Source of the DNA: Flavobacterium sp. ov086
GTDB lineage: Bacteria; Bacteroidota; Bacteroidia; Flavobacteriales; Flavobacteriaceae
DNA: 64,000 bases
Assembly (NCBI RefSeq): GCF_900187965.1
Contig: NZ_FZNL01000001.1
Coordinates: 310,001 to 374,000, forward strand
Direction of reading: 5' to 3'
The position numbers and the translations under genes are program-made. Below, in pieces: positions 1 to 64,000 of this stretch; the stretch's first letter is position 1; the number at the start of each line of letters is the position of its first letter. The notes beneath the pieces were generated by a model that searched no databases, was not told where the DNA came from, and saw only the letters and a list, made by a program, of their open reading frames with translations.

Positions 1-8
1 TTAGAACT

Positions 9-782
9 ATGAACTTCAATTCAAAAAATCCATTTTTAAGCAACAAGCATTTTTCATCAAATGCTGTTTCAAAAGCTGAAGAAGTACACCATGCACAAAT
101 TATTGATTACAATCAGGAAATGACTTTGTCAGGTACTATTAATAAAACAGCTATTTTATTTTTAATATTATGCGGATCTGCAATGGTTACATGGTGGATG
201 GCATTTAACGGAATGAATGCAATGTTACCAACAATTGGCGGTGCTATCGTTGGACTTATTTTAGTTATAATTTCAGCATTCAAACCACAACTTTCTCCAT
301 ATTTGGCTCCAGGTTACGCCTTATTTGAAGGATTGTTTATTGGAGGTATTTCTGCAATCTTCGAAGCTATGTATCCTGGAATTGTAGTTAATGCCGTTAG
401 CGCAACATTAGTCACGTTTTTAGTTTGTTTAGGTTTATATAAATTTAAAATTGTAAAAGTTACTGAACAATTTAAATCTGTGGTCATTGCTGCTACTTTA
501 GCAATTGCTACTTATTATTTAATTTCATGGGTAGCTTCTTTGATTTTTAATTTCACTCCTGTTCATTACGGAAATGGAATGATGAGTATTGGAATTAGTG
601 TTTTTGTAATCATCATCGCTGCTTTAAACTTATTTTTAGATTTTGATCAAATTGAAAAAGGTGTTCAACAAAGAATGCCAAAATTCATGGAATGGTACGG
701 CGCAATGGGATTAATGATTACACTGGTTTGGTTGTATGTCGAATTCTTAAGATTATTATCAAAATTATCAAGCAAGAATTAA
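9..782 (+). CDS. Bax inhibitor-1/YccA family membrane protein
   Basis: This 257-aa protein has a soluble N-terminus of about 45 residues followed by about seven hydrophobic segments from residue 47 to the end, with the DFDQIE motif between the last two helices that is typical of the BI-1/YccA (TMBIM) family. Eukaryotic relatives are calcium-leak channels, and bacterial YccA modulates FtsH; the exact role here is not known. The gene starts 9 bases into the window, so its upstream partner and promoter are not visible. A perfect 16-bp hairpin with a T-run follows the stop, so the transcript probably ends there. Family call is firm, function is inferred. Confidence 0.9.
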   Translation: MNFNSKNPFLSNKHFSSNAVSKAEEVHHAQIIDYNQEMTLSGTINKTAILFLILCGSAMVTWWMAFNGMNAMLPTIGGAIVGLILVIISAFKPQLSPYLAPGYALFEGLFIGGISAIFEAMYPGIVVNAVSATLVTFLVCLGLYKFKIVKVTEQFKSVVIAATLAIATYYLISWVASLIFNFTPVHYGNGMMSIGISVFVIIIAALNLFLDFDQIEKGVQQRMPKFMEWYGAMGLMITLVWLYVEFLRLLSKLSSKN

Positions 783-800
783 TTTCTTTCTATCTATATT

Positions 801-833
801 AAAAAGCCTTTTTGAAATTCAAAAAGGCTTTTT
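801..833 (+). terminator. Intrinsic terminator after the BI-1 gene
   Basis: Two 16-base arms (AAAAAGCCTTTTTGAA and its complement) pair perfectly around a single A and are followed by T residues. It lies 19 bases past the stop codon. Confidence 0.85.
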
Positions 834-1163
834 TTATGCCCTCCTTTTAACAACAAAATATCTTTTCTTAAACCTTTGAATTCAATTCTCTTCTCTTCAT
901 AAATATTTTTAAAGTCTTTAAACCGTACTAATTTTAGAAAAAAAGACTTTTTTAAAATTATATTCTTATCGAAAACATTCCGTGAAGTGATTCTTTATCT
1001 GGAAAGCCTACAAAGAATTCAAATTTTTAACACTATAAATCTTATTTTAAAAAATTGCTTTTAAAATTAAACAAAATGATAAAAATTTGCTTCTATCAGT
1101 AAAACTCTACAAACTCCTCTTCTTAAAAGCCATAAAAAACAAGACTTAGCAAAGCTTTATTGA

Positions 1164-1300
1164 ATTATGTAATAAATTACAATTAATGCAATTTATTACA
1201 TAATGAGTAAATTAATTGATAATTTTTTACATTATCTATTTTTTATTATAAAAATAATCAGAATTCAAAAATAATATATATTTTTGTGTAATCGATTACA
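1164..1300 (+). promoter_or_regulatory. Operator-like box cluster and -7 element upstream of pectate lyase
   Basis: The 590-base gene-free stretch between 783 and 1369 is AT-rich and holds three related 14-bp boxes: TGTAATAAATTACA at 1168-1181, TGCAATTTATTACA at 1187-1200 and the perfect palindrome TGTAATCGATTACA at 1287-1300. The first two sit in a larger inverted repeat with perfect 15-bp arms (1164-1178 and 1190-1204). The third matches the general LacI-family operator shape TGTAAnCGnTTACA. A Bacteroidota -7 element, TATTTTTG, lies at 1279-1286, so the third box would cover the transcription start. I infer a LacI-type repressor responding to pectin oligomers; no such regulator is encoded in the window. 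Confidence 0.55.
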
Positions 1301-1369
1301 ATTTAAAATTGCAATTTTAAGCATCTATACAACTAACTAATTATCAACAACCTTAACCACAAAACAATT

Positions 1370-4213
1370 ATGAAAAAAAACCTACTTTTCTTTACTGTTC
1401 TTCTTGTCGCGTTTCAAACGTGGGCACAACAAGTTCAAATTAACGAAGCCTCAGGTTGGCTCGAATCTGCTTTTGTAAAATGGCAGCCCGTTAGCAATGC
1501 TCAAAGCTATAACGTCTATTATTCCGGACAAGGAATTACAGACCAAAAAATAGACGATCAATTGATCCGAAGCTATGGAAATTATTTCAGAGCTGATATT
1601 CCGGGACTTAAAGCTGGAACCTATACTGTCAAAGTAAAACCAGTAATTTCAGGCTCAGAAGGAACCGGATCAACAACAGGTAATTTAACCGTTCTAGCAC
1701 ATGATCGAAATGGTTTTGCTTTTGATGGCGGTCGCGTCCCAGGGGGATACAAAGCCGACGGAACTCCTAAAGATGGCGCAGTGATTCTATACATCACTCA
1801 AAACACAAAAAATACAATTTCGATGAATATTACCGGTGCTAGTGTAAATCCGTGTGTTGGTTTACAAAATATTCTATACGCCATTAAAAAAGGAAAGGAC
1901 ACAAGACCTTTTATCATTCGTTTAATTGGAAATATAACTGACATGACCGTAATGGAAGGCGGAGACGTTGTTATCGAAAATGCCAACAACGCTGCAAGTT
2001 ATGTTACTATTGAAGGTGTTGGAAATGATGCTGTTGCAAATGGCTGGGGTGTACGTCTTAAGACAGCTTCAAACATCGAAGTTAGCAACATTGGTTTTAT
2101 GAATTGCAACAGTACGGCAGGAGATAATGTGGGCATGCAGCAGGATAATGATCATATTTGGGTTCATAATTGTGATTTATTTTATGGAAATGCAGGTAGT
2201 GATGCTGACCAAATAAAAGGTGACGGGGCTCTTGACAACAAATCTTCGACGTATATAACCTTGTCATACAATCACTTTTGGGACAACGGAAAAGCGAGTC
2301 TTTTGGGCTTAAGTGAAGGAACTACAACTGGATTATACATCACCTATCACCATAACTGGTTTGACCATTCTGACTCTCGTCATCCACGTGTTCGTTATTA
2401 CTCGGCACACATTTACAATAATTATTATGACGGAGTTTCAAAATATGGTGCAGGATCAACTTTGGGATCATCACTTTTTATAGAGGGAAATTATTACCGC
2501 AATAGTAAACATCCAATGCTTACTTCATTGCAAGGATCTGATATTTGGGATGAAGCCAATCAGGTAAATAATGCAGGAACAATGGGAACTTTTTCAGGCG
2601 AAGCAGGAGGTTCAATCAAAGCATTCAACAATACTTTTGATGCTGATAATGCGACTAACAATATGCGTTTTGTTGCTTATGGCGATACGAATCCTTTATA
2701 CAATATCACAGGAAAAATTAGTTCTGTAACAGATTTTGATGCTTACGTTGCGGCAACAAGAGGCGAAACTGTAAGCAATGCAGTTAAATCTAAATCTGGT
2801 GCAAACACGTATAACAACTTCGATACTGACGCTGCTTTATACGTAAAAAACTTAGTTATTGATCAGCCTGCTACTGCAAAAACCAAAGTAACTCAATATT
2901 CGGGGCGTGTTTCCGGTGGAGATTTAAAATGGGTATTCAACAATAGCGTTGACGATACATCATCACTTGTAATTACTGCTCTAAAGTCGACACTTACTAA
3001 TTACACGGGTTCATTAGTGGCTGTACAAGGTGAAGGAACTCCGCCAGCGAATCCGCAAACCCTTACTTCGACAACAAACAATAATCAAACCGTAACTAGC
3101 GGAACAGCTATAGGTGCTATTGTTTTTACCTGGGGAGGAAGCGCAACAGATGCAACAGTAACCGGATTACCTGCCTCTGGAATTAGCTTTGTAAAAAACA
3201 CAACGGCTAAAACAGTCACAATTACAGGAACTCCAACGGCTACAGTAGCCTATTCTATAGCAACGACAGGAACTGGAACTCCAGCAACAGGATCAGGAAC
3301 TATCACAGTGACAGCTTCAGGAAGCCAAACCCTTACTTCTACGACAAACAACAACCAAACTGTCGCAAGCGGAACAGCAATTGGTACAATAGTTTTTACT
3401 TGGGGAGGAAATGCAACAGATGCCACAGTAACAGGATTGCCTGCTTCAGGAATTAGTTTTGTAAAAAACACAACAGCTAAAACAATTACAATTACAGGAA
3501 CGCCAACTGCTACTGTATCATATTCTATAGCAACTACAGGAACCGGAACTCCCGCTACGGGATCAGGAACTATAACGGTAACAACCGGAACTCCAACAGG
3601 AAATGAAATTCATAATTTTACTACCTCTGGAAAAACAAGTACATTTTATGCCATTACAGGAAATATGAACTCTACTACCGGATCAGTAACTTATGCAGGA
3701 CTGACATTGACAGCACGTTTAAAAATAGAATCAAGCACTTCGATTACTTACACAACAACAAGTGCCTCAACATTAACTTTGGTTTTTGACTCTAACTTTA
3801 CCGGAACAATTAAAGTAAACAATGTCTCTTATACCGCAACTGCCGGAATCGTTACGGCATCAATTCCTGCAGGAACAAATACAATAACCAAAGGATCTGT
3901 GGCCAATCTATTCTATATTAGTACTGAATATAATGGAAGCACAGCCCGTATGGCACAAACTGCCGAAGTAGCAGAAATTAAAGATAATACTAAAGCAATC
4001 TTATACCCAAATCCGGTAACAGATACTTTGTATTTATCAGATGTTGATCAACAAGTAGAAAAAGTTGTAATCTATAATATGTCAGGAACATTAGTACAAA
4101 CTGCTCAAAAAGGGATTCAAAGTATTGATATGACGAGATTAATTCCAGGAACTTATCTAGCAAAAATTTACACTGCTAATGGTTCATTAAATCAAACTAT
4201 TTTGAAGAAATAA
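1370..4213 (+). CDS. Secreted pectate lyase, polysaccharide lyase family 1, with T9SS sorting domain
   Basis: The 947-aa protein begins with a signal peptide (MKKNLLFFTVLLVAFQTWAQ). Residues about 25-105 look like a fibronectin-type domain and about 110-430 form the PL1 parallel beta-helix. Visible PL1 signatures are the DHIWVHNCDL strand, the Ca-binding DADQIKGDGALD segment and RHPRVR near residue 337, which carries the catalytic arginine. Two nearly identical 90-aa Thr/Gly-rich domains follow (563-742), then a beta-rich domain and a C-terminal type A T9SS sorting domain starting ILYPNPVTDTLYLS. It should cleave polygalacturonate by beta-elimination after export across the outer membrane. 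It stands alone with its own promoter region and terminator. Confidence 0.9.
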   Translation: MKKNLLFFTVLLVAFQTWAQQVQINEASGWLESAFVKWQPVSNAQSYNVYYSGQGITDQKIDDQLIRSYGNYFRADIPGLKAGTYTVKVKPVISGSEGTGSTTGNLTVLAHDRNGFAFDGGRVPGGYKADGTPKDGAVILYITQNTKNTISMNITGASVNPCVGLQNILYAIKKGKDTRPFIIRLIGNITDMTVMEGGDVVIENANNAASYVTIEGVGNDAVANGWGVRLKTASNIEVSNIGFMNCNSTAGDNVGMQQDNDHIWVHNCDLFYGNAGSDADQIKGDGALDNKSSTYITLSYNHFWDNGKASLLGLSEGTTTGLYITYHHNWFDHSDSRHPRVRYYSAHIYNNYYDGVSKYGAGSTLGSSLFIEGNYYRNSKHPMLTSLQGSDIWDEANQVNNAGTMGTFSGEAGGSIKAFNNTFDADNATNNMRFVAYGDTNPLYNITGKISSVTDFDAYVAATRGETVSNAVKSKSGANTYNNFDTDAALYVKNLVIDQPATAKTKVTQYSGRVSGGDLKWVFNNSVDDTSSLVITALKSTLTNYTGSLVAVQGEGTPPANPQTLTSTTNNNQTVTSGTAIGAIVFTWGGSATDATVTGLPASGISFVKNTTAKTVTITGTPTATVAYSIATTGTGTPATGSGTITVTASGSQTLTSTTNNNQTVASGTAIGTIVFTWGGNATDATVTGLPASGISFVKNTTAKTITITGTPTATVSYSIATTGTGTPATGSGTITVTTGTPTGNEIHNFTTSGKTSTFYAITGNMNSTTGSVTYAGLTLTARLKIESSTSITYTTTSASTLTLVFDSNFTGTIKVNNVSYTATAGIVTASIPAGTNTITKGSVANLFYISTEYNGSTARMAQTAEVAEIKDNTKAILYPNPVTDTLYLSDVDQQVEKVVIYNMSGTLVQTAQKGIQSIDMTRLIPGTYLAKIYTANGSLNQTILKK
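3056..3595 (+). repeat. Two tandem 270-bp repeats inside the pectate lyase gene
   Basis: Copy 1 spans 3056-3325 and copy 2 spans 3326-3595. Each encodes 90 residues starting QTLTSTTNNNQTV and ending in a PATGSGTITVT stretch. The protein copies differ at only about a dozen positions, while the DNA has many silent differences, so the duplication is not brand new but the protein is conserved. Confidence 0.9.
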
Positions 4214-4224
4214 ATCTATAATCT

Positions 4225-4266
4225 AAAAAACAAAAGGCTTCTGTTTTCAGAAGCCTTTTGTTTTTT
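4225..4266. terminator. Bidirectional terminator between converging genes
   Basis: Nineteen-base arms (AAAAAACAAAAGGCTTCTG and complement) surround a TTTT loop, with A and T runs on the two sides, so it can end transcripts from both the pectate lyase and the converging lipoprotein gene. Its last base is the first base of the minus-strand stop codon. Confidence 0.85.
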
Positions 4267-5021
4267 TAAAAATTTTCTGACCCTGGCAAATTTTCTAAGA
4301 CGATGTTTGGATTGTCTTTTGTAAATAACATCTGTCGCTTCAATTGAAATTTTTTGATTTCATACTTATCTGGCATACTATCATTTAAAGTGTTTGTAAC
4401 TTCATGTTCAGCCACTCCTTTTATTAAATTATAATCACTGGACAAATGAGAACCTGCTCCGGCATTAAAAGTATGCATCTCTATAAGAACTAAATCATTA
4501 TTAACATATTTGTATAATGTTTCTCTTGTACCAGCTGGTCCTCCGCCACTCTGAAGCATAATGTGCAATACTTTATTCTCGATATAAATTTCCTCTGATG
4601 TATATATCTGGTAACCACTTTCTGTATATTCTGGATCAACAGCTTCCCAAGAAATATCCTGAAGTTTATACTCTCCTTTTTCTTGTTGTAAAAGAACCAA
4701 TGTTGCACGCGAATCGGTATTGTTGTTTTCATTCTGCAAAACAATTACAATATCTTTAAGATCGTCGTCATTTAAAAAACCTTCTGCCCGCATTTTTATT
4801 TCACAAGGTTCCGGAACAAAATCTTCCGCATTGTTTCCTGTTGCTGGAAATTTAAGCTCTTTTAAAGTCACTACTTCAGGTTCACTTTCATATTCTTCGT
4901 CGAAAACTTCTTGCTTCAAAGTATCTTTTTTTGACACTGCAGCTTTTGCTTTTACATCTGTTTTTTTAGCACAACCCATAAGAGAAATTGCGGCTAACAA
5001 CAAAAAAATTTTACATTTCAT
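4266..5021 (-). CDS. Predicted lipoprotein with an FG-GAP/VCBS-like calcium-binding motif
   Basis: The 251-aa product has a lipoprotein signal (MKCKIFLLLAAISLMGC, lipobox LMGC). After a charged linker, residues about 75-100 read EGFLNDDDLKDIVIVLQN, which resembles the DxNxDGxxDhhh loop of FG-GAP/VCBS proteins. The rest is beta-rich with a GGGPAGTRETLYKY segment. I do not recognise a specific function. It is a single gene between a shared terminator and an aldehyde dehydrogenase, and is most likely an outer-membrane or periplasmic lipoprotein. Confidence 0.7.
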   Translation of the reverse strand: MKCKIFLLLAAISLMGCAKKTDVKAKAAVSKKDTLKQEVFDEEYESEPEVVTLKELKFPATGNNAEDFVPEPCEIKMRAEGFLNDDDLKDIVIVLQNENNNTDSRATLVLLQQEKGEYKLQDISWEAVDPEYTESGYQIYTSEEIYIENKVLHIMLQSGGGPAGTRETLYKYVNNDLVLIEMHTFNAGAGSHLSSDYNLIKGVAEHEVTNTLNDSMPDKYEIKKFQLKRQMLFTKDNPNIVLENLPGSENF

Positions 5022-5074
5022 TTCTTGGAATTTTAACCAAATTTAAATAAAATAGAAAAAAATCAAGCATAAAA

Positions 5075-5113
5075 AAAACCACTTTTAAAAATGAATTAAA
5101 AAGCGGTTTTATT
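5075..5113 (-). terminator. Terminator after the aldehyde dehydrogenase gene
   Basis: On the minus strand the sequence reads AAAACCGCTTTTTAA, a short loop, then TTTTAAAAGTGGTTTTTTTT, giving a stem with one G-T pair followed by a T-run just past the stop codon at 5131. Confidence 0.7.
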
Positions 5114-5130
5114 AATATAAAAAATTCGTT

Positions 5131-6684
5131 TTACAAATCAAATTTAATTCCTTGTGCCAAAGGTAAACTTGTAGTATAATTGATTGTATTGGTTTGGCGA
5201 CGCATATAAATTTTCCAAGCATCAGAACCTGATTCTCTACCTCCACCGGTTTCTTTTTCTCCACCAAAAGCTCCACCAATTTCAGCACCCGAAGTTCCGA
5301 TATTAACGTTTGCAATTCCGCAATCTGAACCTACAACAGATAAAAATCTTTCGGCTTCACGAAGATTATTTGTCATAATTGCTGATGATAATCCTTGCGC
5401 AACACCATTTTGAAGTTCAATTGCATTGTCAACTTCTCCAGAATATTTAATCAAATATAAAACCGGAGCAAATGTTTCGTGTTGTACAATTGCAAATGAA
5501 TTTTGAGCCTCAGCAATTGCCGGTCTCACATAACAACCACTTTCGTAACCTTCACCAGAAAGCACTGCACCTTCAACTAAAATATTTCCACCTTCAGCCA
5601 CGACTTTATTCAAAGCCTGAGCATACAACTCAACCGCATGAGTATCTATTAGCGGACCAACATGATTGTTTTCGTCAAGCGGATTTCCGATTCTTAATTG
5701 CTTATATGCCGCAACCAAAGCATCTTTTACTTTATCATAAATACTTTCGTGAATAATCAGTCTTCGAGTTGATGTACAACGCTGTCCTGCAGTTCCTACA
5801 GCACCAAAAACGGCACCAATAACCGTCATTTTAATATCGGCATCCGGAGTTACAATAATAGCGTTATTTCCTCCTAACTCTAATAATGATTTCCCTAAAC
5901 GACCCGCAACTGCTTGTGCTACAATTTTTCCCATTCGGGTTGAACCTGTAGCAGAAACTAACGGAATTCGGGTATCAGCTGTCATTAATTCTCCTATTTT
6001 GTAATCACCATTTATTAGACATGAAATTCCTTCCGGCAAATTATTTTCTTTTATAACCTGAGCAATAATATTTTGACATGCAATTCCGCAAAGAGGTGTT
6101 TTCTCAGAAGGTTTCCAAACGCAAACATCTCCCGAAATCCACGCTAAAGCTGTATTCCACGCCCAAACTGCAACCGGGAAATTAAATGCCGAAATAATTC
6201 CCACAACTCCCAACGGATGATATTGCTCATACATACGGTGTCCGGGTCTTTCAGAATGCATTGTTAATCCGTGTAATTGGCGCGATAATCCAACAGCAAA
6301 ATCACAGATGTCAATCATTTCCTGAACTTCTCCATAACCTTCCTGCAAAGATTTTCCCATTTCATAAGAAACCAATTTACCAAGAGCTTCTTTATTTTCA
6401 CGTAACTTTTGCCCAAACTGACGTACAATTTCTCCACGTTGTGGTGCAGGAATTAAACGAAATGTTTTGAAAGCTTCCGTAGTTGCCTTCATTACCTTTT
6501 CATAATCAGCTTGTGTTGACATTTTTACCGAAGCAATTAGTTTTCCGTCAACTGGTGAAAAACTATCCAAATTTCCTCCCGAAGCAAAGTTTTGCGTTCC
6601 AGTTGATGTTCCGTCATTTATCAATTTGATGCCCAATTTTTCCAGAGCCTCATTCATTCCAAATTGCGATGCTATTGTTGTCAT
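5131..6684 (-). CDS. ALDH7-type aldehyde dehydrogenase (probable 2-aminoadipate-6-semialdehyde dehydrogenase)
   Basis: The 517-aa protein has the length and motifs of the NAD-dependent aldehyde dehydrogenase superfamily: the NAD-binding segment GVVGIISAFNFPVAVWAWN, the catalytic glutamate motif LELGGNNA, and the catalytic cysteine at residue 303 in GTAGQRCTSTRR. The sequence is closest to the antiquitin/ALDH7 group, whose bacterial members oxidise L-2-aminoadipate-6-semialdehyde in lysine breakdown. No other lysine-catabolic gene is near, so substrate is inferred from family alone. The start is an ATG; a 183-bp gap separates it from the divergent phosphodiesterase gene, so each has its own promoter there. 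Confidence 0.85.
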   Translation of the reverse strand: MTTIASQFGMNEALEKLGIKLINDGTSTGTQNFASGGNLDSFSPVDGKLIASVKMSTQADYEKVMKATTEAFKTFRLIPAPQRGEIVRQFGQKLRENKEALGKLVSYEMGKSLQEGYGEVQEMIDICDFAVGLSRQLHGLTMHSERPGHRMYEQYHPLGVVGIISAFNFPVAVWAWNTALAWISGDVCVWKPSEKTPLCGIACQNIIAQVIKENNLPEGISCLINGDYKIGELMTADTRIPLVSATGSTRMGKIVAQAVAGRLGKSLLELGGNNAIIVTPDADIKMTVIGAVFGAVGTAGQRCTSTRRLIIHESIYDKVKDALVAAYKQLRIGNPLDENNHVGPLIDTHAVELYAQALNKVVAEGGNILVEGAVLSGEGYESGCYVRPAIAEAQNSFAIVQHETFAPVLYLIKYSGEVDNAIELQNGVAQGLSSAIMTNNLREAERFLSVVGSDCGIANVNIGTSGAEIGGAFGGEKETGGGRESGSDAWKIYMRRQTNTINYTTSLPLAQGIKFDL

Positions 6685-6867
6685 TGTAACTTTTTTAGTT
6701 AAAATTGTTATATTTTTAATGTAAAGATATTATTTAGAGTTGAATTTAAACCAAAATCCATTGTTAAAATCAAAGTAAATTTAGGGTTAATTAATAGCAT
6801 TTAAAGAAATACACTATAATTTATTCGCTATAATTCATGAAATTTGCACTAACAAAATTACTTAAAT

Positions 6868-7827
6868 ATGACCATTTTCAATCGTCTTCTGCTTTGCTTC
6901 TTTTTAATTTCGATAAATACGTTTGCTCAAAAAGAACAAAAACCTACTTTTCAGGTTGTTCCTCTAGGAATAAAAGGCGGAATTGACGAAAAAAATCTTT
7001 CAGCTTATTTATTAGCCCCTATTAATACAAAAGATTTTATCTGTCTTGATGCCGGAACAGTAAATGCCGGAATTGAAGTTGCCATAAAAAACAAAGCTTT
7101 TAAGGTTTCAACCAGTGAAGTTTTACGAAAATATATAAAAGGATATTTGATCTCACATGCACATTTAGATCACGTTTCGGGTTTAATAATTAATTCACCA
7201 GCTGATTCTTCAAAGACAGTTTATGCGACTAATAAATGCATGGAAATGATGGAAAACCATTATTTCAATGATCAAACCTGGGCAAATTTTGGAGATGCAG
7301 GAGTTGGTTTTCCTTTGAAAAAATATCACTTTCAGACTTTAACAATTGATGAAGAAACTCCGCTAACGAATACAACAATGACAGTAAAAGCGTTTCCCTT
7401 AAGTCACGTAAATCCGTTTGAAAGCACTGCTTTTTTAATTAAAAATGGAGATGCTTATGCTTTATATTTGGGAGATACCGGACCTGACGCTGTTGAAAAA
7501 AGTACCGACTTACATGATTTATGGACTGCAATTGCTCCACTTGTAAAAGACAAACAACTAAAAGGAATTTTCATTGAAGTTTCTTTTCCGAATGAGCAAC
7601 CTGATAAATTCTTGTTCGGTCATTTGACACCAAATTATTTAATGAAAGAACTTCATGCTTTAGAAGAATTAGCTGGAAAAGATTCTTTGAAAGGCTTCAA
7701 AATCATTATTACACATTTGAAACCTCCAGCTAAAAATATTGTAAAAATTAAAGAGCAACTTAAAAATCAGAATGATTTAGGTTTGAAGATTATTTATCCG
7801 GAACAAGGGAAACGATTTGAGTTATAA
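6868..7827 (+). CDS. Class II 3',5'-cyclic-nucleotide phosphodiesterase (MBL fold), exported
   Basis: The 319-aa protein has a signal peptide ending NTFAQ and the class II PDE signature HAHLDHVSG at residues 97-105, which is both the metallo-beta-lactamase zinc motif and the cAMP-PDE class II motif. Further metal ligands are likely in PLSHVNPFES, LYLGDTGPD and the late HLKPP. Family members hydrolyse cAMP or cGMP with two zinc ions. With a signal peptide it acts in the periplasm or outside, so it may degrade extracellular cyclic nucleotides. It is followed 53 bases later by a toxin-like gene. Confidence 0.85.
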   Translation: MTIFNRLLLCFFLISINTFAQKEQKPTFQVVPLGIKGGIDEKNLSAYLLAPINTKDFICLDAGTVNAGIEVAIKNKAFKVSTSEVLRKYIKGYLISHAHLDHVSGLIINSPADSSKTVYATNKCMEMMENHYFNDQTWANFGDAGVGFPLKKYHFQTLTIDEETPLTNTTMTVKAFPLSHVNPFESTAFLIKNGDAYALYLGDTGPDAVEKSTDLHDLWTAIAPLVKDKQLKGIFIEVSFPNEQPDKFLFGHLTPNYLMKELHALEELAGKDSLKGFKIIITHLKPPAKNIVKIKEQLKNQNDLGLKIIYPEQGKRFEL

Positions 7828-7880
7828 TTACTTTTTTTGTAGGTTATTTTTTATAATTTAGCAAAATGATTAAATCTTAA

Positions 7881-8171
7881 ATGAAAATTATTTGGTCTAA
7901 AAAAGCAAAATATAACTTTTATAATATTCAGAATTATCTCGAACTATATTGGACTCCATTAGCTGCTAAAAAATTCATTAATGATGTCGTACACGTTAAT
8001 GGCTTATTAGAAAAAAATCCTCAATTAGGGAAGTATAGAGCAGATTTAGAATGTCGGGAAATAGTAATTTCAAAGCATGTTACTTTGTATTATCAAACAA
8101 AGGAAGATCATATTAGACTTATTGCCTTTTGGAGTAATCGCCAACATCCTGCAGAGATTGGTAGTTTATAA
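7881..8171 (+). CDS. RelE/ParE-family toxin-like protein
   Basis: The 96-aa product fits the ParE/RelE toxin fold: N-terminal MKIIWSKKAKYNFYNIQNYL with the two helices of ParE, a middle NPQLGKYRADLECREIVISKHVTLYYQ beta sheet and a C-terminal RLIAFWSNRQHP strand. ParE toxins poison gyrase, RelE toxins cut ribosome-bound mRNA; the sequence looks nearer to ParE. Unusually no antitoxin gene lies upstream on the same strand. The only candidate is the HTH gene that converges on it with three bases between the stop codons. Confidence 0.85.
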   Translation: MKIIWSKKAKYNFYNIQNYLELYWTPLAAKKFINDVVHVNGLLEKNPQLGKYRADLECREIVISKHVTLYYQTKEDHIRLIAFWSNRQHPAEIGSL

Positions 8172-8174
8172 ATT

Positions 8175-8486
8175 TTATATGAGTTTTTTACTTCTCAATT
8201 CCTCTAGCATTTCTTCGTGAGTTATATAATCTCCATTTTCAAAATCAAGTTTACCTTGCTCAATTTCTGCTTTTAATTCTAATCTAAAATTTTCTTCCGG
8301 AGAAAGTACTTTTGCAATTGAAAGCATTTCATCTGGGGTAAAAGTTTGTGTTTTTAATTTTCGGTAAAATGTTGGGCTTGGTATACCAACTTTTTCAATA
8401 ATATAATTCTTTTTAAAAGGGGAATTATTCATCAAATCTTCAAGATTACAAACAATATTCTTATATGTGATAATTTCTTGTATCAT
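8175..8486 (-). CDS. Small HTH protein, candidate antitoxin of the converging ParE-like toxin
   Basis: The 103-aa protein has an XRE-like helix-turn-helix around residues 25-70 (YIIEKVGIPSPTFYRKLKTQTFTPDEMLSIAKVL) and an acidic C-terminal tail, GDYITHEEMLEELRSKK, that resembles the toxin-wrapping tail of ParD/RelB-type antitoxins. Its orientation is opposite to the toxin gene and the two stop codons are three bases apart. Known antitoxins usually precede the toxin in one operon, so pairing is an inference. It may instead be a stand-alone regulator. Confidence 0.65.
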   Translation of the reverse strand: MIQEIITYKNIVCNLEDLMNNSPFKKNYIIEKVGIPSPTFYRKLKTQTFTPDEMLSIAKVLSPEENFRLELKAEIEQGKLDFENGDYITHEEMLEELRSKKLI

Positions 8487-8577
8487 TTTTAATTTAATTT
8501 TATATCATTTATGATACAAATATACATCAAAAAAAGACATATAGGCTTTTTTTGATGTAATTAGTTTAAGAATAATA

Positions 8578-9117
8578 TTACTTCTTAGCAACAAATCTAG
8601 GATCAGATTCCATTATTGTGCCACAATTATCGCAAGTTCTTAATTCTAATGAATTGTAGAAATGTTCGAAATGTGGCAAGAAATCTTTCTCTATATTATG
8701 AAGTTCAAAAAGCACTTCGTAAAGTTTGTGATTGCAATTATCGCAATGCCAAAGCAAGCCGTCTGTGTATCCTTTTCCGGCGCGTTTGCGCTCGATTACC
8801 AAACCAATTGAACCTTCAGAACGAACTGGGGAATGCGGAATTTTAGCTGGATGAAGATACATATCACCGGCATTTAATTCCATTTCTTTGCGTTGGCCGT
8901 CTTCCTGGATTACAACTTTTATACTGCCTTCGAGCTGATAAAAAAGCTCTTCGGTTTCGTTGTAATGATAATCTTTTCGGGCATTTGGACCTGCAACAAT
9001 CATGACAATATAATCGCCGGAATCAACATAAAGATTTTTATTTCCAACAGGCGGTTTTAATAAATGACGGTTTTCGTCGATCCATTTGGTAAGATTGAAA
9101 GGTTTTGCTATTGACAT
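8578..9117 (-). CDS. nbaC: 3-hydroxyanthranilate 3,4-dioxygenase
   Basis: The 179-aa cupin matches bacterial 3-hydroxyanthranilate dioxygenase over its whole length. The iron ligands are H51, E57 and H95, substrate-contact arginines are at R47 and R99, and the C-terminal rubredoxin-like site has two CDNC pairs (C125/C128 and C162/C165). The enzyme opens the ring of 3-hydroxyanthranilate in the kynurenine pathway of tryptophan breakdown toward quinolinate. No other kynurenine-pathway gene is visible within the window. The start is an ATG with a good MSIAKPFNLTKWIDENRHLL N-terminus. Confidence 0.93.
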   Translation of the reverse strand: MSIAKPFNLTKWIDENRHLLKPPVGNKNLYVDSGDYIVMIVAGPNARKDYHYNETEELFYQLEGSIKVVIQEDGQRKEMELNAGDMYLHPAKIPHSPVRSEGSIGLVIERKRAGKGYTDGLLWHCDNCNHKLYEVLFELHNIEKDFLPHFEHFYNSLELRTCDNCGTIMESDPRFVAKK

Positions 9118-9167
9118 TTTTTTGAGGTACTGAGTTTCTAAGTAGCTAAGTTAAGGAAAAAGTTTTG

Positions 9168-9197
9168 TGTAGAAACGCACAGCAGTGCGTCTCTACA
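9168..9197. repeat. REP-like hairpin, gacgcac..gtgcgtc family
   Basis: TGTAGAAACGCAC (9168-9180) pairs with GTGCGTCTCTACA (9185-9197) with one mismatch around AGCA. A second member of this family lies at 53355-53379. The element contains the stop codon of the neighbouring nuclease gene. Confidence 0.75.
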
Positions 9198-10296
9198 ATT
9201 TCATCTCTTTTATCAGATAAATATAAACCGGAAAATGATCGCTAAAACCAACTTCGGTTAAACTGTGGCGCAACGGATAACCTTTATATTGTCCAGAAGT
9301 TTGAATAAGATACGATCTGTTGAATATTCCTGCTTTCCAATATTTATAAGTGGAGAAATCAGGTTTTATGAGCGATTCAGTAATTATAATTTGGTCAAAA
9401 ATATCCCAGGAATCTCTAAAAGCGATTGTTCCCATTCCTCTATTTGCCATTTCTTCAAACGGGTTAAAAACACCAAATTCCGGAACTTCACTCTTTTTTG
9501 ACTTTGCACCAAGTGCAATTTTTACACTTTTATTAAAAGGTCCATCATTTAAATCGCCCATTGTGATCACTTTTGCATTTGGATTAATTTGCTGCAATGA
9601 GTCAATAATTTTCCGATTTAAATTTGCAGCGGCTTCCCGAAAAGGACTGCTTGCTTTTTCACCACCAGATCTTGATGGCCAGTGATTAACAATAATATGT
9701 ATTTCTTCGTCTTCAAGAAAACCAGTAACCAAAAGCTGATCTCGTGTAAAAATTCGATTGTTATTTTTGACTTTAAGTTCAAGATCATCCTCGGTTTCTT
9801 CTTTTTTATCTTCTTTAACGGGCAATTTATTTTTGTAGATAAATAAAGGAATGTTTGAATATGAAGTGGGTTTGAAATGTTTTTTCTGATACAATAACGC
9901 AACATCAATTCCGCGTTTATCGGGTGAATCAAAATGAATAATTCCGTATTCAAAATCTGCTAATTTGGATTGTTTGATTAGATCTTCGACTACGCCACGG
10001 TTTTCAATTTCACAACCTCCAATAATAGTTGGTGCATTGGGATTTTCGGGCGTTCCAATTTCTGATAAAACTCTTGAAAGGTTCTTTAATTTCTGTTCGT
10101 ATTTTTCTTGCGTCCAATTCTGTACTCCGGTTGGCGTCCATTCATCATCGTTTGTACTTGGATCATCATGGGTATCAAAAAGATTTTCGAAATTGTAAAA
10201 GGCAACTGTATGAATTGTATATTTTTTTGATTGTGCCTGCGCAAATGACAATAAAAAGAAAGCCATTATATAAAACTTAAACCAGAGTGTTTGCAT
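9193..10296 (-). CDS. Endonuclease/exonuclease/phosphatase family protein, exported
   Basis: The 367-aa protein starts with a hydrophobic signal sequence ending AQAQS and has the EEP fold: AFYNFENLFD near residue 35, the metal-binding GGCEIENRGVVEDL, VNHWPSRSGG with the catalytic histidine, TMGDLNDGPFNKS and a final GFSDHFPVYI. Such secreted enzymes act as nucleases or phosphodiesterases on extracellular substrates. The last codons (MKL-stop) fall inside a REP-like hairpin. In many flavobacteria this type of gene sits beside a TonB receptor and a DUF5689 lipoprotein, but here that pair is about 37 kb away. Confidence 0.85.
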   Translation of the reverse strand: MQTLWFKFYIMAFFLLSFAQAQSKKYTIHTVAFYNFENLFDTHDDPSTNDDEWTPTGVQNWTQEKYEQKLKNLSRVLSEIGTPENPNAPTIIGGCEIENRGVVEDLIKQSKLADFEYGIIHFDSPDKRGIDVALLYQKKHFKPTSYSNIPLFIYKNKLPVKEDKKEETEDDLELKVKNNNRIFTRDQLLVTGFLEDEEIHIIVNHWPSRSGGEKASSPFREAAANLNRKIIDSLQQINPNAKVITMGDLNDGPFNKSVKIALGAKSKKSEVPEFGVFNPFEEMANRGMGTIAFRDSWDIFDQIIITESLIKPDFSTYKYWKAGIFNRSYLIQTSGQYKGYPLRHSLTEVGFSDHFPVYIYLIKEMKL

Positions 10297-10431
10297 AAAT
10301 AATTCTTTAGAATCGTCAATGTAAGGAAATTTAATTATTTTGTAGGAAATTTCTATTTTATTTATTACTTTATTTTTTGATTATCCTAGAATGTCTCGTA
10401 ACTTGCTCGTTTAAACTCGCCTTTTCTAAAA

Positions 10432-11505
10432 ATGAAAAAAACTTTTTTTGCCCTTCTATTTCTTATTTTTTTTAATAACACAAACGCTCAAAAAAACAGT
10501 TCGTTTGCTGATAGTATTCGGGTAAAATACCATATTCCGGAACTAGCATATGCCGTGGTTTCTGCCGATTCTGTTTTAGAAATTCAAGCTTTAGGATACC
10601 AGCGAATAAACTCAAAATACAAGGCGAAAATTAATGATAAATTTAGATTGGGGTCTATTACAAAAACAGTTACGAGTTATCTTGCTGCGGTTTTAGTTAA
10701 AGAAGGAAAAATAAAATGGGATACTAAATTCTTTGATTTATATCCAGAATTAAAAGCTAAAAGCAATCCTGCAACATACAATTTTACGTTACAGGATTTT
10801 ACAACTTTTCGTGCGGGAATCAACACTTGGTCATACGGAAATGATACTCCAACTCAGGACGAAATTAAAGGCAATAATCAGCAACAGCGTTATGAGTTTA
10901 TCGCTTGGTTTTTGCAGCAAAATCCTTCTACAGAAAAACAACCTGTATATTGGTCAAATCCAAGTTATGTTGCCACAGGACTTATGCTCGAAAAAGCAAC
11001 CGGCAAAACCTATGAATCATTAGTAAAAGAATTGGGGGAAAAACTGAATATCGATTTTGATTTTGGTCAACCAAATCTAAAGGATAAAAACCAACCTTGG
11101 GGACATGATGAGGAATTGAAACCAGAAGAGCCTGCCTTAAATTATAAATTAAACTGGCTTTCATCAGCAGGAAACATAAAGGTTAGTTTACCAGATTATT
11201 GCAAGTTTACTCAAATGCAGCTTCTAGGCTTATTAGGAAAATCGAAAGTGCTTACGAAAGAAGAATTCGAATACATGCATTATGGTTTACCCGAATTTTC
11301 GTTTGGATGGAATTCAGAAATAAACGAAAAAAGCAACTTAAAATATTCTTTTCATAACGGAAATCCCGGAACTTTTTTAACCAAAGTGTATATTTGCGAA
11401 GCAATCAACAAAGCTTTCATCATTTTTGCTAATGTACAATCTGAAGAAGTTGACAAAGGACTTCTATTACTATTAGAAGAATTGCAAAACAAATATGGCG
11501 GTTGA
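10432..11505 (+). CDS. Serine hydrolase of the beta-lactamase/class C family, exported
   Basis: The 357-aa product has a signal peptide ending NTNAQ and the beta-lactamase-family SxxK motif SITK with catalytic S75 and K78. The second motif appears as WSNPSY near residue 180 in place of YxN, and HNGNPG near 306 stands in the KTG/HxG position. These proteins are periplasmic peptidases or esterases of class C type; substrate cannot be told from sequence. It is followed 57 bases later by an LD-carboxypeptidase gene, which suggests a link to cell-wall peptides. Confidence 0.8.
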   Translation: MKKTFFALLFLIFFNNTNAQKNSSFADSIRVKYHIPELAYAVVSADSVLEIQALGYQRINSKYKAKINDKFRLGSITKTVTSYLAAVLVKEGKIKWDTKFFDLYPELKAKSNPATYNFTLQDFTTFRAGINTWSYGNDTPTQDEIKGNNQQQRYEFIAWFLQQNPSTEKQPVYWSNPSYVATGLMLEKATGKTYESLVKELGEKLNIDFDFGQPNLKDKNQPWGHDEELKPEEPALNYKLNWLSSAGNIKVSLPDYCKFTQMQLLGLLGKSKVLTKEEFEYMHYGLPEFSFGWNSEINEKSNLKYSFHNGNPGTFLTKVYICEAINKAFIIFANVQSEEVDKGLLLLLEELQNKYGG

Positions 11506-11562
11506 TATTTTAATCTCAGCCCGATTTAAAAAATAATTTATAATTTTAAGCAAAAAGAAATC

Positions 11563-12567
11563 ATGAACAAGAACAAACTCCAAGACTTCAGGAAAAGCTT
11601 TGCTTTTGGTACATTCGTATTTCTTATTTTTGCTTTACATTCATTTACCTGTCAATCCCAACAAAAGATGATTACACCACCTTATTTACAAAAAGGAGAT
11701 ACTGTTGCCATTTTAGCAACTGCCAGAAAAAATATTGATGACAACTTAAAACCTACGATAGACTTACTGCACAGTTGGGGTTTAGAGGCTGTTGTTGGAA
11801 CTACAATCGGACTCGATTTTAATCAACTAGCAGGAACTGATGAGCAACGTGCTGCTGATTTTCAGCATCAATTGGACAATCCTAATATTAAAGCAATCTG
11901 GTGTGCTCGTGGCGGATACGGAACGGTAAGAATGATTGATTTATTGGATTTCACTAAATTCAAACAACACCCAAAATGGATTATTGGTTTTAGCGATGTA
12001 ACGGTTTTACACAATCATTTGAATACTATGGGTTACAAATCTATCCATGGTATTATGCCTGTAACGATTCCGCGTGCTACTCCGGCGGCTATAAGTTCTA
12101 TGAAATCGAGTTTGTTTGGCGAGCCACTTTCCTACTCTATTGTCCCGGATAAAATGAACCGTTTTGGAAAAGCAACCGGTGAATTAGTTGGAGGGAATTT
12201 ATCTATTCTATACAGTTTATTAGGTTCACAATCGGCAATTGACTGCAAGGATAAGATTTTATTTATCGAGGATCTTGATGAATACTTGTATCATATTGAT
12301 CGTATGATGATGAATTTAAGGCGCAATGGATGCATCGAAAACCTAAAAGGAATTATCATTGGCGGAATGACAAAAATGAAAGACAACGAAGTTCCGTGGG
12401 GGAAAAATGCGCTTGAAATTGTAGACGATGTAACCAAAAAATACAATATTCCGGTGATTTTTAATTTCCCCGCCGGACATATTCAGGATAACAGAGCTTT
12501 AATTATGGGAAATACCATTTCTATTGACGTAAATGAATCCGGAAGTACTGTTGTTTTTCAAAAATAA
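11563..12567 (+). CDS. LD-carboxypeptidase, peptidase family S66
   Basis: The 334-aa protein has an N-terminal hydrophobic export signal (residues about 13-34) and the S66 catalytic triad: Ser144 in GFSDVT, a glutamate in FIEDLDEY and a histidine in PAGHIQDN. The conserved WCARGGYGTVRMID segment precedes the nucleophile. S66 enzymes remove the terminal D-alanine from murein tetrapeptides during peptidoglycan recycling; most are cytoplasmic, so the clear export signal here points to a periplasmic form. A cysteine at residue 30 is not in a good lipobox. Together with the preceding serine hydrolase it may form a small envelope operon. Confidence 0.88.
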   Translation: MNKNKLQDFRKSFAFGTFVFLIFALHSFTCQSQQKMITPPYLQKGDTVAILATARKNIDDNLKPTIDLLHSWGLEAVVGTTIGLDFNQLAGTDEQRAADFQHQLDNPNIKAIWCARGGYGTVRMIDLLDFTKFKQHPKWIIGFSDVTVLHNHLNTMGYKSIHGIMPVTIPRATPAAISSMKSSLFGEPLSYSIVPDKMNRFGKATGELVGGNLSILYSLLGSQSAIDCKDKILFIEDLDEYLYHIDRMMMNLRRNGCIENLKGIIIGGMTKMKDNEVPWGKNALEIVDDVTKKYNIPVIFNFPAGHIQDNRALIMGNTISIDVNESGSTVVFQK

Positions 12568-12621
12568 TATTTTCTGAAAATTTCTTTTCCCTAAGGAATT
12601 AAATACCAAATATCATAATCC

Positions 12622-12674
12622 CACAAAGTCGCCAAGACACAAAGAATTTAACTTTGCGTCTTGGCGACTTTGTG
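12622..12674. repeat. Inverted repeat with 23-bp arms
   Basis: Arms at 12622-12644 (CACAAAGTCGCCAAGACACA...) and 12652-12674 pair with one mismatch around a 7-base loop. It belongs to the dispersed palindromes built from caaag-type words that mark many operon ends in this window. Confidence 0.8.
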
Positions 12675-12730
12675 TGCAAATTGCTCGTTACAGCATAAAA
12701 ATTTATAACTTATAATTCATAATTCAAAAA

Positions 12731-13102
12731 ATGGCTGAACACAACGAACTCGGGAAAAAAGGTGAAAATCTCGCTGTAGAATATCTTCAGGAAAATGGGT
12801 ATAAAATTCTGGATAGAAACTGGACTTTTCAAAAAGCCGAAATAGATATAATTGCTCAAAAAGGATCCATAATAGCTATTGTCGAAGTAAAGACAAGATC
12901 AAGTTTAGATTTTGGTTTACCACAAGATTTTGTGAAACCAAAAAAAATTCAGTTACTCATAAAAGCAGTAAATGCCTACATAAACGATAGGGAAAAGGAT
13001 TTTGAAGAAGATTGTGAAATTCGTTTTGACATAATAGCAGTTCACAAAAGTGGCGAAACATTTGCAATTGAACATCTTACCGATGCTTTTTATCATTTTT
13101 AA
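12731..13102 (+). CDS. YraN family (UPF0102) endonuclease-like protein
   Basis: The 123-aa protein matches YraN throughout: LGKKGENLAVEYLQENGY at the start, the nuclease-fold core AEIDIIAQKG...IVEVKTRS with D, E and K in the PD-(D/E)xK arrangement, then VKPKKIQLLIKAVNAYI and a C-terminal RFDIIAVH. The fold resembles Holliday-junction resolvases; the cell function is not settled. It probably has its own transcript, since a hairpin repeat separates it from the upstream gene. Confidence 0.92.
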   Translation: MAEHNELGKKGENLAVEYLQENGYKILDRNWTFQKAEIDIIAQKGSIIAIVEVKTRSSLDFGLPQDFVKPKKIQLLIKAVNAYINDREKDFEEDCEIRFDIIAVHKSGETFAIEHLTDAFYHF

Positions 13103-13123
13103 CATAATTTTTTATTGTTATAA

Positions 13124-13154
13124 TTGTAACAAATTGTTTTTTTATTTATATTTG
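13124..13154 (+). promoter_or_regulatory. Flavobacterial promoter (TTG, 20-bp spacer, TATATTTG)
   Basis: A -33 TTG at 13124-13126 and a -7 element TATATTTG at 13147-13154 are spaced by 20 bases, which is the standard Bacteroidota promoter form. Transcription would start near 13161, about 60 bases before the ATG at 13223. Confidence 0.7.
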
Positions 13155-13222
13155 CATAGATTTATAACATCACTATTAACTAAACCAACCCAATTAAGTT
13201 ACAAAAAAAAAGAAAAAAAATT

Positions 13223-13879
13223 ATGAAAACCGTTTCTTCAATCGTCGAAAATTACATCAAAACAAAACCTTTTTTATTAAACGCGTTATCGCTTGGCATC
13301 ATCAATCTAACTTCTCTCTCCCGGAACATTATGACCGAACTGGAAAGTGAATTTGGCAAAGAGGTAAAACAAGGCGCTGTTGTAATGTCGCTAAAACGAC
13401 TCACGGAAGAACTCGATTTTAAACTAAATCATAAAATTAATAAGGTAATCAAGAATATTGGAGAGATTACGGTTCGATCTGAATTGACAGATTATACTTT
13501 TGCTGCTTCAGAAACTGTCCTGAACAAACAAGCCGATTTAATCTCTGATATTAACGCCTTATCTGATATTTTTTATACCTCATCTCGTGGTGTAAATGAA
13601 ACTAATATAGTAGTAAGCAGCAGCGTAAATCATTTGGTTGAAAAACACTTTATGCGTGAAAAACTGATTCAGAAATTAGATAATTTAGCCTCAATTACAG
13701 TAAAATTACCAAAGGAAAACATTGTTGTTCCTGGTATTTATTACTTCATTTTTCAACGTTTGGCCTGGGAGGGAATTATCATAAACGAGGTAATTTCGAC
13801 TTCAAATGAATTTACAATTTTAGTTGGTGAAGATCAGGTTGATGTTGCTTTTAAAGTAATCAAAGACTTGAAAAACTAA
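13223..13879 (+). CDS. Conserved protein with C-terminal ACT-like domain
   Basis: The 218-aa product is conserved in type but not named. Residues about 20-60 look like a small winged-helix segment (MTELESEFGKEVKQGAVVMSLKRL). The C-terminal third (VVPGIYYFIFQRLAWEGIIINEVISTS...FTILVGEDQVDVAFKVIKDL) has the beta-alpha-beta-beta-alpha-beta pattern and wording of the ACT domains of aspartate kinases. There is no kinase domain. It could be a ligand-sensing regulator. A canonical promoter precedes it and a terminator follows, so it is a single-gene transcript. Confidence 0.7.
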   Translation: MKTVSSIVENYIKTKPFLLNALSLGIINLTSLSRNIMTELESEFGKEVKQGAVVMSLKRLTEELDFKLNHKINKVIKNIGEITVRSELTDYTFAASETVLNKQADLISDINALSDIFYTSSRGVNETNIVVSSSVNHLVEKHFMREKLIQKLDNLASITVKLPKENIVVPGIYYFIFQRLAWEGIIINEVISTSNEFTILVGEDQVDVAFKVIKDLKN

Positions 13880-13923
13880 TCCAAATTTGACTTATCAGAA
13901 TCCCTCCGTATTCTTCATTTTAT

Positions 13924-13972
13924 AAAATCCTTTTATCTTTTTTCAATGAAAAGATGAAAGGATTTTTTTTTT
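13924..13972 (+). terminator. Terminator after the ACT-like gene
   Basis: AAATCCTTTTATCTTTT pairs with AAAAGATGAAAGGATTT (one bulge) and a run of nine T follows. Confidence 0.8.
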
Positions 13973-14180
13973 ACACTCATTACAAAACCATTAATTGCTT
14001 TATTTTAGAATAAGAATATTCGTAAGAATTAAAATTCATCATACTTATTACACAAATATCAACCAAAAAGCTACAGACTTGATAAAAGGCGGCTTGACAA
14101 TCATTTTACTGCTATTTTCTATAAAATTTATTAAAAAAAATAGAATTAAGTTTTTTTCAATACTATTTACTGAGAATAAT

Positions 14181-14340
14181 ATTTTTATATATTTGTTAAA
14201 CTCTCAACAGATAAGAAGAGAATGAGTTATGAAGAAATTAGCCAGAAATTCGGCATCTCTATAAATACATCAGGAACCAAATGAGCAAAGCATTAGAATC
14301 AATGCAAGTCATTTTTCAAGTTCATGACGAGATTATCTAA
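14181..14340 (+). pseudogene. Remnant of an ECF sigma factor (region 4), frameshifted and truncated
   Basis: Frame one from about 14181 reads IFVKLSTDKKRMSYEEISQ then KFGISINT, and shifting +1 near 14265 it continues YIRNQMSKALESM to a TAA at 14338-14340. Joined, this matches the region 4 helix-turn-helix of Bacteroidota ECF sigma-70 factors (LsYeEIAeklgISvnTV..hiskALe). The region 2 half is absent, and the stretch 13973-14180 shows no coding signal I trust. The fragment is a decayed gene end, not functional as written. Confidence 0.6.
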
Positions 14341-14363
14341 ACCAAAAAACCACATTAACCATC

Positions 14364-14394
14364 AAAATCACTCATCTTGGGTGATTTTTTTTTT
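14364..14394 (+). terminator. Terminator after the sigma-factor remnant
   Basis: AATCACTCA pairs with TGGGTGATT (one T-G pair) around TCT, followed by ten T. It probably served the lost sigma-factor gene and still stands. Confidence 0.75.
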
Positions 14395-14422
14395 GCCAAT
14401 AATCTTAATTTTTTGAAAACTT

Positions 14423-14977
14423 TTAAAATGAATAAGCACAAGCAAACCCAAAATCAGTTTTTGAAGTGATCGTATTCGTATTCATAACTGGTTTAAAAGC
14501 CAAATTTTCGCTTACATTAAACTGAGACAAAGCAGCATCAATATTGGCATCAATGATATTTAAAACATAAAAACCAACAATAAACAAAGCTGATAAATCT
14601 CTGTTTCGTTGAAATTGTTTCTGAGCGGCAATTAATCTGCTGTTATCTAATCTGGCCAAACTTGTAGACGAACTTGAATTTCCGGCAAGTCTGTTTTTGT
14701 ATTCGTCCCGATAAATATTGTAGTTTTTCTGACTGTCGATATAGAAGTAAACACTTGTTCCTATCGCTCCATAAACCAGAGGAACTTTCCAATATTTTTT
14801 ATTATAAACTTGTCCTAAACCAGGAAAAATAGCCGAATAAAATGCAGCTTTAGCAGGACGTAAAGGATCTATTGTTTCTGATTTAAGAGTATCTTTTGAA
14901 ATGATTTGCTTCTTTTCCTGAGCGAAAATTGAGGTTAATCCAAATAACAAGAACAAAAGAATAAATTGATATTGCAT
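14423..14977 (-). CDS. DUF5683 family membrane protein
   Basis: The 184-aa protein has a signal peptide ending SIFAQ and the DUF5683 core: PAKAAFYSAIFPGLGQVYNKKYWKVPLVYG near residue 42, a second hydrophobic segment, a charged linker with a Ser-run, and RDLSALFIVGFYVLNIIDANIDAALSQFN with the DA-rich end. This family occurs across Bacteroidota, often beside parB, but here it stands alone. Function is unknown; an envelope role is likely. Confidence 0.88.
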   Translation of the reverse strand: MQYQFILLFLLFGLTSIFAQEKKQIISKDTLKSETIDPLRPAKAAFYSAIFPGLGQVYNKKYWKVPLVYGAIGTSVYFYIDSQKNYNIYRDEYKNRLAGNSSSSTSLARLDNSRLIAAQKQFQRNRDLSALFIVGFYVLNIIDANIDAALSQFNVSENLAFKPVMNTNTITSKTDFGFACAYSF

Positions 14978-15070
14978 AGAGAAGTTTGCTTTAAAATTTC
15001 TCTCAAAGAAAACTTATTAGTTCTAAGATTTTTCTTAAGTAAAAGATAAATAAAACTTAATTTTCTTTTC

Positions 15071-15150
15071 GCCACAAATTTCACGAATGAGCACGAATGA
15101 AAATTTCGCATTACAATATAAAATTTGCGAAAATTCGTGAAATTCGTGGC
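15071..15150. repeat. Inverted repeat, cacgaatttcacgaat family
   Basis: GCCACAAATTTCACGAAT (15071-15088) pairs with ATTCGTGAAATTCGTGGC (15133-15150) with one mismatch, and an inner pair of gaaatttcgca/tgcgaaaattc arms nests inside. Relatives lie at 42634-42713 and 51737-51815. Confidence 0.85.
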
Positions 15151-15163
15151 AACGTTTTTTCTT

Positions 15164-18100
15164 TTACTCTCCCAACATCTCCATTAATTCCAAAGCACGT
15201 TTCGTAGATTTTACATTCTCGAAAGTCAGTAAAAGTCGTAAACCATTTGGAGTTTCTTTTTCTTTCATTGTACAAATATTACTATGCGTTTGCACAAATT
15301 TTATCACTTTATGAAAACGTTTCGATTGGTAATAATCAGACTGCTGATCAGAAACAAAATAGCCAATCATTTTGCCTTTTTTCATCACCAGTTTCTCAAT
15401 TCCTATATTAGTCGCAATCCATTTGATACGAATACTATTCATCAAGGCATTCGCTCTTGGTGGCATTGGTCCAAAACGGTCAATTAATTTGTTTTGAAAG
15501 ATTACCAGTTCTTCTTCATTTTTCACACTGCCCAACTCGTTGTACAAACTCAAACGCTCTGTGACATTATTAATATATTCATCAGAAAACAATAACTCAA
15601 AATCAGTATCGATTTGCAGATCTTTTACATATTCCTTCGTTTCAATATCGTTCTCTGCCGGATATAAATCTTTGAATTCGTTTTCTTTTAATTCTTCGAT
15701 GGCTTCGTTCATGATTTTTTGGTAGGTATCAAAACCAATTTCATTAATGAAACCACTTTGTTCTCCTCCTAATAAATCTCCTGCTCCACGAATTTCAAGA
15801 TCTTTCATTGCAATGTTGAAACCGCTTCCTAATTCGCTAAATTGCTCCAAAGCCTGAATACGTTTTCTGGCATCTTCGGTCATTGATGAATATGGTGGAC
15901 AGATAAAATAACAGAATGCTTTTTTATTGCTACGCCCTACCCGACCACGCATTTGATGCAAATCTGACAATCCGAAGTTGTTTGCATTATTAATGAAAAT
16001 CGTGTTGGCATTTGGCACATCCAGACCACTTTCGATTATTGTGGTTGCAACCAAAACATCAAAATCTCCATTCATGAAACCTAACATCAATTCTTCGAGT
16101 TTGGCACCTTCCATTTGTCCGTGACCAATTCCGACTCTGGCATTTGGAACCAAACGCTGAATCATTCCGGCAACTTCTTTTATATTTTCGATTCGGTTAT
16201 TGATAAAGAAAACCTGTCCGTTTCGTTGAATTTCATACGAAATTGCATCACGAATTACTTCTTCATTAAAACCAACTACATTCGTTTCTATCGGATATCT
16301 GTTTGGTGGAGGTGTCGTAATAACAGATAAATCTCTCGCTGCCATTAATGAAAACTGAAGCGTTCTTGGAATTGGCGTTGCCGTTAATGTCAACGTATCA
16401 ACATTTGCAGCAATAGTTTTTAATTTATCTTTTACGTTTACTCCAAACTTTTGTTCCTCATCGACAATCAATAAACCAAGATCTTTAAAAACTACATTTT
16501 TGTTTACCAATTGATGTGTTCCAATTACGATATCTAGTTTTCCTTCGGCTAAATCTTTTAGTGTTTGTGTTTTTTGTTTTGCCGTTCTAAATCGGTTTAA
16601 GTAACCAACAGAAACCGGCATATCTTTTAATCGTTCTGTAAAAGTTCTGTAATGTTGGTACGCCAAAATAGTAGTAGGAACCAAAACCGCAACTTGTTTA
16701 CTATTGTCTACAGCTTTAAAAGCAGCACGAATCGCAACCTCAGTTTTTCCGAAACCTACATCACCACAAACCAAACGATCCATTGGGCGATCGCTTTCCA
16801 TGTCGGCTTTTACTTCCTGAGTCGATTTAGTCTGATCTGGTGTATCTTCATAAATAAACGAACTTTCTAATTCGTTTTGCAAATAACTGTCCGGCGCAAA
16901 CTGAAAACCTTTTTCTAAACGGCGTTTTGCATACAATTGAATCAAATTGAACGCAATATGTTTGACGCGCGCTTTGGTTTTTTGTTTTAAAATTTTCCAG
17001 GCGTTCGATCCTAACTTATAAATTTTGGGAGGCGTTCCGTCTTTTCCGTTGTATTTTGAAATTTTATGCAGCGAATGAATGCTTACATATACAATATCAT
17101 TATCAGCATAAACCAATTTTATGGCTTCCTGCGTTTTGCCTTCAACCTGAATTTTTTGCAATCCGCCAAACTTCCCTATTCCGTGATCGATATGGGTTAC
17201 ATAATCACCAACAGAAAGTGCCGTTAATTCCTTAAGCGTGATATTCTGCTTTTTAGAATATCCGTTTTTGATATTAAATTTATGATAACGCTCAAAAATC
17301 TGGTGATCTGTGTATGCCGTAATCTGATTTTCTTCGTCAATAAAACCTTGATACAAAGGCAATACAATCGTATGATATTGCTTGCGGATATTCTCTGAAT
17401 TGGCCTCGTCTAAGCTTTCAAAAATATCATGAAAACGTTTTGCCTGCGCTTCATTCGAACAAAACAGATAATTTTTATATCCGTTAAAATGATTATCGCT
17501 CAAATTATTCAACAGCAAATCAAATTGTTTATTGAATGATGGTTGTGGCTGAATATGAAATTCGAACGTTTTTGTGGTTTTAAAAATTGGTTTTGAAGCC
17601 AGCTCCACTATCGAAAAATCTAAAGCTCGTTTAATAAACGAGGTCTGATTTAAGAATAATTGTTCGGGAGTTGCGTGTTTTATTTCTCCTGAAAGCTTCT
17701 CAAAAGCTTCTTCGGCTCTTGCGAATTGCTTGTCTAACTGACTTAAAAGTCCGTCTGTATTTTGAATAAAAACAACCGTTTTCTCTGCAATATAATCTAA
17801 GAAACTTTCTCGGTTTTCCTGAAATATTTTGTTCTCGACATTCGGGATAATCGTGATTTTTTTATGTGTTTCAACTGATAATTGAGTTTCAACATCAAAA
17901 CTTCTAATGCTATCTACTTCATTACCAAAAAACTCAATTCTGTATGGATGATCGTTCGAGAATGAGAATACATCGACGATTCCTCCACGAACCGAAAATT
18001 CTCCGGGTTCTGTAATAAAATCGACTCTTTTAAATTCGTATTCAAACAAAACTTCGTTAATAAAATCGATCGAAATTTTGTCGTTTAAAGCGACTTTTAA

Positions 18101-18529
18101 AGTGTTTTTGTCTAATTGCTGACGTGTAACTACTTTCTCGAAAAGTGCCTCGGGATACGTAACAATAATTGCTGGTTTCTTGCGGGAATTAATTCGGTTT
18201 AAAACCTCAGCGCGAAGCAAAACATTGGCATTATCTGTTTCATCAACTTGATACGGACGGCGAAATGACGCAGGATAAAACAACACATCTTGTTCTCCAA
18301 TCATTTGTTCCAGATCGTTCAAGTAATAAGCTGCTTCCTCTTTATTGTCTAAAACAACCAGAAAAGGCAACTCGGTTTTTTTGAAAACAGCACGAATCAC
18401 AAATGAAACTGCAGATCCCAACAATCCGTTAAGATGCATTTTTATTTGATTTTGCTCTAGTAATTGTGTGGCGATCTGCTGTGATTTTGGCAGATTATCA
18501 TACGTAGTATATAAGGCGTTTTTAGTCAA
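15164..18529 (-). CDS. mfd: Transcription-repair coupling factor Mfd
   Basis: The 1121-aa protein has the full Mfd layout: a UvrB-like N-terminal part (GLLGSAVSFVIRAVF, FYPASFRRPYQ), a CarD-like RNA polymerase-interaction domain at about 440-510 (GDYVTHIDHGIGKFGGLQ), a RecG-like helicase with Walker A GDVGFGKTE, DEEQ, TATPIPRTL and GRVGRS motifs, and the TRCF C-terminal domain. Mfd pushes stalled RNA polymerase off DNA lesions and recruits UvrA. The reading frame begins with TTG at 18529, overlapping the upstream lipoprotein gene by 8 bases; no ATG lies near, so TTG and translational coupling are likely. Confidence 0.95.
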   Translation of the reverse strand: MTKNALYTTYDNLPKSQQIATQLLEQNQIKMHLNGLLGSAVSFVIRAVFKKTELPFLVVLDNKEEAAYYLNDLEQMIGEQDVLFYPASFRRPYQVDETDNANVLLRAEVLNRINSRKKPAIIVTYPEALFEKVVTRQQLDKNTLKVALNDKISIDFINEVLFEYEFKRVDFITEPGEFSVRGGIVDVFSFSNDHPYRIEFFGNEVDSIRSFDVETQLSVETHKKITIIPNVENKIFQENRESFLDYIAEKTVVFIQNTDGLLSQLDKQFARAEEAFEKLSGEIKHATPEQLFLNQTSFIKRALDFSIVELASKPIFKTTKTFEFHIQPQPSFNKQFDLLLNNLSDNHFNGYKNYLFCSNEAQAKRFHDIFESLDEANSENIRKQYHTIVLPLYQGFIDEENQITAYTDHQIFERYHKFNIKNGYSKKQNITLKELTALSVGDYVTHIDHGIGKFGGLQKIQVEGKTQEAIKLVYADNDIVYVSIHSLHKISKYNGKDGTPPKIYKLGSNAWKILKQKTKARVKHIAFNLIQLYAKRRLEKGFQFAPDSYLQNELESSFIYEDTPDQTKSTQEVKADMESDRPMDRLVCGDVGFGKTEVAIRAAFKAVDNSKQVAVLVPTTILAYQHYRTFTERLKDMPVSVGYLNRFRTAKQKTQTLKDLAEGKLDIVIGTHQLVNKNVVFKDLGLLIVDEEQKFGVNVKDKLKTIAANVDTLTLTATPIPRTLQFSLMAARDLSVITTPPPNRYPIETNVVGFNEEVIRDAISYEIQRNGQVFFINNRIENIKEVAGMIQRLVPNARVGIGHGQMEGAKLEELMLGFMNGDFDVLVATTIIESGLDVPNANTIFINNANNFGLSDLHQMRGRVGRSNKKAFCYFICPPYSSMTEDARKRIQALEQFSELGSGFNIAMKDLEIRGAGDLLGGEQSGFINEIGFDTYQKIMNEAIEELKENEFKDLYPAENDIETKEYVKDLQIDTDFELLFSDEYINNVTERLSLYNELGSVKNEEELVIFQNKLIDRFGPMPPRANALMNSIRIKWIATNIGIEKLVMKKGKMIGYFVSDQQSDYYQSKRFHKVIKFVQTHSNICTMKEKETPNGLRLLLTFENVKSTKRALELMEMLGE

Positions 18530-19154
18530 CTGTTGGTAACTTTTTATTTATATTGCTTTGCATTGGAGGGACCGGAACTGTATTCGAATTTGGAATTGCG
18601 CGTGTTGTATCTAACATTTTCAGGAAGTCCTCTTCTCCTTCTTCTTTTGGAATTTTGCTTTTTGCTACAACCTGATCCATTTGTCGCTCTAATGAAATAA
18701 GTTCTTTATTAATTTCTCCTATCAAGAACGTTACTTTCTTGTCCGGAATTGTATTCAGATTAATAAATAAATCCATCATTTCGACTTTTGTAATCAAAAT
18801 TGAAATTCGGCTTTTTATTTGAGGAACATTAAATTCGATAGGAATATTGTTGTTTAAAGCCAATGCTTTTTTTGAAATTGCAGCTGATTTTTTCTGAAAA
18901 GCTCCAATTGTTTTTCTGGGTTTATCTCCAATTTCTTTAAGGAAATCACGCCATTCTGCCCATGAACTTACTTTTTGCTCAGCAACTTCGTTAATTGGCT
19001 CGTCAATAAATGTCCAGGCTTTATTGATATTATTAAAAATAATTTCGTTTTTCTTAGCTTCCTTTGCGTTTTCGGCACGACGTTTTTCATCTTCATTTTG
19101 ACATGAATTCAGCACAAAAATTAAAAGTAGAAAAAGAGATATTTTATATTTCAT
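18522..19154 (-). CDS. Predicted lipoprotein upstream of mfd
   Basis: This 210-aa product has a lipoprotein signal MKYKISLFLLLIFVLNSC and then a Lys/Glu-rich, helical body (AEQKVSSWAEWRDFLKEIGDKP), ending in a proline-rich tail. I do not recognise the family. An in-frame ATG exists 12 bases upstream at 19166, but a -7 element (TAACTTTG, minus strand 19181-19174) would start transcription at or just after that ATG, so the MKYK start is preferred. Its 3' end overlaps mfd by 8 bases, so the two are co-transcribed. Confidence 0.7.
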   Translation of the reverse strand: MKYKISLFLLLIFVLNSCQNEDEKRRAENAKEAKKNEIIFNNINKAWTFIDEPINEVAEQKVSSWAEWRDFLKEIGDKPRKTIGAFQKKSAAISKKALALNNNIPIEFNVPQIKSRISILITKVEMMDLFINLNTIPDKKVTFLIGEINKELISLERQMDQVVAKSKIPKEEGEEDFLKMLDTTRAIPNSNTVPVPPMQSNINKKLPTVD

Positions 19155-19251
19155 TTGGTAAAACATTAAGCTACAAAGTTACAAAGTAATTTTACAATTA
19201 CGAATTCTGTTTTTACCTATAAATCTTGCAGATTAACATATTTTTTTTGCC

Positions 19252-19484
19252 CACAGATTTAACGGATTAAACAGATTTACACCGATTATTTTTAAAATCT
19301 TTATCTGAAAAATTTAACCGCAAAGTCAGCAAAGGTTTTTTATTCAGGATTACGCATATAAACGCAAAGTTCGCAAAGCTAAATCAACACAAAGCTTTGC
19401 GAACTTTGCGTTTATATGCGCATTTTAGATAATAAAACTTTGCGTGCTTTGCGGTAAAACAATCTGCTTCAGTATAAATCTGTG
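19252..19484. repeat. Nested composite palindrome, 230 bp
   Basis: The 470-base gap between 19167 and 19639 is mostly this element. The inner arms are perfect over 28 bp (19353-19380, CGCATATAAACGCAAAG..., and 19393-19420). A middle pair, ACCGCAAAG.../...CTTTGCGGT, flanks it, and outer 9-bp arms CACAGATTT/AAATCTGTG close it at 19252 and 19484. The words are shared with the repeats at 38493-38594 and 44678-44826 (cgcaaagttcgcaaag) and 32168-32292 and 53269-53517 (acggattt..aacagatt). Confidence 0.85.
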
Positions 19485-19610
19485 ACTAAATTCATCTTTA
19501 AATTAAATCCTGCAATAATACTCTCACAACGAATAATCCAAAAAAGCATCTCTATCATTGTTAAATTTATAATTTGTTTTTCTAAAAAGTAAAAATAATT
19601 ACGAAAACGT

Positions 19611-19618
19611 TATATTTG
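19611..19618 (+). promoter_or_regulatory. -7 promoter element of threonine dehydrogenase
   Basis: TATATTTG matches the Bacteroidota -7 consensus 21 bases before the ATG, implying a very short leader. No clear -33 TTG is found at the usual distance. Confidence 0.55.
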
Positions 19619-19639
19619 CGTCTCTAAAAACTATTCAAA

Positions 19640-20578
19640 ATGAATCCAAAAATATTGATCATTGGCGCTTGCGGTCAAATTGGGACAGAACTGACTCAAA
19701 AACTACGTAAGTTATACGGAACAGAAAATGTAATTGCTTCTGATATTCGAAAATTAAATACTGACGTTGTTAATTCAGGTCCTTTTGAAGTGGTAAATGC
19801 TTTAGATTTCAATCAAATCGAGCATCTTGTTGAAGTGCATAAAATCACAGATATTTATTTGATGGCGGCACTTTTATCGGCTACAGCCGAGAAGAATCCT
19901 GCTTTTGCATGGGATTTGAATATGAACTCCTTATTTCACGTTTTGAATTTGGCTAAAGCCAAAAAAGTAAAAAAGATATTCTGGCCTTCAAGTATTGCAG
20001 TTTTTGGACCAACTACTCCAAAAGAAAATACACCTCAATATACTGTTATGGAACCTTCTACGGTTTACGGAATTAGTAAACAAGCGGGAGAAAGATGGTG
20101 TGAATATTACCATAATATTTATGGTGTTGATGTTCGAAGCATCCGTTATCCTGGTTTAATTAGCTGGTCTACACCTCCTGGTGGTGGAACTACTGATTAT
20201 GCGGTTGATATTTTCTATAAGGCTATTGCCGATAAAAAATACGAGTGCTTTTTATCATCAGAAACAAAAATGCCTATGATGTATATGGATGACGCAATCG
20301 ATGCTACGATTAATATTATGAAAGCACCGGCTGAAGAAATCAAAATACATTCTTCATACAATTTAGCAGCGATGAGTTTTACTCCAACAGAAATTGCTAA
20401 TGAAATTAAAAAACATATTCCTGAATTTACGATTACTTATGAGCCTGATTTCCGTCAGAAAATTGCGGATAGCTGGCCAGCAAGTATCGACGATGCTGAA
20501 GCTAGAAAAGATTGGGGATGGAAACATACATTTGATCTTGAAACTATGACCAAAGATATGCTGGAACATTTAGGATAA
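19640..20578 (+). CDS. L-threonine 3-dehydrogenase, short-chain (SDR) type
   Basis: The 312-aa protein is an extended SDR with NAD-binding GACGQIG at residues 9-15, and the catalytic Tyr143 and Lys147 in YGISK preceded by Ser117/118 in WPSSIAVFG. The segments PSTVYGISKQAGERWCEYY and RYPGLISWSTPPGGGTTDYAVDIFY match the threonine dehydrogenase described from Flavobacterium frigidimaris. It oxidises L-threonine to 2-amino-3-oxobutyrate, which is then cleaved to glycine and acetyl-CoA. No 2-amino-3-oxobutyrate CoA ligase gene is adjacent. It has its own promoter and terminator. Confidence 0.92.
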   Translation: MNPKILIIGACGQIGTELTQKLRKLYGTENVIASDIRKLNTDVVNSGPFEVVNALDFNQIEHLVEVHKITDIYLMAALLSATAEKNPAFAWDLNMNSLFHVLNLAKAKKVKKIFWPSSIAVFGPTTPKENTPQYTVMEPSTVYGISKQAGERWCEYYHNIYGVDVRSIRYPGLISWSTPPGGGTTDYAVDIFYKAIADKKYECFLSSETKMPMMYMDDAIDATINIMKAPAEEIKIHSSYNLAAMSFTPTEIANEIKKHIPEFTITYEPDFRQKIADSWPASIDDAEARKDWGWKHTFDLETMTKDMLEHLG

Positions 20579-20599
20579 TCTTAAATTCGGTTCTAATTT

Positions 20600-20630
20600 A
20601 AAGCCTGTTATTTTTAAAATAACAGGCTTT
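20600..20630 (+). terminator. Terminator after threonine dehydrogenase
   Basis: AAAGCCTGTTATTTT pairs perfectly with AAAATAACAGGCTTT around one T and is followed by T-rich sequence. Confidence 0.85.
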
Positions 20631-20663
20631 TCTTTTTTGCGAAAATATATTTTTTGGATAAAG

Positions 20664-20692
20664 TTGGTCATTACATAATTTTCTTATTTTTG
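20664..20692 (+). promoter_or_regulatory. Flavobacterial promoter of the DUF418 gene
   Basis: TTG at 20664-20666 and TATTTTTG at 20685-20692 are spaced by 18 bases, within the usual range, about 70 bases before the ATG at 20761. Confidence 0.6.
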
Positions 20693-20760
20693 ATTCCGTT
20701 AGAATAATTTCAAATTTTATCTAAAATCATCAATCAAATCACAAAAAACATGTTAATCAA

Positions 20761-21957
20761 ATGACAAATTCTTATCATCCGATCGATCAAAGCAAACGAA
20801 CTGCTATTGTCGACATTCTTCGTGGCTGGGCTATTTTGGGAGTCGCCATTGGCAATTATTCTGATTTTCTACACATCGGTGTAGAGCACAAAATCAACAA
20901 TAGCATAATATCTGATATCCTTTTTTATTTTAATCGCTATTTTTTTGCAGCAAAATCCTGGACTTTATTAACGCTTTTATTTGGCTATGGTTTTGCTATT
21001 TTAATTAACAATGTAGCAGCTAAAGGAAAAAATCCAGTTACATTTTTTGCCTGGCGAATGATTTTGCTTTTTATTTTGGCTTTTATCAATTCATCTTTTT
21101 GGCTTGGAGACATTCTAAAAGACTATGCTTTTTTAGGTCTTGTAATGTTGTTATTTTATAAAAGTTCAGCAAAAACTTTAAGTATTATTTGTGCAGTTCT
21201 TGTTCTTGCTATTCCTTTTATAATGGCTTATGTAAGTGGATTTAAAGTTGAACATCCGGAAATTACCACAAATCCTGAATATTTAAAATTGTATCATTCC
21301 GGAAACTGGCTGGACTTTTTTAAATTCAATTTATTGGCTTCTTTTTACGAACAAATCATTATTCCGGGTTACGCCATTACAGCACATATAGTAATGTTTG
21401 CCTGTATGCTTTTTGGATTTCTTCTTCAAAAACTAGATTTTTTTAATCGCTTAAACGAACAGAAAAAGTTATTGAAAAACACCCTTTGTATCAGTTTAGT
21501 TACGGCTATAATTATTGGTATTGGTTTCAATTTAATAATTTCTTATAAGGTCGATATCCTTAAAATCTTTCATCCGCTTTACTGGTTAGTTTTGAGCACA
21601 ATGATTTTTATTGCAACGGGAATTTGTCTGTTATATACCCACGGAAAACTAAAAACAATTTTTAGTTATTTTAGTGCTGGCGGTAAAATGACCTTGACTA
21701 ATTATATTGTTCAGAATGTTCTGGCTGCTTTTATTTTTTCCGGAATTGGTTTAGGAATTGCCGATACTATGCCTTATTGGTTTTACTTTTCATTAGCCGT
21801 TTTTGTCTTCATCCTTCAATTATTCATTAGCAAATGGTGGCTTTCAAAATACAATTATGGCCCAATTGAATGGTTATGGAGATCCGCCAGTTACCGAAAG
21901 TTATTCCCTTTCAAGAAAACACAATCTGAAGTTATTACTGAAATAAAAATAGTATAA
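20761..21957 (+). CDS. DUF418 family membrane protein (YeiB-like)
   Basis: The 398-aa protein begins with the typical RTAIVDILRGWAILGVAIGN helix and has about ten membrane segments, ending in the DUF418 domain with GGKMTLTNYIVQNV and YGPIEWLWRSASYRKLFPFKK. The family is related to acyltransferase-3 and heparan-acetyltransferase-like membrane proteins; substrate is unknown. It is a single gene with its own promoter and terminator. Confidence 0.88.
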   Translation: MTNSYHPIDQSKRTAIVDILRGWAILGVAIGNYSDFLHIGVEHKINNSIISDILFYFNRYFFAAKSWTLLTLLFGYGFAILINNVAAKGKNPVTFFAWRMILLFILAFINSSFWLGDILKDYAFLGLVMLLFYKSSAKTLSIICAVLVLAIPFIMAYVSGFKVEHPEITTNPEYLKLYHSGNWLDFFKFNLLASFYEQIIIPGYAITAHIVMFACMLFGFLLQKLDFFNRLNEQKKLLKNTLCISLVTAIIIGIGFNLIISYKVDILKIFHPLYWLVLSTMIFIATGICLLYTHGKLKTIFSYFSAGGKMTLTNYIVQNVLAAFIFSGIGLGIADTMPYWFYFSLAVFVFILQLFISKWWLSKYNYGPIEWLWRSASYRKLFPFKKTQSEVITEIKIV

Positions 21958-21989
21958 TCTTCCTTCATTAGATAAAATTTGAAAAAAGG

Positions 21990-22021
21990 AAAAGCCCTTA
22001 AAATTAGTTTTAAGGGCTTTT
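21990..22021. terminator. Terminator between the DUF418 and M1 peptidase genes
   Basis: AAAAGCCCTTAAAA pairs perfectly with TTTTAAGGGCTTTT around TTAG. A/T runs on each side let it serve both converging genes. Confidence 0.85.
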
Positions 22022-22041
22022 TTATAAAATATAATTTTTGC

Positions 22042-23922
22042 TTATTTCACTTCATAAACATTATTTGACGCTTTAATATCTGCCATTAATCCACTTGGAT
22101 CAATTGTGATTTTTTTAATCGCCGTTTTGTTTTTATCGATTGTAAAGCTGTAGTTTGACATTGCCCAAGCCCAATCTTCAAGAACAGTTCTTTTTAAGTT
22201 AGGGTTTGGATTTGGTTTAATAAAATTCATCATTCTTAACGGAATATAAAAACTCTCAGAGGTTCCGTCTGTATATTCTACAGTTAGATCTATTGGCATT
22301 GGCATTCTTCCAATTCTTTCTAAGGTAACGGTTGTTTTTCCTGCATTATCTGCAACAGCTGCAATACCGTAATCAATAGTATTTGTTGTTTCAGTCCAAT
22401 CGATTAAATACCAATCCAGTTCAGCTCCCGAAACTCTTTCGGCTGTTCTTTTGATATCATTTGGAGATGGATGCTTGAATTTAAAATCGTTGTAATATCT
22501 TTTTAAAGTTGCATTTACATTCTCTTTTCCAATTACATATTCTAATTGCGACAAAAAGATACTTCCTTTTACGTAAGATGAAATACTGTAAGGCCTGTTC
22601 TCGTCATAACGATCACCATGCGTCGATTGTGGTTGTTCTTTTCCTGACTCTACTAACTTATAATAAGCCGCATAATTTCCTTTAAACGGATTCTCTACTT
22701 TTTTATCTCCTTTTAATTCATTCAAAGCCATGTCTTCGATGTAAGTTGTAAAACCTTCATCCATCCATGGGTGTTTTGATTCGTTTGAAGCTAAAATATG
22801 CTGAAACCAAGAGTGTCCCATTTCGTGCGTTGCTGTTCCCAAAACACCTTCAAGAGTTCCGTTTCCAAGCATTAAAGTACACATTGCATACTCCATTCCG
22901 CCATCACCACCTTGAATAAATGAATATTGTTTGTATGGATATGCTCCTACTTTATGATTATAAAAATCCATTACTTTAACCATTAACGGCTCTAATTTTT
23001 TCCAGTTTTCAGCTGTTTTTGGATTGTTTTTGTAGAAGAAATGCAAATCAACATCATTTGGTCCTTTTACAATATCATGTACATATTCTTTGTCTGCTGC
23101 CCAGGTAAAATCGTGAACATTTGGCGCAATAAAATGCCATGTTAATGTTTTTGTCTTTTTTGGATAAACAACGGTTACTCCGGCATCTTCGTAACCATGA
23201 CCAATTTGATTTTTGTCTTGTAAATATCCTGAACCCCCAATTGTGTAGTCCTTATCGATTGTAATTTTTACATCAAAATTACCCCAAACACCATGAAATT
23301 CTCTTGCAATATATGGATCTGCGTGCCAGCCTTCAAAATCAAATTCGGCCAATTTAGGATACCATTGTGACATTGAAAGTTCTACTCCTTCAGAATTATT
23401 ACGTCCTGAACGACGAATTTGAACCGGTACCTGCCCATCAAAATCTAATGTAAAGGTTGTTTTAGAATTTGGTAAAATTGGCTTAACCAAAGTAACCTCC
23501 AGAATAGTTCCCGAAGTTCTGGTTTGAGCAGTTACTCCGTCTTGTTTAAGATTTGTGATTTTCAGATATCCAACCTCATTTGGTTTCAAAGTTTCAATTC
23601 GGCTTTGTTTAACCTCTTTCCCATCAGCTCCTTTTACTTTACTAACCATTCTTCCGTCAGGATCTTTTATAGAATGCAAACGTGCATCCATTTCGCTTCC
23701 CGGCTGAAAAGCATTTGGATACAAATGATAAAAAACTTTTCTTAAGGTATCCGGTGAATTATTGGTATAAACCAATTCCTGTTTCCCTTTGTACTGATAG
23801 TTTTTTACATCCATTGACACTTCCATTTTGTAATCAACATGTTGTTGCCAATAGGGAGCATTTTGTGCAATTGCTGAGTTTAAACCAAAACTCAAAAAAG
23901 ATAGTAAGATAATTTTTCGCAT
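22042..23922 (-). CDS. M1 family zinc aminopeptidase, exported
   Basis: The 626-aa protein has a signal peptide ending SAIAQ and the gluzincin motif HEMGH at 366-370 with the third zinc ligand Glu389 in DEGFTTY, exactly 18 residues on. The exopeptidase signature appears as GGMEYAMCT just before. Family M1 enzymes trim N-terminal residues from peptides. It lies directly downstream of a subtilase gene on the same strand, but a hairpin separates them, so they may be separately transcribed parts of a periplasmic peptide-degrading set. Confidence 0.9.
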   Translation of the reverse strand: MRKIILLSFLSFGLNSAIAQNAPYWQQHVDYKMEVSMDVKNYQYKGKQELVYTNNSPDTLRKVFYHLYPNAFQPGSEMDARLHSIKDPDGRMVSKVKGADGKEVKQSRIETLKPNEVGYLKITNLKQDGVTAQTRTSGTILEVTLVKPILPNSKTTFTLDFDGQVPVQIRRSGRNNSEGVELSMSQWYPKLAEFDFEGWHADPYIAREFHGVWGNFDVKITIDKDYTIGGSGYLQDKNQIGHGYEDAGVTVVYPKKTKTLTWHFIAPNVHDFTWAADKEYVHDIVKGPNDVDLHFFYKNNPKTAENWKKLEPLMVKVMDFYNHKVGAYPYKQYSFIQGGDGGMEYAMCTLMLGNGTLEGVLGTATHEMGHSWFQHILASNESKHPWMDEGFTTYIEDMALNELKGDKKVENPFKGNYAAYYKLVESGKEQPQSTHGDRYDENRPYSISSYVKGSIFLSQLEYVIGKENVNATLKRYYNDFKFKHPSPNDIKRTAERVSGAELDWYLIDWTETTNTIDYGIAAVADNAGKTTVTLERIGRMPMPIDLTVEYTDGTSESFYIPLRMMNFIKPNPNPNLKRTVLEDWAWAMSNYSFTIDKNKTAIKKITIDPSGLMADIKASNNVYEVK

Positions 23923-23937
23923 GATTGTTTTAATAAA

Positions 23938-23963
23938 AATGGAAGAGTTGCCACTCTTCCATT
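23938..23963 (-). terminator. Hairpin between M1 peptidase and subtilase genes
   Basis: AATGGAAGAGT and ACTCTTCCATT form perfect 11-bp arms around TGCC. On the minus strand T-rich sequence follows, so it should end transcription of the subtilase gene. Confidence 0.7.
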
Positions 23964-23985
23964 AGATTAATATTCTATTTTTTAT

Positions 23986-25617
23986 TTATTTCTTTGACAT
24001 TTTTTCTGCCATCAATAAAGCGTTGTATGCATTCACCATTTTACCTGTTTTTGAAGATTCCGCTGAAGAAACCGGAACAGGTTTTTGAGTTGGATCCGGA
24101 TTTTCACCTAAAACGATCATCGACGGAAGCGCAACTCCTGAATCCATTAAAATATGTTTTACCTGAGACGCTTTTAGTTTTGGATAATAAGAACGAATCA
24201 AAGCTGCAACTCCGGCAACATTTGGAGATGCCATCGATGTTCCTTGCAAATATTTGTATTTATTATTTGGAACCGTTGCATAAATTTCTTCACCCGGAGC
24301 AAAAACGTCTACATTTATTTTTCCGAAATTTGAAAACGAAGCTACTACATTTTCTCCGTAATCTTTATTGATTGCTCCAATCGTAATTACGTTATCAGCA
24401 AATTCTTTGACATTGTCTTCAGAGTCATTTGGATAATTGATGTTTTTTGTTTCATCGATGTTATATCCGTCATTTCCTGCTGCGTGAACAATTAAAACAT
24501 CTTTTTTGGCAGCATATTTTATGGCATCATAAACCCATTGTTTGTGCGGAGAAAAACTTTTTCCGAAACTTCCGTTAATTACTTTTGCCCCATTATCTAC
24601 TGCATAACGAATTGCCAATGCAATATCTTTATCGTACTCATCTCCATCAGGAACTGCTCTTACAGTCAAAATTTCAACATTATTAGAAATTCCGTCTCCT
24701 CCTAAATTATTTCCGCGAATTTGCCCAATAATTCCGGCAACGTGAGTTCCGTGAAGTGCTTTTTCTTTGTCCGGACCAAAAACTACATTATTTCCATAAT
24801 GATTGTTTTTAATATCTTCAGGATTATCTCCTACTATTTTTCTTCCGTCATAATCTTTGTTCAGGTTATAATTGAATTGGTCGTAAACTGATTCTCTATA
24901 ATCTTCCAGTTCCGCTTCCGGATCAAAAGTTGGGCCTCCGTTAGTAAAAATTTGGGTCATGATCATTTTACTTCTGGTCACTTTTGGATCTGTTGAAGTA
25001 ATTGTGCTTAAATCTTCAAGTTTGTAAGTCGTTTTATTTAACTCCTTTTTAATAGTATTATGTACATCTAACAAAAAGTCTACTTGTTGTTTGTCTTCAA
25101 GAACCTTACTTGATCTTTCTTCATATTGTGCTAAAGCGGCTTTATATTGCGCTGATCCGTCATCGCCTTTTTTAACGATACGTGTCATTTCAAGGTTTTC
25201 GTGAACAGCATCGCCCAGGAAATTCCACCCGTGAATATCATCGATAAATCCATTTTTATCATCATCGATTCCGTTACCCGGAATTTCTTTAGGGTTTGTC
25301 CAGATCATTCCCTGTAAGTCCGGATGTTCGATGTCAACACCAGAATCTACGATACCTACAATTACTTTTTTGCCTGTTTTTCCTTGTAATAATTCGGCGT
25401 AAGCCCTATCAACACTCATTCCGGCAATAGAATCTTTGATTAAATCAAGATGACTCCATCTTTGTAATTCGTTTTCACTAAGAGGTGCTTTTTTTACGAT
25501 TGCCAAAGGTGCTGTAATTGCAACTTTAGAAGTTGAATTTTGTGCTTGAACGGTTGCACTACCTGCTAAAACAAGTAATACCCAAGCTGATAAAGTAAAG
25601 GGTTTTATAGGACTCAT
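23986..25617 (-). CDS. Subtilisin-like serine protease (family S8), exported
   Basis: The 543-aa protein has a signal peptide ending ATVQAQ and the complete S8 triad: Asp91 in VDSGVDIEHPD, His289 in HGTHVAG and Ser461 in GTSMASPNVAG. Between Asp and His is an insertion of about 130 residues with a charged helical part, as in Bacteroidota S8 proteins. There is no T9SS sorting domain, so it is probably periplasmic. It precedes the M1 aminopeptidase gene on the same strand. Confidence 0.92.
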   Translation of the reverse strand: MSPIKPFTLSAWVLLVLAGSATVQAQNSTSKVAITAPLAIVKKAPLSENELQRWSHLDLIKDSIAGMSVDRAYAELLQGKTGKKVIVGIVDSGVDIEHPDLQGMIWTNPKEIPGNGIDDDKNGFIDDIHGWNFLGDAVHENLEMTRIVKKGDDGSAQYKAALAQYEERSSKVLEDKQQVDFLLDVHNTIKKELNKTTYKLEDLSTITSTDPKVTRSKMIMTQIFTNGGPTFDPEAELEDYRESVYDQFNYNLNKDYDGRKIVGDNPEDIKNNHYGNNVVFGPDKEKALHGTHVAGIIGQIRGNNLGGDGISNNVEILTVRAVPDGDEYDKDIALAIRYAVDNGAKVINGSFGKSFSPHKQWVYDAIKYAAKKDVLIVHAAGNDGYNIDETKNINYPNDSEDNVKEFADNVITIGAINKDYGENVVASFSNFGKINVDVFAPGEEIYATVPNNKYKYLQGTSMASPNVAGVAALIRSYYPKLKASQVKHILMDSGVALPSMIVLGENPDPTQKPVPVSSAESSKTGKMVNAYNALLMAEKMSKK

Positions 25618-25907
25618 ATATCTGTATATAATTGTAAAGTTAAAAGATGGGCCTAAATTATGATTTTTTGTTACAAAAAACTAACAGTTAACAATGCGTT
25701 ATGAATTTCTGCCCATTCTTGAACATCGCCTAAAAACCATTAAAGCTTTTTTTGGCAGCACTTTACATTAATTTATCAGCAAATATATTGACTTAGCATT
25801 TATAGAAATTTATAAAAAAATTAAAAAGAAAATCCCGTTACGTCTTCCCGTAAGGAAAGCTGAGCTTAATTATATATCCTTGCGCAATTGAATCATAAAC
25901 TCTTTCT

Positions 25908-28900
25908 ATGAAAACAAAACTACTCTTGTTGCTTTTATTAGCAAATTTTTCTATTCATGCTCAAAACACCGCAATCCCGGATATTAATTTCGAAAAAAAA
26001 TTGATCTCATTAGGAATCGATTCAGGTACTCCAGATGGAAAAGTTCTTACCGCCAATGTTTCGGTTGTTACATCATTATCAATATCCAGTAGTAATATAT
26101 CTGATTTGACAGGGATTCAGGATTTCGTGTCGTTAAAAACACTGTATTGTGACAACAATCAAATAAGAATTCTGGATCTTTCTAAAAACATAGCTTTAAC
26201 AGAGTTAAGATGTTTTTACAATAGATTGATCAGCCTTAATTTAAAAACAGGAAAAAAACTTTCTTATTTCGACTTAGACACTACAAACAATTTTACTCTC
26301 GAATGCATATTGGTCGATGATGTGGATTTAACTCGAAACTGGAGAAAAAAAATAGATGTTTTTACTAAATTTAATGATGTTGCCTGTTATACTTATACCA
26401 AAATTTTAGATGGAAATTTTGAAGAAAAATTAATTGCTTTAGGTATCGACACAGATGGAAAAAATGGAAAAGTTATCACCACAAACATTTCTTCACTTAC
26501 TACTTTAGATATATCCTACAGTGGTATTGCAGATTTAACCGGGCTTGAAGATTTTTTATCTTTAACCAATTTAAATTTCGCCGGAAACGCTCTTACCTAT
26601 TTTGATCCCTCAATTTATCCTCGTCTAAATTCATTAGATTGCTCTTCAAACTTATTAAGAGGACTTGATATTACAAAAAACATAAATTTGTCAAGTCTTA
26701 ATTGTTCTAAAAACAATTTGGTTAACTTGAATCTGCAAAATGGAAAAAACAGTGATATAACTTATCTAGACACCAAATCTAATCCTAATTTATCCTGTAT
26801 TCTTGTAGATAATGTTTCGTATGCTACATCACACTTCATTGAAAAAGACTTAAACACCATTTTTAGTGAGACAATATGTACACCTGCGTATACTTTAATT
26901 CCAGATGCTTATTTCGAAAACAGACTTATTGCCTTAGGAATTGATACCGATGGAAAAAATGGGAAGGTAATAACCTCAAGTATTGCAGAAATTACAACTT
27001 TGGACGTTTCTGGACAGTTTATTAGTAGTTTGACGGGAATTCAGGATTTTAAAGCTTTAAAAACTTTAGATTGTAGCAATAATAGACTAAAAACACTGGA
27101 CCTTACTAAAAATATCGCTTTGGAAAGATTAAATGGTAATACCAATTTATTATCCTCTACTATTGATCTTTCTATGAATAAAAAACTGTTGTATTTTAAT
27201 TGTTCCGACAATCAATTGACCACTTTAGATTTCTCTAAAAACATTGCTTTAAAAGAAATAATGTGTCAATCAAACCTATTAAATAATTTAAATGTTTCAC
27301 AGAATTTTGCTTTAACAGAAATAAATATTATTTCTAACAAACTAACAAGCCTTGATCTCTCTAAAAATATTTCTCTAAATTATCTAATCTGTAATGAGAA
27401 CCTATTAACAAGCCTTGATTTCTCTAATAATCCGTTGCTGGAAGTAGCAATTCTTAGAAAAAATAAATTAACGAGTGTTAATGTTTCTAAAAATTCTCTT
27501 TTACATGAGTTGGACTTAGAGGACAATCAATTGGCAAATATCGATGTTTCTAAAAACCGTAACTTAGTATGGCTGTTTTGCCAACAAAATAAATTAACAA
27601 AACTGGATGTTTCCCAAAATATAAGTCTGTCCTGGTTCGACTGCAGTTCAAACCAATTAACAACTTTAGATGTTTCTAAAAATGCCTCTTTAGATTATTT
27701 TTATTGCGGAGCTAATAATCTATTAAATTTGAATTTAAAAAATGGCAGAAACAAGTATATAACACGCTTTAGTTGCTTTTCTAATAGCCAACTAAACTGC
27801 ATTTTGGTCGACGATACCACATACTCCAACACTAATTGGTCAGACAAGAAAGATGAACACATGATTTTTAGTGATACACCTTGTACTCTTTACACTTCAA
27901 TTCCTGACATTAATTTTGAGAATAAATTAATTGCTTTAGGTTTAGACTCCTCTATTTCTGACGGAAAAGTATTAACGGAAAACATTGCAAATATCACTTC
28001 TCTCGATGTTTCATCAAGCGCTATTACTGACTTGTCAGGAATTCAGGATTTTGGAGCATTAACAGATTTAAAATGTAATTCGAACCAAATAAAAAACCTT
28101 GATTTATCTAAAAATATCGTTTTAAGCAATTTAGACTGTAGCTCAAATCAGTTGAAGAATTTGAACATCAGTAAAAATTTAGCCTTAAAAAATTTAAACT
28201 GCAGTTCAAATCAATTAACAACATTTGATGTTCTTGAAAATGTGTTTCTAATAAGTTTAGATTGTAATTCTAATCAAATAAGTTCTTTTGATATTTCTTC
28301 GAATATTAATTTAACAACTTTTCGCTGTAACGATAACAAGCTTTCAGCATTGAATTTAAAGAACGGGAAAAATAATTTATTGGTTACTTTAGATTTTAAA
28401 AATAATCCTGATTTAAACTGTATTTTAGTCGATGATCCGGCTAATGCTGCTATTAATTGGATCGATTTTAAAGACAGCTCAGCAACTTACAATAATGATT
28501 GTTTGTCTCCTTATACTTTGATTCCGGATGCCAATTTCGAAAATAAATTAATCGCATTAGGGATTGATACTGATGGTGAAAACGGAAAAGTACTTACGAC
28601 AAGTATTTCAGCGATAACTTCCCTGGATGTTTCTTCAAGTTTAATAACTGATTTGACTGGTATACAAGATTTTGAAAATTTAACGAATCTAAATTGTCAA
28701 AACAATCAGATATCAAATTTAAATATTTCAAAAAATACAGCTTTGACAGATTTAAATTGTTATCATAATCCTTTATTAAGCCTGGATGTTTCTAACAATA
28801 CTTATTTATTAAATTTATTTTGTGGATTTAATCAACTATCAAATCTTGATGTATCAACAAATACAGCCTTAATAAATCTAGACTGTTCTGTAAACAATCT

Positions 28901-31142
28901 AACGTATCTTGATGTTTCAAAAAATAATGCTTTAACTACTTTAGACTGTAATACAAATTTGATAAAGAAACTGGATTTTTCTAAAAACACTAATTTAACA
29001 GCACTAAATTGCGGAAACAACAATTTGGTCAATTTAGATATAAAAAATGGAAAAAACACACTACTAACGAGTTATAACTTTAAACTTAATCCTAAGTTAA
29101 GCTGCATTCAGGTAGATAATGCTTCTTATTCAAATACAAATTGGTTAACCGGAAAAGATAATATTGCGATCTACAATGAAACAGCTTGTACTGCATATAC
29201 ACTTATTCCTGATGCTAATTTTGAAAACTTTTTAGTTAAATTTGGATTTGATAATGATGGTTATAATGGAAAGATAGCAACGGAAAATATTAAATCAATA
29301 AAAACATTATATATCGACAATAATTCAATTGCGGATTTTACAGGCATTCAGGATTTTGAATCCTTAACCCTTTTAGATTGTAATTCAAATAAACTTACTA
29401 CTCTGGATCTTTCTAAAAACACTGCATTAACGTATTTAGATTGTAGTTCAAACTATTTAACAAGTTTAAATATTTCAAAAAACACTGCATTAAAAACCTT
29501 AAAATGCAATAACATAGACAACCATTCTAATAGAGGACTAACCAATCTGGATATTTCTAAAAATATTGCCCTAACTAGTTTAACTTGTTTCAGCAATCGT
29601 TTTACAGCTCTTGATGTTTCTAAAAACACCAAATTAACTGAATTAGACTGTTATGACAACAATTTGAGTAATCTTGATATTTCTAACAATCTTGCTTTAG
29701 TTAAATTGTCTTTTGGTAAAAACTTAATAAAAACGGTTGATCTTACAAATCATAAAGCTTTGACACAGCTTGGATGTAATGACAATAAATTGACTGAACT
29801 TAATTTAAAAAACGGAAAAAACAATTTATTAAATAGTGCAGAGTCCAATTTTCAAACAAATCCAAATTTAACTTGCATTCAGGTCGATGATGTAACGTAC
29901 TCTAACTCCAACTGGGGCAGTATAAAAGATGCGTCTGCAAATTATAGCAGCAACTGCGGAATCCCTAACACTTTTACTTTACTTAATGACATTTTATTTG
30001 AAAAAAAATTAATTGAACTGGGAATTGACAAAGATGGTGAAAATGGCAAAATAGAAAACTCAAGCATAAACAAATTAACCTCTTTAGATCTTTCCAGCTC
30101 TAATATTACTGATATGACGGGAATTGAAGGTTTTACATCTTTAACCTATTTAGATCTTTCTGTTAACAACTTAAGCACAATCAATGTTAGTCAAAACACT
30201 TTGCTTACTAAGTTAGATTTAAATTATAATAAGATCACTAATCTAGACGTTAGCGCAAACAAAGAATTAATTAACCTAAGTTTTGCGGCAAATCAAATTT
30301 CAACAATTGATTTATCTCAAAATAAAAAGCTTCATTATTTAACGGTTGATTATAATTCATTAAGCGTCCTTGATCTAACTGCAAACAATGAATTAGAAAT
30401 CATTTCGTGCGGATCTAACAACTTAACAACATTGAATACATCAAATCTGTCCAATTTACTTACCTTGTTGTGTGGATTAAATCAAATTCCAGCTTTAGAT
30501 CTTTCGAACAATCTTAAGTTAGATATTTTACAGTGTTATAATAACAATTTAACTTCATTAGACCTAAATCACAATGTTCTTTTAAAAAGATTAAATGCTG
30601 CCAATAATCAATTAACATCATTGGACTTATCGCATAATCCTCTTTTAGAACTTGTTTATATTGAATTCAATCCTCTAACGACATTAAATCTACAAAACGG
30701 AAATAATGAAAATTTTATATTACCTGCATCAAATGGCACAGATAAGAAAAGTGGTAAGGTTGACGCTTGTAGTTTTTTAAACAATAAAAGCCTTTCGTGT
30801 ATTCAGGTTGATGATGTAGAATTTTCGAATGCAAAATGGAGTACTATAAAAGAACCGACTTCGACTTATTCCAGCACTTGTAAAAACTTAGGTATTGAAG
30901 ATTCTGTTTTCAACAAAGTTGTTATGTATCCTAATCCAACAAAAGGAAAAGTAACTATTGATAATTTAACTTTAGAAAAAGCGACTATTTATAATACGTC
31001 AGGGCAATTAGTTAGATCATTCACTTTAGACTCTGCCAATACAAGTAATACAATTGATTTATCAGGACTTCCAAGAGGAGTTTATTATATATATATGATC
31101 AATCAGGACGCAGCTTCGGCTAAGAAAATTATCGTCGAATAA
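25908..31142 (+). CDS. Giant leucine-rich-repeat protein with T9SS sorting domain
   Basis: The 1744-aa product has a signal peptide ending SIHAQ. Seven modules follow, each opening with a motif like IPDANFENKLIALGIDTDGKNGKV, continuing with 22-23-residue leucine-rich repeats of the type LDxSKNxALxxLDCxxNxLxx, and closing with LNLKNGKN...NPxLxCIxVDD..SNxNW..KD....C. Module starts lie near 25965, 26397, 26891, 27890, 28512, 29195 and 29972. The C-terminus is a type A T9SS sorting domain (VMYPNPTKGKVTIDNLTLE). It is expected on the cell surface or secreted, as an adhesin or binding protein; ligand is unknown. Confidence 0.9.
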   Translation: MKTKLLLLLLLANFSIHAQNTAIPDINFEKKLISLGIDSGTPDGKVLTANVSVVTSLSISSSNISDLTGIQDFVSLKTLYCDNNQIRILDLSKNIALTELRCFYNRLISLNLKTGKKLSYFDLDTTNNFTLECILVDDVDLTRNWRKKIDVFTKFNDVACYTYTKILDGNFEEKLIALGIDTDGKNGKVITTNISSLTTLDISYSGIADLTGLEDFLSLTNLNFAGNALTYFDPSIYPRLNSLDCSSNLLRGLDITKNINLSSLNCSKNNLVNLNLQNGKNSDITYLDTKSNPNLSCILVDNVSYATSHFIEKDLNTIFSETICTPAYTLIPDAYFENRLIALGIDTDGKNGKVITSSIAEITTLDVSGQFISSLTGIQDFKALKTLDCSNNRLKTLDLTKNIALERLNGNTNLLSSTIDLSMNKKLLYFNCSDNQLTTLDFSKNIALKEIMCQSNLLNNLNVSQNFALTEINIISNKLTSLDLSKNISLNYLICNENLLTSLDFSNNPLLEVAILRKNKLTSVNVSKNSLLHELDLEDNQLANIDVSKNRNLVWLFCQQNKLTKLDVSQNISLSWFDCSSNQLTTLDVSKNASLDYFYCGANNLLNLNLKNGRNKYITRFSCFSNSQLNCILVDDTTYSNTNWSDKKDEHMIFSDTPCTLYTSIPDINFENKLIALGLDSSISDGKVLTENIANITSLDVSSSAITDLSGIQDFGALTDLKCNSNQIKNLDLSKNIVLSNLDCSSNQLKNLNISKNLALKNLNCSSNQLTTFDVLENVFLISLDCNSNQISSFDISSNINLTTFRCNDNKLSALNLKNGKNNLLVTLDFKNNPDLNCILVDDPANAAINWIDFKDSSATYNNDCLSPYTLIPDANFENKLIALGIDTDGENGKVLTTSISAITSLDVSSSLITDLTGIQDFENLTNLNCQNNQISNLNISKNTALTDLNCYHNPLLSLDVSNNTYLLNLFCGFNQLSNLDVSTNTALINLDCSVNNLTYLDVSKNNALTTLDCNTNLIKKLDFSKNTNLTALNCGNNNLVNLDIKNGKNTLLTSYNFKLNPKLSCIQVDNASYSNTNWLTGKDNIAIYNETACTAYTLIPDANFENFLVKFGFDNDGYNGKIATENIKSIKTLYIDNNSIADFTGIQDFESLTLLDCNSNKLTTLDLSKNTALTYLDCSSNYLTSLNISKNTALKTLKCNNIDNHSNRGLTNLDISKNIALTSLTCFSNRFTALDVSKNTKLTELDCYDNNLSNLDISNNLALVKLSFGKNLIKTVDLTNHKALTQLGCNDNKLTELNLKNGKNNLLNSAESNFQTNPNLTCIQVDDVTYSNSNWGSIKDASANYSSNCGIPNTFTLLNDILFEKKLIELGIDKDGENGKIENSSINKLTSLDLSSSNITDMTGIEGFTSLTYLDLSVNNLSTINVSQNTLLTKLDLNYNKITNLDVSANKELINLSFAANQISTIDLSQNKKLHYLTVDYNSLSVLDLTANNELEIISCGSNNLTTLNTSNLSNLLTLLCGLNQIPALDLSNNLKLDILQCYNNNLTSLDLNHNVLLKRLNAANNQLTSLDLSHNPLLELVYIEFNPLTTLNLQNGNNENFILPASNGTDKKSGKVDACSFLNNKSLSCIQVDDVEFSNAKWSTIKEPTSTYSSTCKNLGIEDSVFNKVVMYPNPTKGKVTIDNLTLEKATIYNTSGQLVRSFTLDSANTSNTIDLSGLPRGVYYIYMINQDAASAKKIIVE

Positions 31143-31160
31143 TTACAATTAGTTAAACTA

Positions 31161-31199
31161 AAAAATCCCATTTTCATTAAATTGAAATGGGATTTTTTT
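31161..31199. terminator. Terminator between LRR gene and MBL hydrolase gene
   Basis: AAAAATCCCATTTTCA pairs with TTGAAATGGGATTTTT with one G-T type mismatch, with A and T runs at the ends, so it can serve both converging genes. Confidence 0.8.
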
Positions 31200-31215
31200 A
31201 TGATTTTAATCGTTC

Positions 31216-32073
31216 TTAAAGAACATCTTCACAAGTAAAAACCTCTTTTAGTCGCACGCCTTTCTCAGTATGCTCTACTGTGATAATTTGATTGTGTGCA
31301 TCGTGTTCTAAAAACAAATAGAAATTCTGATCTGCTGCTGCATTCAGAAACTTTGATTTTTCGGGCATCGTCAACAAAGGACGCGTGTCATAACCCATAA
31401 CATAGGGCAACGGAATATGTCCTGCTGTAGCCAATAAATCGGCACAAAAAACAATGGTTTTATCCTGATATTGAATATGCGGAATCATTTGTTTTTCGGT
31501 ATGGCCATCAACATAATAAATCCCGAAATTTAATTCTTCAGAAAAACCAAAATCGCTTTCAGGTCTTTTAATAAAACTCAGTTGTCCGCTTTCCTGCATT
31601 GGTAAAATATTCTCAGATAAAAAAGAAGCTTTTTCGCGAGCATTAGGTTTTGTTGCCCATTCCCAATGATTTTCGTTACTCCAGTATTTGGCATTTTTAA
31701 AAGCTGGTTCGTAACCTGTTTTACCTGCGTTCCATTGTACACTTCCTCCACAATGATCAAAATGCAAATGCGTCATAAAAACATCTGTAATATCATCTCG
31801 GTGAAAACCATATTTTGCCAGTGATTTATCAATAGAATGAGATCCCCAAAGCGAATAATAACCAAAAAACTTCTCAGATTGTTTATCTCCCATTCCGGTG
31901 TCAATCAAAATCAGGCGATTTCCATCTTCAATAAGAAGACAACGAGCTGCAATATCAATTAAATTATTGGCATCAGCAGGATTAGTTTTGTTCCAGATTG
32001 TTTTGGGCACAACGCCAAACATTGCACCTCCGTCTAACTTAAAATTTCCGGATTCTATAGGGTAAAGCTTCAT
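31216..32073 (-). CDS. MBL-fold metallo-hydrolase (lactonase-like)
   Basis: The 285-aa protein (counted from the ATG at 32073, MKLYPIESGNFKLDGGAMFG) has the zinc motif HLHFDHCGG, the later histidine in VDGHTEKQM and Asp/His in VFCADLLATAGHI. It resembles the group that contains N-acyl-homoserine lactonases and related esterases, but substrate is not proven. The frame stays open upstream to a TTG at 32139; that extension looks like untranslated sequence, so the ATG is chosen. A long inverted repeat separates it from the next gene. Confidence 0.82.
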   Translation of the reverse strand: MKLYPIESGNFKLDGGAMFGVVPKTIWNKTNPADANNLIDIAARCLLIEDGNRLILIDTGMGDKQSEKFFGYYSLWGSHSIDKSLAKYGFHRDDITDVFMTHLHFDHCGGSVQWNAGKTGYEPAFKNAKYWSNENHWEWATKPNAREKASFLSENILPMQESGQLSFIKRPESDFGFSEELNFGIYYVDGHTEKQMIPHIQYQDKTIVFCADLLATAGHIPLPYVMGYDTRPLLTMPEKSKFLNAAADQNFYLFLEHDAHNQIITVEHTEKGVRLKEVFTCEDVL

Positions 32074-32167
32074 GAGTGTAAATTTCGAATAAGAAAACAA
32101 AGCTAGGAAATACAATCTCCTTATGCTAAATATTCTCAAATAATGTTTCTCCTGTACGTGTAAAATT

Positions 32168-32292
32168 GCCCACGGATTTTACTGATTTAACAGGTCAACG
32201 CAGATTATTTTAGTTTGAAACTTACACATTCACAGCTTTGTTAGAAATAAAAATACAGCAGGAATCCGTTAAATCAGTAAAATCTGTGGGCT
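32168..32292. repeat. Long inverted repeat, cccacggattttactgatttaac family
   Basis: GCCCACGGATTTTACTGATT... starting at 32168 pairs with ...CAGTAAAATCTGTGGGC ending at 32291, arms of about 26 bp with one mismatch and one inserted base, around a 70-base AT-rich loop. The same words occur at 19252-19484 and 53269-53517. Confidence 0.8.
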
Positions 32293-32301
32293 AAAACATT
32301 G

Positions 32302-33228
32302 TTATTCCAACGTGATTGATGCGCTTCCCATTATTTCTTGTTTGTCGAAGAAGTTGACAAAATAGGTTCCTTTCGTAAATGGATTTTCATCTGAATTTAA
32401 AATTCCATAGACATTTATTGGTTTACCCTGAAAATCTACCGCTACAATAAAACTATAAACTAAAGCTTTGTCGTTCCCGAATTCAATTAATTTGTTCTCT
32501 CCCAAAACAGTATTTTTTTGATCCAGAACCTGAATATAAAAGATTTTTTTTCCTGTTTTAGCAACTGAATTTCCATTGACAAAAAAACTAACTTTAAGCT
32601 TTTTGGTACTTTTTGCTTTATCCGTTTCAAGTTCTTTTCCTGATTTTTTTTCCCTAAGAGCAATAACTTTAAAACTACTTAGTGACAATCTAGAAGCATC
32701 TTTTAAGGTAGATTCTAATTTTTTCTGTTTTGAAATCAAAGTGTCATTTTCAGCCTTTTGCATGTACATAACAACATTCTGGCTCTCAATTTCGGTTAAT
32801 AAACTTTTATTTTGAGATTTTAGTTTTTTAACTTCTATGCCTTTAGACACTAATGAAGTATTCATATCTGAAAGCTGCTTTCTATAAATATGGATTTGTT
32901 CTACTGAAGGATTTTTAGAAACCTTAATAATCTCCATCAGATTTTCTATATTTTTCCTTTCCATTTCTAATTGTTGTGACAAGGCTGTTTTCTCAAGTAT
33001 TGCCATATCATAAGCCAATTTCAGAGCCGTTAACGAATCTAAAATATTTTTCTGAGCGAGTATCTCCTGATTTGATTCGATGGCGCTCCGCCCTTTTGTT
33101 ACATCTCTAATTTTCTCATCAATCTCATTTGGCACTCTACTAAAAATAAAGACTGTTGCACCTATTCCAAAAACAAAAAATACTGCTAAAAGTGCTTTTA
33201 CCCACTTACTCTTGTACTGTTTCTTCAT
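32302..33228 (-). CDS. Membrane-anchored coiled-coil protein of unknown function
   Basis: The 308-aa protein has an N-terminal membrane anchor (VKALLAVFFVFGIGATVFIF, residues about 10-30), a long Lys/Glu/Gln-rich coiled coil to about residue 185, and a C-terminal beta domain (SLSSFKVIALREKKSGKELE... to GTYFVNFFDKQ). Similar proteins occur widely in Bacteroidota and are sometimes labelled chromosome-partitioning proteins without evidence. The domain is probably periplasmic. I do not assign a function. Confidence 0.65.
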   Translation of the reverse strand: MKKQYKSKWVKALLAVFFVFGIGATVFIFSRVPNEIDEKIRDVTKGRSAIESNQEILAQKNILDSLTALKLAYDMAILEKTALSQQLEMERKNIENLMEIIKVSKNPSVEQIHIYRKQLSDMNTSLVSKGIEVKKLKSQNKSLLTEIESQNVVMYMQKAENDTLISKQKKLESTLKDASRLSLSSFKVIALREKKSGKELETDKAKSTKKLKVSFFVNGNSVAKTGKKIFYIQVLDQKNTVLGENKLIEFGNDKALVYSFIVAVDFQGKPINVYGILNSDENPFTKGTYFVNFFDKQEIMGSASITLE

Positions 33229-33445
33229 AATTACTCACAATTTTTTGCAAAAATACTATTATTTTACAAGTAAAGGCAGGTATAAATACGGTTTTTTAAA
33301 TTTGAAAAAATGCAAAGCATTTAACAAATAAGACACAAAACAAAATAACTTCACTTTTTTGCCCTTAAAACATCAAAATAAGTTCTATCTATTTTAACAT
33401 TTGTTATAATAATGCCAACCGTTATGGAAAAAGGTTTTTAAGTCG

Positions 33446-33518
33446 TATCTTTGCAGATAATTTCATTTCAACATTGAGGTACAGCACTTTAAAAAGTAAC
33501 CATTGGATTACTTTTTAA
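33446..33518 (+). promoter_or_regulatory. suf operon -7 element and leader hairpin
   Basis: TATCTTTG at 33446-33453 matches the Bacteroidota -7 consensus. In the predicted leader, TTAAAAAGTAA (33489-33499) and TTACTTTTTAA (33508-33518) form a perfect 11-bp hairpin with loop CCATTGGA, ending 43 bases before the first ATG. There is no T-run, so it is a leader structure rather than a terminator. The rest of the 33229-33561 gap is AT-rich with nothing else recognised. Confidence 0.5.
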
Positions 33519-33561
33519 GCAGCAATTTCAAATGAAAGCATAAAAACAAATACCATAAACA

Positions 33562-33891
33562 ATGATAAAAGTTTCTGATACAGCCAAAAAGAAAATCATC
33601 GACTTAATGAAAGATGATGGTTTTGATGCCGCTATCGACTATGTAAGAGTAGGCGTAAAAAGTGGTGGATGCTCTGGTTTGTCATATGATTTAAAATTTG
33701 ACAAAACCAAAGGCGACGACGATAAAATTTTTGTAGACAACGACATAACAATTGCAGTTGAAAAAAAATCATTCCTATATTTAGCCGGAACAATCTTAGA
33801 ATTCTCTGGCGGATTAAACGGAAAAGGTTTTGTTTTTAACAACCCAAATGCAAGCAGAACTTGTGGTTGCGGAGAATCATTTTCGCTATAA
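33562..33891 (+). CDS. sufA: A-type Fe-S carrier (HesB/IscA/SufA family)
   Basis: The 109-aa protein has the A-type carrier layout: VGVKSGGCSGLSYDL with the first cysteine and a C-terminal CGCGESF pair that together bind the cluster. It carries Fe-S clusters from the SufBCD scaffold to target proteins. It opens the suf locus, 82 bases ahead of sufB, and sits behind a -7 element and leader hairpin. Confidence 0.92.
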   Translation: MIKVSDTAKKKIIDLMKDDGFDAAIDYVRVGVKSGGCSGLSYDLKFDKTKGDDDKIFVDNDITIAVEKKSFLYLAGTILEFSGGLNGKGFVFNNPNASRTCGCGESFSL

Positions 33892-33973
33892 ATTAATAAA
33901 GAATACCAAGACTAATAAAGAGTAATTCTTTGAAATTTTTGACTAATTACATCTTTAAATCTTTACATCAAAA

Positions 33974-35422
33974 ATGAGCAAATACACAGAAGACGATTTA
34001 AAAATCGAACTGGAAACAAAAGAATATGAGTACGGATTTTATACAAATATAGAATCTGAAACTTTCCCTATTGGCTTAAACGAAGATATCGTAAGAGCTA
34101 TTTCTCTTAAAAAGGAAGAACCTGAATGGATGACCGATTGGCGTATTGAGGCTTTTCGTGCATGGAAAGAAATGATCGAGCCAGAATGGGCAAATGTTCA
34201 TTATGAAAAACCGGATTTCCAAGCCATTTCTTATTATTCAGCTCCAAAACAAGTAGATCCAAGCAAAACTTTGGATGATGTAGATCCTGAACTTTTAGAA
34301 ATGTACAAAAAGTTAGGTATCTCTGTCGATGAACAAAAAATGATGAACAATGTCGCTATGGATATTGTTGTCGATTCTGTTTCTGTGGCAACTACTTTCA
34401 AGAAAACATTGGGAGAAAAAGGAATTATTTTTTGTCCAATTTCAGAAGCTATAAAAGAACATCCTGAATTGGTTCGTAAATATCTAGGAACCGTTGTACC
34501 ACAAAAAGACAACTTCTATGCAGCATTAAACTCAGCGGTTTTCTCTGACGGAAGTTTCTGTTATATTCCAAAAGGTGTTCGTTGCCCAATGGAACTTTCA
34601 ACTTACTTTAGAATTAATCAGGCAGGAACAGGGCAATTCGAAAGAACTCTTGTAATTGCAGATGCTGGAAGCTACGTTTCATACCTTGAAGGTTGTACCG
34701 CTCCAAGTCGTGACGAAAATCAATTGCACGCAGCTGTAGTTGAATTAATCGCTTTGGACGATGCCGAAATTAAATATTCTACTGTTCAAAACTGGTATCC
34801 AGGAAATAAAGAAGGTAAAGGTGGGGTTTTTAATTTTGTAACCAAAAGAGGTTTATGCGAAACTAACGCTAAAATTTCATGGACACAAGTTGAAACAGGT
34901 TCAGCTGTAACCTGGAAATATCCATCTTGCGTATTAAAAGGAGATAACTCGGTAGGTGAATTTTATTCAATTGCCGTTACCAATAATTACCAACAAGCAG
35001 ATACAGGAACTAAAATGATCCATTTAGGTAAAAATACTAAATCGACTATTATTTCTAAAGGTATCTCGGCTGGTAAATCACAAAACAGTTACCGTGGATT
35101 AGTGCAAATAAGTGCTCGAGCAGATAATGCAAGAAACTTTTCGCAATGTGATTCTCTTTTAATGGGGAACAATTGCGGAGCGCATACTTTCCCTTATATC
35201 GAAAGTAAAAATCCATCGGCAAAAATCGAGCACGAAGCAACTACAAGTAAAATTGGAGAAGATCAGGTATTTTATTGCAACCAAAGAGGTATCCCTACTG
35301 AAAAAGCGATTGCCTTAATTGTAAACGGTTTCAGTAAAGATGTCCTGAACAAATTACCAATGGAATTTGCTGTTGAAGCTCAAAAATTATTAGAGATTTC
35401 TTTAGAAGGATCTGTTGGATAA
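33974..35422 (+). CDS. sufB: Fe-S cluster assembly scaffold SufB
   Basis: The 482-aa protein matches SufB across its length: [22 protein letters not shown] near the start, the [23 protein letters not shown] segment, [25 protein letters not shown], and C-terminal [19 protein letters not shown] with the conserved cysteine, then [15 protein letters not shown]. It forms the SufBC2D complex that builds Fe-S clusters. Its stop is 7 bases before the start of the small reductase gene. Confidence 0.97.
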
Positions 35423-35429
35423 TGGAAAG

Positions 35430-35918
35430 ATGGAAAATAAGAAAGTCATCATTTTAGGTTCAGCCAGAAAAAACGGAAACACAACAAAAATTGTCGATGA
35501 AATTGTAAAAGAATCGGGAATTGATGTAATTGATTTAAGTGATTATAATATTTCTCATTATGATTACGAAAGCAAAAACAGAGAAGACGATTTTCTTCCT
35601 TTAATAAGAAGAATACTCGAAAAGTACGACACTTTAATTTTTGCAACGCCAGTATATTGGTATAATATGAGTGGAATTATGAAGGTTTTCTTTGATCGGA
35701 TTTCGGATTTAATCCGAATTGAAAAAGAAACCGGAAGAAAACTTAGAGGAAAGAAAATTGGCGTGATATCAAATTCACACGACGATGAAATTGAAGATAG
35801 TTTTTATATTCCGTTCAAAAAATCAGCCGATTATTTAGGCATGGAATATTTAGGACATGCGCATTTTAATGCTAACGTTCTAAACCAAACAACAAAAATA
35901 GAATTGACATTTATATAA
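35430..35918 (+). CDS. NAD(P)H-dependent FMN reductase-like flavoprotein inside the suf operon
   Basis: The 162-aa protein (from ATG 35430; an in-frame TTG at 35415 overlapping sufB is less likely) has the flavodoxin-like FMN-binding loop GSARKNGNT at its N-terminus, then IFATPVYWYNMSGIMKVFFDR, typical of the NAD(P)H-dependent FMN reductase and iron-sulfur flavoprotein group. The four-cysteine cluster motif of iron-sulfur flavoproteins is absent. Its place between sufB and sufC suggests it supplies electrons or reduced flavin for cluster assembly or iron release, as an inference. Confidence 0.82.
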   Translation: MENKKVIILGSARKNGNTTKIVDEIVKESGIDVIDLSDYNISHYDYESKNREDDFLPLIRRILEKYDTLIFATPVYWYNMSGIMKVFFDRISDLIRIEKETGRKLRGKKIGVISNSHDDEIEDSFYIPFKKSADYLGMEYLGHAHFNANVLNQTTKIELTFI

Positions 35919-35933
35919 AAAATAAAAAAAACA

Positions 35934-36680
35934 ATGTTATCAATAAAAAACCTTCACGCCGGAATTGGTGATAAAGAAATCCTTAAGGGAATTAATATAG
36001 AAGTTAAAGCTGGCGAAGTACACGCTATCATGGGGCCAAACGGTTCTGGAAAAAGTACACTTTCGGCTGTAATTGCCGGAAACGAAAACTACGAAGTTAC
36101 AGACGGAGCAGTTTTCCTTGACGGAGAAGATCTTGCTGATCTTGCTCCTGAAGAAAGAGCACACAAAGGAGTTTTCCTTTCGTTTCAATATCCTGTAGAA
36201 ATCCCTGGAGTTAGTGTAACTAACTTTATGAAAACTGCAATCAACGAAACTCGTAAAGCAAACGGTCAGGAAGAAATGCCTGCTAACGAAATGCTAAAAG
36301 TAATTCGTGAGAAATCTGAATTATTAGAAATAGATCGTAAATTTTTATCTCGTTCTTTAAACGAAGGTTTTTCCGGAGGAGAGAAAAAAAGAAACGAAAT
36401 TTTTCAAATGGCAATGTTAGAACCAAAATTAGCAATCCTTGACGAAACCGATTCTGGTCTTGATATCGATGCTTTAAGAATTGTTGCCAACGGAGTTAAC
36501 AAATTAAAAAGCGAGAAAAACGCCATTATCGTAATTACACACTACCAACGTTTGTTAGATTATATTGTTCCGGATTTCGTTCACGTTCTTTACAATGGAA
36601 AAATTGTAAAATCTGGTGGAAAAGAATTGGCTTACGAATTGGAAGAAAAAGGATACGACTGGATTAAAGCAGAGAACTAA
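35934..36680 (+). CDS. sufC: Fe-S cluster assembly ATPase SufC
   Basis: The 248-aa ABC-type ATPase has Walker A GPNGSGKST, the SufC-specific EEIPGVSVTNF-type segment (VEIPGVSVTNFMKTA), signature FSGGEKKRNEI, Walker B LAILDETDSGLDIDAL and the switch histidine in VITHYQRLL. It powers the SufBCD scaffold. A four-helix-bundle gene follows instead of sufD directly. Confidence 0.97.
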   Translation: MLSIKNLHAGIGDKEILKGINIEVKAGEVHAIMGPNGSGKSTLSAVIAGNENYEVTDGAVFLDGEDLADLAPEERAHKGVFLSFQYPVEIPGVSVTNFMKTAINETRKANGQEEMPANEMLKVIREKSELLEIDRKFLSRSLNEGFSGGEKKRNEIFQMAMLEPKLAILDETDSGLDIDALRIVANGVNKLKSEKNAIIVITHYQRLLDYIVPDFVHVLYNGKIVKSGGKELAYELEEKGYDWIKAEN

Positions 36681-36683
36681 ATC

Positions 36684-37161
36684 AGTCTAAAGTCGCAAGT
36701 CTTAAAGTCAAAAGAAAATCATGAGTAGGTTTAATACTTTCGAGGAAATTAATTCTTGGAAAAAATCAAGAATCTTTAATAAAAGAATTTATTTGATTAC
36801 TGAAAATCCTAATTTCAAAAAAGACTTTGATTTTGTTAGACAAATTAGAAGAGCATCGTTATCTATATCATCAAATATAGCAGAAGGTTTTGAAAGAAAT
36901 ACAGACAAAGAGTTTATTTACTTTTTATACGTAGCCAAAGCATCAGCAGGAGAAGTTAGATCTCAATTATATTTAGCATTTGATTTAGAATATATTATTA
37001 AAGAAGAATTTGAGATACTTTTAGAATCGGTAACAGAAATATCGAAATTATTAAGCGGTTTCATAAAATATTTGGAATCTAGTCGTAAAGTTTAAAGATC
37101 AAAAGTAAGATAACACACAAGTTTCAAACTTTAAGACTTTAAGACATTCGACTTTAAGACT
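36684..37161. repeat. Inverted-repeat pair flanking the four-helix-bundle gene
   Basis: The left element at 36684-36709 (AGTCTAAAGTCGCAAGTCTT...) is the imperfect reverse complement of the right element at 37135-37161 (GACTTTAAGACATTCGACTT...). They match at about 23 of 27 positions with one gap, and lie 11 bases before the ATG and 39 bases after the stop of the enclosed gene. No target-site duplication could be defined. Confidence 0.65.
36721..37095 (+). CDS. Four-helix-bundle protein (23S rRNA intervening-sequence type)
   Basis: The 124-aa protein matches the S23/IVS four-helix-bundle family: short helix, then DFVRQIRRASLSISSNIAEGFERNTDKEFIYFLYVAKASAGEVRSQLYLA, which is the family signature. 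Proteins of this fold are encoded in 23S rRNA intervening sequences and, as Avd, in diversity-generating retroelements; no reverse transcriptase or rRNA is near. It sits inside the suf operon between sufC and sufD, is not a known Suf component, and is bracketed by inverted repeats, so it looks like an inserted cassette. Confidence 0.9.
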   Translation: MSRFNTFEEINSWKKSRIFNKRIYLITENPNFKKDFDFVRQIRRASLSISSNIAEGFERNTDKEFIYFLYVAKASAGEVRSQLYLAFDLEYIIKEEFEILLESVTEISKLLSGFIKYLESSRKV

Positions 37162-37172
37162 AAACAAGAACA

Positions 37173-38489
37173 ATGGATTTAAAAGAAAAATTAGTATCGT
37201 CTTTTATGGCTTTTGAAGAGCGTGTCGATGTACATTCAGATTTGCATGACATACGCACAAATGCCTTAAAAAACTTCGAAAATAAAGGTTTCCCAACCAA
37301 AAAAGAAGAAGCTTGGAAATATACATCGTTAAATGCCATCTTAAAAAATGACTTTACGGTTTTTCCTAAACAAGAAAATGCAATCGAATTTAACCACGTA
37401 AAAAAATACTTTTTACACGAAATCGACACTTATAAATTAGTTTTTATTGATGGTGTTTTCAGTTCGCATTTGTCTTCTACAACACATGACGGAATCGATG
37501 TTTGCTTGATGTCATCGGCATTAACCAAACCAAAATATAAAATGATTATTGATAAATACTTCAATCAAATTGCTAGTAAAGATGAAAGTTTGACTTCGTT
37601 AAACACTGCTTTTGCAAGTGAAGGAGCTTTTATCAATATTCCTCAAAAGAAAGTCGCTGACAAACCAATTGAGATCATGTATTTCTCAACAGGAAACGAA
37701 GCTGCATTATTGGTTCAGCCTAGAAATTTGATTATTGTTGGAGAAAATTCACATGTTCAAATTATTGAGCGTCACCAAAGTTTGAATGAAAATCCTGTTT
37801 TAACTAATTCGGTTACAGAGATTTTTGCTCAAAAACGCGCCATTGCTGACTACTACAAAATTCAAAATGACAATACAGGAGCAAATCTAATTGACAATAC
37901 GTATGTTTCACAGCAACAGGAAAGTCATGTTTATGTACATACTTTTTCGTTTGGAGGAAATCTAACACGTAACAATTTGAACTTTTATCACTTTGGAGAA
38001 AGATTAACAAGTACGCTTAACGGAATTTCAATCTTAAACGATAACCAACACGTTGATCATTATACTTTGGTAAACCACGCAACACCAAATTGCGAGAGTT
38101 TCCAGGATTATAAAGGAATTTTCTCTGATCGCTCAACAGGAGTTTTCAACGGAAAAGTATTGGTAGAAAAAGAAGCTCAAAAAACAAATGCTTTCCAAAA
38201 AAGCAATAACATTTTATTGAGTGACAAAGCTACAATCAACGCAAAACCACAATTAGAAATTTTTGCTGATGACGTAAAATGTTCTCACGGTTGTACCGTA
38301 GGACAACTTGACGAAACAGCAATGTTCTACATGCAATCACGTGGTATTCCTAAAAAAGAAGCTAAAGCTTTATTGATGTATGCATTCTCAAATGCTGTTA
38401 TCGAAAGCATCAAAATACCAGAATTAAAACAACGTATCACTAAAATCATCGCTACAAAATTAGGCGTTAATTTAGGATTCGATTTGTAA
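37173..38489 (+). CDS. sufD: Fe-S cluster assembly protein SufD
   Basis: The 438-aa protein has the SufB/SufD beta-helix: PTKKEEAWKYTSLNAI near the start, IVGENSHVQIIERH, and the conserved C-terminus KCSHGCTVGQLDETAMFYMQSRGIPKKEAKALLMYAFS. The conserved histidine in CSHGCTVG contributes to the SufB-SufD interface where the cluster forms. It is the last plus-strand gene before the locus is interrupted by two opposite-strand genes. Confidence 0.96.
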   Translation: MDLKEKLVSSFMAFEERVDVHSDLHDIRTNALKNFENKGFPTKKEEAWKYTSLNAILKNDFTVFPKQENAIEFNHVKKYFLHEIDTYKLVFIDGVFSSHLSSTTHDGIDVCLMSSALTKPKYKMIIDKYFNQIASKDESLTSLNTAFASEGAFINIPQKKVADKPIEIMYFSTGNEAALLVQPRNLIIVGENSHVQIIERHQSLNENPVLTNSVTEIFAQKRAIADYYKIQNDNTGANLIDNTYVSQQQESHVYVHTFSFGGNLTRNNLNFYHFGERLTSTLNGISILNDNQHVDHYTLVNHATPNCESFQDYKGIFSDRSTGVFNGKVLVEKEAQKTNAFQKSNNILLSDKATINAKPQLEIFADDVKCSHGCTVGQLDETAMFYMQSRGIPKKEAKALLMYAFSNAVIESIKIPELKQRITKIIATKLGVNLGFDL

Positions 38490-38492
38490 TAG

Positions 38493-38594
38493 TTTAACCG
38501 CAAGGTTCGCTAAGATTTACGCAAAGTTCGCAAAGGTTTATTACAAAACTTTGCGAACTTTGCGCTTTTATACCTTGCGTTCTTTGAGGTTAAA
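38493..38594. repeat. Nested inverted repeat, cgcaaagttcgcaaag family
   Basis: Inner arms GCAAAGTTCGCAAAG (38521-38535) and CTTTGCGAACTTTGC (38549-38563) are perfect over 15 bp. Outer arms TTTAACC...GGTTAAA close the element. Its right half encodes the last eight residues and stop of the following minus-strand gene. Confidence 0.85.
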
Positions 38595-38963
38595 TTTGTT
38601 TTTGATAAAAGTTTTTAGCAAATTAAAATTACTATCAAAAAGAGGAGAATAAAAAAAGTTTATCGGTTTCTCTTCCAAAGTCGCTTTGAATATAATTTTC
38701 CCCATACCTATCTTCTCTATGTTCTTTAAATCAATTTTTATATCATCGAAATAAATAGCATTTTCATCAAATTCTATTGTTTTAAATTTCTTGAATCTTC
38801 TATTTAAAAAGAAACCCCACGAAGAAAGCAAGACACAAGAAATAATTGCGGAAACTTCCTGAATCAATATACTATATATCAAAAATCCCAATGAACCTAT
38901 AAAAATTATTTTAAAAACTAAACGGTATAAAAAACTAATTTCATGATTTAACTTATGTTTCAT
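38568..38963 (-). CDS. Small two-helix membrane protein of unknown function
   Basis: The 131-aa protein has two membrane helices (about residues 12-55) and then a compact beta-rich domain (KTIEFDENAIYFDDIKIDLKNIEKIGMG) like the small PH-like domains on many bacterial membrane proteins. The family is not recognised. Its C-terminal residues LKERKV and stop codon are encoded by a dispersed repeat, so the natural end may have been replaced. It lies 8 bases downstream of a serine hydrolase gene and is likely co-transcribed with it. Confidence 0.65.
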   Translation of the reverse strand: MKHKLNHEISFLYRLVFKIIFIGSLGFLIYSILIQEVSAIISCVLLSSWGFFLNRRFKKFKTIEFDENAIYFDDIKIDLKNIEKIGMGKIIFKATLEEKPINFFYSPLFDSNFNLLKTFIKNKFNLKERKV

Positions 38964-38971
38964 ACGAAATA

Positions 38972-40321
38972 CTATTTCTTCACACTATCAATAACCCCCT
39001 TCAAAAACCCATTAAAATCAAATCCAGGTTCTTCTTCCTTCACTCCCATTCGCACAATTACCATATCTAAAGACGGAATAATCGCCACCATTTGACCTTG
39101 ATAACCGCTGCAATAAAACATATCACGCGGAACATCAGGAAATTTTCCTCCGGCGTTTAGCCAAAATTGCGCACCATATTTTCCTTCAGAAGTATTTGTT
39201 GGAGTTGAAGTATATTTTACCCAACTTTCATCTAAGATTTGTTCGCCGTTCCAGTTTCCTTTATGGAGATACAATAACCCAAATTTCGACCAATCTCTTG
39301 GTGTTGCCCATCCGTAAGACGAACCCACAAAAGTTCCTGACATATCTTGTTCCACAATCATCGAATTCATTCCGATTTTATCAATTACTGCACTGTACCA
39401 AAAATCAAGATATTCTTGCTGCGTTTTAAACTGATTTCTTAAAATTCGGGATAATAAATTAGTTGTACCCGACGAATAATTCCAATGCGTGTTTGGCTTA
39501 AACTGAGCCGGTTTATCCATTTGTACTTTTCCCATATCTTCAGCCTGAAAAAGCATTTTTGTAGCATCGCAAATCGTACTGTAATTCTCTTCCCATTCTA
39601 AACCTGAATTCATGTGCAGTAAATCGTTTATAGTAATAATTTTACGATCATCTTTTTGCCATTCAGCAATTGGTGCCGGTTTATAAATGTCAATCTTTCC
39701 TTGTTTGGCTAAAACTCCAAAGGCAGAACTTGTGATACTTTTTGTCATCGACCAACCTAAAATTTTATTGTCTTTATTAAAACCGGTATCATATTTTTCA
39801 GCAATCAATTTATCTTTATACAAAACCACAACGGCGCGCGTACGTTTTGCTTTTCCTCCATCTTTATCAAACGAATTTTCAACAGCACTTTTCAACTTTG
39901 TGTAATCAACGTTTGAAAACAAAGTGTCTTTTGGCGCATTATTACCATAAGGAAAAGGAAGATTATTAACCAATTTCGTTCTTTTTGGAAGCAAATACGG
40001 CTTCGAAATATCAAAATCATCATTGATTAACGTTGCACCCAGACCTTCTCGATAAATAGCTTTTCGCTCTTTTAAACCATAAACATTAGAAATAGCAAAT
40101 TTTCCAGCATCATCAATTGTATTGCTTGCCAAATCAATCATATCAATATCATTGTCCGTTTTTTCAATTAACTCTTTCGATCGATGATCTAAAAAATGTC
40201 CCGAAGCAACACTTTTAGCTGAAAAGCCGGAAATCAAATCAAGTTTTGGATATGTTGTAAATCCGAAATACAAAAATGCAAGAACTAAAACAAGTACAAG
40301 TAATTTGAGATATTTTTTCAT
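38972..40321 (-). CDS. Membrane-anchored serine hydrolase, beta-lactamase family
   Basis: The 449-aa protein begins with a membrane anchor (LKLLVLVLVLAFLYFGF) and has the SxxK motif SMTK with Ser191 and Lys194, the second motif Y282-S-S at NYSSGTT and a C-terminal CSGYQGQM in the third-motif position. This is the class C beta-lactamase-related or 6-aminohexanoate-hydrolase-like group, likely facing the periplasm. With the small membrane-protein gene it lies on the minus strand between sufD and sufS. Confidence 0.82.
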   Translation of the reverse strand: MKKYLKLLVLVLVLAFLYFGFTTYPKLDLISGFSAKSVASGHFLDHRSKELIEKTDNDIDMIDLASNTIDDAGKFAISNVYGLKERKAIYREGLGATLINDDFDISKPYLLPKRTKLVNNLPFPYGNNAPKDTLFSNVDYTKLKSAVENSFDKDGGKAKRTRAVVVLYKDKLIAEKYDTGFNKDNKILGWSMTKSITSSAFGVLAKQGKIDIYKPAPIAEWQKDDRKIITINDLLHMNSGLEWEENYSTICDATKMLFQAEDMGKVQMDKPAQFKPNTHWNYSSGTTNLLSRILRNQFKTQQEYLDFWYSAVIDKIGMNSMIVEQDMSGTFVGSSYGWATPRDWSKFGLLYLHKGNWNGEQILDESWVKYTSTPTNTSEGKYGAQFWLNAGGKFPDVPRDMFYCSGYQGQMVAIIPSLDMVIVRMGVKEEEPGFDFNGFLKGVIDSVKK

Positions 40322-40509
40322 ATTGTTAAAAGATATTTTTACTGCAATATAAATAATTTATGCTCACGAATTTAGCATCAAATTCATATTTTAAATTCAC
40401 ATATTTCACTAAATACAATTAAATTATACAAAATCAATATCCAAAATTGTAATTGATGGTGTCATAAAAGGAAATTATAGTTTTGATGGAGAAACCAATT
40501 TAGTTTTAG

Positions 40510-40517
40510 TACTTTTG
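40510..40517 (+). promoter_or_regulatory. -7 element of the sufS segment
   Basis: TACTTTTG matches the Bacteroidota -7 consensus 25 bases before the sufS ATG. This would allow the second part of the suf locus to be transcribed on its own. Confidence 0.55.
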
Positions 40518-40542
40518 TAAATAGAATTTTTCTAAATAAGAC

Positions 40543-41757
40543 ATGTTAGACATCCAAAAAATAAGAGCTAATTTTCCGATACTTTCGGAAAAAGTAAACG
40601 GAAAACCTTTGGTTTATTTCGACAACGGAGCAACCTCACAAAAGCCTCAAATCGTGATTGATGCGATTGCAACATATTATCAGGAAATAAATGCCAATAT
40701 TCATCGTGGCGTTCATACATTAAGTCAATTGGCAACTGATGCTTATGAGATTTCGAGAGTAAAAATCCAACATCATATCAATGCTAAATTTTCGCATGAA
40801 GTACTTTTTACTTCTGGAACAACATTCGGAATCAATTTAGTAACAAATGGTTTTGCTTCTATTTTAAAACCTGGTGACGAAGTTGTGGTTTCTTCTTTAG
40901 AACATCATAGCAATATTGTGCCATGGCAAATGTTGTGTGAGAGAACTGGAGCGACTCTAAAAGTTATTCCAATGAACGAAGAAGGCGAACTGATCATAGA
41001 AGCTTTTGATGCTCTGTTATCAGAAAAGACTAAAGTCGTAACCGTAAATCATATTTCGAACGCATTAGGAATCATTAATCCTATTAAATATATAATTGAA
41101 AAAGCGCATGCTGTTGGAGCTGCAGTTTTAATTGATGGTGCACAAGCTGTTCCGCATTTAAAACCGGATGTTCAGGATTTAGATTGTGATTTTTATGCTT
41201 TTTCAGGACATAAAATGTGTGGCCCAACCGGAACAGGGATTTTGTATGGAAAAGAAGAATGGTTAAACAAATTGCCTCCTTATCAAGGCGGCGGGGAAAT
41301 GATTAAGGAAGTTACTTTCGAGAAAACTACTTACGCAGATCTTCCTCATAAATTTGAAGCCGGAACTCCAAATATCGCTGGCGGAATTGTTTTAGGAACT
41401 GCTGTTGATTATTTAAACAACATTGGTTTTGAAAATATTCAGAAGCAAGAAGAAGCATTGTTAGCACACGCCACAAAACGTTTGCTGGAAATCGAAGGCC
41501 TAAGAATTTACGGAACCGGAAAAAATAAAGCCTCTGTAGTTTCGTTTAATATTGACGGAATACATCCTTATGATATTGGTTCAATTATTGATAAATTAGG
41601 AATTGCCGTTAGAACCGGGCATCATTGTGCGCAACCTATTATGAACTTTTTCTGTATTCCGGGAACCATTCGTGCTTCGTTTTCTTTTTATAATACAATC
41701 GAAGAAATTGACGCAATGGTTGAAGCAGTTAAAAAGGCAAAAACCATGTTAAGCTAA
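40543..41757 (+). CDS. sufS: Cysteine desulfurase SufS
   Basis: The 404-aa PLP enzyme matches group II cysteine desulfurases: PLP lysine K224 in SGHKMCGPTG, cofactor-contact LEHHSNIVPW and DGAQAVPH, and catalytic Cys362 in RTGHHCAQP. It takes sulfur from cysteine and passes persulfide to SufE. sufE follows two genes later, and -7 element precedes it. Confidence 0.96.
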   Translation: MLDIQKIRANFPILSEKVNGKPLVYFDNGATSQKPQIVIDAIATYYQEINANIHRGVHTLSQLATDAYEISRVKIQHHINAKFSHEVLFTSGTTFGINLVTNGFASILKPGDEVVVSSLEHHSNIVPWQMLCERTGATLKVIPMNEEGELIIEAFDALLSEKTKVVTVNHISNALGIINPIKYIIEKAHAVGAAVLIDGAQAVPHLKPDVQDLDCDFYAFSGHKMCGPTGTGILYGKEEWLNKLPPYQGGGEMIKEVTFEKTTYADLPHKFEAGTPNIAGGIVLGTAVDYLNNIGFENIQKQEEALLAHATKRLLEIEGLRIYGTGKNKASVVSFNIDGIHPYDIGSIIDKLGIAVRTGHHCAQPIMNFFCIPGTIRASFSFYNTIEEIDAMVEAVKKAKTMLS

Positions 41758-41771
41758 AAAAAACTTTTTTT

Positions 41772-42197
41772 ATGAGAATACTATCTTTATTGCTCTTGAC
41801 GATTTTCATCGGGACAAGTTGCTCAAGCCAAAAAATAACCGACATGACAACTACACAAATGGAATATTCTGCGATGTCTCGCGGTCTTTACAAAAAGATA
41901 ATTGTTGAAAATAAAACAGTTTCTGTTATTAATGGAAAAAATACAGAACCTGTAAAGAGCAAAATAAGTGATGCAAAATGGAAACAGATTGCAGCAGAAT
42001 TTTCAAAAATTAATTTGGAGACTATTCCAACTTTAAAAGCGCCAACAGAAAAACGTTTCTATGATGGTGCTGCAATTGCAAATTTAAAGATAGTCCAGAA
42101 TCAGAAAACATACGAGACTCAAGGTTTCGACAATGGTAATCCTCCAAAGGAAATAGAAAAATTGGTAAATTTGCTGCTGGCTTTTACGAAAGAATAA
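41772..42197 (+). CDS. Small predicted lipoprotein between sufS and sufE
   Basis: The 141-aa protein has a lipoprotein signal with lipobox GTSC at residue 17 and a small alpha/beta body (MEYSAMSRGLYKKIIVENKTV, EKRFYDGAAIANLKI). No known family or Fe-S motif is seen. It starts 14 bases after sufS and ends 2 bases before sufE, so it is co-transcribed. Conservation of this position in relatives would decide whether it has a real link to the pathway. Confidence 0.75.
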   Translation: MRILSLLLLTIFIGTSCSSQKITDMTTTQMEYSAMSRGLYKKIIVENKTVSVINGKNTEPVKSKISDAKWKQIAAEFSKINLETIPTLKAPTEKRFYDGAAIANLKIVQNQKTYETQGFDNGNPPKEIEKLVNLLLAFTKE

Positions 42198-42199
42198 TT

Positions 42200-42625
42200 A
42201 TGACAATAAAAGAAATACAAAACGAAATAATAGACGAATTTTCGATGTTTGATGATTGGATGCAACGTTATGAGTACATCATCGAATTAGGAAAAAGTCT
42301 TCCGTTAATTAAAGAAGAATATAAAATTGACGAGAATTTAATTAAAGGCTGTCAATCTAAAGTTTGGCTACAAGGCGAACAAAACGAAGACAAAATTGTT
42401 TTCACGGCAGATAGTGATGCTATTTTAACAAAAGGAATTATTGCGATTTTAATTCGTACTTTCTCTAATCAAAAAGCAGCTGATATTATAAATGCCAACA
42501 CTGAATTTATTGACGAAATTGGTTTAAAAGAACACTTATCAGCAACTCGTGCAAACGGATTGGTTTCAATGATAAAAAACATCAAAATGTACGCTTTGGC
42601 TTTTGACGCAAAAAATAAAAATTAA
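42200..42625 (+). CDS. sufE: Sulfur acceptor SufE
   Basis: The 141-aa protein has the SufE fold with the acceptor cysteine Cys51 in IKGCQSKVWL, preceded by MFDDWMQRYEYIIELGKSLP. It accepts persulfide from SufS and hands it to SufB. It overlaps no gene but starts just 2 bases after the small lipoprotein gene. Confidence 0.95.
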   Translation: MTIKEIQNEIIDEFSMFDDWMQRYEYIIELGKSLPLIKEEYKIDENLIKGCQSKVWLQGEQNEDKIVFTADSDAILTKGIIAILIRTFSNQKAADIINANTEFIDEIGLKEHLSATRANGLVSMIKNIKMYALAFDAKNKN

Positions 42626-42633
42626 ATTTCTTC

Positions 42634-42713
42634 TGTCACGAATTTCACGAATTAGCACGAATTTTTTAATTACGCAAAATACTTAATTCTGGAAATTTGT
42701 AAAATTCGTAGCG
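42634..42713. repeat. Imperfect inverted repeat, cacgaatttcacgaatt family
   Basis: CACGAATTTCACGAATTAGC... on the left pairs loosely with GGAAATTTGTAAAATTCGTAGCG on the right. It lies between sufE and sufT and is a degraded member of the family at 15071-15150 and 51737-51815. Confidence 0.65.
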
Positions 42714-42733
42714 AAAAAATAAAAAACAAAAAA

Positions 42734-43057
42734 ATGGGACAAGAAATAGACACAAACGAATTAGGAGAATCAATTGTAAAGGTTTTAAAAGGCATTTACG
42801 ATCCGGAGATTCCTGTAGATATTTACGAATTAGGTTTAATTTATGACGTAATGGTAAATACTGATTACGAAGTAAAAATCCTGATGACATTAACATCTCC
42901 AAACTGTCCGGTTGCGGAAAGCTTACCAAGAGAAGTTGAAGAAAAAGTAAAAACAATTGAAAACATTAAAGATGTTGATGTTGAAATTACTTTTGATCCG
43001 CCTTGGAGTAAAGATTTAATGAGCGAAGAAGCAAAATTAGAATTAGGAATGCTTTAA
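42734..43057 (+). CDS. sufT: Fe-S assembly protein SufT (MIP18/DUF59 family)
   Basis: The 107-aa protein has the MIP18 core: LKGIYDPEIPVDIYELGLIYDV and the reactive-cysteine strand MTLTSPNCPVAESLP, ending ITFDPPWSKDLMSEEAKLELG. DUF59 proteins mature Fe-S proteins or carry clusters late in the pathway. It follows sufE with a repeat in between. Confidence 0.93.
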   Translation: MGQEIDTNELGESIVKVLKGIYDPEIPVDIYELGLIYDVMVNTDYEVKILMTLTSPNCPVAESLPREVEEKVKTIENIKDVDVEITFDPPWSKDLMSEEAKLELGML

Positions 43058-43066
43058 AAAATATTC

Positions 43067-43111
43067 CAAGTTTCAGGTTTCAAGTTTCAGTAACTTGAAA
43101 CCTGAAACTTG
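43067..43111. repeat. Perfect inverted repeat with 20-bp arms
   Basis: CAAGTTTCAGGTTTCAAGTT (43067-43086) and its exact complement (43092-43111) surround a 5-base loop. It lies between sufT and the DUF2480 gene. There is no T-run. Confidence 0.85.
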
Positions 43112-43125
43112 AAACTAAATTTCTT

Positions 43126-43635
43126 ATGGAAGAAATCATAAATAAAGTTGCCAATAGTGCATTAGAAGTTTTCGATCTTGAGGATTATTATCCAAAAGGA
43201 ATTCGTGTGCAAATTGACATTTCGCAATGGCTTTTGGAAGGTTTTTTATTAAAAGAAAAAGACTTTAGAGAGCACTTAAAAAATCACGATTGGTCGCAGT
43301 ATCAAGATCAATACGTGGCAGTAAATTGCAGTACAGATGCTATAATTCCAGCTTGGGCTCTAATTTTAGTGGCAGTACAATTAGCTCCATTTGCAAAAAA
43401 AATAGTTAATGGAACGATAGAAGATTTGGACGGAAGTTTATACGAAGAAATTTTACCTACAATTGATTACTCGGCATACAAAAACAAACCTGTTATTGTA
43501 AAAGGGTGTTCCAGAAAACCTGTTCCAATGCGTGCTTACATTTTGGCTACAACTTATTTGCAACCATTTGCAAGAAGCATTATGTATGGCGAAGCGTGTT
43601 CTGCGGTTCCTTTATATAAAGAATCTAAGAAATAA
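43126..43635 (+). CDS. DUF2480 family protein
   Basis: The 169-aa protein matches DUF2480: VFDLEDYYPKGIRVQIDISQWL, YVAVNCSTDAIIPAWALIL, VIVKGCSRKPVPMRAYILATTYLQPFARSIMYGEACSAVPLYK. Three cysteines in short conserved motifs (NCST, GCS, EACS) and its usual place at the end of Bacteroidota suf operons suggest a cluster-related job, but that is inference. Confidence 0.9.
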   Translation: MEEIINKVANSALEVFDLEDYYPKGIRVQIDISQWLLEGFLLKEKDFREHLKNHDWSQYQDQYVAVNCSTDAIIPAWALILVAVQLAPFAKKIVNGTIEDLDGSLYEEILPTIDYSAYKNKPVIVKGCSRKPVPMRAYILATTYLQPFARSIMYGEACSAVPLYKESKK

Positions 43636-43681
43636 CTTTCTTTTCCATCCTGTAACTCTAAACTTTTTAACGGTTTTTTAG

Positions 43682-43689
43682 TATATTTG
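43682..43689 (+). promoter_or_regulatory. -7 element of the DUF3078 gene
   Basis: TATATTTG 26 bases before the ATG matches the Bacteroidota -7 consensus. No clear -33 TTG is at the right distance. Confidence 0.55.
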
Positions 43690-43714
43690 TTCTTACACAT
43701 TTAAACTATACACC

Positions 43715-44665
43715 ATGAGAAAGCTAACATTATTATTCTTTATTTTAGCAAACTTAACTTTTGTTCAAGCCCAAAATTCAGAAAAAGAATTAATTCAGAA
43801 TACTGAAAAAGCTGTAAAGAAAATAAATGATACGATTGAAGGAGAAGGCTGGAAAGCAAAAGGAACCGTTTCTCTTTTATTAAATCAATCAAGTTTTAAC
43901 AATTGGATTGCCGGAGGTGAAGATAGTTTTTCCGGAACTTTAGGAATCAATTACGATTTCAACTACAAAAAAGACGATCTTACGTGGGACAACAAAGTTC
44001 TGGCGTCATACGGACTTTTACAAACTAAAAACGCTGACTATGAAAAAAAGACCGATGACCGTTTGGAATTCAATTCAATCGTCGGAAAAAAAGCTTTTGG
44101 TCAATGGTATTACTCTTACTTTCTAAATTTCAGAACTCAGTTTTCAACCGGTTATCTGTATGGCAAGGATGAGAACGGGAAAGAAATCAGAACCGAAAAT
44201 ACAAAATTCATGTCTCCGGGTTATCTTACTACAGGTCCTGGTATTTATTGGACAAAAGATGATAATCTAAAAATAAACTTTGCGCCTTTAACTTCTAAAT
44301 TTACTTTTGTAGATGGCGCTTATACGTCAGGAATCGATCAGGCAACTGGTTTACCTTATGTAGATGGAGCTTATTTTGGTGTAGACGCAAACAAAACTAT
44401 GCGTTACGAGTTGGGTTTCTATGCCTCTGTTTATTACAAATTGGCCATTATGACCAATGTAACTGCCGAAAATACTTTGAATTTATATTCTAACTATTTA
44501 GAAGATCCCCAAAACGTAGACATCAATTATTCATTGAATATTATCATGAAAGTGAACAAATTTTTATCTGCCAATTTATCCTTTCAGGCAATATATGACG
44601 ACAATGCTTTTCAGGGCTTCCAAACCAGAGAAGTATTTGGTTTAGGAGTTAATTTCGGATTTTAG
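43715..44665 (+). CDS. DUF3078 family protein, predicted outer-membrane beta-barrel
   Basis: The 316-aa protein has a signal peptide ending FVQAQ and DUF3078 wording: GWKAKGTVSLLLNQSSFNNWIAGGEDSFSGTLGINYDF, followed by alternating strands typical of a small outer-membrane barrel and a C-terminal aromatic (GLGVNFGF). Function is unknown. It has its own -7 element and is followed by a composite palindrome. Confidence 0.88.
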   Translation: MRKLTLLFFILANLTFVQAQNSEKELIQNTEKAVKKINDTIEGEGWKAKGTVSLLLNQSSFNNWIAGGEDSFSGTLGINYDFNYKKDDLTWDNKVLASYGLLQTKNADYEKKTDDRLEFNSIVGKKAFGQWYYSYFLNFRTQFSTGYLYGKDENGKEIRTENTKFMSPGYLTTGPGIYWTKDDNLKINFAPLTSKFTFVDGAYTSGIDQATGLPYVDGAYFGVDANKTMRYELGFYASVYYKLAIMTNVTAENTLNLYSNYLEDPQNVDINYSLNIIMKVNKFLSANLSFQAIYDDNAFQGFQTREVFGLGVNFGF

Positions 44666-44677
44666 TTTATATAAAAA

Positions 44678-44826
44678 TTTACCGCAAAGAGCGCAAAGTT
44701 TTTTTTTAAAATCTTAGTTTTATAAGTAAAAAAAGTTCGCAAAGCTAAATCAATATACAGCTTTGCGAACTTTTCATTTTTTGAAGTTACTTTATATATA
44801 AAAATCTTAGCACTCTTTGCGGTAAA
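44678..44826. repeat. Nested composite palindrome between DUF3078 and hflX
   Basis: Inner arms AAAAGTTCGCAAAGCT (44731-44746) and its complement (44759-44774) are perfect over 16 bp; outer arms TTTACCGCAAAGAG (44678-44691) and CTCTTTGCGGTAAA (44813-44826) are perfect over 14 bp. It separates two converging genes and has the same architecture as 19252-19484. Confidence 0.85.
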
Positions 44827-44837
44827 ATTTTTATTTA

Positions 44838-46079
44838 TTATTCCTCATCTTGTTCTTCTTCTTTTTCGATTGCATCCTTATAATCTGGATACAAAAATTT
44901 ATTATAAGGGAATCTGGTTATGTGAATCTGACGAACAGCTTCATAAACTCTTTCTCTAAATTCCTCAAAATTTTCTTTATTTGTAGCTGAGATAAACAAC
45001 GCATTATCCTCTCCTAAACGATGCATCCAGGTCGATTTCCATTCATCAAGTGTATAATGCCTTGGCGTTTTCTCAGTCATCAAATCATCCTCATCGATCG
45101 TCAGATGTTTGTAAGCATCAATTTTATTAAAAACCATTATAACCGGTTTTTCATGTGCTTTTATATCCTGCAAAGTCTGATTTACAGATTCTATATGATC
45201 TTCAAAATCAGGATGCGAAATATCTACAATATGCAACAATAAATCAGCTTCACGAACCTCATCCAATGTACTTTTGAAAGAATCTACCAATTGTGTTGGT
45301 AATTTTCTAATAAAACCTACAGTGTCTGAAAGCAAAAATGGCAAGTTCTTAATAACTACTTTTCGAACCGTTGTATCAAGAGTTGCAAACAACTTATTTT
45401 CAACAAAGACATCACTTTTTCCAACCGCGTTCATCAAAGTCGATTTCCCCACATTGGTATATCCAACAAGAGCCACACGAACCATTGCTCCGCGATTACT
45501 GCGTTGAACACCCATTTGTTTATCGATCGTTTTGATTTTATCTTTCAATAGCGAGATTCTGTCACGCACAATACGTCTATCGGTTTCGATCTCTGTTTCT
45601 CCAGGACCACGCATACCAATACCTCCTTTTTGACGTTCAAGGTGCGTCCATAAACCAGAAAGTCTCGGTAATAAATAGATACATTGTGCCAGCTCAACCT
45701 GAGTTCTTGCATAAGAAGTTTCGGCCCTTTGAGCAAAAATATCCAGAATCAAATTGGTTCTGTCTAAAATTTTACAATCAATAATTCTAGAAATATTTTT
45801 TTGCTGAGATGGCGATAATTCATCATCAAAAATTAAAGTCGATATGTCGTTTTCTTTTACAAAAAGATTGATTTCTTCTATTTTTCCCGTTCCCATAAAA
45901 GTTTTCGGGTTTGGACGTTCCATTTTTTGGGAAAAGCGCTTTATAACTTCACCACCAGCGGTAAATGTCAAAAACTCCAATTCATCCAGATATTCGTTAA
46001 GTTTTTCCTCACTTTGATTTTGAGTCACAATACCAACAATGGCAGTTCTTTCAAAATTTATAACTTCTTTTTCTAACAT
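44838..46079 (-). CDS. hflX: Ribosome-associated GTPase HflX
   Basis: The 413-aa GTPase has the HflX N-terminal domain (RPNPKTFMGTGKIEEI), the helical HflX linker with RLSGLWTHLERQKGGIGMRGPGETEIETDRR, and a G domain: GYTNVGKSTLMNA, DTVGFIRKLP and NKID. It rescues and splits stalled or idle 70S ribosomes. The C-terminus is acidic (KEEEQDEE). Confidence 0.95.
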   Translation of the reverse strand: MLEKEVINFERTAIVGIVTQNQSEEKLNEYLDELEFLTFTAGGEVIKRFSQKMERPNPKTFMGTGKIEEINLFVKENDISTLIFDDELSPSQQKNISRIIDCKILDRTNLILDIFAQRAETSYARTQVELAQCIYLLPRLSGLWTHLERQKGGIGMRGPGETEIETDRRIVRDRISLLKDKIKTIDKQMGVQRSNRGAMVRVALVGYTNVGKSTLMNAVGKSDVFVENKLFATLDTTVRKVVIKNLPFLLSDTVGFIRKLPTQLVDSFKSTLDEVREADLLLHIVDISHPDFEDHIESVNQTLQDIKAHEKPVIMVFNKIDAYKHLTIDEDDLMTEKTPRHYTLDEWKSTWMHRLGEDNALFISATNKENFEEFRERVYEAVRQIHITRFPYNKFLYPDYKDAIEKEEEQDEE

Positions 46080-46180
46080 AGCTTTGAATAAGGTGCAAAT
46101 TTAATGATTTGTAAGGTACTAACACTTATAGAATTTCTTTTTTAAGTTCTTATTGGCAATTTATCGTATTGCCTAAAAAC

Positions 46181-46247
46181 AAAACCATCTAAAAATTAAG
46201 AATATTAAGAACTTAATCTCAATAAAATCTAATTTTTAGATGGTTTT
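46181..46247 (-). terminator. Terminator-like inverted repeat between hflX and the next gene
   Basis: AAAACCATCTAAAAATTA (46181-46198) and its exact complement (46230-46247) form 18-bp arms around a 31-base loop that holds a second small palindrome, ATTAAG-AA-CTTAAT. On the minus strand T-rich sequence follows, so it can end the transcript of the gene at 46270. Its architecture resembles the element at 54610-54727. Confidence 0.65.
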
Positions 46248-46269
46248 AAATAAGTTTAAAAACAAAAAA

Positions 46270-47136
46270 TTATTCGTAGATAAATGTTTTTTCAGTTTTC
46301 ACGATTCCGTTTTCTTCAATTTGAGAACATGAGATCGGGAAGTTTAATTTGTTGTATTTGTATTTTCTGCTTACAGCAACTAAAGCTGTAGAGGATGGAC
46401 TAAAGTTTACTTCGTTATTATAAGAGATCGCTTCGAAGCTAAATTCCTCTTCATGATACGAAATCATCGGTACAATTACTTTATAGTTATCTCCAAAAAG
46501 ACTTTGAACGATTAGCTGATCGACAGATTTTTTATCGTCAAAAGTATAGGTTTTAGAAATTTTATCTCCAACCAAACCTTTATGTTTCACAACATTATCA
46601 TTTGTGTAAACATATTCTATTTTTCCAATAATAGCTTTATTTCTGTCGCGTGAAGTACGTCTTACAATAATACCGTTTTCAACAATATATTCGATATCAT
46701 CCACTAAATTCTGATGGTTTGTACTTTTTTTAGTGGTTACTTTTATTCTTGCTCCTTCATAAGCAAACGTCACAACTTTAGTAATATAATCAGGTCCTTC
46801 CTGATATTTTTTGACAAATTTTGTAATGTTATTATCAGCATCATAAGTGTAATTTACAACTTCTTTCCAGTCACTTCCAACTTTGTCTTTTACAGTCATA
46901 TCCAATAATCCATTAGGATTGTAAAAGAAATGCTGAATAACATCTGAAGTAGTAATCGTCTGGATTTTTCCGTCTTTAAATACAACCGTTTTATTTACAA
47001 TCTCACCATCTGTAGAATTCTGGTAATTTGTTTTTACGATATTAATTTGTTTTAGTCTAACCGGAGCATTTTGATCCTGACTATGCAACAAGCAAGGCAA
47101 AACCATCATCATGATGGCGATAAAGTAGGTTTTCAT
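46270..47136 (-). CDS. Exported protein with YD/RHS-like beta repeats, function unknown
   Basis: The 288-aa protein has a signal peptide ending CLLHSQ and repeated strands such as IQHFFYNPNGLLDMTVKD, VNYTYDADNNITKFVKKY, VTFAYEGARIKVTTKK and IEYVYTNDNVVKHKG, spaced like YD repeats but without the polymorphic-toxin core. It is a single gene between two terminators. Likely periplasmic or surface lipoprotein-free protein; no function is assigned. Confidence 0.7.
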   Translation of the reverse strand: MKTYFIAIMMMVLPCLLHSQDQNAPVRLKQINIVKTNYQNSTDGEIVNKTVVFKDGKIQTITTSDVIQHFFYNPNGLLDMTVKDKVGSDWKEVVNYTYDADNNITKFVKKYQEGPDYITKVVTFAYEGARIKVTTKKSTNHQNLVDDIEYIVENGIIVRRTSRDRNKAIIGKIEYVYTNDNVVKHKGLVGDKISKTYTFDDKKSVDQLIVQSLFGDNYKVIVPMISYHEEEFSFEAISYNNEVNFSPSSTALVAVSRKYKYNKLNFPISCSQIEENGIVKTEKTFIYE

Positions 47137-47274
47137 GTAGTATTTGTATTAGTTTGGGATGACCAAAATACAAAATTCTATCAAATTTTAACAGTTTAAA
47201 TCTCAAAAACAGCACACTATTAAATTATCCACTAAAAATCAATGCTTTAAATATAATTTTAAAGAAAACACAAC

Positions 47275-48624
47275 CTACTTTTCACCAAAGATCTTAACAT
47301 CATCAACCATAAAAGCACCATTGAGCGTTTTATCTTTACCAGATCCGATGTATTTAAATGCGATATGAATATTTCCTGAATAGGAGGACAAATCTATTCC
47401 TCCGGAGCTTATAAACTGTCTGGTAGGTGTTGACAATGAAGGGAAATTTGCTTCTAATTTTGTCCAATTGGCTTTAGTAATATTCGATCCGTCAAAATTT
47501 GTTGCTATATAAACCTCCAAAGCATTCAATGCAGAATCAACTTTTAAATCATGTTGTGCACTTCTAAAAGACAATACTGCATTTTTATAATTACTCATAT
47601 TGATTTTTGGAGTTACTAACCATGCAATATTCTCGGCAGCCGTTGTACTTGTCGTATTAAACTCTGCGTAGCCGTTTCCGGCGTACAACATACTTTTCCA
47701 TAATTTTGAAGCTTTTTGCACAATATTACTCCAACCTGGCAAAGTAAAATTCACATTGTTTTTGACCGATTGAAAGTCTTCTGAAAAGAAAGGAATATTT
47801 CTTTTTCCGTTCATTACTACATCTTTTTCTGACCTAATCATCAATTGATAATCTGAACCGAATTTTGTCAAAACTCCTCTGATAGTTCCACTTCCTTCAG
47901 GTACAAGATGCTCTGCAAAACTGGAGTAACCACTGGTTCTAAAAATAATCTGATTGCCTGTATTATCTCTTAGATTCCAATTGGTAGAACCCCCTATATT
48001 ATTTGATTCTTCAAAATAATGGCGACCAATTGCAGCTTCTGTAAACTGCACATTTGTTAATTCTATTAATGTGTTGAGTTTATCATCATTTAATGCTTCT
48101 TCAATCGAAACAATCTGAACTAATTGGCTTTCATCCAAAACTGTACAGGAAGCATTTAATACATTTTTATAATCATTTTGCGAAACTCTCCCAATTGTTG
48201 GATCACCTGAATTACTTACATACAAACTGCCAATTCGTAAACCTCCAAAATATAAATCTGTAAATTGATTTTTAAGTTTTATATAAACTTTATTGCCAAT
48301 ACGAAAATCTATATAGGAATTTGAAACATCAACTGGAGCACTAAATCCTATAGCAGGTATTTCTTTAGTTCCCAGAGTTTGAAAAGAAATTGCCTTAAAA
48401 AAATTTCCTTCCTGATCACTTGATACTACATAAGCTTCAATTACATCATTATAACTATATGTTTTAGGAACTGAACCTGAAAGATCTTTAACTTTTTGAA
48501 CCGTTTGATTTACTGTTAAATCAGGTTGTGTACAAGACAATTTAGGAATTTCAACTTCATTATTACAACTATAGAACAAGATGAAAAATGACGCAAAAAG
48601 TGACTTCAAAAATATATTTTTCAT
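47275..48624 (-). CDS. DUF5689 surface lipoprotein, partner of the TonB receptor
   Basis: The 449-aa protein has a lipoprotein signal with cysteine in LFYSCNNE, a DUF5689 domain (about 35-260) that includes YVVSSDQEGNFFKAISFQ and an OB-like nucleic-acid-binding core, and a C-terminal choice-of-anchor/jelly-roll domain ending GAFMVDDVKIFGE. It lies 21 bases downstream of the TonB receptor gene and is co-transcribed with it. As a SusD-like surface partner it probably hands a ligand to the receptor; ligand unknown. Confidence 0.88.
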   Translation of the reverse strand: MKNIFLKSLFASFFILFYSCNNEVEIPKLSCTQPDLTVNQTVQKVKDLSGSVPKTYSYNDVIEAYVVSSDQEGNFFKAISFQTLGTKEIPAIGFSAPVDVSNSYIDFRIGNKVYIKLKNQFTDLYFGGLRIGSLYVSNSGDPTIGRVSQNDYKNVLNASCTVLDESQLVQIVSIEEALNDDKLNTLIELTNVQFTEAAIGRHYFEESNNIGGSTNWNLRDNTGNQIIFRTSGYSSFAEHLVPEGSGTIRGVLTKFGSDYQLMIRSEKDVVMNGKRNIPFFSEDFQSVKNNVNFTLPGWSNIVQKASKLWKSMLYAGNGYAEFNTTSTTAAENIAWLVTPKINMSNYKNAVLSFRSAQHDLKVDSALNALEVYIATNFDGSNITKANWTKLEANFPSLSTPTRQFISSGGIDLSSYSGNIHIAFKYIGSGKDKTLNGAFMVDDVKIFGEK

Positions 48625-48645
48625 TACAAATGTGTGTTTTAAATT

Positions 48646-51483
48646 TTATAAACTGATGGTTAAATTCAAGAAATAAGTTCGTCCATATCCGTAAAAATAT
48701 TTGGGACCAAATGAAGGTGTTTCACTAGCGATATCTTGATTAAGTGCTCTAAAATTAGCATTTCGGGCTTGCTCAAAACCGCCTGTTTTATACGTTAAAT
48801 CCAGAACATTATTTATACTGGCAAACAGCCCAATGTATTTTCTGGAAATTCTCCATGATTTACCTCCTGAAACATTTAATAAAGAAATTGGATCAAATTT
48901 TTCTTGTTTTAACAAAGCTGCTGCCCGCTCTTCTGTAGCTTCAGGAAATACAAGACCACTTATCGAATTCTTATAAAAACGGGCTGTTCTGGCTATAGAT
49001 GAAACATCAATATAACTTTCGGTCATGTAATTAATATTCGCAGCCAACCACCAATATTTTGGATCTCTATATTCCAATCCAAACGAGTAGGCTTGTTGCG
49101 GCATTCCGGGTTGCTTATAATTTTTAAGGTAGGATTCTCCAAAATCAAACGTCAATTGTGTATCACCTTTTGCAGCATTTGCATCGTTTGTAACTGAAAC
49201 ATTTGGATCACTATCGTAAGTATATTTGCCATAAGCAGCTGATAAAGTTGTTTTTAGCGTTAATGAAATCTGATATTGAAAACTCAATTCCAGCCCCATG
49301 TTTTTCTTATCTAAATGAATTAAAGTCTGACTCACAAATGCATCTGTACTATTGTAACTTGCTCCTCTGTCGAAAATTCCTTCTGCATAAAAAAAGGAAG
49401 TTTTGCTGGTGTTTTTTATCAGTGTATAATAACCTGTAAGACGCATTTTGAGCCTTGGCGAATGAAAAACATAATTCCCTTCGGCACTGCTGATATTCTC
49501 ATTTTCGATTCCGTCAACAATTGAATTATTCAAACGCGAATTTGAAAATGTATTTCGAAGTGATGGTGCTCTTGTCATGTGCATTCCATTAAAAAATAAC
49601 CACTGCTTTCCAGAAATTTTATAAGTGAATCCACCCTTGAAGCCAAAATTTTCGAAATTTACTTTTTGGCTTTTACCGAGGGAAGATGTCGGATAAATTC
49701 CGTTTTGATACAATCCTTCTCTTTGATAATTTGAAACTGAATACGATTGTCCTAAATAGAAATCAACTTTTTTATAAATGAATTTGAATTGAGTAAAAGC
49801 ATCAATTGTTGTGGCTATAAAATTATAATTATAGCCATAAACATCTCCTTCTTTAACGCGACGATTTGGGTTTTGTAAATCTGACTGCGCTTCGTTTCCG
49901 GTATAAAAAGCATCGATATCTTCAAAATATTGACCTCCAAGCAAATCTAAAAGATATTGAAACTGATGCGATTTCAAACTCCTAAATGTTATTCCGCCAT
50001 CAAATGCACTATTTTCTGAAAGCTGTATATTTAAGTTTGAATTTGCTGCAAATGTCTTATCATCTACTCTATCTTCATACAAAACATAATGACTTTGTGA
50101 AGCTTCATAACCTGTAAGGATTCCGTTAGAATTTATAATTGGCTTTTGATTTGCCTGATACATCGCTTCCCAATCTATTTGAGGCTTTTCAAGAAATAAC
50201 ATTTTACTTCTTTCGGCATTTTCATAATCCGGCATAAATTCCCCCGAAAACTCTCCATTATCTTTTGCGTAAAGCGAGCTATAATAACTCGGCAATTTTC
50301 GATAATAAACAGGATCCGGGCTATTAGCTCTTTGGTAATCTATGGTACTGTTTCCTACCTTTCCAAACTGATACATTATGCTCGAATTAAGATTTGTTTT
50401 TTCATTAATCTTAAAATAATGATTGAGCATCAGCAACGGCTCTTCTACTTTTTTGATTCTCGCATTTCGTTTTTCATCGTTCTGAAAACCCCAATACGAA
50501 TTGTATTTTTCGTTTGTTAACTCTGTTACTTCCTTTGTGTTTGCCGAATTTTTTGCACGTGAACTTGGTGTATAAAATCCTGTAAAATTCAACGATTGCC
50601 TTTTGTTTAGTTTCTTTTCTATACTTATAAAAAAAGATTCAGCATCAAAATTTGTTCCTTCAAAGTAACCTTCTCCTGACCAACGTTTTCCTGCTGAAAT
50701 CGCAAATGCCCAACCAGAAGTATTCATTCCTGAAACGTAGGTGCCAATTGCTCTTAAACTATAAGCTGTATTGCTTCCTGAGAATGTAAGTTGCATCCCT
50801 TTTCTGTACGTTGAAGCGCGCGTAGATATTTGCTGCGTCCCTAAAACACCTCCAAATGTGTAGTTTGAAGCCGCTGCTCCAACTGAAAATTCCTGATTTC
50901 TGAGTACATTATTTAATCCTCCCCAATTACTCCATTGTGGTCTTCCGTCATAGATTTTGTTCATGACCATTCCGTTAAGCATCATGGTTCCGTTTTCACT
51001 ATCTAAGCCACGAACTCTAAATCGGGCTTGTCCCCAATTGAATGCCGAAGCTTGCATAAAAGCATCTTTTGCCGATTGTAATAAACCGGAAGTCATATCT
51101 GATGAACTGCTATCGTCTGACAAATCACTCTCCAACAGAGAGATTAAAGCTCCGGGAGTTTCATCTGAAAAACGATCTTCCAATTGAAGTATTCCCAAAT
51201 CTACCTGCTGTTCAAAATTTGATTGTATTTTTAAAAACAAATCTTTATACCCCTGACTGCGCAACAAGAGTAATTGTTCTCCTCTTATTGAGGAATGTAA
51301 TTCAAACTTTCCATTTTTGGTCGTGAGTTGTGTTATTGTAGAATTTTGAATACTTACAACAACATTTTCTAAAGGATTTTGCGTTTTTGCATCCATTACT
51401 ATTCCTGAAAAAATAGTTTCTTGTTGTGCAAAAGCAACTTTAAAAGACAATAAAAGAATAAGCAATATGTGTGTTTTGCTCAT
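48646..51483 (-). CDS. TonB-dependent outer-membrane receptor with N-terminal carboxypeptidase-like domain
   Basis: The 945-aa protein has a signal peptide ending KVAFAQ, a CarboxypepD_reg-like domain (FSGIVMDAKTQNPLENVVVSIQ to about residue 110), a plug (ASAFNWGQARFRVRGLDSENGTMMLNGMVMNKIYDGRPQW) and a large beta-barrel with terminal aromatic strand (YGRTYFLNLTISL). It imports a large substrate with TonB energy. It forms an operon with the DUF5689 lipoprotein. Its promoter region carries a -7 element and a start-site hairpin. Confidence 0.92.
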   Translation of the reverse strand: MSKTHILLILLLSFKVAFAQQETIFSGIVMDAKTQNPLENVVVSIQNSTITQLTTKNGKFELHSSIRGEQLLLLRSQGYKDLFLKIQSNFEQQVDLGILQLEDRFSDETPGALISLLESDLSDDSSSSDMTSGLLQSAKDAFMQASAFNWGQARFRVRGLDSENGTMMLNGMVMNKIYDGRPQWSNWGGLNNVLRNQEFSVGAAASNYTFGGVLGTQQISTRASTYRKGMQLTFSGSNTAYSLRAIGTYVSGMNTSGWAFAISAGKRWSGEGYFEGTNFDAESFFISIEKKLNKRQSLNFTGFYTPSSRAKNSANTKEVTELTNEKYNSYWGFQNDEKRNARIKKVEEPLLMLNHYFKINEKTNLNSSIMYQFGKVGNSTIDYQRANSPDPVYYRKLPSYYSSLYAKDNGEFSGEFMPDYENAERSKMLFLEKPQIDWEAMYQANQKPIINSNGILTGYEASQSHYVLYEDRVDDKTFAANSNLNIQLSENSAFDGGITFRSLKSHQFQYLLDLLGGQYFEDIDAFYTGNEAQSDLQNPNRRVKEGDVYGYNYNFIATTIDAFTQFKFIYKKVDFYLGQSYSVSNYQREGLYQNGIYPTSSLGKSQKVNFENFGFKGGFTYKISGKQWLFFNGMHMTRAPSLRNTFSNSRLNNSIVDGIENENISSAEGNYVFHSPRLKMRLTGYYTLIKNTSKTSFFYAEGIFDRGASYNSTDAFVSQTLIHLDKKNMGLELSFQYQISLTLKTTLSAAYGKYTYDSDPNVSVTNDANAAKGDTQLTFDFGESYLKNYKQPGMPQQAYSFGLEYRDPKYWWLAANINYMTESYIDVSSIARTARFYKNSISGLVFPEATEERAAALLKQEKFDPISLLNVSGGKSWRISRKYIGLFASINNVLDLTYKTGGFEQARNANFRALNQDIASETPSFGPKYFYGYGRTYFLNLTISL

Positions 51484-51598
51484 GAAAATTCCAATTTATT
51501 TTGATAAATAGTTTTTAGAATAAAATTGCTTTGGTTCTCAAAACATTTTAATTCTTATATCAAAAGATAAAATTGGCCTCTGGAAAAGAGTTGTATAA

Positions 51599-51641
51599 AA
51601 TTCAAATCAATAAGGTAACGGCTGATTTGAATTCAAATATA
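51599..51641 (-). promoter_or_regulatory. -7 element and 5'-end hairpin of the TonB receptor operon
   Basis: Read on the minus strand, TATATTTG (51641-51634) is followed at once by perfect 11-bp arms (AATTCAAATCA at 51599-51609 in plus-strand order, TGATTTGAATT at 51623-51633). The expected transcription start falls in the first arm, about 150 bases before the ATG, so either a regulator binds there or the mRNA begins in a hairpin. The remaining stretch to 51484 shows nothing else. Confidence 0.45.
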
Positions 51642-51736
51642 GTCAAAAAACAATAATAAAGTAATTTCTTACTAATTAAATTTTGGAAGCTGCTGAATTA
51701 GTATCTTCCAAAGTCGTGAAGCCATAAAATTTGTTT

Positions 51737-51815
51737 GCCACGAATTCCACAAATTTTCACTAATCAAATTGAGAAGCTTAATAACCAATTCGTGTAAATT
51801 TGTGGAATTCGTGGC
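51737..51815. repeat. Inverted repeat with perfect 20-bp arms
   Basis: GCCACGAATTCCACAAATTT (51737-51756) and its exact complement (51796-51815) surround a 39-base loop. It is a member of the cacgaatt family and lies between the MFS gene end and the TonB receptor promoter. Confidence 0.9.
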
Positions 51816-51871
51816 AAAGTCAATGTAAGACAAAAAAACTTTGTTCCTTTTTGTCTCTTCGAGATTAAAAA

Positions 51872-53134
51872 CTACGTTGTTCTAATTTTAGAAACCATAA
51901 AAGCAATCAGAACACCAAAGATTCCGATAAATGCAAAAGAAAATTGAAGCCCGAAAGTTTCAGCAATATGTCCAATAACCGGAGGTCCCATCAAGAAACC
52001 AAGAAAACTTACGCTTGAAACTATAGTCAAAGCTTCGCCTGGAGGAACAGTTGGATTTTTTCCTGCCATGCTGTAAACAGTCGGTACAATTGTTGCAACT
52101 CCCAAACCAACCGCCATAAAAGCAATGGTACAAGGAATAATATAAGGAAGAAAAACAGCCGTAAAAAGTCCGGCAGAAATCATGATTCCGCTAATTTGCA
52201 TCACGCGTTCACGACCAAATTTATTGATTAATCCGTCGCCTAAAAATCTTCCGCTAGCCATCATAATCATAAATGAAGTGTATCCCAAAATCACTAAAGG
52301 CCCAGGCGCTTTTACAATATCCTTAAAGTAAACTCCGCTCCAATCAAACATCACTCCTTCACTTGCCATGCTGCAAAAACCAATTACGCCAAGCCAGATT
52401 AAAGTACTATCAGGTTTTACAAAAAGCTTTTTCTTTTCAGAAGTTTTATGTTTAATTTTTTCTTTGGCTTTGACCAAAAAATTAAAATTGAACGCAATCA
52501 TAATTAAAACAATTCCACCAACAATTAAAAAATGATGAAACGGTGTAAGGTTTAAAGCTAACATTCCTAAACCAACTAAAGCACCTGTAAATCCGGCAAA
52601 ACTCCACATTCCATGAAATGATGACATGATTGTTTTTCTAAAGAGAACTTCGGTATAAACACCTTGCGTATTAACTGCAATATTGGCGAGATTTCCAAAT
52701 AATCCAAACATAAATAGACCCATCGACAATTGCAAAGCTGTGGTTGCCAAACCTAAATTTGCCAAACACAAAACATACATTATTAAAGAGAAAATTAAAA
52801 TGCGATGACTCCCAAATTTAGTTACCATTTTTCCGGAAAAAGGCATGATAATCAATTGTCCCATCGGTAATGCAAAAAGTATAGAACCCAAATCTCCTTC
52901 GGTTAAATGTAAAGCCGTTTTGATGTCGGGAATTCTACTTGCCCAAGTTGCAAAACTTAAACCCATTCCGAAATAAAACATTCCGACAGCAAAACGGATT
53001 CGGTTTAAATAAGATGCTTTTGCTTCTCTATAAACTTTCTTAATTTTTCCTTTGGTCTGAAATAATGATAATGGATTGAAATTTATCAAAGTAATGCATT
53101 TTGGATTTAACACTATAAAAGTACTAAAAAGCAA
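51872..53134 (-). CDS. MFS transporter
   Basis: Twelve hydrophobic segments and MFS signatures (MGLSFATWASRIPDIKTAL, GSHRILIFS, GLFGNLANIAVNTQGV) identify a major facilitator close to the E. coli YbjJ type; substrate is unknown. The frame is open from a TTG at 53134, but the first 30 residues look unnatural and there is no ATG before the first helix. Homologous proteins begin close to KKVYREAKASYLNR, which here would need an ATT start at 53044 (preceded by AAAGGAAA). The start is therefore unresolved and the 5' bound given is the open-frame limit. Confidence 0.8.
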   Translation of the reverse strand: MLFSTFIVLNPKCITLINFNPLSLFQTKGKIKKVYREAKASYLNRIRFAVGMFYFGMGLSFATWASRIPDIKTALHLTEGDLGSILFALPMGQLIIMPFSGKMVTKFGSHRILIFSLIMYVLCLANLGLATTALQLSMGLFMFGLFGNLANIAVNTQGVYTEVLFRKTIMSSFHGMWSFAGFTGALVGLGMLALNLTPFHHFLIVGGIVLIMIAFNFNFLVKAKEKIKHKTSEKKKLFVKPDSTLIWLGVIGFCSMASEGVMFDWSGVYFKDIVKAPGPLVILGYTSFMIMMASGRFLGDGLINKFGRERVMQISGIMISAGLFTAVFLPYIIPCTIAFMAVGLGVATIVPTVYSMAGKNPTVPPGEALTIVSSVSFLGFLMGPPVIGHIAETFGLQFSFAFIGIFGVLIAFMVSKIRTT

Positions 53135-53268
53135 TTTTATAGACTATAAAACTCTACTAGTTCTACAATTTATAACGTTGTATGTTTATAAATTGTTCTT
53201 TTTTTTAAGGTGCAAAGGTTCTGAGGTGCAAAGGGACAAAGGTTTTTTTTATTTTTTGTTTCTGTTTG

Positions 53269-53517
53269 GCGCACGGATTTGGCAGATTAAACAGATTAAC
53301 GCAGATTTTTCGTTTGAAATGGGAGTATCTAATCCTATTTTTTGCATAAAAAAAAGACGCACTACTGTGCGTCTCTACGTTTAAAATTGAAATATTTTTT
53401 GCCACTCCCGATAGCTATCGGGATTCATAAATTAAAAGGAATTAAACAATGCTAATTTTAATTCGCAAAGAATAAAAAAATCTGCGTTAATCTGTTTAAT
53501 CCACCAAATCCGTGGGC
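53269..53517. repeat. Composite inverted repeat holding two smaller palindromes
   Basis: Most of the gene-free stretch 53135-53524 is this element. Long arms at 53269-53310 and 53476-53517 (gcacggatttgg...aacagattaacgc) match over about 42 bp with few mismatches. Inside lie AGACGCAC/GTGCGTCT (53355-53374, same family as 9168-9197) and the perfect palindrome CCCGATAGCTATCGGG (53407-53422). A short iteration of ggtgcaaagg words lies just to the left at 53205-53240. Confidence 0.85.
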
Positions 53518-53524
53518 AATTACA

Positions 53525-54565
53525 TTACAGATTAATTACTTTTTGTTGTGCATTACTTGCAATTGCAGCTTCGATAATTTGCATCACTTTTACACCGTCT
53601 TGCGCTGTAACGGGTTCTGTTTTATTGTTTGCAACAGCATCGTAAACACCGTCAAAAAACGAAAAATAATTTCCTTGAAGTGTTGGCACTTTTTCACGAA
53701 CTGGTTTTCCGTCTATTTCTGTATTTAAAAGTCCTTGCAAAGTTTCAGATTCTGTTCCCCAAGATTCCAGATTTGGTTTTTTACCAAGTTTCAATTCATC
53801 TTCCTGAACATCGCCACGAGGTTTTAAGAATGATCCTTTTTTTCCGTGAATAGTATATGCAGGATTTGCTTCTCTAACAAAGAAACTTGCTTTCAATCTC
53901 ACTCTGAAATTTTCGTAGATCAGCAATAAATCGATCCAATCATCAACCAGCGAGTTTTCTCTCGTATAACGAATATCTCCAAAAACCGACTTTGGTGAAC
54001 CAAACAAACATACTGCCTGATCTATCAAATGTGGACCTAAATCTTTCAGGATTCCGGCTCCGTCATTTACGGTTTCTTTATGTGCTTTAACGCTCAATAA
54101 AGGATTATATCTGTCAAAGTGAAATTCGGCTTCGACCAAATCTCCTAAGATTCTCTCTTTAATTATTTTTTGTACGGTTTTAAAGTCGCTGTCCCATCTT
54201 CTGTTTTGAAATACGGCTAACTTTAATCCGTTTTCTTTTGCGATTGCAGCTAATTCTTCGGCTTCAGCCACGGTTGTAGTAAATGCTTTTTCGACAACGG
54301 CATGTTTTCCTGCCAAAAGTACTTTTTTTGCATACTCGTAATGGGTGCCAACAGGCGTGTTTACGATTACCAAATCAACATCGTCTGCTAATAATTCGTC
54401 AATTGAAGAATAACTTTTTACCGTGGGATAATCTGCCTGAATTAGTTTTTTGCTTCTTTCCCAAGAACCTAATAATTCAAATCCCGGGTGAATATTTAAA
54501 AATGGTGCGTGAAAAACCTTTCCCGACATTCCGTATGATAATAGTGCTGTTTTTATTTTTTGCAT
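53525..54565 (-). CDS. Gfo/Idh/MocA family oxidoreductase
   Basis: The 346-aa protein has an N-terminal Rossmann domain (KTALLSYGMSGKVFHAPFL, IDELLADDVDLVIVNTPVGTHYEYAKKVLLAGKHAVVEKAFTTT) and the Gfo/Idh/MocA C-terminal domain with HFDRYNPLLS and DLGPHLIDQAVCLFG. The usual EKP triplet reads EKA, keeping the catalytic lysine. These NAD(P)-dependent enzymes act on sugars or inositols; substrate is not determined by sequence. It lies between two repeat elements and stands alone. Confidence 0.88.
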   Translation of the reverse strand: MQKIKTALLSYGMSGKVFHAPFLNIHPGFELLGSWERSKKLIQADYPTVKSYSSIDELLADDVDLVIVNTPVGTHYEYAKKVLLAGKHAVVEKAFTTTVAEAEELAAIAKENGLKLAVFQNRRWDSDFKTVQKIIKERILGDLVEAEFHFDRYNPLLSVKAHKETVNDGAGILKDLGPHLIDQAVCLFGSPKSVFGDIRYTRENSLVDDWIDLLLIYENFRVRLKASFFVREANPAYTIHGKKGSFLKPRGDVQEDELKLGKKPNLESWGTESETLQGLLNTEIDGKPVREKVPTLQGNYFSFFDGVYDAVANNKTEPVTAQDGVKVMQIIEAAIASNAQQKVINL

Positions 54566-54609
54566 TTCGTATGTTTTACAATTAAGTTCAACATTTTATT
54601 TTATTTTCC

Positions 54610-54727
54610 AACCATTAAGAGATTAAGAAAAATAAAGCTTAATTGCTTAATAAAATGTCTGGTTTGTTTTTTTCTCAACCATTAAAACTAAGTTCAAAGC
54701 TTAATGAAACTTAATCTCTTAATGGTT
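54610..54727. repeat. Inverted repeat with 18-bp arms and long loop
   Basis: AACCATTAAGAGATTAAG (54610-54627) and its exact complement (54710-54727) enclose an 82-base stretch with more taagctta-type words (ATAAAGCTTAATTGCTTAAT, AAAGCTTAATGAAAC). It separates the OYE gene from the oxidoreductase gene. Confidence 0.8.
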
Positions 54728-54753
54728 CAAATAAAAAACTTATGTTTTATTAT

Positions 54754-55827
54754 TTATCTTGTTTTAGCTCGTTCGTATTGTTTTGGCCATTGTACCTCTT
54801 CGTTCAATTCTTTGGCGAAATCTAATGGCAAATTAGGATTTCTTAATGATTCTCTGGCAAACAAAATCAAATCGGCTTGACCGCTATTTAAAATAGTTTC
54901 GGCTTGATGCGCTTCTGTGATTAAACCAACAGCTCCGGTTAAAATTTGCCCTTCTTTTTTAATTTTTTCAGCAAAGGGAACCTGATAATTTGGCTCTAGC
55001 GGAATTTGCTGATGCGAAACCAGTCCGCCTGACGAAACATCGATTAAATCAACTCCTTTATCTTTCAAGATTATGGAAAGTTTTACCGATTCTTCAGGAT
55101 TCCATCCGCCTTCTGCCCAATCTGTAGCTGAAATTCGGACAAATAAAGGCAAATCTGAAGGCCATTCGGTTTGAACTGCTTCGAGAATTTCTAAGGTAAA
55201 ACGTATTCTGTTTTCGAAACTTCCACCATATTCATCTGTTCTGACATTCGTTAAAGGCGATAAAAACTGGTGCAATAAATATCCGTGTGCTCCATGAATT
55301 TCTAATACTTTATAACCTGCTTCAACTGCTCTTTTTGTTGCTGTTTTAAAATCTGAAATCACTTTTTGGATTCCATTTTTGTCTAAAGCTTCGGGAAGAA
55401 AAGGTTTGTCATCGTGATACGCGATTGCACTTGCCGAAACCGTCTGCCATCCGCCTTGAGCGAAATCTAACTTTTTATTGCCTTCCCACGGAATTGAAAC
55501 GCTTGCTTTTCGTCCCGCATGCGCTAATTGAATTCCGGGAACAGCATTTTGAGAAACGATAAATTCGTTGATTATTTTTAATTTCTCAATATGCTCGTCT
55601 TTCCAAATTCCAAGATCTGAAGGTGAAATTCTGGCTTCGGGAGAAACTGCCGTTGCTTCCTGAATGATCAAACCTACTCCACCGCTGGCACGACTGCCTA
55701 AGTGAACCAAATGCCAATCGTTTGCAAATCCGTCAATTGCGGAATATTGACACATTGGCGAAATAACGATTCTGTTTTTTAATGTAATATCTTTTATCTT
55801 AAGTGGAGAAAATAATAATGAAGCCAT
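54754..55827 (-). CDS. Old yellow enzyme family NADH:flavin oxidoreductase (YqjM class)
   Basis: The 357-aa TIM-barrel flavoprotein has Cys26 in SPMCQYS, which tunes FMN in the YqjM class, the substrate-binding HGAHGYLLHQFLSPLTNVRTDEYGGSFENR, and late FMN-phosphate segment LILFARESLRNPNLP. It reduces activated C=C bonds using NAD(P)H, often in oxidative-stress or xenobiotic responses. It is transcribed alone on the minus strand. Confidence 0.92.
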   Translation of the reverse strand: MASLLFSPLKIKDITLKNRIVISPMCQYSAIDGFANDWHLVHLGSRASGGVGLIIQEATAVSPEARISPSDLGIWKDEHIEKLKIINEFIVSQNAVPGIQLAHAGRKASVSIPWEGNKKLDFAQGGWQTVSASAIAYHDDKPFLPEALDKNGIQKVISDFKTATKRAVEAGYKVLEIHGAHGYLLHQFLSPLTNVRTDEYGGSFENRIRFTLEILEAVQTEWPSDLPLFVRISATDWAEGGWNPEESVKLSIILKDKGVDLIDVSSGGLVSHQQIPLEPNYQVPFAEKIKKEGQILTGAVGLITEAHQAETILNSGQADLILFARESLRNPNLPLDFAKELNEEVQWPKQYERAKTR

Positions 55828-55942
55828 AACTGTAACTTTTAATAGTTTTGAACTACCTATAAGGTATGATAGTCTTTAAAAAAGTAAAGTTAAAGCTTCT
55901 TCGGAAAAGTAGAATTCTAAATGTTTATTAATTAACAAACAT

Positions 55943-58093
55943 TTAAAGCAAGTTCTGTTTGCTCCACAAATTATAGTATTCTTTTTTTTGTTCCAGTAAA
56001 TTAAGATGATTTCCAGATTCAACAATAGCTCCATTTTTCATTACTAATATTGTATCAGCATTAGCGATCGTACTCAATCTGTGTGCAATTACAATTATAG
56101 TTTTTCTTTGCAACTTGAAATTATCAATAACTTCTTTTACCATTTTCTCTGAGTTTGTATCAAGTGATGATGTTGCTTCATCCATTAATAAAATTTCAGG
56201 ATTTTTGTATAATGCTCTGGCAATTGCAATTCGCTGTTTTTGTCCTCCTGATAACATTGCTCCATTTTCGCCAATTTGTGTTTCGAAACCATTAGGTAAT
56301 TTTTCTACAAATTCGGTAATTCCTAATTGTTTTGACAAAGCTAAAACTCTTTGAATATCAGGGAATGAAGCTCCTAAAGCTATGTTTTCTATAATATTTC
56401 CTGAAAACAAATTAAGCTGTTGTGGAATAACTCCTATCAATTGTCTTAAACTTTTATAATGTATAAATTGAGTATCATAATCTCCAATACAAATTTTCCC
56501 TTCTTTAATTGGATATAAGTTTTGAAGTAATGCAATTAAAGTTGTTTTCCCGCTGCCACTTTCGCCAACGATGGCCGTTGTTTCATTTTTCTTAAATATA
56601 GCGTTGAAATTTTTAAAAACCTCAATTCTGGAACCATATCTAAAAGAAACATTCTCAAATCTAATATCCCCAATATTGTCTTTTTGCAATTCAACTTTAT
56701 TTTCTGTTTCTTCTCGTTCCAAATCCATTATTTCAAAAAGTCTATCGGCAGCAATTAATGCGTTTTGCGCTGTTTTGTTCATACCAATTAAAGAAGCCAC
56801 AGGCGAAGTAAAATAACCAATTAAAGCATAAAATGAAAATAATTCTCCAGGTGTAATCGCTCTGTCAATTACATAACCTGATCCAATCCACATTAAGATT
56901 ACAGTAAAGGCTGAGGCTAGAAATTGTGTAGAAGTACTTGCAAAAACACCATTTAAACCCGATTTAAAAGTGGTAAATAATAGCTTAACAAATTTGTTCT
57001 CCGTCTTTATGTTTGAAAATTCTTCTATTCCAAATTCTTTTACTGTTCGCACATGAGTGATACTTTCAACTAATTGAGTCTGTAGTTCGGCAGCATTCTC
57101 CATAATGTTTCGCTCTACTTTCTTATTGAATTTATTCAGAATAAAATAAATCACGGTATAAAACGGAATTACAAGCAAAATAACCAAAGCCAATTTCCAA
57201 TAATAAGTAAACATTAAGGAGAATGAAAAAATTACAATAAAAACATTTACGATCATTTCTATTGCTACTTCATTTATAAACGAACGAATTTTTACAGCAT
57301 CATTTATTCTCGACGTAATCTCTCCTATTTGCATAGTATCAAAAAAACGTTGTGGTAAATGAAGTAAGTGTTTATAATAACCCAGGATTAATTTTGCATC
57401 TATTAATTGTCCTGTTTTCATTACAAAAATGCTTTTCTTCGAGCCAATATAAGCTTGAAGCAATATGATTACAATCATAGAAATGCTTAATAAATTCAAG
57501 AGATTTCTATTGCCATCTACCAAAACATAATCTGTTATTTTCTGAATATAAATAGACATTGCTAATCCCAGTACGGTAAATACTATCGCACCAACCAAAG
57601 CCTGAATTAAAATAATTTTATGTGGCTGAATTAAATTCCAAAAACGTTTTATGGGAGAAGTTATCTCATTGGAGCTCTTAAAAGAATCATTTGGCGCAAA
57701 AAGAATTAATACTCCTGACCATATTTTTTGAAAGTCCTCAAAAGTATAAACCTCCATTTTACCAAAACCAGGATCCATAACCGTAATTTGGGCTTTTTCT
57801 ACTTTATAAATTACAACATAATGATGTAATTGCTCTTTTGTAATAAGATGTGCAATAGCCGGAAGCGGGATTTTATCTATAGAACTCAAGCCTCCTTTCA
57901 CGCCTTTGGCGGTGAATCCCATTTTTTCGGCAGCTTCAATAATTCCTAAAACATTTGTACCTCGCTTATCTGTATTTGCATATTGACGAATTCGTGCTAT
58001 AGGAAGATTAACTTTGAAATGGTTTCCAATAGATGCCAAACAAGCAGCACCACAATCTTTAATATCATGTTGCTTTATTTTTATTGAAGCCAT
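55943..58093 (-). CDS. Peptidase C39-containing ABC exporter (bacteriocin type)
   Basis: The 716-aa protein joins an N-terminal C39 cysteine protease (Cys14 in DCGAACLAS, His91 in HHYVVIY, Asp107 in MDPGFGK), six membrane helices (about 155-430) and a nucleotide-binding domain with Walker A GESGSGKTTL, signature LSGGQKQRIAIARAL and Walker B ILLMDEATSSLD. Such proteins cut double-glycine leaders and export the core peptide in one step. It is the last gene of the locus and overlaps hlyD by 29 bases. Its likely substrates are the two precursor peptides at 62858 and 60966. Confidence 0.93.
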   Translation of the reverse strand: MASIKIKQHDIKDCGAACLASIGNHFKVNLPIARIRQYANTDKRGTNVLGIIEAAEKMGFTAKGVKGGLSSIDKIPLPAIAHLITKEQLHHYVVIYKVEKAQITVMDPGFGKMEVYTFEDFQKIWSGVLILFAPNDSFKSSNEITSPIKRFWNLIQPHKIILIQALVGAIVFTVLGLAMSIYIQKITDYVLVDGNRNLLNLLSISMIVIILLQAYIGSKKSIFVMKTGQLIDAKLILGYYKHLLHLPQRFFDTMQIGEITSRINDAVKIRSFINEVAIEMIVNVFIVIFSFSLMFTYYWKLALVILLVIPFYTVIYFILNKFNKKVERNIMENAAELQTQLVESITHVRTVKEFGIEEFSNIKTENKFVKLLFTTFKSGLNGVFASTSTQFLASAFTVILMWIGSGYVIDRAITPGELFSFYALIGYFTSPVASLIGMNKTAQNALIAADRLFEIMDLEREETENKVELQKDNIGDIRFENVSFRYGSRIEVFKNFNAIFKKNETTAIVGESGSGKTTLIALLQNLYPIKEGKICIGDYDTQFIHYKSLRQLIGVIPQQLNLFSGNIIENIALGASFPDIQRVLALSKQLGITEFVEKLPNGFETQIGENGAMLSGGQKQRIAIARALYKNPEILLMDEATSSLDTNSEKMVKEVIDNFKLQRKTIIVIAHRLSTIANADTILVMKNGAIVESGNHLNLLEQKKEYYNLWSKQNLL

Positions 58094-59243
58094 TTTTGTT
58101 GGTTTTATTAATTGATAACTGTTTTGGGTTTAACCAATCGTCTATTTTGTCAAATAATAAATCAAATAAACTTCTGCGGGTTATTATATATCTCGCAGTC
58201 AATGTCATCCCTTTAGACACATTGGTTTTATGACCTGATTTTAATTGTAATGTTGTTGAATCTAAAACACAACGAACTTTAAAAAAAGCTTGTTCTCCCT
58301 GAATGGTTATATTTCGATCAATATCAATTACTTTACCTTCAAGCAAACCCCATTGATTGTAGTTAAATGCATCTAATTGAAATTTTACTTTCTGATTCTT
58401 TTTTATAAGCCCAATATCGTTGGGAGAAACTGTACTTTCTACAATAAGACGATCTGAAGCCGAAATTGTAGCAATAGTTTGCGAAGCATTTATATATGAC
58501 CCTACCTGAATACCTGAAAAACTTTCGATTGTTCCCGAAATAGGTGCTAAAACAACATAATTAGTAGATTCAACATTTATTTTGGCAACAGCTCCTTTTA
58601 GATTTTTTAATCGTTCTTCTAAGTCTCTTTTCTGATTTTCCCAAGTAGATTTTTGTTGGCTGATATAAGTTTCTAATGCTTGTTTGGCTAAACGAAATTC
58701 ATATTCATGCTTTTCAAATTCTGATTTTGCGATAATATCTTTATCATATAGTATTTTATTTCGGTCATGGTTGATTTGAGCTTGCGAAACTTTACTCTTC
58801 AATTCATTTTTGCCTGATTGAAATTTAGATAAATCTTCGCGCGCTGTTGATGTTGATAGATGAGTCGTTTTATTTTGTAATAAATTTGAAATATCATCTA
58901 AAAGAGCAACTACTGAACTCGACAAAGTATCTTGCGTTCTTTTATCTGTTTCTAAATTTTCTTTTGAGATTTTTATAAGGGTGTCTCCTTTTTGTACAAT
59001 GCTATTATTCTTTAGAGATAACCTTGTTGCACGACCGCTTACAATTGTCGAAATAGGTACATTATCAGTCACAGTACGAATAATGCCACGGCTTTGACTG
59101 CTAATATCTACTTTAATAACTGGTAACAAAATCAGAAATATTATAATTGAAAGAACAATAATAAAGTAAATCGAAAAGCTTTTTGTTTTGTTTTTCGAGA
59201 TTAAGTTTTCTAGAGAATTTATTGGGTCCGAACTGAAATTCAT
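58065..59243 (-). CDS. HlyD-family periplasmic adaptor
   Basis: The 392-aa protein has a short cytoplasmic tail, one membrane helix (about residues 24-42), a lipoyl-like half (RATRLSLKNNSIVQKGDTLIKIS), a long coiled coil (KNELKSKVSQAQINHDRNKILYD...) and the second half (VVLAPISGTIESFSGIQVGSYINASQTIATI). It links the inner-membrane C39 ABC exporter to an outer-membrane channel. Its ATG follows the DUF2007 stop by 5 bases. No TolC-like gene is in the window. A decayed copy of its first 30 codons lies at 60354-60446. Confidence 0.92.
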   Translation of the reverse strand: MNFSSDPINSLENLISKNKTKSFSIYFIIVLSIIIFLILLPVIKVDISSQSRGIIRTVTDNVPISTIVSGRATRLSLKNNSIVQKGDTLIKISKENLETDKRTQDTLSSSVVALLDDISNLLQNKTTHLSTSTAREDLSKFQSGKNELKSKVSQAQINHDRNKILYDKDIIAKSEFEKHEYEFRLAKQALETYISQQKSTWENQKRDLEERLKNLKGAVAKINVESTNYVVLAPISGTIESFSGIQVGSYINASQTIATISASDRLIVESTVSPNDIGLIKKNQKVKFQLDAFNYNQWGLLEGKVIDIDRNITIQGEQAFFKVRCVLDSTTLQLKSGHKTNVSKGMTLTARYIITRRSLFDLLFDKIDDWLNPKQLSINKTNKNGFNKNKAT

Positions 59244-59248
59244 AGTAC

Positions 59249-59509
59249 TTAGGTTATTTTTTTAAGTAAATCATATACTCCAGCATTAAAACCATCAATT
59301 ATTCTCTTAGCCTTTTCATAATCATTATCTCTAACTTTTAGCTTTACGGAATTCACATCACCAATTAAAACTCCCCATGGATTAAATACAGACATCAATG
59401 AAGCATCTTCAAAAACCTGAATCGAATAACTTTCTAATAATGTTTTTAAAATTACCGCTTCATCTTTACTTCCATTATGAACTGCTTTTCTCTTTTGTTG
59501 TTCTATCAT
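59249..59509 (-). CDS. DUF2007 (putative signal-transducing) small protein
   Basis: The 86-aa protein has the DUF2007 pattern: DEAVILKTLLESYSIQVFEDASLMS then a strand pair and VKLKVRDNDYEKAKRIIDGF. The fold is ferredoxin-like and the function is unknown, though the family often lies beside PII-like or transport genes. It overlaps the DUF3267 gene by one base (TAATG) and precedes hlyD by 5, so all are one transcript. A second, broken copy lies at 60481-60726. Confidence 0.85.
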   Translation of the reverse strand: MIEQQKRKAVHNGSKDEAVILKTLLESYSIQVFEDASLMSVFNPWGVLIGDVNSVKLKVRDNDYEKAKRIIDGFNAGVYDLLKKIT

Positions 59510-60081
59510 TATTTTACTATTTTGAAACCTACCTTACTATCATGATCTAAAAGTTTATATCCCAAACCAGTTTTAATAATTAAGTAAGCATAAATAAAAT
59601 CTCCAACGGCTCCTAAAGTCATAGAAAAGCCAATAAATAAAAAAAACAGATTATTATAGAAGATCCCATATAAAGAAGGAAAAAAACCTAAAATAAAAAA
59701 GGGAGCTAATGATACTATTAGCATTTTTTTTGACAACAATGCCTCTTTACAATTTGCAAATGGCATTAAATACTTTTTAACAAATCCAAATCGTACCGAT
59801 TTCCAACTATTCTCAGAAAAAAAAGCCATGAAGACGCCATGAATTAATTCATGAATAATAATTCCTAGTATAATAATTAAGTTTGGTATTAGTATTACCA
59901 AAACAACATTGGCCCTTTTATTATCAAAAAATAGTAATGATTCTTTTATTTCTTTTAAATTCTGTTTAAATACTTCATCCCATTTTAAACACAATACTAA
60001 AACAAACAACACTATAATAGGAATACTAATTATTATACCTATAACTTGTACTTTCTTTGAATCAATAGAGACTTCCTTCAT
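59509..60081 (-). CDS. DUF3267 putative zinc protease, membrane protein
   Basis: The 190-aa protein has about five membrane segments and the zinc motif HELIHG at residues 77-82 inside one of them, as in DUF3267 and related site-2-like membrane metallopeptidases. Later there are SLAPFFILGFFPSLYGI and a conserved Gly-rich helix. It could process or degrade a precursor peptide, or protect against it. A remnant of its 3' end precedes the broken DUF2007 copy, showing that this gene was part of the duplicated block. Confidence 0.85.
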   Translation of the reverse strand: MKEVSIDSKKVQVIGIIISIPIIVLFVLVLCLKWDEVFKQNLKEIKESLLFFDNKRANVVLVILIPNLIIILGIIIHELIHGVFMAFFSENSWKSVRFGFVKKYLMPFANCKEALLSKKMLIVSLAPFFILGFFPSLYGIFYNNLFFLFIGFSMTLGAVGDFIYAYLIIKTGLGYKLLDHDSKVGFKIVK

Positions 60082-60256
60082 TTTCTATAATTTTGTAGTC
60101 TAAAATCTTTAACGTTTCCTCGGGGATTTCAATTTCTTTTATTGAAATCAATTCTGTTTCAACAATTTGTTTTACTCCATTAAAACTCATTTCTGTTCTA
60201 TTATAAGCTACTAATTCATTCCTTTTCAAAGAAATCTGTATTGCCTGATTTCTCAT
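60062..60256 (-). CDS. Probable 3' remnant of an unrecognised gene
   Basis: From the ATG at 60256 the product is 64 aa (MRNQAIQISLKRNELVAYNR...), overlapping DUF3267 by 20 bases. The frame is open further upstream to 60403, reading FTVRSYNFINND and then SKVKTIHIPNIELTSYNAYF with no ATG. The open frame runs back to the deletion junction near 60371, where hlyD-like sequence begins. I infer that the 5' half of a larger gene was lost in a deletion. Whether the internal ATG is used is unknown; the family is not recognised. Confidence 0.5.
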   Translation of the reverse strand: MRNQAIQISLKRNELVAYNRTEMSFNGVKQIVETELISIKEIEIPEETLKILDYKIIENEGSLY

Positions 60257-60353
60257 ATTAAAATTAAAATATGCATTATAAGATGTTAATTCAATATTTG
60301 GTATATGTATTGTTTTAACCTTAGAATTAAAACTATTATCATTATTGATGAAA

Positions 60354-60446
60354 TTATATGATCTTACTGTAAATTGAAAAGCTTTTTGTTTTGTTTTTCG
60401 AGATTAAGTTTTCGAGCGTGTTTGTTGGATCTGAACTGAAGTTCAT
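60354..60446 (-). pseudogene. Truncated copy of the hlyD start
   Basis: This 30-codon frame starts MNFSSDPTNTLENLIS and reaches FSIY, identical or nearly so to the first 26 residues of HlyD (59243), then diverges and stops at 60354. The DNA identity also covers the upstream spacer. Similarity ends at about 60371. It is a relic of a second copy of the DUF2007-hlyD junction. Confidence 0.85.
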
Positions 60447-60480
60447 AGGGCTTAACTTGGATTATATTTTTATAATAAAT

Positions 60481-60726
60481 TCATGGATAGTAAGCTCCTG
60501 CATTAAAATCATCAATTATTTTTTTTGCTTTATCATAATCATTTTCTCTAACTTATAACTTTACTGAGTTTACATCACCATTCAAAACGCCCCATGGATT
60601 AAATACAGACATTAAAAAAGCGTCTTCAAAAACCTGAATTGAATAACTTTCTAATAACGTTTTTAAAATTACTGTTTCATATTTACTGCCATTATAAACT
60701 GCTTTTCTCTTTTGTTGTTCTATCAT
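60481..60726 (-). pseudogene. Broken second copy of the DUF2007 gene
   Basis: The frame from ATG 60726 matches the intact DUF2007 protein at most positions (MIEQQKRKAVYNGSKYETVI). At codons matching LKV of the intact copy it reads L-stop-V (TAA at 60553-60555) and continues in frame as VRENDYDKAKKIIDDFNAG to a TGA at 60481-60483. One nonsense change therefore cut the gene. A few bases before the ATG match the end of the DUF3267 gene, so the duplication included that junction. Confidence 0.88.
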
Positions 60727-60762
60727 TATTCTACTATATTGAAAACAAATAATCAAATACAA

Positions 60763-60897
60763 TTATCCTCCAAATTCTTTTTTCCAAGCTTTTAAAATAC
60801 CGGATAAGTCCCAAATCTTTTTTTTGTATTTCGTTGCCAAAAATTTCAAAACGAAAACATCAAATAACAAAAACAAAACTATTATGTATAAGCTCAT
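60763..60897 (-). CDS. 44-aa single-helix membrane miniprotein
   Basis: The frame runs from ATG at 60897 to TAA at 60763-60765. The product starts MSLYIIVLFLLFDVFVLKFL, a hydrophobic helix of about 20 residues, followed by a Lys-rich tail (ATKYKKKIWDLSGILKAW) ending EFGG. It lies 68 bases downstream of precursor A, with a terminator hairpin between. In bacteriocin loci small basic membrane proteins often give self-immunity; that is inference only. No family match is recognised. Confidence 0.5.
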   Translation of the reverse strand: MSLYIIVLFLLFDVFVLKFLATKYKKKIWDLSGILKAWKKEFGG

Positions 60898-60913
60898 AAT
60901 TATGGATATATAA

Positions 60914-60953
60914 AAATAGCTACAAATTTATTTTACTAAACCTGTAGCTATTT
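60914..60953 (-). terminator. Terminator after precursor peptide A
   Basis: AAATAGCTACA (60914-60924) and TGTAGCTATTT (60943-60953) are perfect 11-bp arms around 18 bases. On the minus strand it is followed by TTTTTATATA, so most transcripts from the precursor A promoter should end here, 13 bases past the stop. Confidence 0.7.
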
Positions 60954-60965
60954 AACTAATTAGTA

Positions 60966-61130
60966 CTATGTATATATTAATGAATCTCCGAAATCATACA
61001 TTCTCATAATGTTAACTCTCCCGGCCCCAACCCACCATGGGCCAAAGAATCCGCCATCAACTTCTTGTACTTCCTGAGCATTAAGCTCTACTAAATTCAA
61101 ATCTTCTAAATTCACTACTGCTAATTCCAT
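60966..61130 (-). CDS. Double-glycine precursor peptide A (54 aa)
   Basis: From ATG 61130 the peptide begins MELAVVNLEDLNLVE and reaches a double glycine at residues 26-27 (EVQEVDGG). Relative to the cut, Leu-12, Asn-11, Glu-8, Val-7 and Val-4 fit the C39 leader pattern. The 27-residue core starts FFGPWWVGAG and ends DSLIYT, has no cysteine, three Trp/Phe-rich positions and no net charge. An upstream in-frame start at 61169 exists but the MELAV start is shared with peptide B. It has its own promoter and terminator and lies just after the ABC ATPase gene. It is the likely cargo of the C39 exporter. Confidence 0.85.
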   Translation of the reverse strand: MELAVVNLEDLNLVELNAQEVQEVDGGFFGPWWVGAGRVNIMRMYDFGDSLIYT

Positions 61131-61194
61131 AATTTTTAAATTTAAATGGTTAATTAATAAATCCAACAAATCATTTTCTCGAGAACCTTTTTTG

Positions 61195-61242
61195 TTATAG
61201 CAAACTTACCAGACTTCCGTCCAATAAAATTGGACGGAACTG
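61195..61242 (-). promoter_or_regulatory. Precursor A promoter with palindromic operator, a relic of the regulator gene end
   Basis: On the minus strand the sequence holds the perfect palindrome TTCCGTCCAAT-TTT-ATTGGACGGAA (61239-61215), six bases, then the -7 element TAAGTTTG (61208-61201). The same DNA, read in frame, spells QFRPILLDGSLVSLL-stop (61242-61195), nearly the last 14 residues of the HTH regulator (FRPILLDRTLISLL). So this segment is a duplicated end of the regulator gene that now serves only as promoter and operator. A second short palindrome, TTCTCGAGAA at 61176-61185, lies in the leader and is also kept in copy B. Confidence 0.7.
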
Positions 61243-61253
61243 CATTAATTATT

Positions 61254-61898
61254 TTAAATAACCTTCATTGCCGAAAAGAGTTCTTTTTCAATTTCTATAA
61301 AATCACTTTTATCAAATTCTTTTATCTTTTTATTTTTTAGCAGAAAGATTTTATCACAATCTTTATAAAGAATTTCTAAAATATGAGAAGAAATAAAAAC
61401 AATACTCTTTTCTGATAATTTTCGGATATAATTCATTAATAAATAATTAGATTCTAAATCCAGTCCATTGAAAGGCTCATCGAAAATATAAATTGAATAT
61501 GTTTTCTGTAAAACAGCATTCATGTAAGCTTTCTTTTTCATCCCTGTAGAAAACTCCTTGATCAATTTATCCTGTGGCACATCAAACATTAGAAAATCAT
61601 TATTCTCAATATTTAGCAATTCCTGATAGAAAGTGGCAAATTCTTTTGCAGTTAATTCTTCATAAATTAAAGGCTCAGTAGGACACCAAGCAATTTTGCC
61701 ATGAAGAGAAAGCTCTTTCGCATGATTAATAGAACCTGCAAAAGAAGTTAAACCTATTATACATCTAAATAATGTAGTTTTTCCTTCTCCATTTTTCCCA
61801 ACAACTCCATAAATTCCATTTTTAGATATAGAAATCGAAATATTTTCTAAAACTATTTTGTCTTTATAGGACTTATTTTTTATGTCAATTTGAAGCAT
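61254..61898 (-). CDS. ABC transporter ATPase subunit
   Basis: The 214-aa protein has Walker A GKNGEGKTTL, a variant signature FSTGMKKKA, Walker B IYIFDEPFNGLD and the switch histidine in SSHILEIL. It overlaps the permease gene by 14 bases, so they form a pair. It lies between the two precursor genes, which suggests a role in self-immunity or peptide export rather than nutrient uptake; that is inferred from position. Confidence 0.88.
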   Translation of the reverse strand: MLQIDIKNKSYKDKIVLENISISISKNGIYGVVGKNGEGKTTLFRCIIGLTSFAGSINHAKELSLHGKIAWCPTEPLIYEELTAKEFATFYQELLNIENNDFLMFDVPQDKLIKEFSTGMKKKAYMNAVLQKTYSIYIFDEPFNGLDLESNYLLMNYIRKLSEKSIVFISSHILEILYKDCDKIFLLKNKKIKEFDKSDFIEIEKELFSAMKVI

Positions 61899-62790
61899 AC
61901 TGAATAGCTTTAATGGTTTTAACTGATTTTAAATACAAAAACGGAATAGCTATAACTGGTATTCCGAGCGGAAGCATGCTTAAAAAAACAGCAAGCATAA
62001 GTTGATGTTGAAATTGATTCTTAAAGAATGAATATTTGAATATGATATTAACTAATGGAATTGCAAAAATTAAGGGGACAAAACAAAATAATTCCCATTT
62101 CTGAAAAATAAGAAGACTAACAATTAATGGAGTAGTTACCATTAACGAATTCACAATTACTGTCTTGAATTGATTAGTAAGGTAATATTTCTCATAATAA
62201 GAACTAATCTTTATACTCTCTAAAGATTCTCTTTGAAAAGAGGGTAATGCACCAAATAATGAAGCTATAAAAAATGAAGCTATAATAAGGTTTTCATTAT
62301 TGTATAAATCTCCTAAAATTACAAGAAAGACAGTTATTGGAAGAAATAAAATTAACTTGTTCCTCCTCCAGCAAATGTGCCAAAATGGATCAAATAATTT
62401 AAAAGGATATTTAATTATCTTATTATGAAATTCGGGAACAACAACAATATACGCAGTAATTAAAGCAAGATATATTAAAGCCAATAGATATTCTTTGTTT
62501 ATAGCAAGCAAAAGCAAATAGAGTAAACTATAAATAAAATATTCTCCAAATAATATTAATTTCCATTTCTTATTTAGTTTCAACAACTCAATATCTTTTC
62601 GATTAAGATGGTAGAAAAAAATATCTAAAGAAAATAAAAGGGAATAATTTCGTAAAACTTGGAACTTTTCATTTAAGCAGAAAAGATATAATAGGCAACC
62701 ACAAAGAAAAAGCATGACAGCCAATTTATCCTTAGCAGGCAAAAATTTTCTAAGACGAATTAGTAGTAAAGTTTGGATTACTTGTATCAT
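61885..62790 (-). CDS. ABC transporter permease subunit
   Basis: The 301-aa protein has about eight or nine hydrophobic segments from residue 25 to the end (for example LAVMLFLCGCLLYLFCL, IYSLLYLLLLAI, TVFLVILGDLY, FFIASLFGALPSF, FKTVIVNSLMVTTPLIVSL) and no known enzyme motif. It is paired with the downstream ATPase by a 14-base overlap. A terminator-like hairpin sits between precursor B and its ATG at 62790, so expression is probably a fraction of precursor B expression. Confidence 0.75.
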   Translation of the reverse strand: MIQVIQTLLLIRLRKFLPAKDKLAVMLFLCGCLLYLFCLNEKFQVLRNYSLLFSLDIFFYHLNRKDIELLKLNKKWKLILFGEYFIYSLLYLLLLAINKEYLLALIYLALITAYIVVVPEFHNKIIKYPFKLFDPFWHICWRRNKLILFLPITVFLVILGDLYNNENLIIASFFIASLFGALPSFQRESLESIKISSYYEKYYLTNQFKTVIVNSLMVTTPLIVSLLIFQKWELFCFVPLIFAIPLVNIIFKYSFFKNQFQHQLMLAVFLSMLPLGIPVIAIPFLYLKSVKTIKAIQYASN

Positions 62791-62808
62791 ATTTTATTAA
62801 TAAAAAAT

Positions 62809-62843
62809 AAGGAACGAATCACTAAATAGTAGATTCGCTCCTT
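62809..62843 (-). terminator. Attenuating terminator between precursor B and the ABC genes
   Basis: In the minus-strand transcript AAGGAGCGAAUC pairs with GAUUCGUUCCUU (12 bp with one G-U) around 11 bases and is followed by AUUUUUUAUU. It lies 15 bases past the precursor B stop and 19 bases before the permease ATG. Confidence 0.75.
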
Positions 62844-62857
62844 AAAATTTTCAACAA

Positions 62858-62995
62858 TTAATAAGCTTGATGTGTTCCCCACAATAAGAAAACTGCAATT
62901 ACTAATGGGATAATCCCACCCTCAATTTCCTGCGCTTCTTGAGCATTAAGCTCTACTAAATTCAAATCTTCTAAATTCACTACTGCTAATTCCAT
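62858..62995 (-). CDS. Double-glycine precursor peptide B (45 aa)
   Basis: The peptide begins MELAVVNLEDLNLVE, ends its leader EAQEIEGG at residue 27 and has an 18-residue core, IIPLVIAVFLLWGTHQAY, that is strongly hydrophobic and without cysteine. Its first 56 bases are identical to those of precursor A, and the leaders differ at only three residues, but the cores are unrelated. It lies 64 bases after the regulator stop and is followed by a terminator. It is the likely second cargo of the C39 exporter. Confidence 0.85.
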   Translation of the reverse strand: MELAVVNLEDLNLVELNAQEAQEIEGGIIPLVIAVFLLWGTHQAY

Positions 62996-63059
62996 AGTTT
63001 CAATTTTAAAATGTTAATTAATAATCTTAACAAAAATCATTTTCTCGAGAACTATTTTG

Positions 63060-63380
63060 TTATAGCAAACTTATCAGAGTTCTGTCTAATAAAATTGGAC
63101 GGAAGTTAGAACCTCCAAAAATTTCTCTTGATTCATCATCTACAATAATTTTCAAAGAATAATTTAATATTAATTCAAAAGAAGATGCATAATAAAAACT
63201 CTCTCGCTTTTTGCAATATTTTAAAGGCGCATCCAGATCTTTCATTATATCTAATTCGTTATACAACTGGCTTCGACTTAAGAGCAGCTTTTTTGCAAAA
63301 ACACTTGGTGTACCTGTTTTTTCAGAACTTATCAACTTATGTATTCTTTTAATTCTTTCGATTTGTTTAATAAAATTCAT
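63060..63380 (-). CDS. HTH regulator of the bacteriocin-like locus
   Basis: The 106-aa protein has an N-terminal winged-helix/HTH_11-like domain (IERIKRIHKLISSEKTGTPSVFAKKLLLSRSQLYNELDIMKDL) and a short C-terminal part with YYASSFEL. The last 14 residues (FRPILLDRTLISLL) are encoded by DNA that holds a near-palindrome and a -7 element for the following precursor gene. It is the first gene of the locus and the natural candidate to bind that palindrome. No sensor kinase or membrane sensor is visible, so the signal it answers is unknown. Confidence 0.8.
   Translation of the reverse strand: MNFIKQIERIKRIHKLISSEKTGTPSVFAKKLLLSRSQLYNELDIMKDLDAPLKYCKKRESFYYASSFELILNYSLKIIVDDESREIFGGSNFRPILLDRTLISLL
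63066..63104 (-). promoter_or_regulatory. Precursor B promoter and operator inside the regulator gene
   Basis: On the minus strand: TTCCGTCCAAT and ATTAGACAGAA (63104-63080), two mismatches from the copy A palindrome, then six bases and the -7 element TAAGTTTG (63073-63066), 71 bases before the precursor B ATG. The order and spacing are the same as in copy A. Confidence 0.65.
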
Positions 63381-63726
63381 GGCTTATAAAGTAAAGATTA
63401 ATAAAATACTTGTATTTGTAAAAAATTAAAACGATTCTAGTTAAGATTCTAAGAATAGTTATGTTTTTAATTATATATGAAATTAAACGGGATGCGAGTG
63501 AAAAACATCCTTGATAAGTTTTGAATGTATTAGAATAAGACATTTTTGTAACATTGAGAACAAATTGATTACTAACTATAGAGCAACAAATACGAAGTTT
63601 GTTTTAATTGATAAAAAGTAAGAACGATTATTAACAAACATTTAAAACCTTATATAATATATTGCGCTATCAAATTAAAAATAGAAACGTTACTTTTGTG
63701 CGTTAAATACGAACTAAAAATACAAA
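63381..63726. promoter_or_regulatory. Divergent intergenic region between the HTH regulator and rseP
   Basis: This 346-base gap is AT-rich. A -7 element TACTTTTG at 63691-63698 lies 28 bases before the rseP start on the plus strand. No clear TAnnTTTG element was found for the regulator on the minus strand. I see no gene, repeat or hairpin with confidence here. Confidence 0.5.
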
Positions 63727-64000
63727 ATGGATATAGTTATCAAACTCTCTCAATTTCTATTGAGTTTATCTTTACTTATTATTCTTCACGAATTAGGGCA
63801 TTTTATCCCTGCAAAATTATTTAAAACCAGAGTCGAAAAATTTTACTTATTTTTTGATGTTAAATATTCTCTATTAAAAAAGAAAATTGGCGAAACTGAA
63901 TATGGAATCGGATGGTTACCACTTGGAGGTTATGTAAAAATCTCTGGAATGATCGACGAAAGCATGGACAAAGAGCAAATGGCTTTGCCTCCGCAACCTT
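63727..64000 (+). CDS. rseP: Site-2 protease RseP, 5' part (window ends inside the gene)
   Basis: The first 91 codons encode MDIVIKLSQFLLSLSLLIIL then HELGHFIPAKLFKTRVEKFYLFF, the zinc-binding HExxH of the site-2 protease family, and GWLPLGGYVKISGMIDES, the family signature. RseP cuts transmembrane segments, such as anti-sigma factors and signal-peptide remnants, in the inner membrane. The PDZ domains and LDG motif should lie beyond the window edge. Confidence 0.9.
   Translation, partial: MDIVIKLSQFLLSLSLLIILHELGHFIPAKLFKTRVEKFYLFFDVKYSLLKKKIGETEYGIGWLPLGGYVKISGMIDESMDKEQMALPPQP

Follow-up and report, generated by a model that had tools for sequence, protein, structure and literature searches.

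A predicted modular peptide-export island in Flavobacterium, with cassettes between a winged-helix regulator gene and an HlyD–C39 exporter

Gene content of the locus

The locus occupies positions 55943–63380 on the minus strand of the window, by which we mean the whole stretch of DNA analysed (64,000 nucleotides from Flavobacterium sp. ov086), and all genes named in the initial annotation are present there (Table 1). The gene set consists of a common backbone, two cassettes (A and B) and a leftover that has no peptide gene. Overlooked at first reading were the 64-residue gene, the scar copies, and a duplicated regulatory region with leader, which precedes both peptides (61051–61239 and 62916–63104). 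The two double-glycine (GG) leader peptides, of 27 and 18 residues, are also as first described, both with cysteine-free cores. The calculated monoisotopic masses of the neutral peptides are 3197.53 Da (27-mer) and 2053.18 Da (18-mer). Judged from the sequences, lack of cysteine is not a trait of the family; cysteine is present in relatives of the 18-mer (L003, L007) and in several other cassette peptides.

Table 1 Features of the locus, in order along the minus strand
Feature	Position	Strand	Family
HTH regulator, small winged-helix, 106 residues	63060–63380	−	
Element 1 (palindrome 63080–63104 and TAnnTTTG box), within the last HTH codons, before the 18-mer	63066–63104	−	
18-mer precursor, cassette A, core IIPLVIAVFLLWGTHQAY	62858–62995	−	
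Permease of ABC pair, cassette A, predicted self-protection	61885–62790	−	
ATPase of ABC pair, cassette A	61254–61898	−	ABC_tran
Element 2 (perfect palindrome 61215–61239 and TAnnTTTG box), with HTH gene-end fragment, before the 27-mer	61201–61239	−	
27-mer precursor, cassette B, core FFGPWWVGAGRVNIMRMYDFGDSLIYT	60966–61130	−	
44-residue membrane-like protein, cassette B, predicted immunity partner of the 27-mer	60763–60897	−	
Scar: truncated second copies of DUF2007 and HlyD 5' end	60369–60744	−	
64-residue protein, leftover cassette	60062–60256	−	
DUF3267 membrane zincin-like protein, leftover cassette, predicted protection gene	59509–60081	−	PF11667
DUF2007-like protein, leftover cassette	59249–59509	−	PF09413
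HlyD-type periplasmic adaptor; the variable slot ends on the right at its 5' end	58065–59243	−	
C39 peptidase-ABC exporter	55943–58093	−	PF03412

The C39 exporter matches its peptidase family at 123.4 bits, and its residues 5–712 align with solved peptidase-containing bacteriocin transporters (e.g., 4ry2). Export of the two GG-leader peptides by this protein, as originally proposed, is still the best reading, as a prediction. There is no match to the OEP (TolC-type) family in the window, in agreement with the earlier statement that it holds no outer-membrane channel gene; the whole genome has 40 OEP domain matches, mostly two per gene.

The leftover lies behind a scar that repeats the start of HlyD. 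In this scar, the truncated DUF2007 copy matches at 88% over 250 nt, and the HlyD copy comprises the first 86 bases around the HlyD start (87%). In the leftover itself, DUF3267 is assigned at 80.6 bits and has a HELIH motif, and DUF2007 scores 23.5 bits, below the cut-off of 25.7. Since these two genes adjoin several different peptides in other loci, their role could be accessory instead of protective.

A variable slot and its cassettes

We compared 54 loci, having removed duplicates before counting (L066, a duplicate of L005, and L059, a duplicate of L111). The island order is an HTH gene, at least one cassette (palindrome, promoter-like box, GG peptide or peptides, and partner genes), HlyD and C39, and a full-length HTH, HlyD and C39 backbone was found in 20 of the 54. 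Conservation of the neighbourhood among relatives, on which the first reading had been made to depend, thus holds for the backbone and not for the contents of the slot. Similarity to the window ends at the 27-mer leader (61044–61057) in four loci (L040, L006, L005 and L004) and restarts at the HlyD start (59243–59245) in L040 and L006. In L004 it restarts at 60257 because the leftover is also present there, and the L005 sequence ends before similarity could restart. Where the slot is empty (L003, L007), similarity ends at the end of the ATPase gene and restarts at HlyD. A varying content of bacteriocin-type and predicted immunity genes is found behind a common exporter. Single-linkage clustering divided 65 cores into 29 families, a number we do not use as a family count because several hydrophobic types were merged in one group of 25.

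The cassette B genes also occur elsewhere. In genomes G283 and G175 the 27-mer and the 44-residue gene (86–89% identical) are paired upstream of HlyD–C39, with no 18-mer, and in G004 an intact 44-residue gene stands behind a decayed stretch that matches the end of the 27-mer gene. Searched against plasmids, the cassette B stretch gave no match. We infer that the 44-residue membrane-like protein would protect against the 27-mer.

For cassette A, the permease has no Pfam match, and a fold search with its all-helical model found no PDB match at E 0.001. That the permease/ATPase pair protects against the 18-mer is a prediction from gene context and the weakest link of our reading. The alternative is that the pair is a resident ABC system unrelated to the peptides, around which bacteriocin genes settled. 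We regard this as doubtful, though it is the most serious of the alternatives. An 18-mer-type GG peptide lies directly ahead of the permease in 11 of 35 permease genomes, this peptide–permease unit can precede HlyD or follow C39, and the best NCBIfam match of the ATPase is to lantibiotic protection family TIGR03740 (90.1 bits, far under the cut-off of 309.75), all of which speaks against a chance neighbour. In the other 24 of the 35, however, no such peptide directly precedes the pair: it stands alone between RseP and an oxidoreductase gene in six loci (L047, L049, L050, L051, L055 and L056), and in others it lies at a different site, where the stretch covered gave no match to an exporter or peptide. 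These peptide-less pairs fit orphan immunity and an unrelated ABC pair equally well.

The 18-mer could also be a pheromone that is exported, sensed or taken up via the permease/ATPase, and turns on an HTH regulon driving exchangeable toxins. Seven loci (the window, L003–L007 and L040) share an almost invariant core (IIPLVIAVFLLWGTHQAY or close variants of it), and in all of them the 18-mer comes first after the HTH gene while the neighbouring slot varies. However, most full islands examined have no 18-mer and carry other peptides in the first slot, and divergent forms of it lie behind C39 in L046, L053 and L061, both of which weaken a role as constant signal. The locus in the window, moreover, contains no sensor kinase, response regulator or receptor-like gene, and the predicted structure of the small regulator shows a winged helix and strands but no additional ligand-binding domain. 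We therefore consider a signalling role improbable.

The predicted palindrome-promoter element and the regulator

The element has the pattern TTCCGTCCAA-N5-TTRGACGGAA, followed 6 nt on by TAnnTTTG. It lies within the final HTH codons and is copied ahead of other cassettes. Both the exact pattern and the palindrome with up to 2 mismatches are confined to the same two sites within the 6.2 Mb genome. Allowing no more than 2 mismatches, 45 copies were counted in the loci examined. The box is exactly 6 nt past the palindrome in 40 of them and absent from 5, a proportion we use in place of 44/49 because copies with 3–4 mismatches had entered that count only if they had a box, which biases it. The ATG of a GG-leader gene is 105–114 nt from the element start in 36/45 copies; the remaining 9 have no recognised peptide at the usual distance, although the peptide filter overlooked at least one, a GG peptide unlike the 27-mer in L100. 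Across 398 genomes the pattern matches 33, a number that likely includes chance matches (G029, G280 and G351 have neither box nor peptide), and a reversed control pattern also matches in some genomes.

The first copy is part of the HTH gene itself, and those elsewhere often come with a recognisable fragment of the gene end, as would be expected if the palindrome were an accident of HTH coding sequence that hitchhikes, without function of its own, with duplicated leaders. The pattern of conservation makes this very unlikely. Among boxed copies outside HTH genes (n = 16), 23 of the 25 element columns are 0.88–1.0 identical, compared with a median identity of 0.56 (0.38–0.94) in the 30 bases upstream. 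Within HTH genes, gene pairs with the same residue share its codon at a mean of 0.886 in codons 93–106 versus 0.604 in codons 1–90 (27 HTH genes, 25 with the tail; Mann-Whitney p = 2.3e-5). Synonymous change is suppressed in the gene end, exactly at the element, which is a constraint at the DNA level. In addition, two palindrome types can be distinguished, TTCCGTCCAA and TTCCGTGCAA, and the second is changed in both arms, while the spacing from palindrome to box is constant.

The AlphaFold model of the regulator has three helices and strands, with low confidence at residues 94–106. A Foldseek search returned weak matches to winged-helix regulators (NiaR, BirA), none at E 0.001. We asked which of 90 HTH positions associates with palindrome type, using the best 120 of 130 HTH matches, of which 14 with other tail residues were excluded. 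The strongest association, among these best 120 of 130, was at residue 37, inside predicted helix 36–48: it is S in 93/93 proteins with the CC/GG palindrome type in their tail and R in 12/13 with the GC type. Genome G334 (R37) carries the GC-type palindrome both in the HTH gene and on a different contig, where it precedes a GG peptide. On the tree, supported branches force only one change and the supported-branch test had one pair, so that the covariation of regulator and operator may reflect one single event; its independence is not established.

The HTH protein also has a conserved GG at residues 89–90 (116 and 119 of 120, again the best 120 of 130), and a tail of 16 residues comes after it. 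We rejected the tail as a processed peptide because its DNA is constrained, its model is of low confidence and relatives in other genera end shortly after the GG or carry unlike tails. L046 retains its cassettes although its HTH gene is disrupted, and in L119 the stretch covered includes the element and GG peptides but lacks an HTH gene.

Peptide class, known systems and a working model

Profile scans found no modification-enzyme families among the scanned locus proteins (the 18-mer precursor and the 44-residue protein were each covered by one of two scans). With cysteine-free cores, neither peptide is a lanthipeptide, as had been concluded at the outset, nor is either of bacteroidetocin type, as locus scans found no thiol oxidoreductase family. 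Two features of class II type bacteriocins are present: short precursors with a double-glycine leader, and a C39 peptidase-ABC exporter with an accessory protein. The 18-mer precursor scores 24.1 bits against TIGR03949 (NCBIfam; class IIb, lactobin A/cerein 7B family), over the cut-off of 21.5, through its leader and first core residues, and the 27-mer precursor scores 17.0 bits, under that cut-off. A GxxxG-type motif is a defining feature of class IIb bacteriocins and occurs in neither core. The suggestion that the two peptides act together as one two-peptide toxin did not hold up and is the least probable alternative: despite nearly identical leaders, one exporter, the leader-half match of the 18-mer and the frequency of paired peptides in related islands, those pairs are adjacent genes behind one element, whereas here each peptide has its own element copy, partner genes lie between them, and each is found without the other (the 18-mer alone in L003 and L007).

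Class II microcins, which come from Gram-negative bacteria, likewise have GG leaders and leave the cell through a C39-ABC protein with an HlyD-type adaptor and TolC; they have longer products and Enterobacterales hosts, and we set them apart by this description. The pneumococcal blp locus is similar in its GG-leader peptides, common ABC exporter and varying sets of bacteriocin and immunity genes, with recombination within the locus, and its two kinds of putative immunity protein are short membrane proteins and CAAX-type proteases (PMC4860687). DUF3267 belongs to a different predicted protease family from those. Unlike blp, as that source portrays it (Gram-positive, with the pheromone BlpC and response regulator BlpR), the island has a winged-helix regulator, an element in a gene end and HlyD, and the window locus genes include no kinase or response regulator, with an HTH regulator instead. 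The bacteroidetocins have been described from a four-gene region with a thiol oxidoreductase, where the authors found no immunity gene (PMC6671954); the locus here differs in having predicted immunity genes. Class II precursors have been predicted across Bacteroidota at large (PMC12648078). A search of titles and abstract openings in the open-licence literature found no published description of the island.

Our combined findings suggest that the locus is probably one copy of a modular Flavobacterium island, with variable peptides between HTH and HlyD–C39, and that it would produce and export two antibacterial peptides acting independently of each other; we infer the killing, the immunity and the operator binding. 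The winged-helix regulator would bind the palindrome overlapping its own gene end and, by so doing, would control every cassette with a copy. The C39 domain would cleave after the GG, and the 27-mer and the 18-mer would then leave through the exporter and a TolC-type channel whose gene lies elsewhere, each guarded against by the putative partner genes of its own cassette. DUF3267, the 64-residue protein and DUF2007 may be protection genes from an earlier cassette whose peptides were lost. Cassettes may enter by homologous recombination between the element-leader repeat (~190 bases) on one side and the HlyD 5' end on the other, and the truncated second HlyD 5' end could be a trace of such an insertion.

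We lean, by a narrower measure of confidence, towards a plug-in arrangement in which the HTH gene end stores the operator and promoter, cassettes carry a copy of it, and operator and helix change together, with another palindrome in other Flavobacteriaceae. A cassette carrying the copied gene end would then be wired at once, on capture, into both regulon and exporter.

Class II type bacteriocins have been studied mostly in Gram-positive bacteria. If our reading is true, the island is a counterpart of exchangeable bacteriocin loci in the Gram-negative Bacteroidota and would provide dozens of candidate peptides with predicted matching immunity genes, as well as a handle for finding more, in the form of a single palindrome-promoter element whose distance to the start codon hardly varies. 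It would also explain in concrete terms how a peptide gene, once captured, comes under existing control.

The locus, its products and its relatives

The gene set and positions of this locus, initially annotated as a bacteriocin-like secretion locus with two cysteine-free GG-leader peptides, were borne out on re-examination. Both predicted products, one 27 and the other 18 residues long, do lack cysteine, and their leaders are near-identical and of the GG type. We distinguish a backbone (winged-helix HTH regulator, HlyD and C39 exporter), cassette A (18-mer and ABC permease/ATPase), cassette B (27-mer and a 44-residue membrane-like protein) and a group of three genes encoding a 64-residue protein, DUF3267 and DUF2007. 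Residues 5-712 of the exporter align with solved peptidase-containing bacteriocin transporters. We found 40 OEP domain matches in the window's genome and C39 domain matches at 10 places, one of them weak and partial. Thus, outer-membrane channels and GG-peptide exporters are not rare there, and the ten C39 matches suggest that this genome likely has several GG-peptide export systems. The locus itself contains two duplications.

Positions of features in the window
Feature	Position	Detail
Locus	55943-63380	minus strand
Duplication 1, leader and upstream region	61051-61239 and 62916-63104	
Duplication 2	60369-60744	truncated DUF2007 copy (88% over 250 nt) and HlyD 5' end copy (87% over 86 nt)
Second short palindrome, TTCTCGAGAA	61176-61185 and 63042-63051	between promoter-like box and each peptide start
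GG pair of the regulator	63111-63116	HTH residues 89-90
DNA similarity to L040	up to 61057; resumes at 59245	88.8% up to 61057

The locus is present in five Flavobacterium genomes (loci L003-L007). All five retain the HTH, 18-mer, permease and ATPase genes, and the four that are not cut (the contig stretch of L005 stops within the locus) retain HlyD and C39 as well as the flanks of the window, with RseP on one side and an NADH:flavin oxidoreductase gene on the other. The stretch between ATPase and HlyD is variable: this slot is empty in L003 and L007 and holds other peptides and other neighbour genes in L004, L005 and L006, with the 64-residue protein, DUF3267 and a DUF2007 piece common to L004 and the window. 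The nearest relative identified, G103 (locus L040; permease 93%), has a 127-residue protein in this slot along with two other short peptides, of which one carries an imperfect GG.

The promoter-like element and its predicted regulator

The element reads TTCCGTCCAA-N5-TTRGACGGAA, followed 6 nt on by TAnnTTTG, which resembles the Bacteroidota -7 box. It occurs twice in the window's genome, once for each peptide. Among 45 copies in the examined loci (at most 2 mismatches), the box is found at precisely this distance in 40, and the GG leader starts 105-114 nt from the element start in 36. The short palindrome TTCTCGAGAA reappears, altered, before other peptides. In HTH-bearing islands, the first element copy lies inside the last HTH codons (FRPILLDGTLISLL being the commonest form). 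For HTH gene pairs encoding the same residue, mean codon identity was 0.886 at the element versus 0.604 in codons 1-90, and the structure prediction for the protein tail has low confidence, which points to constraint on the gene end at the DNA level. At the 16 boxed copies outside HTH genes, most similarity is lost directly upstream of the palindrome. The GG pair within the regulator, followed by a 16-residue tail, is retained in 116 and 119 of 120 homologues (the best 120 of 130), and the GG also in eight HTH relatives from other genera.

A second palindrome type, TTCCGTGCAA...TTGCACGGAA, is altered in both arms and encodes the tail FRA..LHG, the other type encoding FRP..LDG. We compared 106 HTH proteins with either tail, drawn from the best 120 of 130 matches after leaving out 14 with other tails. 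Residue 37, which falls within the predicted recognition helix, is S in 93/93 proteins with FRP..LDG and R in 12/13 with FRA..LHG, the strongest association with the palindrome among 90 HTH positions. Genome G334 (R37) carries the second type within its own HTH gene and, on a different contig, ahead of a GG peptide. G139, which gave no HTH match, has a copy near which no peptide was seen, and the type was absent in eight other genomes tried. On the tree, the best form needs 7 changes for each trait with only 1 forced, so that independent co-changes of residue and palindrome are not established. By eye and uncontrolled, three of the eight loci with an HTH gene from other Flavobacteriaceae genera (L147, L148, L152) show a differing palindrome-like TGCAA...TGCAG at the end of that gene or shortly beyond it, and GG-leader-like peptides lie downstream.

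Distribution of backbone and cassettes

The HTH protein was found in 56/398 Flavobacterium genomes (E 1e-5), 30 of them with a match of at least 56% identity over at least 93 residues, and a relative in 49/378 genomes (36/237 genera) of the family sample. Full-length HTH, HlyD and C39 occur together in 20/54 examined loci. L107, L109, L112 and L114 are decayed islands at the same chromosomal site.

Full and reduced islands among the examined loci
State	Loci
Full backbone	window, L003, L004, L006, L007, L040, L053, L054, L057, L101, L102, L104, L105, L106, L108, L110, L111, L113, L115, L116
HTH present, HlyD and C39 both absent	L107, L112
HlyD and C39 as short pieces	L114
HlyD and C39 both broken	L109
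HlyD broken	L100, L103
Only permease/ATPase at site	L047, L049, L050, L051, L055, L056

Cassette peptides are frequently paired and followed by a membrane protein, and cassettes of one type can occupy different slots. The CPVC pair, accompanied by a 220-residue protein, precedes HlyD in L046 and L101 and follows C39 in L111; the FLLE/FMWG pair, accompanied by a 412-residue protein, follows C39 in L003 and L004 and precedes HlyD in L111; and the 18-mer type with permease/ATPase precedes HlyD in the window and its closest relatives and follows C39 in L046, L053 and L061. DUF3267 and DUF2007 adjoin several different peptides elsewhere (L053, L061, L102, L110) but none in the window, where they are best read, from this gene arrangement, as a leftover.

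Of the 35/398 genomes with the permease, 11 have an 18-mer-type GG peptide immediately before it (window, G103, G396, G052, G339, G344, G121, G217, G207, G063, G354). None was seen at that position in the remaining 24, which are compatible both with orphan immunity and with an unrelated ABC pair. The permease/ATPase pair is also present at a second insertion site adjoining ATP synthase genes (L041-L045), together with a C39 exporter in L042, L044 and L045. The 44-residue protein of cassette B occurs in 6/398 genomes, two of them weak. In G283 and G175 its gene lies immediately behind a close relative of the 27-mer, with HlyD and C39 downstream; no other island gene was recognised in G175. The known palindrome was not seen in the 3 kb examined around these two copies, which must therefore have a different promoter. 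The gene is intact in G004, where a decayed stretch matching the 27-mer gene end precedes it. This distribution is the pattern of a predicted toxin-immunity pair with orphan immunity.

Proposed exchange of cassettes

The individual parts of the island are of already known kinds. In the open-licence literature searched, mostly as titles and abstract openings, we found no description of a Gram-negative island that is modular and carries its element within the gene of its regulator. We infer secretion, killing, immunity and DNA binding by the island products. Most likely, one regulator, one promoter element and one exporter would be common to exchangeable predicted toxin-immunity cassettes, which would be renewed by recombination between the element-leader repeats and the HlyD 5' end.
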